From assembly GCA_903918755.1 (NCBI GenBank), contig CAIXFN010000029.1:1-39642 (forward strand): a DNA stretch of 39,642 nt, in the 5' to 3' direction. Origin of the DNA: an uncultured Pedosphaera sp. (GTDB lineage Bacteria > Verrucomicrobiota > Verrucomicrobiia > Limisphaerales > Pedosphaeraceae). Positions 1-39,642 of the stretch are shown one piece after another (the first letter of the stretch is position 1; each line of letters begins with the position of its first letter). The notes beneath the pieces were generated by a model. It was given only the letters and a program-made list of their open reading frames with translations. It ran no database searches and was not told the origin of the DNA. Made by a program: the position numbers and the translations under genes.

Positions 1-1
1 C

Positions 2-109
2 CTCCGTTTGATTAGCGCCCTCCTCGCCGAAATCAGCGACGAATGGCTCAGCGAGAAAATTTACCTCAACATGGATAACCAATACCCAGCTCTCAGTTCA
101 AAATGCTAA
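2..109 (+). CDS. IS256-type transposase, C-terminal end (partial)
   Basis: The open frame runs in from the left edge and ends at TAA (107-109), giving 35 residues. It contains LRLISALLAEISDEWLSEKI followed by YLNM. This matches the usual C-terminus of IS256/mutator-family DDE transposases, which end in a helix of the form LRL(I/V)-A-L-E-S-EW and then a Y-L-M/L segment. Only the tail is visible, so I cannot say whether the element is intact. No terminal inverted repeat is identifiable in the bases that follow. The call rests on family memory of a short segment. Confidence 0.6.
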   Translation, partial: LRLISALLAEISDEWLSEKIYLNMDNQYPALSSKC

Positions 110-151
110 AACATTTTACAGAAAAAAACTTGCGCGGCCCGCGAAAATACA

Positions 152-181
152 TTGGTCTTTCGACATATTTTCTGCTGAAAT
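152..181 (+). promoter_or_regulatory. weak candidate promoter for the NTF2-like gene
   Basis: TTGGTC (152-157) and TGAAAT (176-181) are separated by 18 bases. The -10 box ends 10 bases before the ATG at 192, so a transcript would be leaderless or nearly so. No Shine-Dalgarno sequence precedes that ATG. Both boxes are imperfect, so this is a weak prediction. Confidence 0.25.
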
Positions 182-191
182 CCAGGCCAAT

Positions 192-560
192 ATGAAAACA
201 CCAGCAGAAGATCCAGCGGCGGTGGTGCAAAGACAACTTGATGCCTTCAACGCACGCGACCTGAACGCACTGCTGGCGACGTATGCCGTGGATGCCGAAA
301 TGTTTGAGCATCCGTCCAAACTGTTGGCCCGGGGAGCGGCGGCGTTTCGCGAGCGCTACACTGCCCGGTTTCAGGAGCCGAATTTGTATGCGAAGCTTTT
401 AAACCGGACAGTGATGGGACAAATCGTCGTTGATCACGAGGAGGTTTGCCGGACATTTCCAGAAGGCCCGGGAAAGATCGAATTGTTGATGATTTACGAA
501 GTGCAGCAGGGCCGGATTGTCAAAGCCTGGAACATTTCCGGGGCCAAGACGCTGGATTAA
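192..560 (+). CDS. NTF2-like / SnoaL-type small protein
   Basis: A protein of 122 residues, the usual size of a single NTF2-like (SnoaL, steroid delta-isomerase-like) cone domain. The N-terminus has the family pattern of a helix ending in QLDAFNARDLNALLATYA, then D-A-E-M-F, which forms the front of the pocket. The C-terminal half is beta-rich, with VDHEEVCR and IELLMIYEVQQGRIVKAWN typical of the last strands. There is no signal peptide, so it is probably cytoplasmic. Members of this fold range from ketosteroid isomerases to binding-only proteins, and nothing in the sequence fixes a substrate. It converges on the DUF3299 gene with only 5 bases between stop codons and follows an IS remnant. Confidence 0.75.
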   Translation: MKTPAEDPAAVVQRQLDAFNARDLNALLATYAVDAEMFEHPSKLLARGAAAFRERYTARFQEPNLYAKLLNRTVMGQIVVDHEEVCRTFPEGPGKIELLMIYEVQQGRIVKAWNISGAKTLD

Positions 561-565
561 TCGCG

Positions 566-1213
566 TTAATAATCCACCAGTTTGGCGCCATCCATTTTGT
601 AGATGGTGGTGACGGCATGGTTTTCGATCACCGCGCCGACGTGCAAGCGGCCGCGGACGGACACGGGTTCATCCATCGGAATCGTTTCGATTCCCGGCCC
701 GGCGCCCAGTTTCACATTCACCCACTCGGTGATCAGCGGGGTGACGCCAAAGCAGCAGAGTGATTGGGTGCGCAGAATCAGGAACTCGCGGACCTCGCCT
801 TTTTCATATTTCAATGGCAGCAGGAAGCCCGTGATGATCACTTCCTGTTTGTCCAACTTGCGCAAGGGAACGGGAATTTGCTCGTTCGCATTGGCGGTAA
901 CCGCGGCGCTGTCCCCCACCCAGGCGTCCGGATGATGGAATTCAAAGGAATTGAGTTCGGTAAAATCCACAAACCGGGGGTCCTTTTCCGAACCGGTTCC
1001 CTTCGCCGCTGCCGGCGCTTTGACTTCCGATTTCGCCTCCGCCGCGGGAGCTGCGTTGGTCGTGCTCCCCGGCCCCGGCGCTTCGATGGGGTCTCCGCGA
1101 ACGATGATCGGGGGCTTTTTGGGCTTGGTTTGCGCCTGGAGCGCGGGGGTGACCGCAATGAACAACACCAGCAGACAGAGGACCTGCCTCATCGGGAAGA
1201 ATTGGAGCGGCAT
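566..1213 (-). CDS. DUF3299 exported protein
   Basis: A protein of 215 residues from the ATG at 1213, which has GGAAAG about 9 bases upstream. A longer in-frame start at 1276 lacks this support. The N-terminus is a secretion signal (MRQVLCLLVLFIAVTPALQA) and then a Pro/Ala-rich linker. The C-terminal domain carries the DUF3299 hallmarks: ITGFLLPL, a REFLILR strand, a vicinal Cys-Cys-Phe-Gly near residue 153, and a TEWVNVKL strand. The domain has been compared with metal- or lipoprotein-related periplasmic proteins, but its function is unknown. It is the last gene of a minus-strand unit behind an ABC ATPase and an FtsX-type permease, so a role as the periplasmic partner of that transporter is a reasonable inference. 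The CysCys pair is the most likely functional site. Confidence 0.8.
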   Translation of the reverse strand: MPLQFFPMRQVLCLLVLFIAVTPALQAQTKPKKPPIIVRGDPIEAPGPGSTTNAAPAAEAKSEVKAPAAAKGTGSEKDPRFVDFTELNSFEFHHPDAWVGDSAAVTANANEQIPVPLRKLDKQEVIITGFLLPLKYEKGEVREFLILRTQSLCCFGVTPLITEWVNVKLGAGPGIETIPMDEPVSVRGRLHVGAVIENHAVTTIYKMDGAKLVDY

Positions 1214-1290
1214 GATTTTGACTTTCCGCAATTCACTGACTCTCCCGATCCTGGCCGAAATCCCCGGCAGATTCAATCAGGAAACCGAAA

Positions 1291-2496
1291 TCAGGAAACC
1301 GGCACCAGGTAATCCGCCACCGGGGTCCGGTAGGCCTTCACTGCCGGCACTATCCCGGCCAGCGCTCCCAGGGCGATCAGCGCGGCGGGCGCCCAGACCA
1401 TCACCCAACTGAATTTCCAGGGATCCAGCACGACGCCCGTCTGCGCCCGGATCACCTGGGCGGCGCCGACCATGATCGCGGCATAAAAGGCGAACGCGAA
1501 GACCATACCCAGCGCCGAAATGGTGGCGGCCTCAAAGAGGATGGCCCCGAAGATTGTGTGACGCCGCGCGCCGAGCGCGCGCAAGATGGCGATCTCGCGG
1601 CGCCGTTCGTTCATTGAATTATAAATGCTGGCCAGGATGGAAGCCGTGGCCACGAGCGCCACGAGGTAGGAAATCAACGCCAACAATTGGTCGAACCAGC
1701 CGATTTTTTTGAACAATTCCATCATGACCTGCCCGATGGGCCAGGCAAACGTCAGCCGGTTGCCTTGTTTGTTGTACATCTGGTCCATTTGAAAACCCGC
1801 CGCGGGCGATTTTAGTTTTACCAGCACCGCGCTGATTTCGGTCGCGGTATAGGCGGCGTGACCGGTCATTTTCTGGATGCCCTCCAGCGGGATGAAGATC
1901 ACGCGGTCGGCCGGGGTATTGGAGGGCTCCAAAACGCCGACCACCACATAGGTTTCCGCGTGCTGATCCTTCTCATTGAAGATCAGTCCGTGATAAGGAT
2001 GAAATTTATCACCGCGGCGCAAACCCAGCTTTTGGGCGGCGAAACTCCCCACCACCGCCTCGCGCCGGCCGGCATCAAAGAACTCCTCGCCTTCCGGCAA
2101 GGTGAACCGCTTCCCCGGCGCGAATTCCACCTGTTGCAGCAGGTCCGGCAGCGTCCCCACCAACCGGTAACCCTTGTAATTGTCCCCCACCGCCAGCGGC
2201 AGCGCCAGCGCCACATTGGCGTTACTCCGGATGGTCTCAAAATCGCTCCAAGCCAGATTTCCCGGCGAGGCTTCCAGGTGGAAAACCGCGTTGAGCACCA
2301 GTTGCAGCTTCGATCCCCGCGCGCCCAGCACGCCGTCGAATCCCGCATTCACACCCGTAAACACGGCCTGCGATTGCTCCTTCACCGCCCAGACAGACAT
2401 CAGCAACCCGCCGCCGAGGGCAATCGACAGCGCGGTGATGACCGTGGACAGCGCGTGCTGCTTCAGACTGCGGAAAATCATCAAGGGCAGCATCAT
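1291..2496 (-). CDS. FtsX/MacB-type ABC transporter permease
   Basis: A protein of 401 residues with the four-helix FtsX/LolC/MacB permease layout. One membrane helix lies near residues 16-37. A large periplasmic domain (about 40-270) begins GFDGVLGARGSKLQ. Three more helices lie near 275-300, 316-347 and 365-390. The cytoplasmic segment NERRREIAILRALGARRHTI is the conserved motif of this superfamily that contacts the ATPase. It overlaps the upstream ATPase gene by 4 bases (ATGA, 2493-2496), which implies translational coupling. Relatives move lipoproteins or act as mechanotransmitters across the envelope. The DUF3299 gene downstream suggests an envelope or metal-linked cargo, which cannot be settled from sequence. 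Confidence 0.9.
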   Translation of the reverse strand: MMLPLMIFRSLKQHALSTVITALSIALGGGLLMSVWAVKEQSQAVFTGVNAGFDGVLGARGSKLQLVLNAVFHLEASPGNLAWSDFETIRSNANVALALPLAVGDNYKGYRLVGTLPDLLQQVEFAPGKRFTLPEGEEFFDAGRREAVVGSFAAQKLGLRRGDKFHPYHGLIFNEKDQHAETYVVVGVLEPSNTPADRVIFIPLEGIQKMTGHAAYTATEISAVLVKLKSPAAGFQMDQMYNKQGNRLTFAWPIGQVMMELFKKIGWFDQLLALISYLVALVATASILASIYNSMNERRREIAILRALGARRHTIFGAILFEAATISALGMVFAFAFYAAIMVGAAQVIRAQTGVVLDPWKFSWVMVWAPAALIALGALAGIVPAVKAYRTPVADYLVPVS

Positions 2497-3182
2497 ACCG
2501 CGCCCTCCGCGGCCCGCGCCGCCCGGTTGAGTTCGGCAAGGTCCTGCACGCTTTCAAAACGTTGCAACACTTCGCGGTCATGGCTTACCAGGAGGAGCGC
2601 CGCATTATTTTCCCGGCAGGCTTCGCGGATCAGGCCGATCGCCTCAGTCGCGTTCCGGTGGTCCAAGTTGCCCGTGGGCTCATCCGCCAGGACCAGGCGT
2701 GGGCGGTTGGCCAGCGCCCGGGCCACGGCGACCCGCTGCTGCTGTCCGGTCGAGAGCTGGCGCGGATAGTGATTCAGCTTTTGCTCCAGGCCCATCCGTT
2801 GCAACAAGCCCAGGGCAAAGGGTCGGTCCACGCCGGGTCCGAACGACATGCCGAGCAGCACGTTCTCCAGGCAGGTGTAGCCTTGCAACAGATTGAAGGT
2901 CTGGAAAATGTAGCCGATTTTCGTGGCGCGCAACCGGTCGCGTTGCGCTTCCGGCAAGGCGGACATCGCGCTCCCCTCCAACGTGATCGTGCCGGAGTCC
3001 GGCTTGAGAATTCCCGCAATGAGATTTAGGAAGGTGGTTTTGCCGCTCCCGCTCTCTCCGCTCAAGGCCAACTGCTGCTGTTCCGGCATGGCGAAGTAGT
3101 CCACCGCCACCACCGTATGACGCCCGCCATCGGGCGTTACGAAGCTCTTCTTGAGTTGCCGGATTTCCAGAAGGGGTGTCAT
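2493..3182 (-). CDS. LolD/MacB-type ABC transporter ATPase
   Basis: A protein of 229 residues, the normal size for a LolD/YbbA-class ATPase. Walker A is GESGSGKT (residues 42-49), the Q-loop is in IGYIFQTFNLL, the ABC signature is LSTGQ (143-147), and Walker B is LVLADEP (163-169), followed by the D-loop NLD and the switch His in LLVSHD. This is the first gene of a three-gene unit with the permease and the DUF3299 protein. Specificity within the family (lipoprotein release, peptide export, mechanotransmission) is not readable, so no gene symbol is given. Confidence 0.93.
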   Translation of the reverse strand: MTPLLEIRQLKKSFVTPDGGRHTVVAVDYFAMPEQQQLALSGESGSGKTTFLNLIAGILKPDSGTITLEGSAMSALPEAQRDRLRATKIGYIFQTFNLLQGYTCLENVLLGMSFGPGVDRPFALGLLQRMGLEQKLNHYPRQLSTGQQQRVAVARALANRPRLVLADEPTGNLDHRNATEAIGLIREACRENNAALLLVSHDREVLQRFESVQDLAELNRAARAAEGAV

Positions 3183-3237
3183 TGCTCAAGGGAACCGTCG
3201 CCGCCAACTGACTTCCACCGTCGTAACCCGGGGCATT

Positions 3238-3265
3238 GGCCAGCTGGCTACCTCAAGGGCTGGCC
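3238..3265. other. 7-bp perfect hairpin between secA and the ABC unit
   Basis: GGCCAGC (3238-3244) and GCTGGCC (3259-3265) form a perfect stem around a 14-base loop. It lies in the 180-base gap between secA (ends at 3363) and the ATPase gene (starts at 3182), both on the minus strand. No T-tract follows on either side, so an intrinsic terminator is doubtful. It could be a Rho-dependent end, a leader structure or an operator. Confidence 0.3.
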
Positions 3266-3330
3266 CTTTGACATACGGTTGGCATTGCATAAATCAGAAC
3301 CAGCCCCTGCCCCGCCCCCGCTGCGGCGGT

Positions 3331-3349
3331 GCGGACGGTTCGAGTCCGC
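3331..3349 (-). terminator. possible terminator hairpin 14 bases after secA
   Basis: GCGGAC (3331-3336) pairs with GTCCGC (3344-3349) around a 7-base loop. The hairpin sits 13 bases beyond the secA stop in the direction of transcription. No T-run follows, so the structure alone is weak evidence. The loop resembles a tRNA T-arm, but no cloverleaf can be built around it. Confidence 0.35.
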
Positions 3350-3362
3350 GCCACCCGGTCGG

Positions 3363-6300
3363 TTATTTACCGCAGCACTGCTTGTATTTCTTCCCGCTGC
3401 CGCAAGGGCACATGTCGTTTCGGCCTACTTTGGGTCCGGTGCGGGCCGGCTTGGCTTTCGTGGCTTTTTCCATCGCCGCCGAGGCTTTACTGACCACGTC
3501 GCTGGCATTTCCCTTCCCCGCGGGCGAAGGCAGGGCGCCCGGCGGTGGTCCCGCATTGGCGGCGGAACTCTGATGCAGCGTCTTCGTGGGCACGTTCTGC
3601 AGGAACTGCTGGAAAGCCGACAGACTGGAGGCGCTCAGGAAAATATTGCGGCAGATCTCGCTCTTGATGTTGATCATCAATTCCTCGAAAATCTTGAACG
3701 CTTCCGCTTTGTATTCGATCAACGGATCCCGCTGACCATGCTGCCGCAGCCCGATGCTGTGGCGGAGGCTGTCCATCTCATACAAATGCTCCTGCCATAA
3801 GCGGTCAATGCCGCTGAGAATCGTGTAGCGCTCGACCGCGCGGAGTGCCTCAGGCTTTTCAAAGCTGACCTTCAGATCATAGGCCTGCCGTACCGCGTCC
3901 GAGATGAAATTGCAGACACTGAATTGGGCCGGGCTCAACCCGCCGAACAAAGAACCGGCGACCGGCTCTTCTTTCCCGGCCTGGGCGGCTTTCAAAATCT
4001 CCTCCTCGGGGACCCCGATGGGGAAGTTCAAATTGACCCAGTCGGCCAACTGGCGCAGGTTCCATTCCACGGGCTCCTGGTTGGTCGCGCTGAATTGCTC
4101 GACCTTTTGGATCACCACTTCTTCCATGATGTCCATCAGGCGGTCGCGCACATCCTCCGAACTGATGATCTCGTTGCGGAAGCCGTAAACGACTTCGCGC
4201 TGCTTGTTCATCACATCGTCGTATTCCAGCGTCCGTTTCCGGATTTGGAAATTGTGCGCCTCCACGCGCTTCTGCGCTTGTTCGATGGAACGGTTCAGGA
4301 GCGGATGTTCCAGTTCCTGGCCTTCTTCGAGCCCCATCTTTTCCATGTACTTGACGATCCGTTCGGAACCGAACAAACGCATCAGATCGTCTTCGAGTGA
4401 GATGAAGAAATGCGAGGAACCAGGATCCCCCTGACGCGCGCAACGGCCGCGCAACTGCCGGTCAATGCGGCGGGATTCATGCCGCTCCGTGCCAATGACG
4501 TGCAACCCGCCCAATTCCGCCACCCCGGGCCCGAGCTTGATGTCGGTACCGCGGCCGGCCATGTTCGTGGCAATCGTCACCCCGCCCTTTTGCCCCGCGC
4601 GGGCCACAATCTCGGCCTCCTGCTGATGGAATTTGGCATTCAGGACCGAATGCACAATCCCTGCCTTGGTCAGGGTCCGGGAGAGAAATTCGCTGACTTC
4701 CACCGAAATAGTTCCGACGAGGATGGGTCGACCCTGCGCGTGGATGGCCTGAATTTCCTTTAAGGCCGCGCCATATTTCTCGCGGCGTGTCTTATACACC
4801 GAGTCGTTGGAATCCTTGCGGGCCACGATCCGGTTGGTGGGCACCACGCCCACGCCCAGATGATAGATGTCAAAAAATTCCGACGCTTCCGTCTCGGCCG
4901 TGCCGGTCATGCCCGCCAACTTTTGGTAGAGGCGGAAATAATTCTGAATGGTGATCGTGGCGAGGGTCTGGGTTTCGCGCTCAATCTCCACCCCTTCCTT
5001 GGCTTCCACCGCCTGGTGCAAGCCGTCACTCCACCGGCGGCCCGTCATCAAACGGCCCGTGTTCTCATCCACGATGATGACCTTGTTATCCTGCACCACG
5101 TATTGGACGTCCCGGATGTAAAGACTATAGGCTTTGAGCAATTGGGCGATGGAATGAATCCGGTTCGCCTTGCGCTCGAAATCCGCCTGCAGTTTCGCCT
5201 TGGCTTCCAAGCGCTTACGCGCATCGGTTTCGACCCCACTATCCACTTCATGCAGCGCGGTGCCCAAATCCGGCAGAGTGAAGGCGTCCGGATCCTGCGG
5301 ACTGAGAAAGCCGCGGCCCTTCTCGGTCAGATCGGCCTCATGGCTCTTTTCATCAATCGCGAAGAACAACTCTTCCTTCTGCGCGTACATGTCCTTCTTG
5401 GACTGGTCCCCGTGCAGCTCCAATTCCGCCTTGTTCATCAACCGCTGGTTGGAGGGCTCTTCCAGCAGCTTCATCAATTCCACCGAGGTAGGCTGCCCCA
5501 TCTTGACCCGGAACATCAACAGACCAATCTCCCGTTCCAGCGCCTCCACATCACCGGGCGGATTGCCCCCATCTTCCGGCTTCAACTTTTTCAATAAAGC
5601 CTCGGCTTCGGTAATGTAGCGATGACACAGCTTTTGCTGGGCAAAAACCAGGGCTTCCACGGCCGGCTTGAACTGCCCGTACTGGTTATCGACGTTGATC
5701 ACAGCCGGACCGCTGATGATCAGCGGCGTGCGTGCCTCGTCGATCAGGATGGAGTCCACTTCGTCCACGATCGCGAAGTAATGGCCCCGCTGCACCTGGT
5801 CTTCCTTGCGCATCGCCATGCCGTTATCGCGCAGGTAATCGAAGCCGAATTCGGCATTCGTGCCATACGTGATATCGCAATCGTACTGCGCGCGGCGGAC
5901 CGCCGGGGATTGATCGTGCAGAATGCAACCGACCGTCAGTCCCAAAAACTTATAAACCGCGCCCATCCATTCGCCGTCGCGGGCCGCCAGATAATCATTC
6001 ACGGTCACCACATGCACGCCGCGCCCGGTGAGGGCGTTGAGATACACGGGCATCGTGGCGACCAGGGTCTTGCCTTCGCCCGTGGCCATTTCGGCGATTT
6101 TCCCGCGATGCAGCGTCGCGCCGCCGATCAATTGGACGTCAAACGGCACCATTTCCCATTTCAAAGGATGCCCCCGGACGATCACATCGGAGCCGCACAG
6201 ACGGCGGCAGGCGTTTTTCACGACAGCAAAGGCCTCCGGCATGATCTCCTCCAGCGCGGCCGCGAGCTCCTCCTTCACGTCAATCGCGCGCAGGCGCTCC

Positions 6301-6452
6301 TGCCACGCCGTGGTCTTGGCGCGGAGTTGCTCATCGGAAAGCTGCTTCAGGCCGGCTTCCAATTCGTTAATCTTCGCCACCAGGGGGCGAAGCTTCTTAA
6401 TCTCCCGGTCGTTCTTGGACCCGATGAGTTTTTTGACAATAAATCCGATCAT
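3363..6452 (-). CDS. secA: SecA preprotein translocase ATPase
   Basis: A protein of 1029 residues. The motor has Walker A GEGKT (125-129) in EMATGEGKTLVATMPVYLNA and Walker B DEVD (230-233) in AIVDEVDSILIDEARTPLII. A second ATPase lobe carries TNMAGRGTDIKLGPG and ERHESRRIDRQLRGRCARQGD. The C-terminus is the zinc-binding SecB/phospholipid tail CPCGSGKKYKQCCGK. It drives Sec-dependent export through SecYEG at the inner membrane. It is over 100 residues longer than the E. coli protein. Much of the excess is a charged segment around residues 255-410, in the preprotein cross-linking region, as in other long SecAs of Bacteroidetes and PVC bacteria. The start has AAGG 8 bases upstream, and the gene has its own promoter at 6481-6509. 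Confidence 0.98.
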   Translation of the reverse strand: MIGFIVKKLIGSKNDREIKKLRPLVAKINELEAGLKQLSDEQLRAKTTAWQERLRAIDVKEELAAALEEIMPEAFAVVKNACRRLCGSDVIVRGHPLKWEMVPFDVQLIGGATLHRGKIAEMATGEGKTLVATMPVYLNALTGRGVHVVTVNDYLAARDGEWMGAVYKFLGLTVGCILHDQSPAVRRAQYDCDITYGTNAEFGFDYLRDNGMAMRKEDQVQRGHYFAIVDEVDSILIDEARTPLIISGPAVINVDNQYGQFKPAVEALVFAQQKLCHRYITEAEALLKKLKPEDGGNPPGDVEALEREIGLLMFRVKMGQPTSVELMKLLEEPSNQRLMNKAELELHGDQSKKDMYAQKEELFFAIDEKSHEADLTEKGRGFLSPQDPDAFTLPDLGTALHEVDSGVETDARKRLEAKAKLQADFERKANRIHSIAQLLKAYSLYIRDVQYVVQDNKVIIVDENTGRLMTGRRWSDGLHQAVEAKEGVEIERETQTLATITIQNYFRLYQKLAGMTGTAETEASEFFDIYHLGVGVVPTNRIVARKDSNDSVYKTRREKYGAALKEIQAIHAQGRPILVGTISVEVSEFLSRTLTKAGIVHSVLNAKFHQQEAEIVARAGQKGGVTIATNMAGRGTDIKLGPGVAELGGLHVIGTERHESRRIDRQLRGRCARQGDPGSSHFFISLEDDLMRLFGSERIVKYMEKMGLEEGQELEHPLLNRSIEQAQKRVEAHNFQIRKRTLEYDDVMNKQREVVYGFRNEIISSEDVRDRLMDIMEEVVIQKVEQFSATNQEPVEWNLRQLADWVNLNFPIGVPEEEILKAAQAGKEEPVAGSLFGGLSPAQFSVCNFISDAVRQAYDLKVSFEKPEALRAVERYTILSGIDRLWQEHLYEMDSLRHSIGLRQHGQRDPLIEYKAEAFKIFEELMINIKSEICRNIFLSASSLSAFQQFLQNVPTKTLHQSSAANAGPPPGALPSPAGKGNASDVVSKASAAMEKATKAKPARTGPKVGRNDMCPCGSGKKYKQCCGK

Positions 6453-6480
6453 GCAAAACCTTCAAAAATACGAGTCGTGA

Positions 6481-6509
6481 AAGCTACGGGATTAGTCCGC
6501 ACCCGTCAA
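6481..6509 (-). promoter_or_regulatory. secA promoter
   Basis: On the minus strand TTGACG (6504-6509) is followed after exactly 17 bases by TAGCTT (6481-6486). The start would be near 6474, giving a leader of about 20 bases that contains the AAGG ribosome site of secA. The architecture matches the thiC promoter (TTGACG, 17 bases, TAGGTT). Confidence 0.5.
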
Positions 6510-6635
6510 AGACTTTAAGCCACCGGACCGGGCCATCCCGATTGCGCCGCGGGCATGGGACGGAACCTGCCACCAATCCCCGATTTGGGCAAGGGTGGGA
6601 AGGTCCGGTCGCCCCGCGTCCGCTTTCAAACGTAT

Positions 6636-6664
6636 TTGACCTTCCAAATGAAAAGTCGCATTCT
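6636..6664 (+). promoter_or_regulatory. candidate promoter of the TolC-like gene
   Basis: TTGACC (6636-6641) is followed after 17 bases by CATTCT (6659-6664). The -10 is poor, but the -35 and spacing fit the other promoters here. Initiation would fall close to the ATG at 6674, and no Shine-Dalgarno sequence precedes that ATG. Confidence 0.35.
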
Positions 6665-6673
6665 GTTTTGAAC

Positions 6674-8254
6674 ATGCATTTTAGAACCCTGGCCGGGCTG
6701 GCCCTGCTCCTGGGCGGGACGCCGTTGGCGCAAACCGCCGAACCGCCTTTGGCCCCCAAACGCCTTTCCCTCACCGAGTGCATCGATCTGGCCCTGGCCC
6801 GCAATTTCGACGTGCAAATCCAGCATTTGTCCGCCGATATGGCCGCTTTCAGTCTCACCAGTTCCTACGGCGCTTACGATCCGGTCCTCTCCTTTCAAGC
6901 CCGCCATGATTTTGTTTCCCAACCGGCGGATTTTGATCCGAAAAAACCCGGTTTTGATTCCCCGTATGAGCTGGGCGCGGACACGATTGGGCCCGAATTG
7001 AAAGGCGCCCTGCCGTTCGGTTTGAGTTACGATTTCCTCGCCACCAGCGGTTTAAACAGTGCCCAATCGGATTTGCGCGCCGCCAGTCCCGGCATCGGCA
7101 TCCGCACCACCAATAATTTTGACGCCTCCGCCACCCTCGCGTTGCGTCAGCATCTGCTCAAGGATTTTTGGATCGACGCCGCCCGGGAACTGGTTTTGGT
7201 GCGCCGCACAGATCTGAAAATGTCTCACGAAGCCCTCCATTTCCAGATCATGAAGACGGTCCTGGCCGTGGAGCTGGGATTCTATGACCTCCAGGCAGCC
7301 CGCCAGGAGGTCACCGTTCGCGAAAAGGCCGTCGAACTCAAACGCGCCCTCTTGGCGGAAACGAAGCGCCGGATCGAACTCGGTGATCTGCCGCCCCTGG
7401 AAGGCGAACAGGCCGCCTCCCAACTCCAAACCGCGATGGCCGCAGTTTCGGCCGCGCGGGAACTGCTCTTCACGCGCCAGAATGGGCTGAAAGGTTTGCT
7501 CACCGACAATTTTCGGGCTTGGGCCGGCACGGAACTCGAGGCAACGGGAGCCTTGGTGGCCGTGCCGGAACAAATTGATCAAAGCCAGAGTTTCCTCGAT
7601 GCCCTGCGCAATCGGCCCGACTTGATCGAAGCCCGCCTGGCCGTCGAAAAAAGCGATGTCGCCGTGCGCTTCCGCTTCAATCAATTGCTCCCGAGTCTTG
7701 ATCTGATCGGCTCCTACGGCGGCTTGGGAATCCAACCGGATTCCTCCGCCGCCATCAGTGACGCGCTCCACGCCCGGAACCCAATTTATTACTATGGGGC
7801 GGTGGTCAGCATGCCGCTCGGCAGCGTCAGCACGCGTAACGATTACAAATCCAGCAAAGCCGCGCGGGAAATTTCCAAGCTCCAACTCAAACAGGCGGAG
7901 GATGGTGTGCTCCTTCAGGTGGCGGATCTGGCCAACCGTGTCAAAACCCGCTACGAGCAGGTGGATTCCACCCACCAAGCCCGGGTGTTTGCAGAAGCGG
8001 CGCTCGCCGCCGAACAGAAGAAATTGCAAAATGGTTTCACCACCGGCTTCACGGTCTTGCAATTCCAGGAAATCCTCACCACGGCCCAAAACGCGGAGCT
8101 GCAAGCCCTCGCGGATTATAACAAAATGCAGGCTCAATTTGCCTTCGCGGTGGGTGCCACCCTGGAGCGCCGTCACATTGCGCTGGATACCGGCCGCCCC
8201 TCGAAGCCAAATCATCCAGAAGTCAAACCGCCCCCTCCGGCCGCTCAGAAATAG
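6674..8254 (+). CDS. TolC-family outer membrane channel protein
   Basis: A protein of 526 residues from the ATG at 6674. An upstream in-frame extension to 6542 is rejected because the signal peptide MHFRTLAGLALLLGG...AQTAE begins at 6674. The mature part starts with the OEP-family opening RLSLTECIDLALARNFDVQI and has two long-helix repeats of heptad character. One ends in GDLPPLEGEQAASQLQTAMA; the other includes LLQVADLANRVKTRYEQV and AEQKKLQNGFTTGFTVLQFQ. The NRPDLIEARLAVEKSDVAVR segment opens the second repeat. TolC-type trimers form the outer-membrane exit duct of efflux pumps and type I secretion. No inner-membrane pump or adaptor gene is adjacent, so its partner is unknown. It converges on the bat operon with 10 bases between stops. 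Confidence 0.9.
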   Translation: MHFRTLAGLALLLGGTPLAQTAEPPLAPKRLSLTECIDLALARNFDVQIQHLSADMAAFSLTSSYGAYDPVLSFQARHDFVSQPADFDPKKPGFDSPYELGADTIGPELKGALPFGLSYDFLATSGLNSAQSDLRAASPGIGIRTTNNFDASATLALRQHLLKDFWIDAARELVLVRRTDLKMSHEALHFQIMKTVLAVELGFYDLQAARQEVTVREKAVELKRALLAETKRRIELGDLPPLEGEQAASQLQTAMAAVSAARELLFTRQNGLKGLLTDNFRAWAGTELEATGALVAVPEQIDQSQSFLDALRNRPDLIEARLAVEKSDVAVRFRFNQLLPSLDLIGSYGGLGIQPDSSAAISDALHARNPIYYYGAVVSMPLGSVSTRNDYKSSKAAREISKLQLKQAEDGVLLQVADLANRVKTRYEQVDSTHQARVFAEAALAAEQKKLQNGFTTGFTVLQFQEILTTAQNAELQALADYNKMQAQFAFAVGATLERRHIALDTGRPSKPNHPEVKPPPPAAQK

Positions 8255-8264
8255 CCGCCGCGAC

Positions 8265-10271
8265 TCACCAATTCTTGAAAATCCGGCTCCGGGTAGTGTT
8301 CTTGTTGGGAGGGGCCATTTTGAGGACTTCGTCGTCGCTCTTTTGGGCGTCCAATAGTTGCATGGCCTGTTGCGGGGTCATCTGACCCGCCGCCATCATG
8401 GCGTCTTCCTTGTCCGCCTCTTCCTTTTCCTTTTTCTTGGCCTCGGCCGCCTGCTGCGGCGTTTGCTGGCTCTGATCTTTGGGATCCTTCTTGTCCGCGG
8501 GCTTTTTCTGAGCTTGAGATTGCTTCTGCTCCTGCTGGTCCTGCTTTTGTTGCTCGGACTGCTGCTGATCCTGCTTTTGATCGCCGGATTTGGAGCCCTG
8601 CTTCTGATCCTGTTGACTCTTCTGCTGATCGTCCTTTTTGGATTCGTTCTCGGACTGGTTTTGCTGGTCCTGCTTCTGCTTGTCGTCCTTCTTGTCCTTG
8701 TCCTTTTTATCGTCCTTGGACTGCTGCTGCTGTTGCTGCTGCTTCTTTAACTCCTCCAACTGCTTCTTGACGAACGACTGGTTATATTTGGCGTCCTCAT
8801 CCTGGGGATTCAATTTAAGCGCACTGTCAAAACTTTGCACCGCCTGCTCCCAGGCTTTGATGCGCGGATCGGCCCCGGGCGCGCCGCCTGCCGGGCCGGC
8901 AGCGGCGGGGTTTTCCGCGGCCTGCTCGCCCATCCGATAAAAGGTGTTGCCCAGGTTGTAATAGGCCTGCTGCTGCAACTTCAAATCCGGGGCGCTCAGC
9001 GCCTGATTGAATTGATTCGTGGCCTCCGCCAACTTGCGGCTTTGGTAGGCTGCCGCACCCGCGTTGAAATGCAGCCGGGGATCGCTCTTTTCTTTCTGCA
9101 GCAACTTCTCGTAGTCCTTGAGCGAATCCTCAAACTTGCCGGCCTCGTATTCCCGGTAGGCCTTGTTGGAACCGGCCCACAGGGAGGTGACCGGCAACAC
9201 GAGGAGCAAAGCAATGGCTGCCGTCGCGGGCACTCCCGATGCCACCGTTGCGGGTTTCTTCACCCGGCGTGATTTTTGATCCGGCAAAAACATTTCCACC
9301 AGCAACAGTAGAATCGCCGCCACCAAAGGCCAGTGAAATCTTTCGTTAAAGCGCCGGAGTAGTTTCGAAGAATTGCTGGCTTTGGGCAGCGGCGCCAGCC
9401 CCTGCTCGTAAAGTGTGTCCATCGTCTTGGTCCCGCGCAGAGGCAGGTAAAATCCCCCCGCCACCTTGGCAATCTGCTGGAGCAGCGCCTCATTCAATTT
9501 GGACACCACCGGTTCACCTTGCTCGTCGCGGATGTATTCCACCCTTCCCCGCTCATCCCGCACGCGCAATTTCTCCCCCTCCGGGGAACCGATGCCCACG
9601 GTAAAAATATGCATTCCCTCCTTGGCCGCGGCTTCCGCCCGGGTCACCGCCTCCCCTTCATGATCCTCCCCATCCGTAAAAATCACCAGGACCTTATGAT
9701 TCTCCCCGGCATCCTTGAAAGCCTTGACGGCGGTGTCGATGACCTCCGCCAGCGCCGTCCCCCCCTGGGAAATGGTGTGCGTATCCAATCCGTCCACACT
9801 TTGACTGAACGCCGCGTCGTCCAGCGTCAGCGGGCATTCCAGATAAGCGTCCCCGGCGAACGCGATGAGACCCAACCGGTCCGACTTGGCCCGGTGCAAC
9901 AAATCCATCGCGGCCAGCTTCGCGCGCCGCAGGCGATTCGGTGGCGCATCCTCGGCCAGCATGCTGTTGGAGGTATCGATCGCGACCATGATATCCAGTC
10001 CCCGCTGCTTGACCTCCTCCCACACAAAACCCCATTGCGGCTGGGCCAGCGCCAGAATGATAAATAAGACCGCCCCCACCACCATTGCCATCCGCGCTTT
10101 TTGGCGCGCCGGGGAAACGCCCACCTTCAATTGGCTCAACAGTCGCGCGGTCACAAATTGCGCGATTAATTCCTGACGCCGCCGCCAGGCCCAGATGAAA
10201 AAGAACACCAGCGGCGTAATGATCAGTGGCAGCAGCCAAAGCATTTGCGGTTTGGCCAGTTGGAAGTTCAT
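8265..10271 (-). CDS. batB: BatB-BatC fusion: VWA domain plus TPR and Gln/Lys/Asp-rich tail
   Basis: A protein of 668 residues. The start is set by an ATGA overlap with batA (10268-10271); an ATG 15 bases further up is unlikely. Two N-terminal membrane helices (about 10-29, 62-77) precede a von Willebrand A domain with MIDAS DTSNS (99-103) and IFTDGEDHEGE. A third helix lies near residue 320 (WPLVAAILLLLVEMFL) and a fourth near 350-370. After these comes a periplasmic TPR region (YREYEAGKFEDSLKDYEKLL; AYYNLGNTFYRMGEQ; AVQSFDSALKLNPQDEDAKY). The tail, encoded by about 8400-8760, is Gln/Lys/Asp-rich low complexity. It ends in a BatC-like QAMQLLDAQKSDDEVL. BatB and BatC are usually separate proteins; here they are one chain. 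Bat proteins are linked to stress and oxygen tolerance and form membrane complexes, but the mechanism is unsettled. Confidence 0.9.
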   Translation of the reverse strand: MNFQLAKPQMLWLLPLIITPLVFFFIWAWRRRQELIAQFVTARLLSQLKVGVSPARQKARMAMVVGAVLFIILALAQPQWGFVWEEVKQRGLDIMVAIDTSNSMLAEDAPPNRLRRAKLAAMDLLHRAKSDRLGLIAFAGDAYLECPLTLDDAAFSQSVDGLDTHTISQGGTALAEVIDTAVKAFKDAGENHKVLVIFTDGEDHEGEAVTRAEAAAKEGMHIFTVGIGSPEGEKLRVRDERGRVEYIRDEQGEPVVSKLNEALLQQIAKVAGGFYLPLRGTKTMDTLYEQGLAPLPKASNSSKLLRRFNERFHWPLVAAILLLLVEMFLPDQKSRRVKKPATVASGVPATAAIALLLVLPVTSLWAGSNKAYREYEAGKFEDSLKDYEKLLQKEKSDPRLHFNAGAAAYQSRKLAEATNQFNQALSAPDLKLQQQAYYNLGNTFYRMGEQAAENPAAAGPAGGAPGADPRIKAWEQAVQSFDSALKLNPQDEDAKYNQSFVKKQLEELKKQQQQQQQSKDDKKDKDKKDDKQKQDQQNQSENESKKDDQQKSQQDQKQGSKSGDQKQDQQQSEQQKQDQQEQKQSQAQKKPADKKDPKDQSQQTPQQAAEAKKKEKEEADKEDAMMAAGQMTPQQAMQLLDAQKSDDEVLKMAPPNKNTTRSRIFKNW

Positions 10272-11278
10272 GGCAATTTCCTCCAAACGGTGTGGGTCAA
10301 AATCACCTCCAGCAACAGCAGGAACAGTCCAGGCAGAATCGCCCAGGAATAAAGCTCGTCGTAGTAGGTGTACTTTTTGACTTCCGCCTCGGTTTTTTCC
10401 AGTTTGTCGATGTCGGCGTAAATGTTCTGCAGGGTGGTGGTGCTGTCCGCCCGGTAGTACTTGCCCCCGGTCTTCTTGGCCATCGCGGTCAGGGTGTCTT
10501 CATCCACATCCACCGGCACCTGCTGATAAACCTTCTGCCCGGTGAACGGATTCGTCCCCACCGCCATGCGCGCCACGCCACGGGTGCCCACCCCGATGGT
10601 GTAAACTTTCACCCCCAGCGCCTCGGCGGCCTCGGCGGCCGTCATGGGCGGCACTTTCCCGGCATTGTTCTGTCCGTCGGTGATCAGAATCACGATCTTG
10701 CTCTTGGACTTCAATTCCCGCAGGCGGTTCAACGAAGTCGCCAGCGCGGAGCCGATGGCGGTCTGATTGCCATTGATCACTCCCAATTCCATCCGCTCCA
10801 GGTTTTGCAGCAGAAAATCGTGATCCAACGTGGGCGGAACGGCCACGTACGCCTGCGTGGCAAACACGACCAGGCCCAGGCGATCACTCGTCCGCCGGCC
10901 GATGAATCTCTTGAGCGTGTCCTTCGCAATGATGAACCGGGTGGCCTGCTGGCCGTTGAGCACAAATCCCTCGTCCTCCGAGGCCATGCTCCCGGACAAA
11001 TCCAGGGCCACCACGATGTCCACGCCGCTTTCCTTGACCTTTGCCTCGCTATGGATCAAGCGCGGCTGGGCCAGGGCCACGATGAAGAGGGACAGCACCA
11101 GCCAGCGCATTTTCGGCAGGATACTGCCGGCGCTCGAGCGTTGGATGCCGGTGATCCCTTTCACCAACTGCACCGAGGAATAAAGAAACGCCGGTTGCCG
11201 ACCGCGCTTGCCGCGCAGCCACGCCAGCAGCGGCACCAGCAACAGCAGGAACAGGATGTAGGGATGCGCGAAATTCAT
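10268..11278 (-). CDS. batA: BatA-like membrane-anchored VWA protein
   Basis: A protein of 336 residues. The first helix (AHPYILFLLLLVPLLAWLRG) and a second near 55-70 frame the short BatA N-terminal domain. A VWA domain follows with MIDAS DLSGS (93-97) and the matching ILITDGQNNAG strand. A C-terminal helix (WAILPGLFLLLLEVIL) closes the protein, so the VWA domain is expected in the periplasm. The start overlaps the upstream gene by 4 bases and the end overlaps batB-batC by 4 bases. It differs from the next protein by lacking TPRs and the low-complexity tail. Confidence 0.92.
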   Translation of the reverse strand: MNFAHPYILFLLLLVPLLAWLRGKRGRQPAFLYSSVQLVKGITGIQRSSAGSILPKMRWLVLSLFIVALAQPRLIHSEAKVKESGVDIVVALDLSGSMASEDEGFVLNGQQATRFIIAKDTLKRFIGRRTSDRLGLVVFATQAYVAVPPTLDHDFLLQNLERMELGVINGNQTAIGSALATSLNRLRELKSKSKIVILITDGQNNAGKVPPMTAAEAAEALGVKVYTIGVGTRGVARMAVGTNPFTGQKVYQQVPVDVDEDTLTAMAKKTGGKYYRADSTTTLQNIYADIDKLEKTEAEVKKYTYYDELYSWAILPGLFLLLLEVILTHTVWRKLP

Positions 11279-11859
11279 GCCGTGGGGGCCGAAGCGCCGG
11301 GCGCTCCCACCGGTTCCGGCTGGGGCTCGGTCTCGTCAATCAGCCGGGTCGCGGATTCATGCAAAATCTGCAATTCCTTGGGCCCCGGCTCATACCGCGC
11401 AAATTTGACCATGTCGCAGCCCGACAGAAATTCTCCCAGGCTGCCCTTCTGATCGATGGTCAAAAGCATGGTCGCCCGCAGTTCATGCAGAAACTCCTCC
11501 GTCGTGCGATCCGGGGCATGAAATTCAAAACGCTCCTCCAAATACACCCGGATGGTATCCGAAACCGCGATGCAAAACGGCCGGGGTTGACCGATGAGTT
11601 CCAAAGCCTCCGCCAGCTTCTTCCGCGCCCGCTCGTGCGGGGGAATGATGATCTCCGGCTTGGGCGTCGCTTTTTTCTTGCGCCAGTAGCGCCAGAGGAG
11701 CCACGCGGCTACCAGCACGACCAGCGTGGCCAACCCGATCCAAAACCAGAACCAACCGCTGGGAATTTCCACGGGCGGCTTCAGGGCGCGGATATCATTC
11801 GTGCCGAAGGGCGAGACGGGCGCTGCCGCTGCCTTGAGTGCTGGCTGGGTGTTGGTCAT
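11275..11859 (-). CDS. BatD-position single-pass membrane protein (DUF4381-like)
   Basis: A protein of 194 residues. A Pro-rich N-terminal segment with DIRALKPPVEIP is followed by one strong helix (about 41-61, WFWFWIGLATLVVLVAAWLL) and a basic stop-transfer WRYWRKKK. The soluble C-terminal part is helical, with RVYLEERF, TTEEFLHELR, and FLSGCDMVKFARYEPG. The last motif is characteristic of DUF4381-type and BatD C-terminal regions. It sits exactly where BatD-like genes lie, between DUF58 and batA, with ATGA overlaps on both sides. It lacks the large periplasmic repeats of full BatD. Function is unknown; complex assembly with the VWA proteins is inferred from context. Confidence 0.75.
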   Translation of the reverse strand: MTNTQPALKAAAAPVSPFGTNDIRALKPPVEIPSGWFWFWIGLATLVVLVAAWLLWRYWRKKKATPKPEIIIPPHERARKKLAEALELIGQPRPFCIAVSDTIRVYLEERFEFHAPDRTTEEFLHELRATMLLTIDQKGSLGEFLSGCDMVKFARYEPGPKELQILHESATRLIDETEPQPEPVGAPGASAPTA

Positions 11860-12815
11860 CCGTGCAAACGCCGTTTTTCCCGGGTTTCAAAAAATCTTCC
11901 CAAGGCCATACCATAGGGTTGGTCCGTGCGCACCTGGATGGAATCAATTTTGGCGGAGCGGAAAACCCGCAGCAACTCCGCCTGGGCCTTCAGCTGGCGT
12001 TCGGCGAACGCCGCGCGCTTCCGTGGATCCAGGGTGTTCACTTCCACCACCTCCCCGGTCTCGGCATCCTTCAACACCAATCGGCCGAGGGCCGGCAATT
12101 CCATCTCGTAACGGTCGGTGATCTGGAGCGCCACCACATCGTGCCGGCGATTCGCCTGGCGGAGCGCGGTCAGCGAGGCCTGGGCCAGCGACTGGGACAG
12201 CACGAAACCGGAACTCCGTCGCGGCATGGGCGTCCCCGGCGCCGGGGTCAGGTTCTGACCAAGGAAATCGGATACTACCACGGCGATGGCCCGGTGGGGC
12301 GTCACCCGCGTGAGAAATTCCAGCGCGAGATTCAAATTGGTGCCCCGGCGTTTGGGCTCGAAAAACAGAATTTCCCGGATCACGCGCAAAACGTGCCGCC
12401 GGCCCTTGCGCGGCGGAATGAATTTCTCCACTTCCTCGGTGAACAGGATCAGGCCCACCTTGTCATTGTTGCGGATGGCCGAGAACGCCAGCACGGAGGC
12501 GATTTCCGCGGCCAGTTCGCGCTTGGACTGTTCAAAGGAACCGAACAAGCCCGACCCGCTCAAATCGACCAGGAGCATCAGCGTCAGTTCGCGCTCTTCC
12601 ACGAATTTCTTGACGAACGGATGATTCATCCGCGCCGTCACATTCCAATCAATGGAGCGCACCTCGTCCCCGGGCTGGTATTCGCGGACTTCCTCGAAAT
12701 TCATCCCCTGCCCCTTGAAGACGCTATGGTACTGGCCCGCCAGCGACTCGCTCACCAACCGTTTGGTGCGAATCTCGATCTGGCGAATTTTCTTGAGGAT
12801 TTCGCGGGGAATCAT
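11856..12815 (-). CDS. DUF58 domain protein
   Basis: A protein of 319 residues with no membrane segment. The family signature is clear: FEEVREYQPGDEVRSIDWNV, then TARMNHPFVKKFVEERE and a VWA-like strand LLVDLSGSG carrying a DxSxS motif. DUF58 proteins almost always follow a MoxR ATPase and are thought to be the cytoplasmic VWA partner on which MoxR acts. Here the gene starts 6 bases after moxR and overlaps the next gene by 4 bases. An alternative name is BatA-associated VWA protein; a biochemical activity is not known. Confidence 0.92.
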   Translation of the reverse strand: MIPREILKKIRQIEIRTKRLVSESLAGQYHSVFKGQGMNFEEVREYQPGDEVRSIDWNVTARMNHPFVKKFVEERELTLMLLVDLSGSGLFGSFEQSKRELAAEIASVLAFSAIRNNDKVGLILFTEEVEKFIPPRKGRRHVLRVIREILFFEPKRRGTNLNLALEFLTRVTPHRAIAVVVSDFLGQNLTPAPGTPMPRRSSGFVLSQSLAQASLTALRQANRRHDVVALQITDRYEMELPALGRLVLKDAETGEVVEVNTLDPRKRAAFAERQLKAQAELLRVFRSAKIDSIQVRTDQPYGMALGRFFETREKRRLHG

Positions 12816-12821
12816 GCGGGC

Positions 12822-13811
12822 TTACGGCACCGGCAGTTCATCAAAAATCTTCTTGATGATGGTCTCGCTGGTCTTGTCCTCCGCCTCCGCCTCGTAGGTG
12901 ATCGCCACGCGGTGACGCAAGACATCCATGCCGATCGTCTTCACATCCTGGGGCGTCACATAACCACGGCCTTTCAGGAAGGCGTAAGCCTTGGCGGCGA
13001 GCGTCAAAGCGATGGTGGCGCGGGGCGAGGCGCCCAGCTGGATGAAATCCTTCAATTGAATCTTGTACGCCTCCGGATCTCGCGTCGCGCAAACGATATC
13101 AACGATGTAATCCTTGACCTTGTCGTCCACGTAAATGTCGTTGATGACCCGCCGGGCCGCCAGGATCTGCTCGGGCGTGACCACGGAGGTGGCTTTCGGC
13201 AAATCGAGCGTATGCGCCATCAAATCCAAAATCTGCCGCTCTTCGGCCCGCGTCGGATACCCGATCTTGAGCTTGAGCATGAAGCGGTCCACTTGCGCCT
13301 CGGGCAGCGGGTAGGTCCCTTCCTGCTCGATGGGGTTTTGGGTGGCCAGCACCAGGAAAGGCTCCTCCAGCTTGAACGTCTGGTCGCCAATCGTGACCTG
13401 CTTTTCCTGCATCGCCTCCAGCAGGGCGCTTTGCACCTTGGCCGGCGCGCGATTGATTTCGTCCGCCAGCACGAGGTTGGCAAAAATGGGACCGCGGCGC
13501 GTGGTGAAACCGCCGGATTGCGGATTATAAATCTGCGTGCCGATGACATCGGCGGGGAGCATGTCCGGCGTGAATTGCAGCCGGGAAAACCGCACGCTCA
13601 GGCAGGAGGAAAGCGTCTTGACCGAAAGCGTTTTGGCCAACCCCGGCACGCCCTCCAGCAGGACGTGGCCATTCGCCAACAAGCCGATGACGAGGCGTTC
13701 CACCAGGTAATTCTGGCCGACGACGACCTTGCCGATCTCATTGAACAGTGGCCGCACGAAAGCGCTGGACTCCTGCACCGCCGCGTTGATCGCGTTGATT
13801 CCTGTATTCAT
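12822..13811 (-). CDS. moxR: MoxR-family AAA+ ATPase
   Basis: A protein of 329 residues. Walker A is GVPGLAKT (54-61), the form typical of MoxR rather than other AAA+ proteins. Walker B is in LVLADEINRAPAKVQSALLE, sensor 1 in LVLATQNPIEQEGTYPLPEA, and the RFMLKLKIGYP segment follows. It is the first gene of the five-gene moxR-bat unit and probably acts as a chaperone that remodels the VWA proteins encoded downstream. No Shine-Dalgarno sequence is seen before the ATG, and no convincing promoter could be assigned in the 171 bases up to thiC. Confidence 0.95.
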   Translation of the reverse strand: MNTGINAINAAVQESSAFVRPLFNEIGKVVVGQNYLVERLVIGLLANGHVLLEGVPGLAKTLSVKTLSSCLSVRFSRLQFTPDMLPADVIGTQIYNPQSGGFTTRRGPIFANLVLADEINRAPAKVQSALLEAMQEKQVTIGDQTFKLEEPFLVLATQNPIEQEGTYPLPEAQVDRFMLKLKIGYPTRAEERQILDLMAHTLDLPKATSVVTPEQILAARRVINDIYVDDKVKDYIVDIVCATRDPEAYKIQLKDFIQLGASPRATIALTLAAKAYAFLKGRGYVTPQDVKTIGMDVLRHRVAITYEAEAEDKTSETIIKKIFDELPVP

Positions 13812-13925
13812 CGTAATATTTCAACAATTCTTACTGACCCATGGACAAAAAACTAGGAAATCCGTTCGAGATTTTTGGTGGGAATTTTTTCCGCCCGGCG
13901 CAGACGCAGTCCGGACCGTCTTTCC

Positions 13926-13951
13926 GGGAACCGGCATTTCTCCGGTTTCCC
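13926..13951 (-). terminator. hairpin downstream of thiC
   Basis: GGGAACCGG (13926-13934) pairs with CCGGTTTCCC (13942-13951), giving a 9-bp stem with one bulged base and a 7-base loop. It lies 32 bases beyond the thiC stop, between thiC and moxR. No U-tract follows on the minus strand, so it is either a Rho-assisted end or a 3'-stabilising structure. The rest of the 13812-13982 gap shows nothing else. Confidence 0.4.
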
Positions 13952-13982
13952 GTTATCGTTCAACCCGGCGTCGGGCTCTGGC

Positions 13983-15935
<1,953 letters not shown>

Positions 15936-15974
15936 TCATCGAATTTTAAAGGAACCTCCCCGGAGCCGGCACAC

Positions 15975-16085
15975 TTCCAGCATCCCTTCGCCAGCATTAC
16001 CTGGAGCAGGTTCCAAGGGTCAGCCGCGCTCCCGCGCGACACTCTCAGCCATTCGTCCGCCAAGCGGAACTGGACGGCTCCCCGT
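15975..16085 (-). ncRNA. TPP riboswitch (THI box) controlling thiC
   Basis: Read on the minus strand, this holds the conserved THI-box elements in order. There is a P3 stem closing on GGCTGAGAGT (16050-16041), then an extra hairpin CGCGC-GGGA-GCGCG, then GACCC. Next come GGAACCTGCTCCAGGTAATG and CTGGCGAAGGGATGC. These match the pyrimidine-sensing CUGAGA and pyrophosphate-sensing ACCUG...GGUAAUGC...GCGAAGGGA parts. A GGAGCCG/CGGCTCC pair flanks the core. It lies 64 bases before the thiC ATG. No obvious terminator stem with T-run separates it from the gene, but a GGGGAGG lies just after it (15950-15960 region), so translational or Rho-based control is likelier. Edges are approximate. Confidence 0.93.
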
Positions 16086-16100
16086 CAATCGACAAATCGA

Positions 16101-16129
16101 AACCTACCCCCCGGCCTCCCGGGCGTCAA
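16101..16129 (-). promoter_or_regulatory. thiC promoter
   Basis: On the minus strand TTGACG (16124-16129), 17 bases, then TAGGTT (16101-16106). The predicted start near 16094 places the riboswitch at the 5' end of the transcript, as expected. Confidence 0.6.
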
Positions 16130-16157
16130 GCATCCGAAAACGCCAAATACCCCGGTT

Positions 16158-16186
16158 TTGACATTCCGCGACCGGCTCTTTATTGT
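16158..16186 (+). promoter_or_regulatory. promoter of the HIT-phoH-ybeY-DUF502-recO operon
   Basis: TTGACA (16158-16163) is a perfect -35. After 17 bases comes TATTGT (16181-16186), matching four of six -10 positions. The -10 box ends 7 bases before the ATG at 16194, so the first base of the RNA should be at or next to that ATG. The promoter lies back to back with the thiC promoter. Confidence 0.65.
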
Positions 16187-16193
16187 CTCCACC

Positions 16194-16691
16194 ATGGAAT
16201 CACTGTCCGCCCCGTGGCGAATCCAATATATTCTCGCGCCGAAACCGGCCGCCTCCGCCGAGGCGGATGGCTCGATTTTTGCGCAGATCGCCCGGTCCTC
16301 GGAGGACGAGGCCAATTACGTCATCGCGCGGGACCGCACCTGCTTCGCCGTGCTCAACCGCTACCCCTACAACGGCGGTCATTTGATGGTGGTGCCCTAC
16401 AAGCAAACCCCCGATTTGCATGGTTTGACCGAGGACGAAATGGGCGACCTCATGAAACTACTCCGCCGCTGCCAGGCCGCGCTCACCACCGTCATGAAGC
16501 CCGACGGTTTCAACATCGGCATCAACGTCGGCCGCGCCGCTGGTGCGGGGATTGAACAGCATTTGCACATCCATATCGTTCCCCGCTGGTCGGGCGATAC
16601 GAACTTCATGCCCGTCCTTGCCAACACCGCCGTCCTGCCCGAAGCCCTGGCCGATGTGGCCGCCAAGTTGCGCGCCGCGCTTACTCTCTGA
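16194..16691 (+). CDS. HIT-family nucleotide hydrolase/transferase
   Basis: A protein of 165 residues. The histidine triad is His123-x-His125-x-His127 in EQHLHIHIVPRW, preceded by the usual FNIGINVGRAAGAGI strand-turn. The middle carries LNRYPYNGGHLMVVPYKQ, the HIT core seen in Ap4A-phosphorylase/adenylyltransferase-like members. The N-terminal extension ESLSAPWRIQYI is also typical of that branch. It likely acts on adenine dinucleotides or nucleoside phosphoramidates in the cytoplasm; the exact substrate is not readable. The ATG at 16194 is chosen over 16158 because the -35 box overlaps 16158. It starts a five-gene operon and lies 47 bases before phoH. Confidence 0.92.
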   Translation: MESLSAPWRIQYILAPKPAASAEADGSIFAQIARSSEDEANYVIARDRTCFAVLNRYPYNGGHLMVVPYKQTPDLHGLTEDEMGDLMKLLRRCQAALTTVMKPDGFNIGINVGRAAGAGIEQHLHIHIVPRWSGDTNFMPVLANTAVLPEALADVAAKLRAALTL

Positions 16692-16738
16692 TCCGTTCGT
16701 TCTTCACGCCCCAACCACCTTTCCAATCCACTTTTCCC

Positions 16739-17681
<943 letters not shown>

Positions 17682-17698
<17 letters not shown>

Positions 17699-18227
17699 GC
17701 CTCCGGGACGGCGGCCACTACAATCCGCGCCGACTCCCGTCGTCACCCACGATTTCCGCTTGTTCAACCGCCAACGCACCCGGCGCGTGGACACCCGTTT
17801 GCTGAGCCAGGTAATGCAGGGCTTGCTCGCCCGGATGCTGCCGGCCACAGATGTGGACCTGACCGCGCATTTGGTCGGCCCCCCGGAAATGGCCCAACTG
17901 AACCACGACCATGTCGGCCACGAAGGCTCAACGGATGTCATCACCCTCGATTATGGCGTCGGGACTGATCCGGGCCAGGCGGTTGTCGGTGAAGTCTTCC
18001 TCTGCGTGGCGGATGCGCTGGAGCAAGCCGGGCGGTTCGGCACCCGCTGGCAATCGGAGCTTACCCGTTACCTGGTGCACGCCCTCTTGCACCTCCGGGG
18101 CTACGACGACCTGAGCGCCGCCCCGCGGCGGCGGATGAAAGCCGCCGAAAACCGGTGGCTGGCGCGGCTCGAGCGTGACTTTGACTTGAGGAAAATCGCC
18201 CGCCCGACTAAGCTGGCGCGTGAATAA
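17682..18227 (+). CDS. ybeY: YbeY endoribonuclease / rRNA maturation factor
   Basis: A protein of 181 residues from the GTG at 17682, which has AGGA five bases upstream. An ATG at 17670 in the same frame is the alternative and lacks a ribosome site. The family core is present: LNHDHVGHEGSTDVITLDYG, GEVFLCVADALEQA and the metal motif HALLHLRGYDD. The ligand positions are His133, His137 and Asp143, where E. coli has a third His. Asp at this place occurs in other lineages (for example Bacteroidetes GYKD forms), so the enzyme is probably active. The basic N-terminus KPAKPPGRRP is longer than usual. It overlaps phoH by 17 bases and the DUF502 gene by 8 bases. Confidence 0.93.
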
Positions 18228-18912
18228 AGATCATTTTACACGCTGGCAGGCCAACTTCTTTACCGGCCTGGCCATTGTGCTGCCCGCGATCGTGTCGATT
18301 GCGGTGATCTTCTGGCTTTTCTTCACGCTGTCGAACATCACCGACACGTTGCTGATCTTCATCCCCAAGGCCATCACCCACAAACCCACCGCGGCGGGCG
18401 GTCCGGGGACCGGCCCGATGTATTGGTATTGGAGCGCCGCCGCCCTGGTCGTGGCCGCCCTGCTCACCTCGGTGGTGGGGTTGCTGGCCCGTAATTACCT
18501 CGGCAAGAAACTGATCCAGTGGGTGGACCTGTCCCTGCTCCGGGTGCCGCTCCTCAACAAGGTCTATGGCGCCATCAAACAGGTGAACGAAGCCTTCACT
18601 TCGGGCGGCAACGGTTCCTTTAAAACCGTTGTGATGGTCGAGTACCCCCGGGAAAACATGTATACCCTTGGCTTCCTCACTAGCGAAGCCCCGGACGACC
18701 TCGTTAGCAAGCAGGGCGAGCGGATGGTGTGCGTCTTTGTCCCCACCACGCCCAACCCCACGGGCGGATTCCTGTTGATGGTCACCGAAAACCAGATCCG
18801 CAAACTCGACATGTCCGTGGCGGACGGCATCAAATTCATCATCAGCCTCGGCTCCATCTCGCCGGACTCCCCGCCGCCCCCCGGCGGCCATCTGCCTCTG
18901 CCGCGCGCATGA
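18220..18912 (+). CDS. DUF502 membrane protein
   Basis: A protein of 230 residues starting with GTG (18220), overlapping the end of ybeY. The DUF502 (COG2928) pattern is evident. A first helix (about 13-38, FFTGLAIVLPAIVSIAVIFW) and a second (about 70-92, WSAAALVVAALLTSVVGLLA) are followed by NYLGKKLIQWVDLSLLRVPL and LNKVYGAIKQVNEAF. The soluble domain has VVMVEYPRENMYTLGFLT and VFVPTTPNPTGGFLLMV. The family is widespread and its role is unknown. It overlaps recO by 4 bases (ATGA). Confidence 0.93.
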   Translation: MNKDHFTRWQANFFTGLAIVLPAIVSIAVIFWLFFTLSNITDTLLIFIPKAITHKPTAAGGPGTGPMYWYWSAAALVVAALLTSVVGLLARNYLGKKLIQWVDLSLLRVPLLNKVYGAIKQVNEAFTSGGNGSFKTVVMVEYPRENMYTLGFLTSEAPDDLVSKQGERMVCVFVPTTPNPTGGFLLMVTENQIRKLDMSVADGIKFIISLGSISPDSPPPPGGHLPLPRA

Positions 18913-19553
18913 TCGAATCCGCCACGGGCCTGATCATCCGCACCCGGCCGCTGACCGAGACGAGCCTCATCGTGCATTGGTTGACCCCGGAGTTCGGCCG
19001 CCTGGCCACCGTGGCCAAAGGCGCCCGCCGGCCAAAATCCCCGTTCGCCGGCAAGCTCGACCTTTTCTACGCCGCCAAACTCAGTTTTCAACGCAGTCGC
19101 CACTCCGATCTGCACAACCTGCGCGAAGTGGTCCTGCACGAACTGCACCCGGAATTGCGTCGTGACCTCAGTTACGTCCAGCAAGCCGCTTACGCCACCT
19201 CCCTCATTGAATTGACCACGGAGACGGAATTCCCGTTGCCGGAAATCCATGCCTTGCTCTGCGCGTTCCTCCCCCACCTGCCCGCCCAACCGCCCCTGCC
19301 CCATTCCGTCTTCGCCTTTGAGTTGAAACTCCTCCAGGAACTCGGACTGGAACCCGATCTCGAAGCCGGACCACTCCCGCCCGACCTCAAACAATTGCTC
19401 CGGGTCTTATTGACCTCCGATTGGCCGCTCCTCGCCCGCCTCAAACTCAGTCCGCCGCAAATCAACGGCCTCTCCGCCTACCTCCGCGGCTTCCTCGCCG
19501 AACACCTGGGCAAAGTCCCTGCGGGCCGCTCCGCTGCCTTGCGACTGGATTGA
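18909..19553 (+). CDS. recO: RecO DNA repair protein
   Basis: A protein of 214 residues beginning at the ATG that overlaps the DUF502 stop. The N-terminal OB-fold is recognisable in the segments TGLIIRTRPLTETSLIVHWL, TPEFGRLATVAKGARRPKS and KLDLFYAAKLSFQ. The helical C-terminal domain follows (FAFELKLLQELGLEPDLEAG). RecO loads RecA onto SSB-coated gaps together with RecR. The four-Cys zinc site found in some RecO proteins is absent, and the protein is slightly shorter than usual at the C-terminus. It is the last gene of the operon; the next gene follows after 41 bases. Confidence 0.9.
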   Translation: MIESATGLIIRTRPLTETSLIVHWLTPEFGRLATVAKGARRPKSPFAGKLDLFYAAKLSFQRSRHSDLHNLREVVLHELHPELRRDLSYVQQAAYATSLIELTTETEFPLPEIHALLCAFLPHLPAQPPLPHSVFAFELKLLQELGLEPDLEAGPLPPDLKQLLRVLLTSDWPLLARLKLSPPQINGLSAYLRGFLAEHLGKVPAGRSAALRLD

Positions 19554-19594
19554 CGAGGCTTGACCAACTCAAGCATGGAATTAACTTTGTTGTT

Positions 19595-19786
19595 ATGAAA
19601 GCGGTGAGCAAAAACCTATCAGTAAATCCAGAACTCCCTGAGTTCAGCCAAGCTGACACCCGGGTGCGAGCGCAAAACGCCGCAGATGTGGACTTTTTGA
19701 AAGAAGCGATCCGTGATGCGCCCGTCGGCGATCCGTCGGATGAAGAGATGGCCGACATTTACGCCAGCATCAAAGCGCGGCGATGA
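19595..19786 (+). CDS. 63-aa antitoxin-like orphan protein
   Basis: A short frame starting MKAVSKNLSVNPELPEFSQA and ending DEEMADIYASIKARR. It is acidic in the middle and basic at the end, with no membrane segment. Size, composition and the overlapping ATGA at its stop are like the antitoxin of a type II toxin-antitoxin pair. The overlapping downstream frame begins Met-Asn-Trp and stops at once (19783-19794). A start of MN-aromatic is common in PIN-type toxins, so the toxin may have been lost. This is inference only; I recognise no named family. It could also be a chance frame. Confidence 0.4.
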   Translation: MKAVSKNLSVNPELPEFSQADTRVRAQNAADVDFLKEAIRDAPVGDPSDEEMADIYASIKARR

Positions 19787-19823
19787 ATTGGTAACGAAAG
19801 TGGCGCTTTCAGCCGGAGCGTTT

Positions 19824-20171
19824 CTAATCGACCTTCTTCTTCGTCTTCCCCGCCTTCTTCTTCACCACCAGCGGCATCTCCGCCGCGGACACCCGGATAA
19901 GTTCCGTCATCCAATCCCGATCCTCCCACCGGTCGCCGGTGATCAGCAAACACGGCTTGGCTCCGGGATAGGGCGATCCCTCGGGCACCGCCCCGGCAAA
20001 TGCCCGCCCGGCCGTCGTGGGTTTCACAAATAATTGATCATCGCAGACCAAGGCGACCATGCGGTCGTTGCAGTAGATGCCATACTCCCCAAACATCTTC
20101 TTGGCGGACACCACGCCCGCCCCGCCGATCTGCTCGAGAATCAGGTCAACTGTACTCTGTCGTGACGCCAT
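19824..20171 (-). CDS. TfoX N-terminal domain protein
   Basis: A protein of 115 residues. The TfoX_N pattern is clear: SAKKMFGEYGIYCNDRMVAL, then VCDDQLFVKPT and a PYPGAKPCLLI segment, followed by a short helix DWMTELIRVSA. The C-terminus is Lys-rich (KKKAGKTKKK). The C-terminal domain of full-length TfoX/Sxy competence regulators is absent, so a competence role should not be assumed; stand-alone TfoX_N proteins are of unknown function. It begins 26 bases after ispG and is probably co-transcribed with it. Confidence 0.88.
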   Translation of the reverse strand: MASRQSTVDLILEQIGGAGVVSAKKMFGEYGIYCNDRMVALVCDDQLFVKPTTAGRAFAGAVPEGSPYPGAKPCLLITGDRWEDRDWMTELIRVSAAEMPLVVKKKAGKTKKKVD

Positions 20172-20197
20172 CTCGCCTCCTCCGGAAAGTCCCTTCG

Positions 20198-22006
20198 TCA
20201 GGCCGTCACCGGCTCCGGCTCCACCCACTTGCCATGCTCGCGGATGAGATCCACCAACCGGTCCACCGCCTCGACTTCGGGAATGTTGAACTTGATCGGC
20301 TGCTTGCCGACATAAAGGTTGATCTTGCCGGGGGCGCCGCCCACGTAACCAAAATCCGCGTCCGCCATCTCCCCCGGGCCGTTCACGATGCAACCCATGA
20401 TCGCAATCTTCACGCCCTTCAGATGGTCCGTCCGCGCCTTGATATTCGCGGTCACCGTCTGCAAGTTGAACAAAGTCCGCCCGCAGGAGGGACAAGCCAC
20501 GTAGTCGGTCTTGAATGATCGGCAACCCGCCGCCTGGAGAATGTTATACGCCAACCGGAGCGATTGGCCGCCACCCGCCTCACCGCGCACCAGGATGGCA
20601 TCCCCGATTCCGTCCGCCAGCAGCGAACCAATCACCACCGAGGCACGGAGCAATGCGACCGCGGGAGTGAACGGCACATCCGGGAAAACCAGGCAATCCT
20701 TCAACAAAATCGGATTCTTCCGTCCCAACCGGTGCAACCGCGCCGCCAGCAGCCGAAAGGCCGTGATCGTGGGCAATCCCAGACCGTCGGCGACAGTGAT
20801 CAATTGCGTATCACAATTGACCGTGAAATCTGCGGTGGGATCCACTTCGTACACGTTCAAATCCTCGTAAACTCCCTCGGGCTTGACGTCATCCCGCGGA
20901 CGCAGTTTCGGGGCCACTTTATCCCAGGTTCCTCTGGTCACCACCACGCGCACGGTTTGTTCGCCGCCGCATTTGATGCCGCCTTCCAACTCAATTTCCG
21001 GAGTGGATCGGCGCTCAAAATGAAAGGGATCAAACGGCCAGCCACTGAGTTCGCGCAAAAAGTCCCAGTCAGGGCGATCGGATTTCGTCGGCTCGGGGGA
21101 CAGCGTGAGCGAGGGAATCTGCGCCAGCAAATCGCGGCAAACCGCGATCTCATTCGGCGAGTCTTCCGTCAGGGAAACGCGGATGGTTTCGCCCAGCCCA
21201 TCGCAAAGCAAGGACCCAATTCCAATGGCGCTCTTGATCCGGCCATCCTCGCCTTCACCGGCTTCGGTCACGCCCAAATGCACGGGGTAATTCCAATCCG
21301 GCCCCAGTTCATCCAACCGCGCCACCAGCAGGCGATAGCACTCGATCATCACCTTGGGATTGCTCGACTTCATCGAGAACACAAAGTTGTGAAAATCATG
21401 CTGCCGGGCGATCCGGGCAAATTCCAACGCGCTTTCCACCATGCCCAGCGGGGTGTCCCCGAACCGGTTCATGATGCGGTCGCTCAGGGAACCGTGGTTC
21501 GTGCCGATCCGCATGGCCCGGCCCAATTCCTTGCACAGCTTCACCAACGGCGTGAACCGCTCCTCGATCCGCCCCAACTCGGCGAGATACTGGTCGTCCG
21601 TGTATTCCTTGATCGCAAATTTCTTGGAGTCCGCGTAATTGCCGGGATTCACCCGCACTTTTTCCACCCAGCGGGCCGCTTCCAGGGCTGCTTCGGGCTT
21701 GAAATGGATGTCCGCCACGATCGGCACCTGGCAACCCTGCGCGCGCAGTTCCCGGACAATGTTCTGGAGGTTGGCCGCGTCTTTCACGGTCGGGGCCGTG
21801 ATGCGCACCAACTGGCAACCCACCGCCACCAGTTCCAGCGTCTGGCGCACGGACGCCGCCGTGTCCATCGTGTCGCAGGTGATCATCGACTGCCGCACCA
21901 CCGGGTGGTCGCCGCCGATGACGACGCCACCGTGCGCGGGATCACCCACCACGACTTCGCGGGTCTGGCGGCGTTGGTACAAATAAGGGGAGGCGCAATA
22001 TCGCAT
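20198..22006 (-). CDS. ispG: IspG, HMBPP synthase (long, three-domain form)
   Basis: A protein of 602 residues. It makes 4-hydroxy-3-methylbutenyl diphosphate in the MEP isoprenoid pathway. The TIM-barrel part has VVIGGDHPVVRQSMITCDTM, VRITAPTVKDAANL, PIVADIHFKPEAALEA and KVRVNPGNYAD. A long middle insert (about residues 270-440) makes this the plant/Chlamydia/Bacteroidetes-type enzyme rather than the roughly 370-residue E. coli type. The cluster domain has Cys505-x2-Cys508 (CPSCGRTLF) and Cys539 in GCIVNGPGE, with Glu546 as the fourth ligand. The start at 22006 (MRYCASPYLYQRR) lies 4 bases after the rseP stop, so translation is coupled. Confidence 0.97.
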   Translation of the reverse strand: MRYCASPYLYQRRQTREVVVGDPAHGGVVIGGDHPVVRQSMITCDTMDTAASVRQTLELVAVGCQLVRITAPTVKDAANLQNIVRELRAQGCQVPIVADIHFKPEAALEAARWVEKVRVNPGNYADSKKFAIKEYTDDQYLAELGRIEERFTPLVKLCKELGRAMRIGTNHGSLSDRIMNRFGDTPLGMVESALEFARIARQHDFHNFVFSMKSSNPKVMIECYRLLVARLDELGPDWNYPVHLGVTEAGEGEDGRIKSAIGIGSLLCDGLGETIRVSLTEDSPNEIAVCRDLLAQIPSLTLSPEPTKSDRPDWDFLRELSGWPFDPFHFERRSTPEIELEGGIKCGGEQTVRVVVTRGTWDKVAPKLRPRDDVKPEGVYEDLNVYEVDPTADFTVNCDTQLITVADGLGLPTITAFRLLAARLHRLGRKNPILLKDCLVFPDVPFTPAVALLRASVVIGSLLADGIGDAILVRGEAGGGQSLRLAYNILQAAGCRSFKTDYVACPSCGRTLFNLQTVTANIKARTDHLKGVKIAIMGCIVNGPGEMADADFGYVGGAPGKINLYVGKQPIKFNIPEVEAVDRLVDLIREHGKWVEPEPVTA

Positions 22007-22010
22007 GGGA

Positions 22011-23435
22011 TTATTTCGTGGCGGCCGCCGGGGCAAATTCCATTTCGCCGCTCTTCCGTCCGCGCAGGTCCTGCACATCGTAAAACGCGATGTAAAGCAT
22101 GAAGGAAATCAAGGCCACCGCGCAACCGGTCTGCACGTAATTCAACAGCTTGGCGCTGATCGGCCGCCGGCGGATGGCTTCCACCACGGCCAGCGTGATG
22201 TGCCCGCCGTCCAACACCGGGAACGGCAACATGTTCAACACCGCCAGGTTCACATTCATCAGCACGCTGAACCACAGGGCCAGCCGCCAACCCTGCTCGT
22301 GCTGGAACAGCACATAATAAATGCTCAAAATCTTCACCGCGCCGCCCAGTTGCTGCACCTTCACATGGGAATGCCGGTCAAACAACGCCCCAAAAGTGCT
22401 GATCATGGCACTCACGCTCGAAGCCACCTGCTCCACCGGACCCGGATAGGAAATCGTCGTCTTGCCGCCGTCCGTCCATTCGATCCCGATCCGCGGCATT
22501 TTCTTCTCGTCCGGCGATTTCAGGGGGATCACCGGCTGCACGTTGAAGGTCAGCGTTTGTCCGTCCCGCAACACCTTCAAATTCAGCGGCTTGCCCTGGC
22601 TTTGGTCCAGCGCCTCGGCCATCTGGGTGTAATGGATGGGCTTGACGCCATTGACCTCCACCACTTCGTCCTTGGGCTTCATCCCCGCCAGCGCCGCCGG
22701 GCTGTTGCTGTACACGATGGCCACAATCGAGGATTGCGCGGGTTCGATCATGATTTGCCGCAATCCCTTGCGCTGCCAGGCCTTGGTCTTCTCCACCCGC
22801 GGCTCCACCGTCAGGGTCATCGGTTTGCCGTCGCGCTCAATCTCGATGGGAATCGTCGGCGCCACACTGCGCACCACCCGCCAGCTGATGCTGTCGCCCA
22901 TGCCGCCAAACTTGGAAACCGGTTGCCCGTCCACCGCCAGGACCTTGTCGCCCCGGCGCATCCCGGCCTTTTCCGCCGGACCATCCTTGTGGACCAACCC
23001 AATAACTGTGGAAGTCTCGCTCTCCGTCACCGGCCGGCCGACCTGCCAGACCACCACCGCAAAAGCCAACGCCAGGCCGAAGCTGAACAGCGGACCCGCA
23101 AACGCCACAATGATCTTGTCCAACGCCGAAATCGGCGGCAGCCCGGCATGCGAAGGATCCGGCTTGCCCTCGATCATTTCCATGGGCGCCATCTGCGGCA
23201 GCGAGACATAACCGCCCGCGGGGATCGTCCCCAAGGCATATTCCACCCCATTGATCTTGGTCTTCCAGATCGGCTTACCGAACCAAATCGCAAACCGGTC
23301 GATCTTCAGGCCGCGCCAGCGCGCCGCCAGGAAATGCCCCAGTTCATGGACAAAAATCAGGAGGTTGAAGAGGATCACCACCTCCAACATCACAAAAATC
23401 ACATTCAATACATGCATATAGACCAAACCATCCAA
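22011..23435 (-). CDS. rseP: RseP-type site-2 protease
   Basis: A protein of 474 residues from 23435; a second ATG at 23417 is also possible and neither has a clear ribosome site. The zinc motif HELGH (30-34) lies in the first membrane helix (LLIFVHELGHFLAARW), followed by GTIPAGGYV. The second catalytic part is in the late helix MNVNLAVLNMLPFPVLDGGH, where Asp is the third zinc ligand. Between them lie two PDZ domains (about 125-200, GPAEKAGMRRGDKVLAVDGQ; about 225-300, SPAALAGMKPKDEVVEVNG). It cleaves anti-sigma factors or signal-peptide remnants inside the inner membrane. It shares a transcript with ispG and follows dxr, a common arrangement of dxr and rseP. Confidence 0.96.
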   Translation of the reverse strand: MDGLVYMHVLNVIFVMLEVVILFNLLIFVHELGHFLAARWRGLKIDRFAIWFGKPIWKTKINGVEYALGTIPAGGYVSLPQMAPMEMIEGKPDPSHAGLPPISALDKIIVAFAGPLFSFGLALAFAVVVWQVGRPVTESETSTVIGLVHKDGPAEKAGMRRGDKVLAVDGQPVSKFGGMGDSISWRVVRSVAPTIPIEIERDGKPMTLTVEPRVEKTKAWQRKGLRQIMIEPAQSSIVAIVYSNSPAALAGMKPKDEVVEVNGVKPIHYTQMAEALDQSQGKPLNLKVLRDGQTLTFNVQPVIPLKSPDEKKMPRIGIEWTDGGKTTISYPGPVEQVASSVSAMISTFGALFDRHSHVKVQQLGGAVKILSIYYVLFQHEQGWRLALWFSVLMNVNLAVLNMLPFPVLDGGHITLAVVEAIRRRPISAKLLNYVQTGCAVALISFMLYIAFYDVQDLRGRKSGEMEFAPAAATK

Positions 23436-23440
23436 AAGCT

Positions 23441-23455
23441 GGCCGGTAACCGGCC
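23441..23455. promoter_or_regulatory. perfect palindrome at the start of the rseP transcript
   Basis: GGCCGGTAACCGGCC is a 7-bp perfect inverted repeat with a single central base. It lies between the rseP promoter and its start codon, roughly +3 to +17 of the predicted RNA. It could be a repressor site or a 5' hairpin protecting the message. Confidence 0.45.
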
Positions 23456-23463
23456 GTCACGCC

Positions 23464-23491
23464 AATATATCAGGCATCCCCCAACTGGCAA
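23464..23491 (-). promoter_or_regulatory. rseP-ispG promoter
   Basis: On the minus strand TTGCCA (23486-23491), 16 bases, then TATATT (23464-23469), a good -10. It lies in the 159-base gap between dxr and rseP, so rseP and ispG can be transcribed independently of dxr. Confidence 0.5.
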
Positions 23492-23594
23492 CCTCGCAAC
23501 TGCGACTGGGGGGTGCGGGCTAAATCTACCCTATCTGGAACATCTTGGGGTGGCGTTCCGGCCCCTGCTGAGGCACACCTTGCCCGCCTCTCGC

Positions 23595-24731
23595 TCACCG
23601 CGCCGCTTCCACCCGCGCCCAGGCGTCCGCCGCCAGCAGTTGCTCCAGGGTCGGATGCTCCACCACCCGGTGCCGTTCCATCGTCTGCCGCACCGTCTCC
23701 GTAATGCCCAAAAAGCTCAACCGTCGGTTCACGAAAGCATCGACCGCCATTTCGTTCGCCGCGTTCAAAACCGCCGGCAAGGTTCCGCCGATTTCTCCCG
23801 CCCGCCGCGCCAGGTCCAGCGCCGGGAAGCGGTCCACATCCGGCTCCTCAAAGGTCAGCGTGCCCAACTGTGCCAGGTTCGTCTGCACCCGCTCGCTCCC
23901 CACCCGTCGGGGATAGGTCAGCGCATACTGGATCGGCAGGCACATGTCCGGCGTGGACATCTGGGCGATCATTGAGCCATCTACAAATTCCACCATCGAA
24001 TGCACCACGCTCTGCGGATGCACCACCACCTTCACGCGCGCCATTTCAATATCGAACAGCCACCGCGCCTCGATCATTTCCAGCCCCTTGTTAAACAACG
24101 TGGCCGAATCGATCGTGATCTTCCGCCCCATCACCCACGACGGATGCTTCAAAGCCCGCTCTACCGTGATCTCGGCAAAATCCGCCTTGGGCGTCTTCCG
24201 GAACGGCCCACCGGACGCCGTCAGCCACAGATTCCGCACCGAATCCCCCGGCTTGCCGTCCAGACATTGAAAAATCGCCGAATGCTCGCTGTCCACCGCC
24301 AGCACCTGCACCCCGTACTTCCGGGCCTCGCTCATCACGATCTCGCCCGCCATCACCAGGATTTCCTTGGAGGCAATCGCGATATCCTTCCCCGCGCGGA
24401 TCGCCGCCAGCGCTGGGGCCAGTCCCGCCGTCCCGACGATCGCGATCAGCACAATATCCGCCGCCGGCAGGGTCGCCAGTTGGATCAATCCCTCCGCCCC
24501 GGAATAAACCTCCGCCACCCCGGCCAACGCCGTCCGGGCCTGCTGGGCCTTCGCTTCATCGACCAGGGAAACCGCCACCGGCCGGTGCTTCCAGGTTTGT
24601 TCCAGCAGCAGATCGAGGTTATTCCCCGCAGCGAGCGCGAGCAGCCGGATTTGGTCCGGCAGATCCTCCGCCACCTTGATCGTGCTCGTGCCAATCGATC
24701 CCGTGCTCCCCAAGACCACGACATTCTTCAT
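23595..24731 (-). CDS. dxr: Dxr, 1-deoxy-D-xylulose 5-phosphate reductoisomerase
   Basis: A protein of 378 residues from the ATG at 24731, which has GGGGAG 11 bases upstream; a GTG two codons earlier is less likely. It carries the NADPH-binding GSTGSIGTS (8-16). The conserved IASKEILVMAGEIV and LAVDSEHSAIFQCL hold the metal ligands. TASGGPFR, HPSWVMGRKITIDSATLFNKGLE and VVVHPQSVVHSMVEFVDGS follow in family order. It catalyses the first committed step of the MEP pathway, while ispG two genes on does a late step. The family length is about 390-400, so it is complete. Confidence 0.98.
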   Translation of the reverse strand: MKNVVVLGSTGSIGTSTIKVAEDLPDQIRLLALAAGNNLDLLLEQTWKHRPVAVSLVDEAKAQQARTALAGVAEVYSGAEGLIQLATLPAADIVLIAIVGTAGLAPALAAIRAGKDIAIASKEILVMAGEIVMSEARKYGVQVLAVDSEHSAIFQCLDGKPGDSVRNLWLTASGGPFRKTPKADFAEITVERALKHPSWVMGRKITIDSATLFNKGLEMIEARWLFDIEMARVKVVVHPQSVVHSMVEFVDGSMIAQMSTPDMCLPIQYALTYPRRVGSERVQTNLAQLGTLTFEEPDVDRFPALDLARRAGEIGGTLPAVLNAANEMAVDAFVNRRLSFLGITETVRQTMERHRVVEHPTLEQLLAADAWARVEAAR

Positions 24732-24837
24732 GCGCACCCGCGACTCCCCGCGCGCAAAAGCCAGTTGGCATCATTCATCATAAGCAGCATGTGCCGACCA
24801 AGCTAACCAGCCGGCCGCCCTGCCGCAATCTTGAAAG

Positions 24838-25275
24838 TCAGCCCTTCGCCGGCAACTTTTTCTTCTTGGTGGCTCCGTCCGCCTTTCGTTCCCGTCGCGC
24901 CGCCGCCAACTCCCGGTTCTCCCGCACCCGGGCCTGCACGATCTTCCCGACCAACCCGGCCGGCAGCGGATGCTCCAGGGTGAACTGCACCGTTCCTTTC
25001 CCCGTCTTGAACCCCGCGAGCTCGGTGACATATTCCGCCCGCACCGTTGGACTGCCTGGAAAAAAGCTGCAGTGTTTCGCAAAAGCGCCAAAAAACACCA
25101 ACGGCCCGTGATACCGGTAGGCTGGCATCCCATAACTGATGATTTCCTCAGCCTCCGGCGCCGCGGACCGGATGGTCTGGCGCAACTTCTCCAAAACCGT
25201 CCGGAACTCCTCCGGCACCTGGCTCAGATACTCATCGACCGCCCCCGCGGGAGCGCTTTGGGTGGATTTCTTCAT
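24838..25275 (-). CDS. DUF1801 (YdhG-like) protein
   Basis: A protein of 145 residues. The DUF1801 features are present: a helical start VDEYLSQVPEEFRTVLEKLR, then PEAEEIISYGMPAYRYHGPL, VFFGAFAKHCSFFPGS, and the strand GTVQFTLEHPLPAGLVGKIV. The tail is rich in Lys and Arg. Family members include the frataxin-like iron chaperone YdhG of Bacillus; whether this one binds iron is unknown. It has a possible promoter close to its start on the minus strand (TTGACT at 25307-25312 with a short spacer to TAATAG). It diverges from the hydrolase gene. Confidence 0.88.
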   Translation of the reverse strand: MKKSTQSAPAGAVDEYLSQVPEEFRTVLEKLRQTIRSAAPEAEEIISYGMPAYRYHGPLVFFGAFAKHCSFFPGSPTVRAEYVTELAGFKTGKGTVQFTLEHPLPAGLVGKIVQARVRENRELAAARRERKADGATKKKKLPAKG

Positions 25276-25342
25276 CCGGGCGACCCTATTACGAGACGGC
25301 CTTTTAAGTCAATTCCGTCTCCTGGCTTTGGGGATTCACCGC

Positions 25343-25371
25343 TTGACCCGCGTGCCCCAAACGAGTCTATT
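25343..25371 (+). promoter_or_regulatory. promoter of the secreted hydrolase gene
   Basis: TTGACC (25343-25348), 17 bases, then TCTATT (25366-25371; four of six match). The start would be near 25378, about 47 bases before the ATG at 25425. Confidence 0.45.
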
Positions 25372-25424
25372 CGGCATCGTTGCCAGCCGCCATGAACCAA
25401 TCGGATTCCCGGATCGCCCACCCC

Positions 25425-27722
25425 ATGAAACTCGCTCAACTCCCTACTCCTTTCCTGCTTCTGCTCACCTGGCTCGGAATCGCCCTCCCCGCACCATCCC
25501 AGACCCTGCCCAACACGCAACCTTTAACCCTGACGGGTGACATCGCCTCCAATTTGGTGGCGGGCGCAGACCGCTTCCTTCTCCATCAAATCGAGCTTGC
25601 CCCGATCGCCGCCGCTGCCTCCTGGCACCGGGATTTCAGTTCCGCGGCCGCTTACACTGAGTCCCTGTCCACCAATCGGCAACGCCTGGCTCACATCCTC
25701 GGGGTGCGCGACCCGCGCGTCACCCCGGTCACCATGGAAGTCCTGGCCACTCCCACCCAGCCCGGGTTGGCCGCCCGGGGAGCCGGCTTTGAAGTGCTCA
25801 ACGTCCGCTGGCCGGCTTTCGGCGATGTCCACGGCGAAGGACTTTTGCTGCGCCCCGTGGGACGCGACCCCATCGCGCGCCTCATCGCCGTGCCCGACGC
25901 TGACCAAACCCCGGAGCAACTGGCCGGCCTCACCCCCGGCATCCCCGCCGCTTCCCAATTCGCCCGCCGCCTGGCTGAGAGCGGTTGCCTCGTGGTGATT
26001 CCCACGCTGATCAGCCGCGCCAAAACACGTCAGTCCACGCTCACGGATCGGGAGTTCGTTTATCGGCCGGCGTTCGAATTGGGACGCCATTTGATCGGCT
26101 ACGAAGTCCAGAAAGTCCTGGCGGCGGTCGATTGGCTCGGCACGCAAAACACCAACTCAGCCCCCGCGCTGGGGGTGATCGGGTGGGGAGAAGGCGGCTT
26201 GCTGGCATTTTACGCCGCCGCCCTGGATCCCCGGATCAATGCAGCCTGTGTCAGCGGCTATTTCGATGATCGCCGGCAAATCTGGCAACAACCCGCCGAT
26301 CGGAATGTCTTCGGCTTGCTCGAGCAATTCGGCGACGCCGAAGTCGCCGCCATGATCTCCCCGCGCCACCTGATTGTGGAAGCCGCCCGGGGACCGGAAC
26401 TGGTCCTGGCGGCGGCAAACGGTGCCCCCGGCCGCCTGGAATCGCCCCGATGGACAACGGTCCAGGACGAATTTAAGCGCGCCACCAACCTGGTAACCCA
26501 GTTACCGACACCCCCAACCATGGAATTGGTCGACACGGGCGCGGGCGCGGGTCCGTGCGGCAGCGAGGCCACCCTCACCGCCCTGTTGGCTGCTTTGCAC
26601 TCCGGCGCTCAGCTCGCCCCCACCGGCTCCACTCCGGAACCGGTGCCCGGGGCCTTGGCCGATGCCCCCGCCCGGGCGGCGCGACAATTGCACGAACTGG
26701 ATCGCCACAATCAATGGCTCCTCACCGAAAGCCAATACACCCGCCAAAAGTTCCTGGGCAAACTCGACACCTCCACCCCGGAGAAATTCCGATCCACCGC
26801 CGCCGGTTACCGCGATTTCTTTTACCGAGAAGTCATCGGCAAGTTTGCCGAACCGCTGCTACCCGCCAATCCCCGGACCCGCCAAAGCTACGACCAACCC
26901 AAATGGACGGGTTACGATGTGGTGCTGGACGTGTATCCCGATCTCATCGCCTATGGCGTGTTGCTCCTGCCCAAAGATCTCAAAGCCGGCGAACGCCGGC
27001 CCGTGGTCGTCTGCCAGCACGGATTGGAAGGTCGGCCCCGCGACGTCATCGCCGGCGACGTCGCCGCCTATCATGATTTCGCAACCCGGCTCTGCGAGCG
27101 GGGCTTCGTCGTCTTCGCCCCTCAGAACCTTTACCTGTTTGGCGACCGCTTCCGCACCCTGCAACGCAAAGCCAACCCGCTCGGCAAAACCCTTTACTCG
27201 CTGATCGTGCCCCAACACCAGCAGATCACCGACTGGCTGAAAACCCAGCCCTTCGTCGATCCCGCGCGCATCGCGTTTTACGGCCTGAGCTACGGCGGCA
27301 AAACCGCGATGCGCGTGCCGCCCCTGGTCACAAACTATTGTCTTTCCATCTGCTCCGCCGACTTCAACGAATGGGTGTGGAAAAACGCCTCCACCCGCAG
27401 CCCTTACAGCTACACCTGGAGCAGCGAATACGAGATCTTCGAGTTCGACCTCGGCAGCACCTTCAACTACGCCGAAATGGCCGCCCTCATCGCCCCCCGA
27501 CCCTTCATGGTCGAACGCGGCCACTTCGACGGCGTGGCCCCCGACGAAACCGTCGCCTACGAATTCGCCAAAGTCCGCTACCTCTACGAAGCCCGCCTCG
27601 GCCTCAAAGACCAATGCACCATCGAATGGTTCACCGGCCCCCACACCATCCACGGCCAGGGCACCTTCGATTTCCTCCACCACCACCTCAACTGGCCCAA
27701 GCCGGAAACCGGACTGAAATGA
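25425..27722 (+). CDS. secreted two-lobed alpha/beta hydrolase
   Basis: A protein of 765 residues. The start at 25425 is chosen because the signal peptide MKLAQLPTPFLLLLTWLGIA...PAPSQ begins there; upstream in-frame starts (25392, TTG 25380) would bury it. There are two hydrolase-like lobes. In the C-terminal lobe Ser622 sits in GLSYGGK, the nucleophile elbow, with VVCQHGLEGRP forming the oxyanion strand. A His follows in TGPHTIHGQG near residue 740, and GHFDGVAPDE lies between them. This lobe looks like dienelactone hydrolase/acetylxylan-esterase relatives. In the N-terminal lobe the elbow reads GWGEGG (253-258), with Gly where the Ser should be, so that lobe is probably inactive. The likely substrate is an ester of plant or algal polysaccharide, but this is inference. 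Confidence 0.85.
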   Translation: MKLAQLPTPFLLLLTWLGIALPAPSQTLPNTQPLTLTGDIASNLVAGADRFLLHQIELAPIAAAASWHRDFSSAAAYTESLSTNRQRLAHILGVRDPRVTPVTMEVLATPTQPGLAARGAGFEVLNVRWPAFGDVHGEGLLLRPVGRDPIARLIAVPDADQTPEQLAGLTPGIPAASQFARRLAESGCLVVIPTLISRAKTRQSTLTDREFVYRPAFELGRHLIGYEVQKVLAAVDWLGTQNTNSAPALGVIGWGEGGLLAFYAAALDPRINAACVSGYFDDRRQIWQQPADRNVFGLLEQFGDAEVAAMISPRHLIVEAARGPELVLAAANGAPGRLESPRWTTVQDEFKRATNLVTQLPTPPTMELVDTGAGAGPCGSEATLTALLAALHSGAQLAPTGSTPEPVPGALADAPARAARQLHELDRHNQWLLTESQYTRQKFLGKLDTSTPEKFRSTAAGYRDFFYREVIGKFAEPLLPANPRTRQSYDQPKWTGYDVVLDVYPDLIAYGVLLLPKDLKAGERRPVVVCQHGLEGRPRDVIAGDVAAYHDFATRLCERGFVVFAPQNLYLFGDRFRTLQRKANPLGKTLYSLIVPQHQQITDWLKTQPFVDPARIAFYGLSYGGKTAMRVPPLVTNYCLSICSADFNEWVWKNASTRSPYSYTWSSEYEIFEFDLGSTFNYAEMAALIAPRPFMVERGHFDGVAPDETVAYEFAKVRYLYEARLGLKDQCTIEWFTGPHTIHGQGTFDFLHHHLNWPKPETGLK

Positions 27723-27767
27723 CAGTAGCTCGGCGAATCGCAGTTCCGCAGCACCACGCGTTGCAAT

Positions 27768-27885
27768 AGCGCCAAAGGCGCGTCCCAAGACCAGCCTGGG
27801 GCAAAGCGTTCCTCGCGACGCCCCAGGAACCCTCACCAAAAATTCCCCAAGCGCTGAAAGTGCGAACCAATGCCCTCGCCTCGGC
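27768..27885 (+). repeat. repeat A, copy 1
   Basis: About 118 bases, starting 46 bases after the hydrolase stop. It consists of three hairpins in a row. GCGCC-AAA-GGCGC lies at 27769-27781. CCTGGGGC (27795-27802) pairs with GCCCCAGG (27820-27827). GCGCT-GAA-AGTGC lies at 27851-27863. Copies 2 and 3 show the same order. Confidence 0.85.
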
Positions 27886-27946
27886 GCCCCGTCCACCACG
27901 TCCACAATGACCACCAAGATCCCATTTCGCAGCCCCGCGCCACGCC

Positions 27947-28116
27947 CTTTTCCCCAACCTCAAAGGGGTTGCGCCCTCCAGCCCAGCGGTTGGCTCGACG
28001 CAGGAGAGCCTACCCTGGGTAGCCCCCCAAAAAAGTCCCTCAACCCGAAGCGGGTTGTGCCAAGCTTGCCGCTACAACCAAATGCCCAACGCATTCACAT
28101 CTCCCCGCTTCCCCAG
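27947..28116 (+). repeat. repeat B, copy 1
   Basis: About 170 bases, with close to 90% identity by eye to copy 2. Its hairpins are CAACC/GGTTG (27955-27971), the near-palindrome CTACCC-T-GGGTAG (28010-28022), CAACCCG-AAG-CGGGTTG (28041-28057) and AATGC/GCATT (28081-28095). Confidence 0.85.
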
Positions 28117-28219
28117 CGGTGGAGCGTGGCGTTCACGCCGCTTCGACTCACCAAAACCAAGCGGGCCCGGCTTTTTCAGCGCCCTCGCCAGGTGGACGCT
28201 GAAGCGGGCGGAAGCCCGC
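28105..28219 (+). repeat. hairpin-rich linker found only between B1 and A2
   Basis: This segment has no second copy in the window but is built in the same style. CCGC/GCGG lies at 28105-28119, GGCG-TTCA-CGCC at 28128-28139, and GCGGGC-GGAA-GCCCGC at 28204-28219, a 6-bp stem with a GNRA-type loop. It accounts for the longer spacing of the first A-to-A interval. It slightly overlaps the end of repeat B copy 1. Confidence 0.6.
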
Positions 28220-28250
28220 GCCCCGTCACCCAATTGCACGGGTCTAGATA

Positions 28251-28370
28251 AGCGCCAAAGGCGCGCCCCAATACAAGCCTGGGGCAAAGCGTCGCCCCCG
28301 CGACGCCCCGGGAACTCGCACCCAAAAAAATCCCCAAGCGCTGAAAGTGCGCCCCAATCCCCTCGCCCAG
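28251..28370 (+). repeat. repeat A, copy 2
   Basis: The order is as in copy 1. GCGCC-AAA-GGCGC lies at 28252-28264. CCTGGGGC (28278-28285) pairs with GCCCCGGG (28305-28312), where an A-to-G change turns one pair into U-G. GCGCT-GAA-AGTGC lies at 28338-28350. Confidence 0.85.
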
Positions 28371-28414
28371 CCCCTTCCACCCCATCCACCCAGCCTGATT
28401 CCCCGCCCTGCCGC

Positions 28415-28584
28415 CGCCCTTTCCCCAACCTCAAAGGGGTTGCGCCCTCCAGCCCAGCGGTTGGCTCGACGCAGGAGAACCTACCCTGGGTAGCTCCAAA
28501 AAAAGTCCCTCAACCCGAAGCGGGTTGTGCCAAGCTTGCCGCTACAACCGAATGCCAAACGCATTCGCAACTCCTCACTTCCCC
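28415..28584 (+). repeat. repeat B, copy 2
   Basis: It matches copy 1 over its whole length with scattered substitutions and one short length change near 28495. CAACCCG-AAG-CGGGTTG lies at 28511-28527. The last hairpin is longer than in copy 1, CGAATGC-CAAAC-GCATTCG. It runs directly into repeat A copy 3. Confidence 0.85.
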
Positions 28585-28702
28585 AGCGCCAAAGGCGCGC
28601 CCCAATACCAGCCTGGGGCAAAGCGCTCCTAGCGACGCCCCAGGAACCCTCACCCAAAAACTTCACCAAGCGCTGAAGGTGCGCCCCAATCCCCTCGCCC
28701 CG
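28585..28702 (+). repeat. repeat A, copy 3
   Basis: GCGCC-AAA-GGCGC lies at 28586-28598. CCTGGGGC (28612-28619) pairs with GCCCCAGG (28637-28644). The third hairpin is GCGCT-GAA-GGTGC (28670-28682), with a U-G pair replacing U-A of the other copies. Confidence 0.85.
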
Positions 28703-29136
28703 GCAACTTGGCCGGTTTCCTGCTCCCCGAACCTGCCATCCGACCGGACCTCCGTCCTGACCGGCGTCAATCTCCCGCGTCCAGTCCCCATGCTGTCCGG
28801 CTGTAAGCGAAGACGGAAGCTGCCAGCGGAATCGGAAGCTCGTGAACGGAACAGGTGGCTCATGCCAAACACCAAAGCCTCCCAGCAAATGCGGTCCATC
28901 ACGGCGCATCACCACTATTTCGCCATCAAAACCCCACCACATAAAATGCAATTTCCTTCCCATTCTGATTCCCTCGGTTTCTGAGATTCCCGCGCATACG
29001 ATTAACCTCCTTCCCATCCTCCCTTGCAAACCATTGGATGACAATAAGTTCCCGTATCATAATCGGAGAGTTACTCCCTTCCAACACCCCGGATCCGCAA
29101 GTCATAAATAAAAATCTAAAAACTCGTACTTTTTCT

Positions 29137-29165
29137 TTGACACGATCTAACTCCTTCTCTAAGGT
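29137..29165 (+). promoter_or_regulatory. promoter of the secreted protein-RHS operon
   Basis: TTGACA (29137-29142) is a perfect -35. After 17 bases comes TAAGGT (29160-29165), in a locally AT-rich stretch. The start would be near 29172, giving a leader of about 80 bases. Confidence 0.5.
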
Positions 29166-29209
29166 AGGTGCCGTAATACGCACAACCATTGGATTGTGCT
29201 CCACAAGGA

Positions 29210-29230
29210 GGCCCCGGAAAAGGAGGGGCC
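29210..29230 (+). promoter_or_regulatory. leader hairpin with ribosome-site-like loop
   Basis: GGCCCC (29210-29215) and GGGGCC (29225-29230) form a perfect 6-bp stem around the loop GGAAAAGGA. An AAGGAGG at 29205-29211 overlaps the left arm. The loop and right arm carry a second purine run (AAGGAGGGG, 29220-29228), 25 bases before the ATG at 29254. This is too far for normal use, so either the hairpin brings it closer or it regulates access. Confidence 0.4.
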
Positions 29231-29253
29231 ACAAAACAAGAGATATTGCTGTT

Positions 29254-31803
29254 ATGAAGCCCATTTATTTGGCGCTCGGAGTCTTTCTGGCTCTTTGCCC
29301 TCTGGCCCACGCCCAATCTGTCGCTCCCACCATTGTGTCTTACACCAATGGCGTGGCCGATTCCAGCCAGTCGACCCGAGGTGATCACACACGAACCGCC
29401 CGTTCCCGCAAATCCTCCGCCACTCTCGTGGGCAAGCATCTGCCCAGCGCACCATTCCACGCTTCGTCCCCCGTGCCAGCGCCACCAACCGGCGAAATCG
29501 CCATCTCCGGCGCTACCGCGGTGGCCGCCTATGCCCCGCATAAAGTTGTGTTCCAATCCAGCCTGAGCGAGGACAACGCAGTCGATCTCCACATGATCGA
29601 TGGCCTGCAGTTGCACACTCACATTGTTGGATTGGCCTATATCACCGTGACCAATGGTGGCTACCAAAACGTCTTACTCGCAGCCATCCAACCATGCCAG
29701 GGACAGGTGCTTTCCGGCACCCAAGTGATTTACAAAAACGCCTTTGCCGGCCTCGCCGCTGATGTCTTGTACGAATACACCGACCATGCCTTCAGTCAAT
29801 CGGTAATTCTCCATCAGCGACCTCCCCCCCCGCACACGTTCGGGTTCAGCGACCGGGAGACGCAACTGGCGGTAATAACTTCCTTTGGATCCGCCACCCC
29901 GCCTCGCCTTGTACCTTCCCAGATCGATCTGGCCACAGCAAGCCTGGCCTCTGCAACCAACGCCCCCGCCAGCCTCCCGGACACCGACATTCAATGGCCC
30001 ACCATGCACATCGCCCGCGGCCACGCATTTTCCTACCCCGTCGGCGAATCCAGCGTCCCCGTGCTGAAAATGGTTCAAACGCTTACGGATGCCGCCACCG
30101 GCACTGCGACGACTTACCTGGTGGAAGCCGTTCCCTATCGCCTGGTGAAGAGCGAATTGGATCAACTGACCGCCGCCGCCGCGCCCGGCCGCCGGCAAAC
30201 GATTGAGCAGGCATTGACGCAACCTACCCCTGCGACCGCCCGTTCGGGTTCCCGCCAACCGCCGCCACCCTTTCAAACCGCCGGCACCCCAAAACCTGGA
30301 AATTCGGCGACCCAACACCTCGCAAGCCTGCAACCAGCTGAAGATCCGGGCCTGGTTCTCGACTACATCATCGTTTCCAGCGCAATTTTGGACATTGGGT
30401 TGGACAATAATGACGGCGATCGCTCGGGATTTGCCGCGGTGGGGTACTCCGCGAATGACTTTTGGAGCGGGTATGGAACTTTTGGGCCGGGCAACCCAGG
30501 CTGGTGGACAACTTATTGGTCAGGCTCAGGCGGAGCGCTCACGAGCTACTCCCGGGTCGCCGTTTCGGTCAATAGTGACAGCCAGGGCTTCAACGGCATC
30601 GCCTCGGATCTCATGTATGGATACTTCCTGTATGCGAGCGACAGCAACAACATTGTCGTAACCATCACTAATCTCCTCACCTCCGGCTCGGCGGACAATT
30701 ATTACAACGTGTACGTCTATGGTCACGGGGGCGCCTCCGGCAACGATGAGAACACCGTCGTCTCCCTTTCCACGTATCTAAATCCCGCCGCGCCAGTCTC
30801 TTACGGCACCCGGGGCACCACCATTTGGGGCAATGGTTGGAATTCGACCAACTGGGAGGCGGGCCAGCAATACGTCCGCTTCCAAAATGTGGATGTCAAA
30901 CGCAACAGCACGAACTCCGCCGCCTTCTCCGCCATCCAACTCACCATCAAGCCCAACATTTACGGCATCGCCGAGGTCGCCGGAGTGCAGATTGTTCCCT
31001 CCAGCGCCGTCTCGAACGCCACCAACCCCGTGGCCAGCCTTCTGAATGTTAATTTTGCCGCGTATTCCAGCAACAAACTCGGGTTGGCGGCGATTGGCGG
31101 CGGCACCAACGATTTTTGGAACGGTTATCACCATCCCGGTGTCTCCAGCCTCGTCACCGTGACGAACCTCCTCTGGTCTGACAGCAACGCCTGCCCCGTC
31201 ACCATGACCGTGTCCAATGCCCCCGGCGAGTGGAACAACGGCGTCGCCGATGGCATGTATTCCGGCTACAGCTACGCCTACGGCACCCCGGTCACGATCA
31301 CCTTCACCAACCTCGCCAACGGCACCTACGATTTCTTCGTGTATGGCCATAGCCCGGTCAATGATCCGGGCAGCGTGTTCACCCTGAAAACCGGCACGAA
31401 TACCTTCGCCACCAAAGGCACAACGATTTGGGACGGGAGTTGGAATTCGACCAATTGGGACGAAGGCATGCAGTACATTGCTTATCGCCGTGTTCCTGTG
31501 GTGAGCAATCAACTGATCACTCTCACGGTGCTCCCGGACGACGCCGGGTACTCCATCATCAACGGGGTGCAAATCAATCTGGCGGCCAGTTCCACCACCA
31601 CCGACAGCAACGGTGATGGGATTCCCGACTGGTGGTGCTGGCAATACGGCCTCAATCCGCACGCGGCTGGGCTGGCGACGACCACAGCACCAGATGGCCT
31701 CACCTACCTGCTCAACTACACCCAGGGCCGCAACCCGATTGCCGGCGGGGTGACGGACACCAGCAACCTGATCGGCTTTAACGTCTTTACCCCCCTCCAA
31801 TGA
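29254..31803 (+). CDS. secreted RHS-associated protein with two repeat modules
   Basis: A protein of 849 residues. The ATG at 29254 starts a signal peptide (MKPIYLALGVFLALCPLAHA, then QS), and the promoter lies just upstream. Residues about 100-360 are low in charge and I recognise no family. Two homologous modules follow at about 366-590 and 595-780. Each has FAAVGYSANDFW-SGYG or LAAIGGGTNDFW-NGYH, then a YNVYVYGHG/YDFFVYGHS strand, then TTIWGNGWNSTNW or TTIWDGSWNSTNW, and ends in a VxGVQI strand; a beta-sandwich is likely. The C-terminus has DSNGDGIPDWWCWQYGLNP (from 784), the acidic calcium-type segment common at the ends of secreted verrucomicrobial proteins. Its stop overlaps the RHS start (ATGA, 31800-31803), so the two are made together. 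Function is unknown; surface display or anchoring of the RHS protein is an inference. Confidence 0.8.
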   Translation: MKPIYLALGVFLALCPLAHAQSVAPTIVSYTNGVADSSQSTRGDHTRTARSRKSSATLVGKHLPSAPFHASSPVPAPPTGEIAISGATAVAAYAPHKVVFQSSLSEDNAVDLHMIDGLQLHTHIVGLAYITVTNGGYQNVLLAAIQPCQGQVLSGTQVIYKNAFAGLAADVLYEYTDHAFSQSVILHQRPPPPHTFGFSDRETQLAVITSFGSATPPRLVPSQIDLATASLASATNAPASLPDTDIQWPTMHIARGHAFSYPVGESSVPVLKMVQTLTDAATGTATTYLVEAVPYRLVKSELDQLTAAAAPGRRQTIEQALTQPTPATARSGSRQPPPPFQTAGTPKPGNSATQHLASLQPAEDPGLVLDYIIVSSAILDIGLDNNDGDRSGFAAVGYSANDFWSGYGTFGPGNPGWWTTYWSGSGGALTSYSRVAVSVNSDSQGFNGIASDLMYGYFLYASDSNNIVVTITNLLTSGSADNYYNVYVYGHGGASGNDENTVVSLSTYLNPAAPVSYGTRGTTIWGNGWNSTNWEAGQQYVRFQNVDVKRNSTNSAAFSAIQLTIKPNIYGIAEVAGVQIVPSSAVSNATNPVASLLNVNFAAYSSNKLGLAAIGGGTNDFWNGYHHPGVSSLVTVTNLLWSDSNACPVTMTVSNAPGEWNNGVADGMYSGYSYAYGTPVTITFTNLANGTYDFFVYGHSPVNDPGSVFTLKTGTNTFATKGTTIWDGSWNSTNWDEGMQYIAYRRVPVVSNQLITLTVLPDDAGYSIINGVQINLAASSTTTDSNGDGIPDWWCWQYGLNPHAAGLATTTAPDGLTYLLNYTQGRNPIAGGVTDTSNLIGFNVFTPLQ

Positions 31804-34800
31804 ATCATTTGCGAAAGATCAGTGCCATGCTTACGAATCCTTTTCCGTCTTTGGCGAAAACGAGGAAGTCGCTGATCGAATCTTGTCGCCAGTTCCATTT
31901 TTTCTGCCGGTGGCAACGCCAAATAACTTGGCTTTTTGTGCTGGCCTTCGTTGGATTCCTGCTGCAGTCGCAACGCACGATGGCGGGCGTTCCGGCCCCC
32001 GTCACTGGGCCACAACAATGCGGCGCGGCTCTCGTGCAGTCTTCCACCACCGCTGCCACCCGGCATTTGACCTATTACTCGCCCTTCGTTCCTGACTCGG
32101 CACACCCCTCGACGAACCGGATAATGTATCGCAATCGGCGATTCGAAACGACCATTGACATCAAATACACCAACTCGGCACCCGCCAATCCTCTTTCCCT
32201 CGCCGAACATTATCACCTGGTCACCTGGTCGCCGAGCCGCTGGACGAACAATTTCGGCGAATTCATTAACGTGGCCCTGGAGGAAGCTGTTTCCACCAAT
32301 TGGGGATCTTTTAGCCAGGATCAGTCGCGCTCGGGACACTGTGAAACGGTTTACACCAATGGTATCGGTTGGGACAACCCAGACTGCGTTAACAATTCAT
32401 CTTGCGCCGACCTGATTGCCAATCCCTATCCGCTTTGCGGGACCTGGATACCCAGCTCCCCTGAATTGGCCACCCTCGATTGCCAGTGGGACGATCCGTC
32501 CCAGTATGGCGGCGTGCTCACTCATTTTCACATGGTGGGGACTATGACCACCAACTCAACGACGATCACGATCACTGGCTCCGGTAATGTTGGGGTCACG
32601 TCGTACAGCCTGACCCAAACAACTGTAGAAACCCTTTCATGGGAGATGAACGTTCGCGATTTAATTGCCCAGGTCCGTAGCGATCTCTCCCTCCAGAGTT
32701 ATGGCCCGTATTCGGATACACCCGGATATGCCAGTTTGAAGGTGAGTGACGACGAGACTTATGTGGATGCCACGGGTTACCGATATCGCATCCGGCTCCC
32801 GCAAACCGATCCTCGTCTGGAGTACGACGTAAAAATGAAGGAGCTCATTCACCTACCAAACGGCTCAGTGGCCGTGCGCAAGAAGCATGAGCTGATTGCG
32901 GGCACCGGAACCGTCGCCTATGGGCATGATCACTACGCCCGACTTCCGCAGGCATCGCCCGGCAAGAACAATACGGAATTCGTCACCGTAAGCGTCGTGG
33001 GGGTCACCGTCTTGCCCAAGATGCCGGGTTTGCCCGGCACAATGGCGGGAGCCGGAGCTGGCGGCGGCGGAATCGGAGGCAGCTGGCTCGGGGGCGGAGG
33101 GTGCTCCTCATGCGGCGGTGCCGGCCAAAATATGTTCACCGGCGAGGATGGACTGGCGGCGAGCAGCGGCGGACTCGCTTTCTCCTTGCGGGCCGGTAGT
33201 TCTGGGGGCGGGTGGAACGGCATGGGCCTGCATCTTTCGATCAGCTCGTTGGACAATGGCACGGTGGAACCGGAAGATTATGACGGCGACTTTAACGACG
33301 GACTTTACCCAGACTTTCCGTCAAATGACGGCATCGGAGTGGAGCGCGCATTACAGGGGCCGCTGGATGGTTTCGGATTTCGGCACAAAGGAGTCACCAA
33401 TCTGATTTCCAGCATTACCTCGATTACCGTGTCGAATGAGTGGGGTTGGGATACCAATTACAATATTTTGCCGCCGGCGCTTTTTCAGAAAATGACCGGC
33501 CGGCAGGTCATCCGCTATTTCGTACCGGGCGCCTCCCTGCCTTTCGTTACCTGGACGGTCAACCCGCCGGCCAGCGGTGCGGTGCTGGTGACCCGAACCC
33601 TGGTGGACGGGTCCATCGATAACTATTCCTACTCGATTGCGGTTCCCAATACTATTCGCCTGACCATCAACGACCAGCGGGTGGAGAGACATGTTTGGGA
33701 CAGCAATTACGACGACTCAAATCAACGTTCCGAGGTTTCCACAATTGAAGATACGAACGGCGCAATTTTATATCAGGTGACGCGGGTTTATCAGCAATTC
33801 CCCACTTGGAATCCCTACAACTCTCCCGAGCTCGGACTCACCGAGGCTTTGGTCACCGAAACCGTTGGCGCCGGTCCAAACGCCCTCACCACCCGGTATA
33901 TTTATGATTCCACCGGCCCTGCCCGCGGCAGTTTCCTCCCGCTCATTGAGACGATCCATCCCGATGGCTCGTGGGAATACTATCAATACCTGACGTACAA
34001 TGCGGACGCGGTGGAAGTGGTGACGGACATTTACTCGGGGTTGGGGGATACCGCCCCTCCCGCCCCGGTCCCCGACGCGCCTCCCAGCGCGGCCAATTGC
34101 CGCCATGTCGAGTATTCCTATGCTTCAGTTGATACTCTGGGCACCGGGGCGGACGGGGGAGGCATGCAGCCGGATACCGCCGAGCCCTACACGCCCCGAA
34201 CCGTCACCGAATACTGGCGGGGTCATCCGATTTCCAAACGCTTCGTAATTATTCGTTCGCAGCAGCGCATCGAATACGAATGCGAAGACCCCAACTCCAC
34301 TGGCCCCGATGACACGCGTGGCCGGCTCTTCATCACCACAACGCAACTCGATGCTTCCCATCGCCCCACCAGCATTACGCATCCCGATGGCACCATCACC
34401 ACCTATACCTACGGAGTGACCGGGCCGGAGCCAGTGACCGAGTCCCATGGCGCGCCAGGAACCGGGGGAACGGTGAGCGATGGCACGCGAACGACAACCG
34501 TCCGCAACGCCGCCGATGAATTGCAATCCCTCACCACCATCGACATCTTGTCGGGGCAAACGATCGCGTCGGAAACCTATTCCAACCCCGATTCCTTTCT
34601 GCGCTATCGCACCGCCACCTTCCTGGACGGCACTTCCGAATCCCGCACCTTCGACTGCTGCGGTCTCTCCACCTGGACCGACCGCGATGGCGTGACCACC
34701 AGCTATGGGTATGACGGGTTGCATCGGGTCAATGCGGTTTCCCGTTTGGGGATCACGATCCTGTCCACCCTGGATGCCGCCGGCAACACGCTGGCTCTCA

Positions 34801-37800
34801 CCCGGGTGGCGGGAACGAACACCACCACCCTGCAATCCACCGCCTACGACCTCGGCGGCCGCATCACTGACACGTACAATGCCCTGGGCGGCCACACCGC
34901 CATCGCCGACGTCATCACGGGCGGGCGACGGGTCGTGACCACGACCCTGCCCGACCTCGGCACGCGCATCGAAACGTATTACTTGGACGGCTCTTTGAAA
35001 ACTTTGACCGGCACCGCGGTCTTCCCGGTGAAGTACACTTCGGACGTGGCTTTGCTCGACGGCCTTTATCGCCAATACACCATCACAACCAATCTAGACA
35101 GCTCATTTGCGGGCACGCCGGAGAGGGTTCAGCGCTTTCAGGACGCCCTGGGGCGACCGTACAAGACCATCTACCCGGACGCGAGTTTCAGTCAGTCGTT
35201 TTACAATGATTCAGGGAAGTTGTCCGGCCTGCGGGACGCGGACAACGTCATGACCCTATTCGATTACAACGCCCGAGGCGAGCAGGAATACACCACCACG
35301 GATGTGGGGGATGCCACCCACGCCCGGAATAGCCAGCGCGATCCGACGGGTATAGATCGGATCCGCCGGGTCGTGTCGGATGTCTATAATCATCCCACCC
35401 ACGGCTGGGTGCGCCGCTCCCGATCGTACGTCTGGAATCAGTTGGGGGTGGACAATGCCCTGTTGACCGCCGACTTGGAGACCAGCCTGGATGGATTGCA
35501 TTCCTGGTCCACAAGCTTCGGGCGAACGGTGGAGACCCTGACCGTCTTTGGCACGGGCGGAGCCCGGACCCAAACCACCATCGCGCCGGACCTTTCCCGC
35601 ACCATCAGCCAATACCAGAATGGTCGGTTGGTCTCCGTCACGCGCCAGGATTCCGGCGGCAACCCCATTGGCCAGCTAACCTATGGGTACGACAGCGCCG
35701 GACGGGTGGCCACGGTGACCGACTCCCGAACCTCAGGCACCACCACCATGACCTACACCGTCGCGGATCAGGTTGCCACCCTCACCACCCCGGCGCCGGG
35801 CCCGGGGCAAGCGGCACAGGTGGTCACCCATGCGTATGACAACCAGGGCCGGCAAACGAGTTCCGTGCTGCCGGACGGGAGCACGATCCAGCGGGACTTT
35901 CTCCCCACCGGCTTGGTCCAGGACACCCACGGTCCCCTCACCTTCCCGGTGCTGTACGATTACGATGCCCAGGGGCGGCTCCGGCACATGACCACCTGGC
36001 AAAACTATACCAATGCCACCGGGGCGGCGGTCACGGAATGGATTTACGGCGACCCCGCCCACCGCGGCTTGCTCTCCCAGAAAAAGTATGCCGACGGCAC
36101 TGGCGTAAATTACACCTATACCGCCGGTGGTCGGCTGGCCACCCGGGTGTGGGCGCGGAACCTCACGACTTCGTACACCTACAACGACGCGGGAGATCTG
36201 GCCACCACCAGCTACTCCGATGGCGGCGCCACGCCGTCCGCCACGTACAGCTACGACCGGAAAGGCCAGTTGGCCACCGTGGCCCGGGGCGCCGTTACCA
36301 CCACCTTCGGCTACAACGACGCCGGGGAATTGCTCTCCGAAAGCTACGTCGGCGGGACCTTGAACGGCTTTTCCGTGGCCAACGGCTATGACTCCCTCCT
36401 CCGTCGGAACAGCCTGACCCTGAAAAATGGGGCGGGAACCACGCTGGCCGCATCGGCGTACAGCTATGACCCGGCCTCCCGCCTCGCGACCGTCTCCAGC
36501 GGCAACGAAACGGCCACGTACAGCTACTTCCCCAATTCCTCCCTGGTGAACCAAATTACGCTTCAGGAAAGCGGCACGCTGCGGTTGACCCGGTCCCACA
36601 CCTACGATAGCTTAAACCGGCTCAGCGGGGTGGTGTCCACGCCCGCGAGCGGCCCGGTGGTGAGCGACAATTATCAATACAACCAGCTCAATGAGCGCAC
36701 CTCGGCCACCCTGGCCGATGGCAGCCACTGGGACTACCAGTACGACTCCAAGGGCGAGGTCACGTCTGGCCGGAAAGTGTGGAGCGACGGCACGCCGGTG
36801 GCGGGGGAACAGTTTCAGTATGCGTTTGATGACATCGGCAACCGCACCTCCAGCCTGGCTGGCGGCGACCAGACCGGCGGCAATCTGCGTTCCGCCACCT
36901 ACGCGGTCAACAGTCTGAACGAATACACCAGCCGCACCGTACCTGGCGCGGTGGACTTGCTGGGCTCAGCGGCCACCAACGCCACGGTGACGGTGAACAA
37001 CCAACCCACCACACGGCACGGAACCTTTTACCGCGCCCAGCTCGCCGTCACGAACAACTCCACCTCCGTCCGGCTATCCGCGACCAACCTGGCGGTCCTG
37101 AACCGTCCCGGCACCACGGACCTGCTCGGCACCAAGACCGGAACGGTGTTCGTCCCAAAAACCCCGGAACTTTTCACCCACGACCTCGACGGCAACCTGC
37201 TCCAGGACGGTCGTTGGCAATACACCTGGGACGGCGAAAACCGGTTGGTAGCCTTGCAGGCTCGGGGAGCGAACGAAGGCGCGCAAACGCTCAACTTCGA
37301 ATACGATTACGCCGGCCGACGCGTGCGCAAAACCGTCTGGACCACCAACGGCACGGGCGTATCCCTCACCGCCGACACCAAATTCCTCTACGACGGCTGG
37401 AACCTGATCGCGGAATTGAACGCCACCGACAATTCCGTCGCGCGCAGTTTCGTCTGGGGCTCGGACTTGAGCGGCAGCATTCAAGGGGCCGGCGGCGTGG
37501 GCGGATTGCTGGCGGCCCGCCCCGGCGGCGGCACCGCCCCCCAATTCGCCTGCTACGACGGCAACGGCAACATCACCGCCTTCGTGGACGCCACCACCGG
37601 CCAGGTCGCCAGCCAATTTGAGTACGGCCCCTTCGGCGAGCCCTTGCGGATCGACACCACTTCGCTGCGCTTCGGCTTTTCCACTAAATACGCGGATCCG
37701 GAAACCGGGTGGTTGTATTACGGCTACCGGTATTATTCTCCGGGCACGGGAAGGTGGACAGGTAGAGACCCCATCGAGGAAAGCGGCGGACTAAATCTAT

Positions 37801-38765
37801 ACGGATTCGCTTACAACAACCCACTCTGTTTCTCCGACTACCTCGGTCGTGAGGGTTACTGGAGCGACGTTGGGACGACGTTACAAGGCATGGGACAGGG
37901 TGCTTGGAACGTCGGAGGTGGAATCTTGTCGTTCGGCCGAGACATGGGTCTTGGTCTCGTGACGTTGCCCGTTCTTGTAATGCCGGATACTTGGGTTCCA
38001 AAGTGCGTCTGCGATGGGCTGTCGAGCCACAAAGGAAATCCACTCACTCAACTGGCAGGAACTGATTACGGCGCCATTAAGGTGTTCGGCACCGTGATGG
38101 CATCCCCGGCATTGGCGGTCTATTCAGTTGGAGACAACGCTGCTTCTGCTGTTGGGAATGCTTGGAACGGAAATCTGCAAGCTGCAGGGCAGAACTTCGG
38201 TGAGGGTCTGACTACTGCTGGACTTCTGGCCACGCCATTCGCAAGACCAAATCCGCTGGTCGGCGGATACCAGGGCGTTGGTAATTGGCAGCAGACCATT
38301 TACAACCTCAATCAAGCCATTCCTAAGTCGATTAGACCCAAGTTGCCCATTTCGATCAACAACCCTGGAGGACTCTACTACCAGCGTTGGGCTACCAAAG
38401 TATTGCAAGAGCAATTTGGTGCTTGGGAGGTCGCAAAAGACGTGACGGTGCAACCGTTCAACCGTTCTGGCGGATTCGGAAAGTCATTCGAGTTTGATGC
38501 TGTCTGCCGTCGCAGCAAAGGTTCCTACGCTTTCTATGAATTCAAAGGCTCCCCTTCTGCGACGCTGTCAAGACCGAATCAGATGCGTGGCCACCCCTTG
38601 TTTCAGGAGTTTGGCGGACAAATCGCTGGCGAAGAGGCAGTCAAAATCGACCTTGGCCCCGGACAAATAATTCCGCCCACGGCACCATTAGTCTTTTACA
38701 ATCAGTTTGGAGTCGGCCAATTCTTCGTGCCTCTCACAACCGGCAGCATCGCGGATTACCACTGA
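31800..38765 (+). CDS. giant RHS/YD-repeat protein with nuclease-like C-terminal tip
   Basis: A protein of 2321 residues. A long N-terminal region with one helix (about 43-56, TWLFVLAFVGFLLQ) directs export. A Gly-rich, Cys-containing segment follows near residues 415-445 (GGGGCSSCGG). YD repeats then fill the middle, for example YSYDPASRLATV and FGYNDAGELL. The RHS core ends with the conserved DPETGWLYYGYRYYSPGTGR (from 1966), WTGRDPIEESGGLNLYGFAY and NNP near 2009. The last 310 residues differ. A Gly/Ala-rich pre-toxin part comes first, then YQRWATKVLQEQFG, FEFDAVC with Asp2233 and YEFKGS with Glu2247-x-Lys2249, the order of a PD-(D/E)xK nuclease. RHS shells enclose such tips and release them into rival cells. 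Family assignment of the toxin is inference; the RHS part is firm. Confidence 0.93.
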   Translation: MNHLRKISAMLTNPFPSLAKTRKSLIESCRQFHFFCRWQRQITWLFVLAFVGFLLQSQRTMAGVPAPVTGPQQCGAALVQSSTTAATRHLTYYSPFVPDSAHPSTNRIMYRNRRFETTIDIKYTNSAPANPLSLAEHYHLVTWSPSRWTNNFGEFINVALEEAVSTNWGSFSQDQSRSGHCETVYTNGIGWDNPDCVNNSSCADLIANPYPLCGTWIPSSPELATLDCQWDDPSQYGGVLTHFHMVGTMTTNSTTITITGSGNVGVTSYSLTQTTVETLSWEMNVRDLIAQVRSDLSLQSYGPYSDTPGYASLKVSDDETYVDATGYRYRIRLPQTDPRLEYDVKMKELIHLPNGSVAVRKKHELIAGTGTVAYGHDHYARLPQASPGKNNTEFVTVSVVGVTVLPKMPGLPGTMAGAGAGGGGIGGSWLGGGGCSSCGGAGQNMFTGEDGLAASSGGLAFSLRAGSSGGGWNGMGLHLSISSLDNGTVEPEDYDGDFNDGLYPDFPSNDGIGVERALQGPLDGFGFRHKGVTNLISSITSITVSNEWGWDTNYNILPPALFQKMTGRQVIRYFVPGASLPFVTWTVNPPASGAVLVTRTLVDGSIDNYSYSIAVPNTIRLTINDQRVERHVWDSNYDDSNQRSEVSTIEDTNGAILYQVTRVYQQFPTWNPYNSPELGLTEALVTETVGAGPNALTTRYIYDSTGPARGSFLPLIETIHPDGSWEYYQYLTYNADAVEVVTDIYSGLGDTAPPAPVPDAPPSAANCRHVEYSYASVDTLGTGADGGGMQPDTAEPYTPRTVTEYWRGHPISKRFVIIRSQQRIEYECEDPNSTGPDDTRGRLFITTTQLDASHRPTSITHPDGTITTYTYGVTGPEPVTESHGAPGTGGTVSDGTRTTTVRNAADELQSLTTIDILSGQTIASETYSNPDSFLRYRTATFLDGTSESRTFDCCGLSTWTDRDGVTTSYGYDGLHRVNAVSRLGITILSTLDAAGNTLALTRVAGTNTTTLQSTAYDLGGRITDTYNALGGHTAIADVITGGRRVVTTTLPDLGTRIETYYLDGSLKTLTGTAVFPVKYTSDVALLDGLYRQYTITTNLDSSFAGTPERVQRFQDALGRPYKTIYPDASFSQSFYNDSGKLSGLRDADNVMTLFDYNARGEQEYTTTDVGDATHARNSQRDPTGIDRIRRVVSDVYNHPTHGWVRRSRSYVWNQLGVDNALLTADLETSLDGLHSWSTSFGRTVETLTVFGTGGARTQTTIAPDLSRTISQYQNGRLVSVTRQDSGGNPIGQLTYGYDSAGRVATVTDSRTSGTTTMTYTVADQVATLTTPAPGPGQAAQVVTHAYDNQGRQTSSVLPDGSTIQRDFLPTGLVQDTHGPLTFPVLYDYDAQGRLRHMTTWQNYTNATGAAVTEWIYGDPAHRGLLSQKKYADGTGVNYTYTAGGRLATRVWARNLTTSYTYNDAGDLATTSYSDGGATPSATYSYDRKGQLATVARGAVTTTFGYNDAGELLSESYVGGTLNGFSVANGYDSLLRRNSLTLKNGAGTTLAASAYSYDPASRLATVSSGNETATYSYFPNSSLVNQITLQESGTLRLTRSHTYDSLNRLSGVVSTPASGPVVSDNYQYNQLNERTSATLADGSHWDYQYDSKGEVTSGRKVWSDGTPVAGEQFQYAFDDIGNRTSSLAGGDQTGGNLRSATYAVNSLNEYTSRTVPGAVDLLGSAATNATVTVNNQPTTRHGTFYRAQLAVTNNSTSVRLSATNLAVLNRPGTTDLLGTKTGTVFVPKTPELFTHDLDGNLLQDGRWQYTWDGENRLVALQARGANEGAQTLNFEYDYAGRRVRKTVWTTNGTGVSLTADTKFLYDGWNLIAELNATDNSVARSFVWGSDLSGSIQGAGGVGGLLAARPGGGTAPQFACYDGNGNITAFVDATTGQVASQFEYGPFGEPLRIDTTSLRFGFSTKYADPETGWLYYGYRYYSPGTGRWTGRDPIEESGGLNLYGFAYNNPLCFSDYLGREGYWSDVGTTLQGMGQGAWNVGGGILSFGRDMGLGLVTLPVLVMPDTWVPKCVCDGLSSHKGNPLTQLAGTDYGAIKVFGTVMASPALAVYSVGDNAASAVGNAWNGNLQAAGQNFGEGLTTAGLLATPFARPNPLVGGYQGVGNWQQTIYNLNQAIPKSIRPKLPISINNPGGLYYQRWATKVLQEQFGAWEVAKDVTVQPFNRSGGFGKSFEFDAVCRRSKGSYAFYEFKGSPSATLSRPNQMRGHPLFQEFGGQIAGEEAVKIDLGPGQIIPPTAPLVFYNQFGVGQFFVPLTTGSIADYH

Positions 38766-38766
38766 G

Positions 38767-39498
38767 ATGAATAAGCCATCCATTCTTCATGCAGCTGTTT
38801 GGAAGTTACGCAAAGCAGCCTGGATGCGATCCAAGCCACTAACCTGGGGAGAAAAGCGTGAGCTTTTTGAGTCCTTTAACCGGATGGTGCGAAAACATCT
38901 TCCGGAAGCCGATTGGAAATATGGCAGGAGCCAGTTCACGAAGCTAAGTGGACAATGCGAAAGAATTTTCTTTGCCAGCATTACTGATCAGGAATTGGAG
39001 CTTTGGGTTGACGTCGCGGTGGGTATTCGCTTTACAGACGTCGAGGAAATCTGGCGCCAATCACAAAAACTGGATCAGTTTACTAGTCACTGGACGATTG
39101 AAGGTGTGGTCAGCAATTATATTCGCAACGCACAACTGTGGTACCAGATCGACCGTCCAATCGACATTGAGTTTTTCGAACCAAAGATTTGTGGATTGAT
39201 AGAGCAGGCGTGCATTCCTTTCTGGAACAGATTTGCCAGTGTTGCGGACGTGGACCGGGAATGGAACCATAGACCGTTTGAATTCGACCACGATGCTACC
39301 AACGCTCTACACCATGCCACTCGCTCCCTGATTGTCGCCAAACTTGCAAAAAATCCCAAGTTCGAAGAACTGGTGCCAATGAGGCGAGGAGAAGTGACAC
39401 GGTTACTGGACATCAACCTGCAACAAAAGGGACTGGAAGCGTTTGACCGGCTGGTGGAATGGCTTCGTAAAGAGCCCATTCCAGTGGAATTGATCTAG
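38767..39498 (+). CDS. putative immunity protein for the RHS tip
   Basis: A protein of 243 residues, with its ATG one base after the RHS stop codon. It has no signal peptide or membrane helix. It is mostly helical and rich in Trp and Arg/Glu (KHLPEADWKYGRSQFTKLSG; ELWVDVAVGIRFTDVEEIWR; VTRLLDINLQQKGLEAFDRL). I recognise no family. Placement directly behind a polymorphic toxin tip is the classic position of an immunity gene, whose product would bind the nuclease domain in the producer's cytoplasm. Base composition is clearly lower in GC than the core genes, matching the toxin tip and suggesting both were acquired together. The alternative is a second, unrelated cargo gene. Confidence 0.7.
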   Translation: MNKPSILHAAVWKLRKAAWMRSKPLTWGEKRELFESFNRMVRKHLPEADWKYGRSQFTKLSGQCERIFFASITDQELELWVDVAVGIRFTDVEEIWRQSQKLDQFTSHWTIEGVVSNYIRNAQLWYQIDRPIDIEFFEPKICGLIEQACIPFWNRFASVADVDREWNHRPFEFDHDATNALHHATRSLIVAKLAKNPKFEELVPMRRGEVTRLLDINLQQKGLEAFDRLVEWLRKEPIPVELI

Positions 39499-39518
39499 GC
39501 GCAATGCCGTTAAGGAAT

Positions 39519-39642
39519 TCAGGCAGAGATTTCTTTTACTAAGTAATCGATCGCCCCTTTTCGCGAGGTGTTTTTGCGCAAGCGCGGCCAACTGCTCACC
39601 GGCTGTCGTAACGCTCGCGGACAGGATCGCTGCCGCCGTTTC
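39519..39642 (-). CDS. IS4-type transposase, C-terminal end (partial)
   Basis: The frame enters from the right edge on the minus strand and stops at TGA (39519-39521). The visible 40 residues include CPRALRQPVSSWPRLRKNTS and then KGAIDYLVKEISA. The R-x-CPRA-R-x-P-V-x-SWPR stretch is the familiar C-terminal pattern of a group of IS4-family DDE transposases. It converges on the putative immunity gene with 20 bases between stops. Whether the element is complete lies outside the window. Confidence 0.5.
   Translation of the reverse strand, partial: KRRQRSCPRALRQPVSSWPRLRKNTSRKGAIDYLVKEISA

Follow-up and report, generated by a model that had tools for sequence, protein, structure and literature searches.

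Organization of the repeat array

The window, a stretch of 39,642 nt (contig CAIXFN010000029.1) from the draft genome of an uncultured Pedosphaera sp., contains an intergenic space at 27723–29253. A gene finder based on codon use calls no gene there, in agreement with the gene-free kilobase of an earlier sequence-only reading. A possible longer gene start lies inside this interval at 29038, and a mechanical ORF of 309 aa (28055–28984) is without a Pfam match. An RHS-repeat protein of 2275 aa is encoded downstream of the array at 31938–38765.

The kilobase is a pile-up of two folded, apparently mobile DNA repeat families, A and B, and a third, small transposon-like one, C. Three copies of A alternate with two of B, all on the + strand between 27766 and 28688; this alternation, noticed in the sequence-only reading, was borne out by direct repeats and by covariance models built from dispersed copies (R1 for B, R2 for A). 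By direct repeats the A copies start at 27768, 28251 and 28585, and the model places them at 27766–27869 (110.2 bits), 28249–28356 (99.7 bits) and 28583–28688 (103.1 bits). The B copies extend over 27939–28118 and 28410–28588 by direct repeats, and over 27954–28065 and 28425–28535 by the model (95.4 and 93.2 bits); they are annotated here at 27951–28068 and 28422–28538. A and B are built on the same plan, in which a unit of about 100 nt consists of h1, a long H2, an A-rich spacer and h3. In both families the 5′ foot of H2 is (T)AG before a stem that opens with CC. B copies 1 and 2 remain 92% alike for about 50 nt beyond the 3′ end of the B family (direct-repeat comparison), so part of the array is a local duplication. 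An extra small hairpin (AATGC/GCATT), seen by eye at 28081–28095 just 3′ of B copy 1, has a counterpart after B copy 2 and lies outside the B consensus. The array does not have the constant short repeats and unique spacers of a CRISPR, as had already been noted.

The segment at 28115–28238, first taken for a unique linker, is mostly a dispersed repeat, C (+ strand), which occurs at six places in the genome. BLAST gave six matches in the own genome, and there are six copies within 544 kb of its sequence: the window copy, L021:7780-7904, L022:4570-4445, L022:3883-3784, L023:556-679 and L024:5913-6028. An alignment of the six copies, read by eye, shows an element of about 130–170 nt bounded by terminal inverted repeats some 30 nt long. 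The window copy lacks the left terminal inverted repeat and on the right directly adjoins A copy 2. Small size and terminal inverted repeats are shared with MITEs and support C as a MITE-like element; no terminal inverted repeats were seen in A or B. No clear target-site duplication was read when the flanks of the C copies were compared.

Dispersed copies in the genome

Copies of the array elsewhere, for which the sequence-only reading had called, are abundant. When the array was used as a BLAST query, the 7.19 Mb draft genome gave 57 places, counting that in the window. At E ≤ 0.001 the covariance models matched at least 71 A units and at least 55 B units; these are lower bounds because 150 candidates were scored per model, and the A count takes in A-like units such as those on contig C41. 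All 79 copies examined (38 A, 35 B and 6 C) were intergenic, with less than 10% of the copy length overlapping predicted genes, as was so for 23% of random 106-nt segments. The expectation that copies always sit between genes was thus confirmed.

The orientation of neighbouring genes is mixed, the upstream gene being co-oriented for 18 of 33 A copies and 14 of 24 B copies. Of the 24 B copies, a single one has divergent genes on its two sides, compared with 19.5% of random intergenic segments (raw comparison). Cluster and pair counts were made on 117 listed copies (64 of the 71 A and 53 of the 55 B matches), of which 64 stand alone and 53 in clusters. All 17 listed pairs of A and B neighbours at most 600 nt apart share a strand, six of these pairs being in the window array, as do 37 of 39 neighbour pairs of all kinds. 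The order A before B recurs on C52, C15, C40, C2 and C101 with gaps of 16 to 72 nt. Among eight genomes of one family, matches range from 0 to 71 for A and from 7 to 55 for B. A clean empty site was sought in the same-genus genome G001. There the array is absent and the neighbourhood differs, another gene coming next after the upstream gene's ortholog.

Folding and covariation of A and B

The + strand of the array folds better than its shuffles (MFE z −5.3; none of 20 as good), while folding of the − strand was no better than that of shuffles (z −0.3). Structures of A and B were taken from the consensus fold of alignments of dispersed copies, and that of A was then moved and lengthened manually to suit the longer alignment A4; this origin gives both an advantage in the slid control. 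In B (55 sequences from the own and other genomes), 17 of 28 pairs show double changes and 92.2% of cells are paired; none of 500 shuffles reached any of five measures, and slid-structure controls paired 32–48% of cells. In A (33 sequences), 6 of 21 pairs show double changes with 96.3% of cells paired, and none of 500 shuffles was as high. For A, a slide of +3 gave seven double-change pairs versus six, but paired 29.6% of cells versus 96.3% and had a covariation score of 0.024 versus 0.165. The sequence-only reading had staked itself on other copies and on covariation, and both exist.

H2 of B contains a conserved T-T mismatch (alignment columns 41 and 65). Read on the + strand, B has 73 G-T cells versus 16 A-C cells, 47 of the 73 at one conserved pair, and A has 46 versus 10, with 30 of the 46 at two pairs. 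This excess is at most a hint that the + strand is the folded strand, with which the folding of the whole array agrees.

Y1 transposase genes of the genome

Five Y1 transposase genes (PF01797) were found in the own genome. Three of them, on contigs C110, C41 and C28, encode proteins of about 150 aa with the motifs DH[VIT]H, WQ and Y...Q..HH. The C110 gene (55494–55949) has one B unit upstream (+) and three downstream (−), and the C41 gene (15065–15508) has one A-like unit before it and two after it, all + (model R2). The units on C41 score 46–63 bits, below the 100–110 bits of the A copies in the window, so that the C41 gene is no more than a candidate for the exact A transposase. The third gene (G000:C28:18991-19440; L066:6992-7450), subclass 1.2-like with a long tree branch, is adjoined by other small hairpins, seen by eye, which may be a third repeat family. 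Neither of the remaining two Y1 genes, both class 2-like, has a match to A or B beside it.

Subclass 1.2 of TnpA_Y1 is described in the consulted parts of Quentin et al. 2018 (PMC6006769) as proteins of about 150 aa with DH[VI]H, WQ and Y---Q--HH, present in low copy number with dissimilar copies. The three genes resemble this subclass in motifs, length, low copy number and dissimilarity (two are 45 and 28% identical to the first), an assignment made by motif and not by the clustering of that paper. The C110 and C41 genes fit the motifs; in the C28 gene DHTH replaces DH[IV]H. A profile search ties all three to the solved IS200-type transposases 2fyx, 2xm3 and 2a6m. The best NCBIfam model is IS200/IS605, which two of the three satisfy, the C110 protein being just under the cut-off (52.8 vs 55 bits). 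In the same parts of PMC6006769, the entry of subclass 1.2 for REPs is 'no' and its members are mainly from Cyanobacteria and Bacteroidetes, whereas repeats flank the genes here, whose relatives come from records with titles that name Verrucomicrobia, Planctomycetes, Acidobacteria and other groups.

TnpA relatives in other genomes

One genome per species was scanned for relatives of these proteins, and the best 80 of 214 were used. Their record titles name Verrucomicrobia, Planctomycetes, Acidobacteria, Lentisphaerae, groups of Bacteroidetes and of Chloroflexi, Ignavibacteriae and others; most are MAGs, so that an isolated odd phylum may reflect misbinning. Among the best 80 of 214, WQ is present in 80, DHxH in 79 and Y...Q..HH in 75.

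B or A lies beside the gene in 28 of these best 80 of 214 relatives. With the profiles made from the own genome, B was found in 19 of the 20 best-matching relatives, with the nearest copy at a distance of 0–85 nt, and nine further relatives have A no more than 253 nt away from the gene. Among the Chloroflexi loci, the profiles matched beside the gene in L115 alone (weakly, 253 nt off), and L120 has one Rfam match. Repeat type (A, B or none) follows the clades of the TnpA tree, on which it requires three changes versus a shuffled mean of 24.9, and none of 200 shuffles was as low; 'none' denotes no profile match, so that a repeat of other type may be present, and the tree omits three of the 80 loci with stops in the gene (L102, L105 and L128).

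The flanks were also analysed without profiles in 83 loci (the 80 and three own). Hairpins number 1.6–1.8 per 200 nt beside the genes, a density about fourfold that at ≥1.8 kb (0.40), and 0.29 in shuffles. The 52 loci without A or B have 1.67 hairpins per 200-nt flank, with at least one hairpin on some side in 48 and on both sides in 37. Six of the 83 loci have no perfect short hairpin in the 200 nt to either side of the gene. The best inverted match of the 5′ flank is the own 3′ flank in 44 of 81 loci in the left–right test, and in the 52 loci without A or B the own flank is the best match inverted in 31 and in either orientation in 39. The flanks are not consistently inverted, the direct match being better in 41 of 81 loci and the inverted one in 39.

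The two most enriched 5-mers in the 300-nt flanks are AGCCC (74 of 83 near versus 25 of the 55 loci that supplied far windows) and TAGCC (62 of 83 versus 13 of 55), and TAGCC occurs within 200 nt of 50 of the best 80 of 214 subclass 1.2 genes. Twelve class 2-like control genes have 0.38 hairpins per 200-nt flank and TAGCC beside one; ten IS200-like control genes have 1.25 hairpins and TAGCC beside five. TAGCC as a tag exclusive to subclass 1.2 was rejected on the latter count. Since IS200-like controls also have hairpins and TAGCC, these alone do not separate subclass 1.2 from IS200; the features that do set it apart are the h1-H2-h3 layout and the dispersed families. IS200-like genes are many in genomes G021 and G039 (27 and 15 PF01797 matches), and the one examined in G039 has TAGCC on both sides.

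Co-occurrence, spread and strand bias

Across the 141 genomes sampled from the class, 35 of the 40 with subclass 1.2 carry A or B, versus 10 of the 101 without (Fisher p 8e-19, kinship ignored). The profile matched in 47 genomes, seven of which, with at most 65 bits, were counted as without subclass 1.2. The exceptions are the 10 genomes with A or B and no subclass 1.2 hit and the 5 of 40 with subclass 1.2 and neither repeat.

In genome G131 the 12 best-scoring B units occupy 12 sites and are near-identical, and a full inverted partner accompanies 10 of them; their flanks are unrelated at some sites and shared at others. B and A units in G131 and G090 (L246-L257, L259-L263) form inverted pairs with short spacers, like REPINs, and 15 nt separate the A units in five inverted pairs of G090. 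An amplified flanking repeat in Chryseobacterium was considered and rejected, as it has only two places in its genome.

In Planctomycetes bacterium Pan216, the unit adjacent to TnpA matches 44 places, many over H2 only. Of 14 one-strand dispersed clusters, 13 are on the lagging-strand template suggested by GC skew (p 0.002); only 2 of the 14 are in one replichore, and Fisher's test gives p 0.03, in one genome and with a test devised after the strands had been seen. Omitted from this count are five local tandem places beside the gene, five clusters with both strands represented, and a single-strand cluster located where the skew turns. In the own genome, all copies within a locus share a strand in 15 of 16 multi-copy cases (the TnpA locus itself is the sixteenth), and orientation opposes the local GC skew in 27 of 39 locus-family cases. 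The sign is opposite to that in Pan216, and replication-strand orientation was therefore not used as support.

Relation to Acido-Lenti-1

The 46-nt consensus of the Rfam family Acido-Lenti-1 (RF01687) is the reverse complement of h1 + TAG + H2. In the window RF01687 matches below its cut-off of 37 bits on the − strand of A copy 3 (28585–28644, h1 and H2, 26.1 bits) and of A copy 1 (27768–27827, 24.9 bits); among the matches listed there is none for A copy 2. Sixty TnpA loci (59 of the 80 relatives and L067 of the own genome) were scanned, and 27 matches at the cut-off were found in 11 loci. Twenty-five of the 27 lie within 600 nt of the TnpA gene, a span of 12.6% of the sequence (p 8e-21, with matches treated as independent). 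RF01687 is filed as an sRNA gene, whereas in the loci scanned here its matches are found beside TnpA subclass 1.2 genes.

Acido-Lenti-1 was predicted in 2010 in Acidobacteria and Lentisphaerae and rated 'probably' an RNA and probably not cis-regulatory (PMC2864571, Weinberg et al. 2010); the consulted excerpts of that paper state no function. According to excerpts of a 2026 paper (PMC13298647), it is still taken as a possible regulator. In the open-access literature on Acido-Lenti-1, on RAYT/TnpA_REP and on repeats in these phyla, none of the matches listed assigns repeats to subclass 1.2 or connects Acido-Lenti-1 with a transposase.

Discussion

The array is most likely mobile DNA, and its transposition is what we infer from the evidence above. 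A and B are very probably REP-like non-autonomous mobile repeats, each family served by its own Y1 transposase of subclass 1.2. The flanking of subclass 1.2 genes by A or B in several phyla suggests what spreads the repeats. B would be served by the TnpA at C110:55494-55949 and A-like repeats by that at C41:15065-15508. TnpA would bind the folded, TAG-bearing strand while it is single-stranded, probably as lagging-strand template, and would cut close to the hairpins, guided by the TAG foot in the way proposed for GTAG in REPs. It would then carry a single unit, or two in inverted arrangement, to another site. The order A-B-(C)-A-B-A in the window may have come about through insertion, duplication of an A-B unit on the spot and the addition of the MITE-like C.

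These steps are modelled on known systems. As described in excerpts of PMC8266576, E. coli TnpA_REP cleaves single-stranded REP and requires the GTAG motif, and IS200/IS605 enzymes pick their sites via guide bases 5′ of a hairpin; by analogy, the TAG foot and the subclass 1.2 TnpA may play the same role here. A and B share with the REP, BIME and REPIN elements and their RAYT (TnpA_REP, class 2) the dispersed intergenic hairpins and clusters, the inverted pairs of units (in G131 and G090), the short tag 5′ of a hairpin, and a Y1 transposase gene with members of its own dispersed family of repeats on its flanks. However, a REP is one palindrome of 20–50 nt with the foot GTAG (or GTRG), whereas A and B are three-hairpin units of about 100 nt with the foot (T)AG before CC, and RAYTs are class 2 with Y---NP, whereas the present transposases are class 1 with Y...Q..HH. 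Because tag, unit size and transposase class differ, we file A and B as a REP-like variant and not as REP/RAYT.

Of the two possibilities left side by side in the sequence-only reading, REP/MITE-like hairpin elements are supported, REP-like for A and B and MITE-like for C, and a modular structured RNA is not. Such an RNA, non-coding or cis-regulatory and transcribed from the + strand, would account for the + strand folding energy, the covariation in A and B and the excess of G-T over A-C cells, and Rfam does file a related h1 + H2 module, though on the other strand, as an RNA. We consider it very unlikely: a single DNA strand that folds would be expected to show covariation and G-T tolerance just as much, no Rfam family reaches threshold in the whole window, orientation to genes is not fixed as a cis-regulatory element would have it, and the units occur alone, in differing clusters and on both sides of transposase genes. 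Another reading is that the repeats are no REP-like system but solo ends of classical IS200/IS605 elements left after gene loss. Subclass 1.1 shares with this system the HUH/Y1 transposase and hairpins beside the gene, the best NCBIfam model is IS200/IS605, and the IS200-like controls are flanked by hairpins too. But subclass 1.1, whose Y motif has no HH, is given W[TS] and numerous near-identical copies in table 1 of PMC6006769, whereas here WQ and Y...Q..HH are found and three dissimilar genes stand against at least 71 and at least 55 repeats, which moreover occur in tandem or inverted pairs; we consider this reading unlikely.

The strictly intergenic placement, the pairing kept in diverged copies and the apparent scarcity of B between divergent genes could also point to domesticated elements of chromosome architecture or mRNA ends, kept for a host function with the TnpA link as a relic. 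Copy numbers that vary so widely among eight genomes of one family, together with mixed gene orientation, argue against host function, and we hold this highly improbable. Plain local duplication of GC-rich spacer DNA explains that B copies 1 and 2 are alike also beyond the family ends; as an account of the repeats it retains practically no probability and is refuted by the dispersed copies, with 57 places in the own genome, copies across a class and TnpA flanking in other phyla.

Beyond this genome, we lean towards a wider reading of the REP-like system, in which TAG-tagged repeats of three hairpins, together with subclass 1.2, make up a third, so far unrecognised REP-like superfamily, present at least in Verrucomicrobia, Planctomycetes, Acidobacteria, Lentisphaerae and Bacteroidetes, which inserts via the lagging-strand template and explains Acido-Lenti-1. 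If this is true, the Acido-Lenti-1 'RNA' is mobile DNA and not a small RNA, and a testable reading is offered for this predicted RNA. A transposase group listed without repeat partners would gain a set of DNA partners, and REP-type repeats would be extended to genomes for whose intergenic DNA of this kind no account was found.
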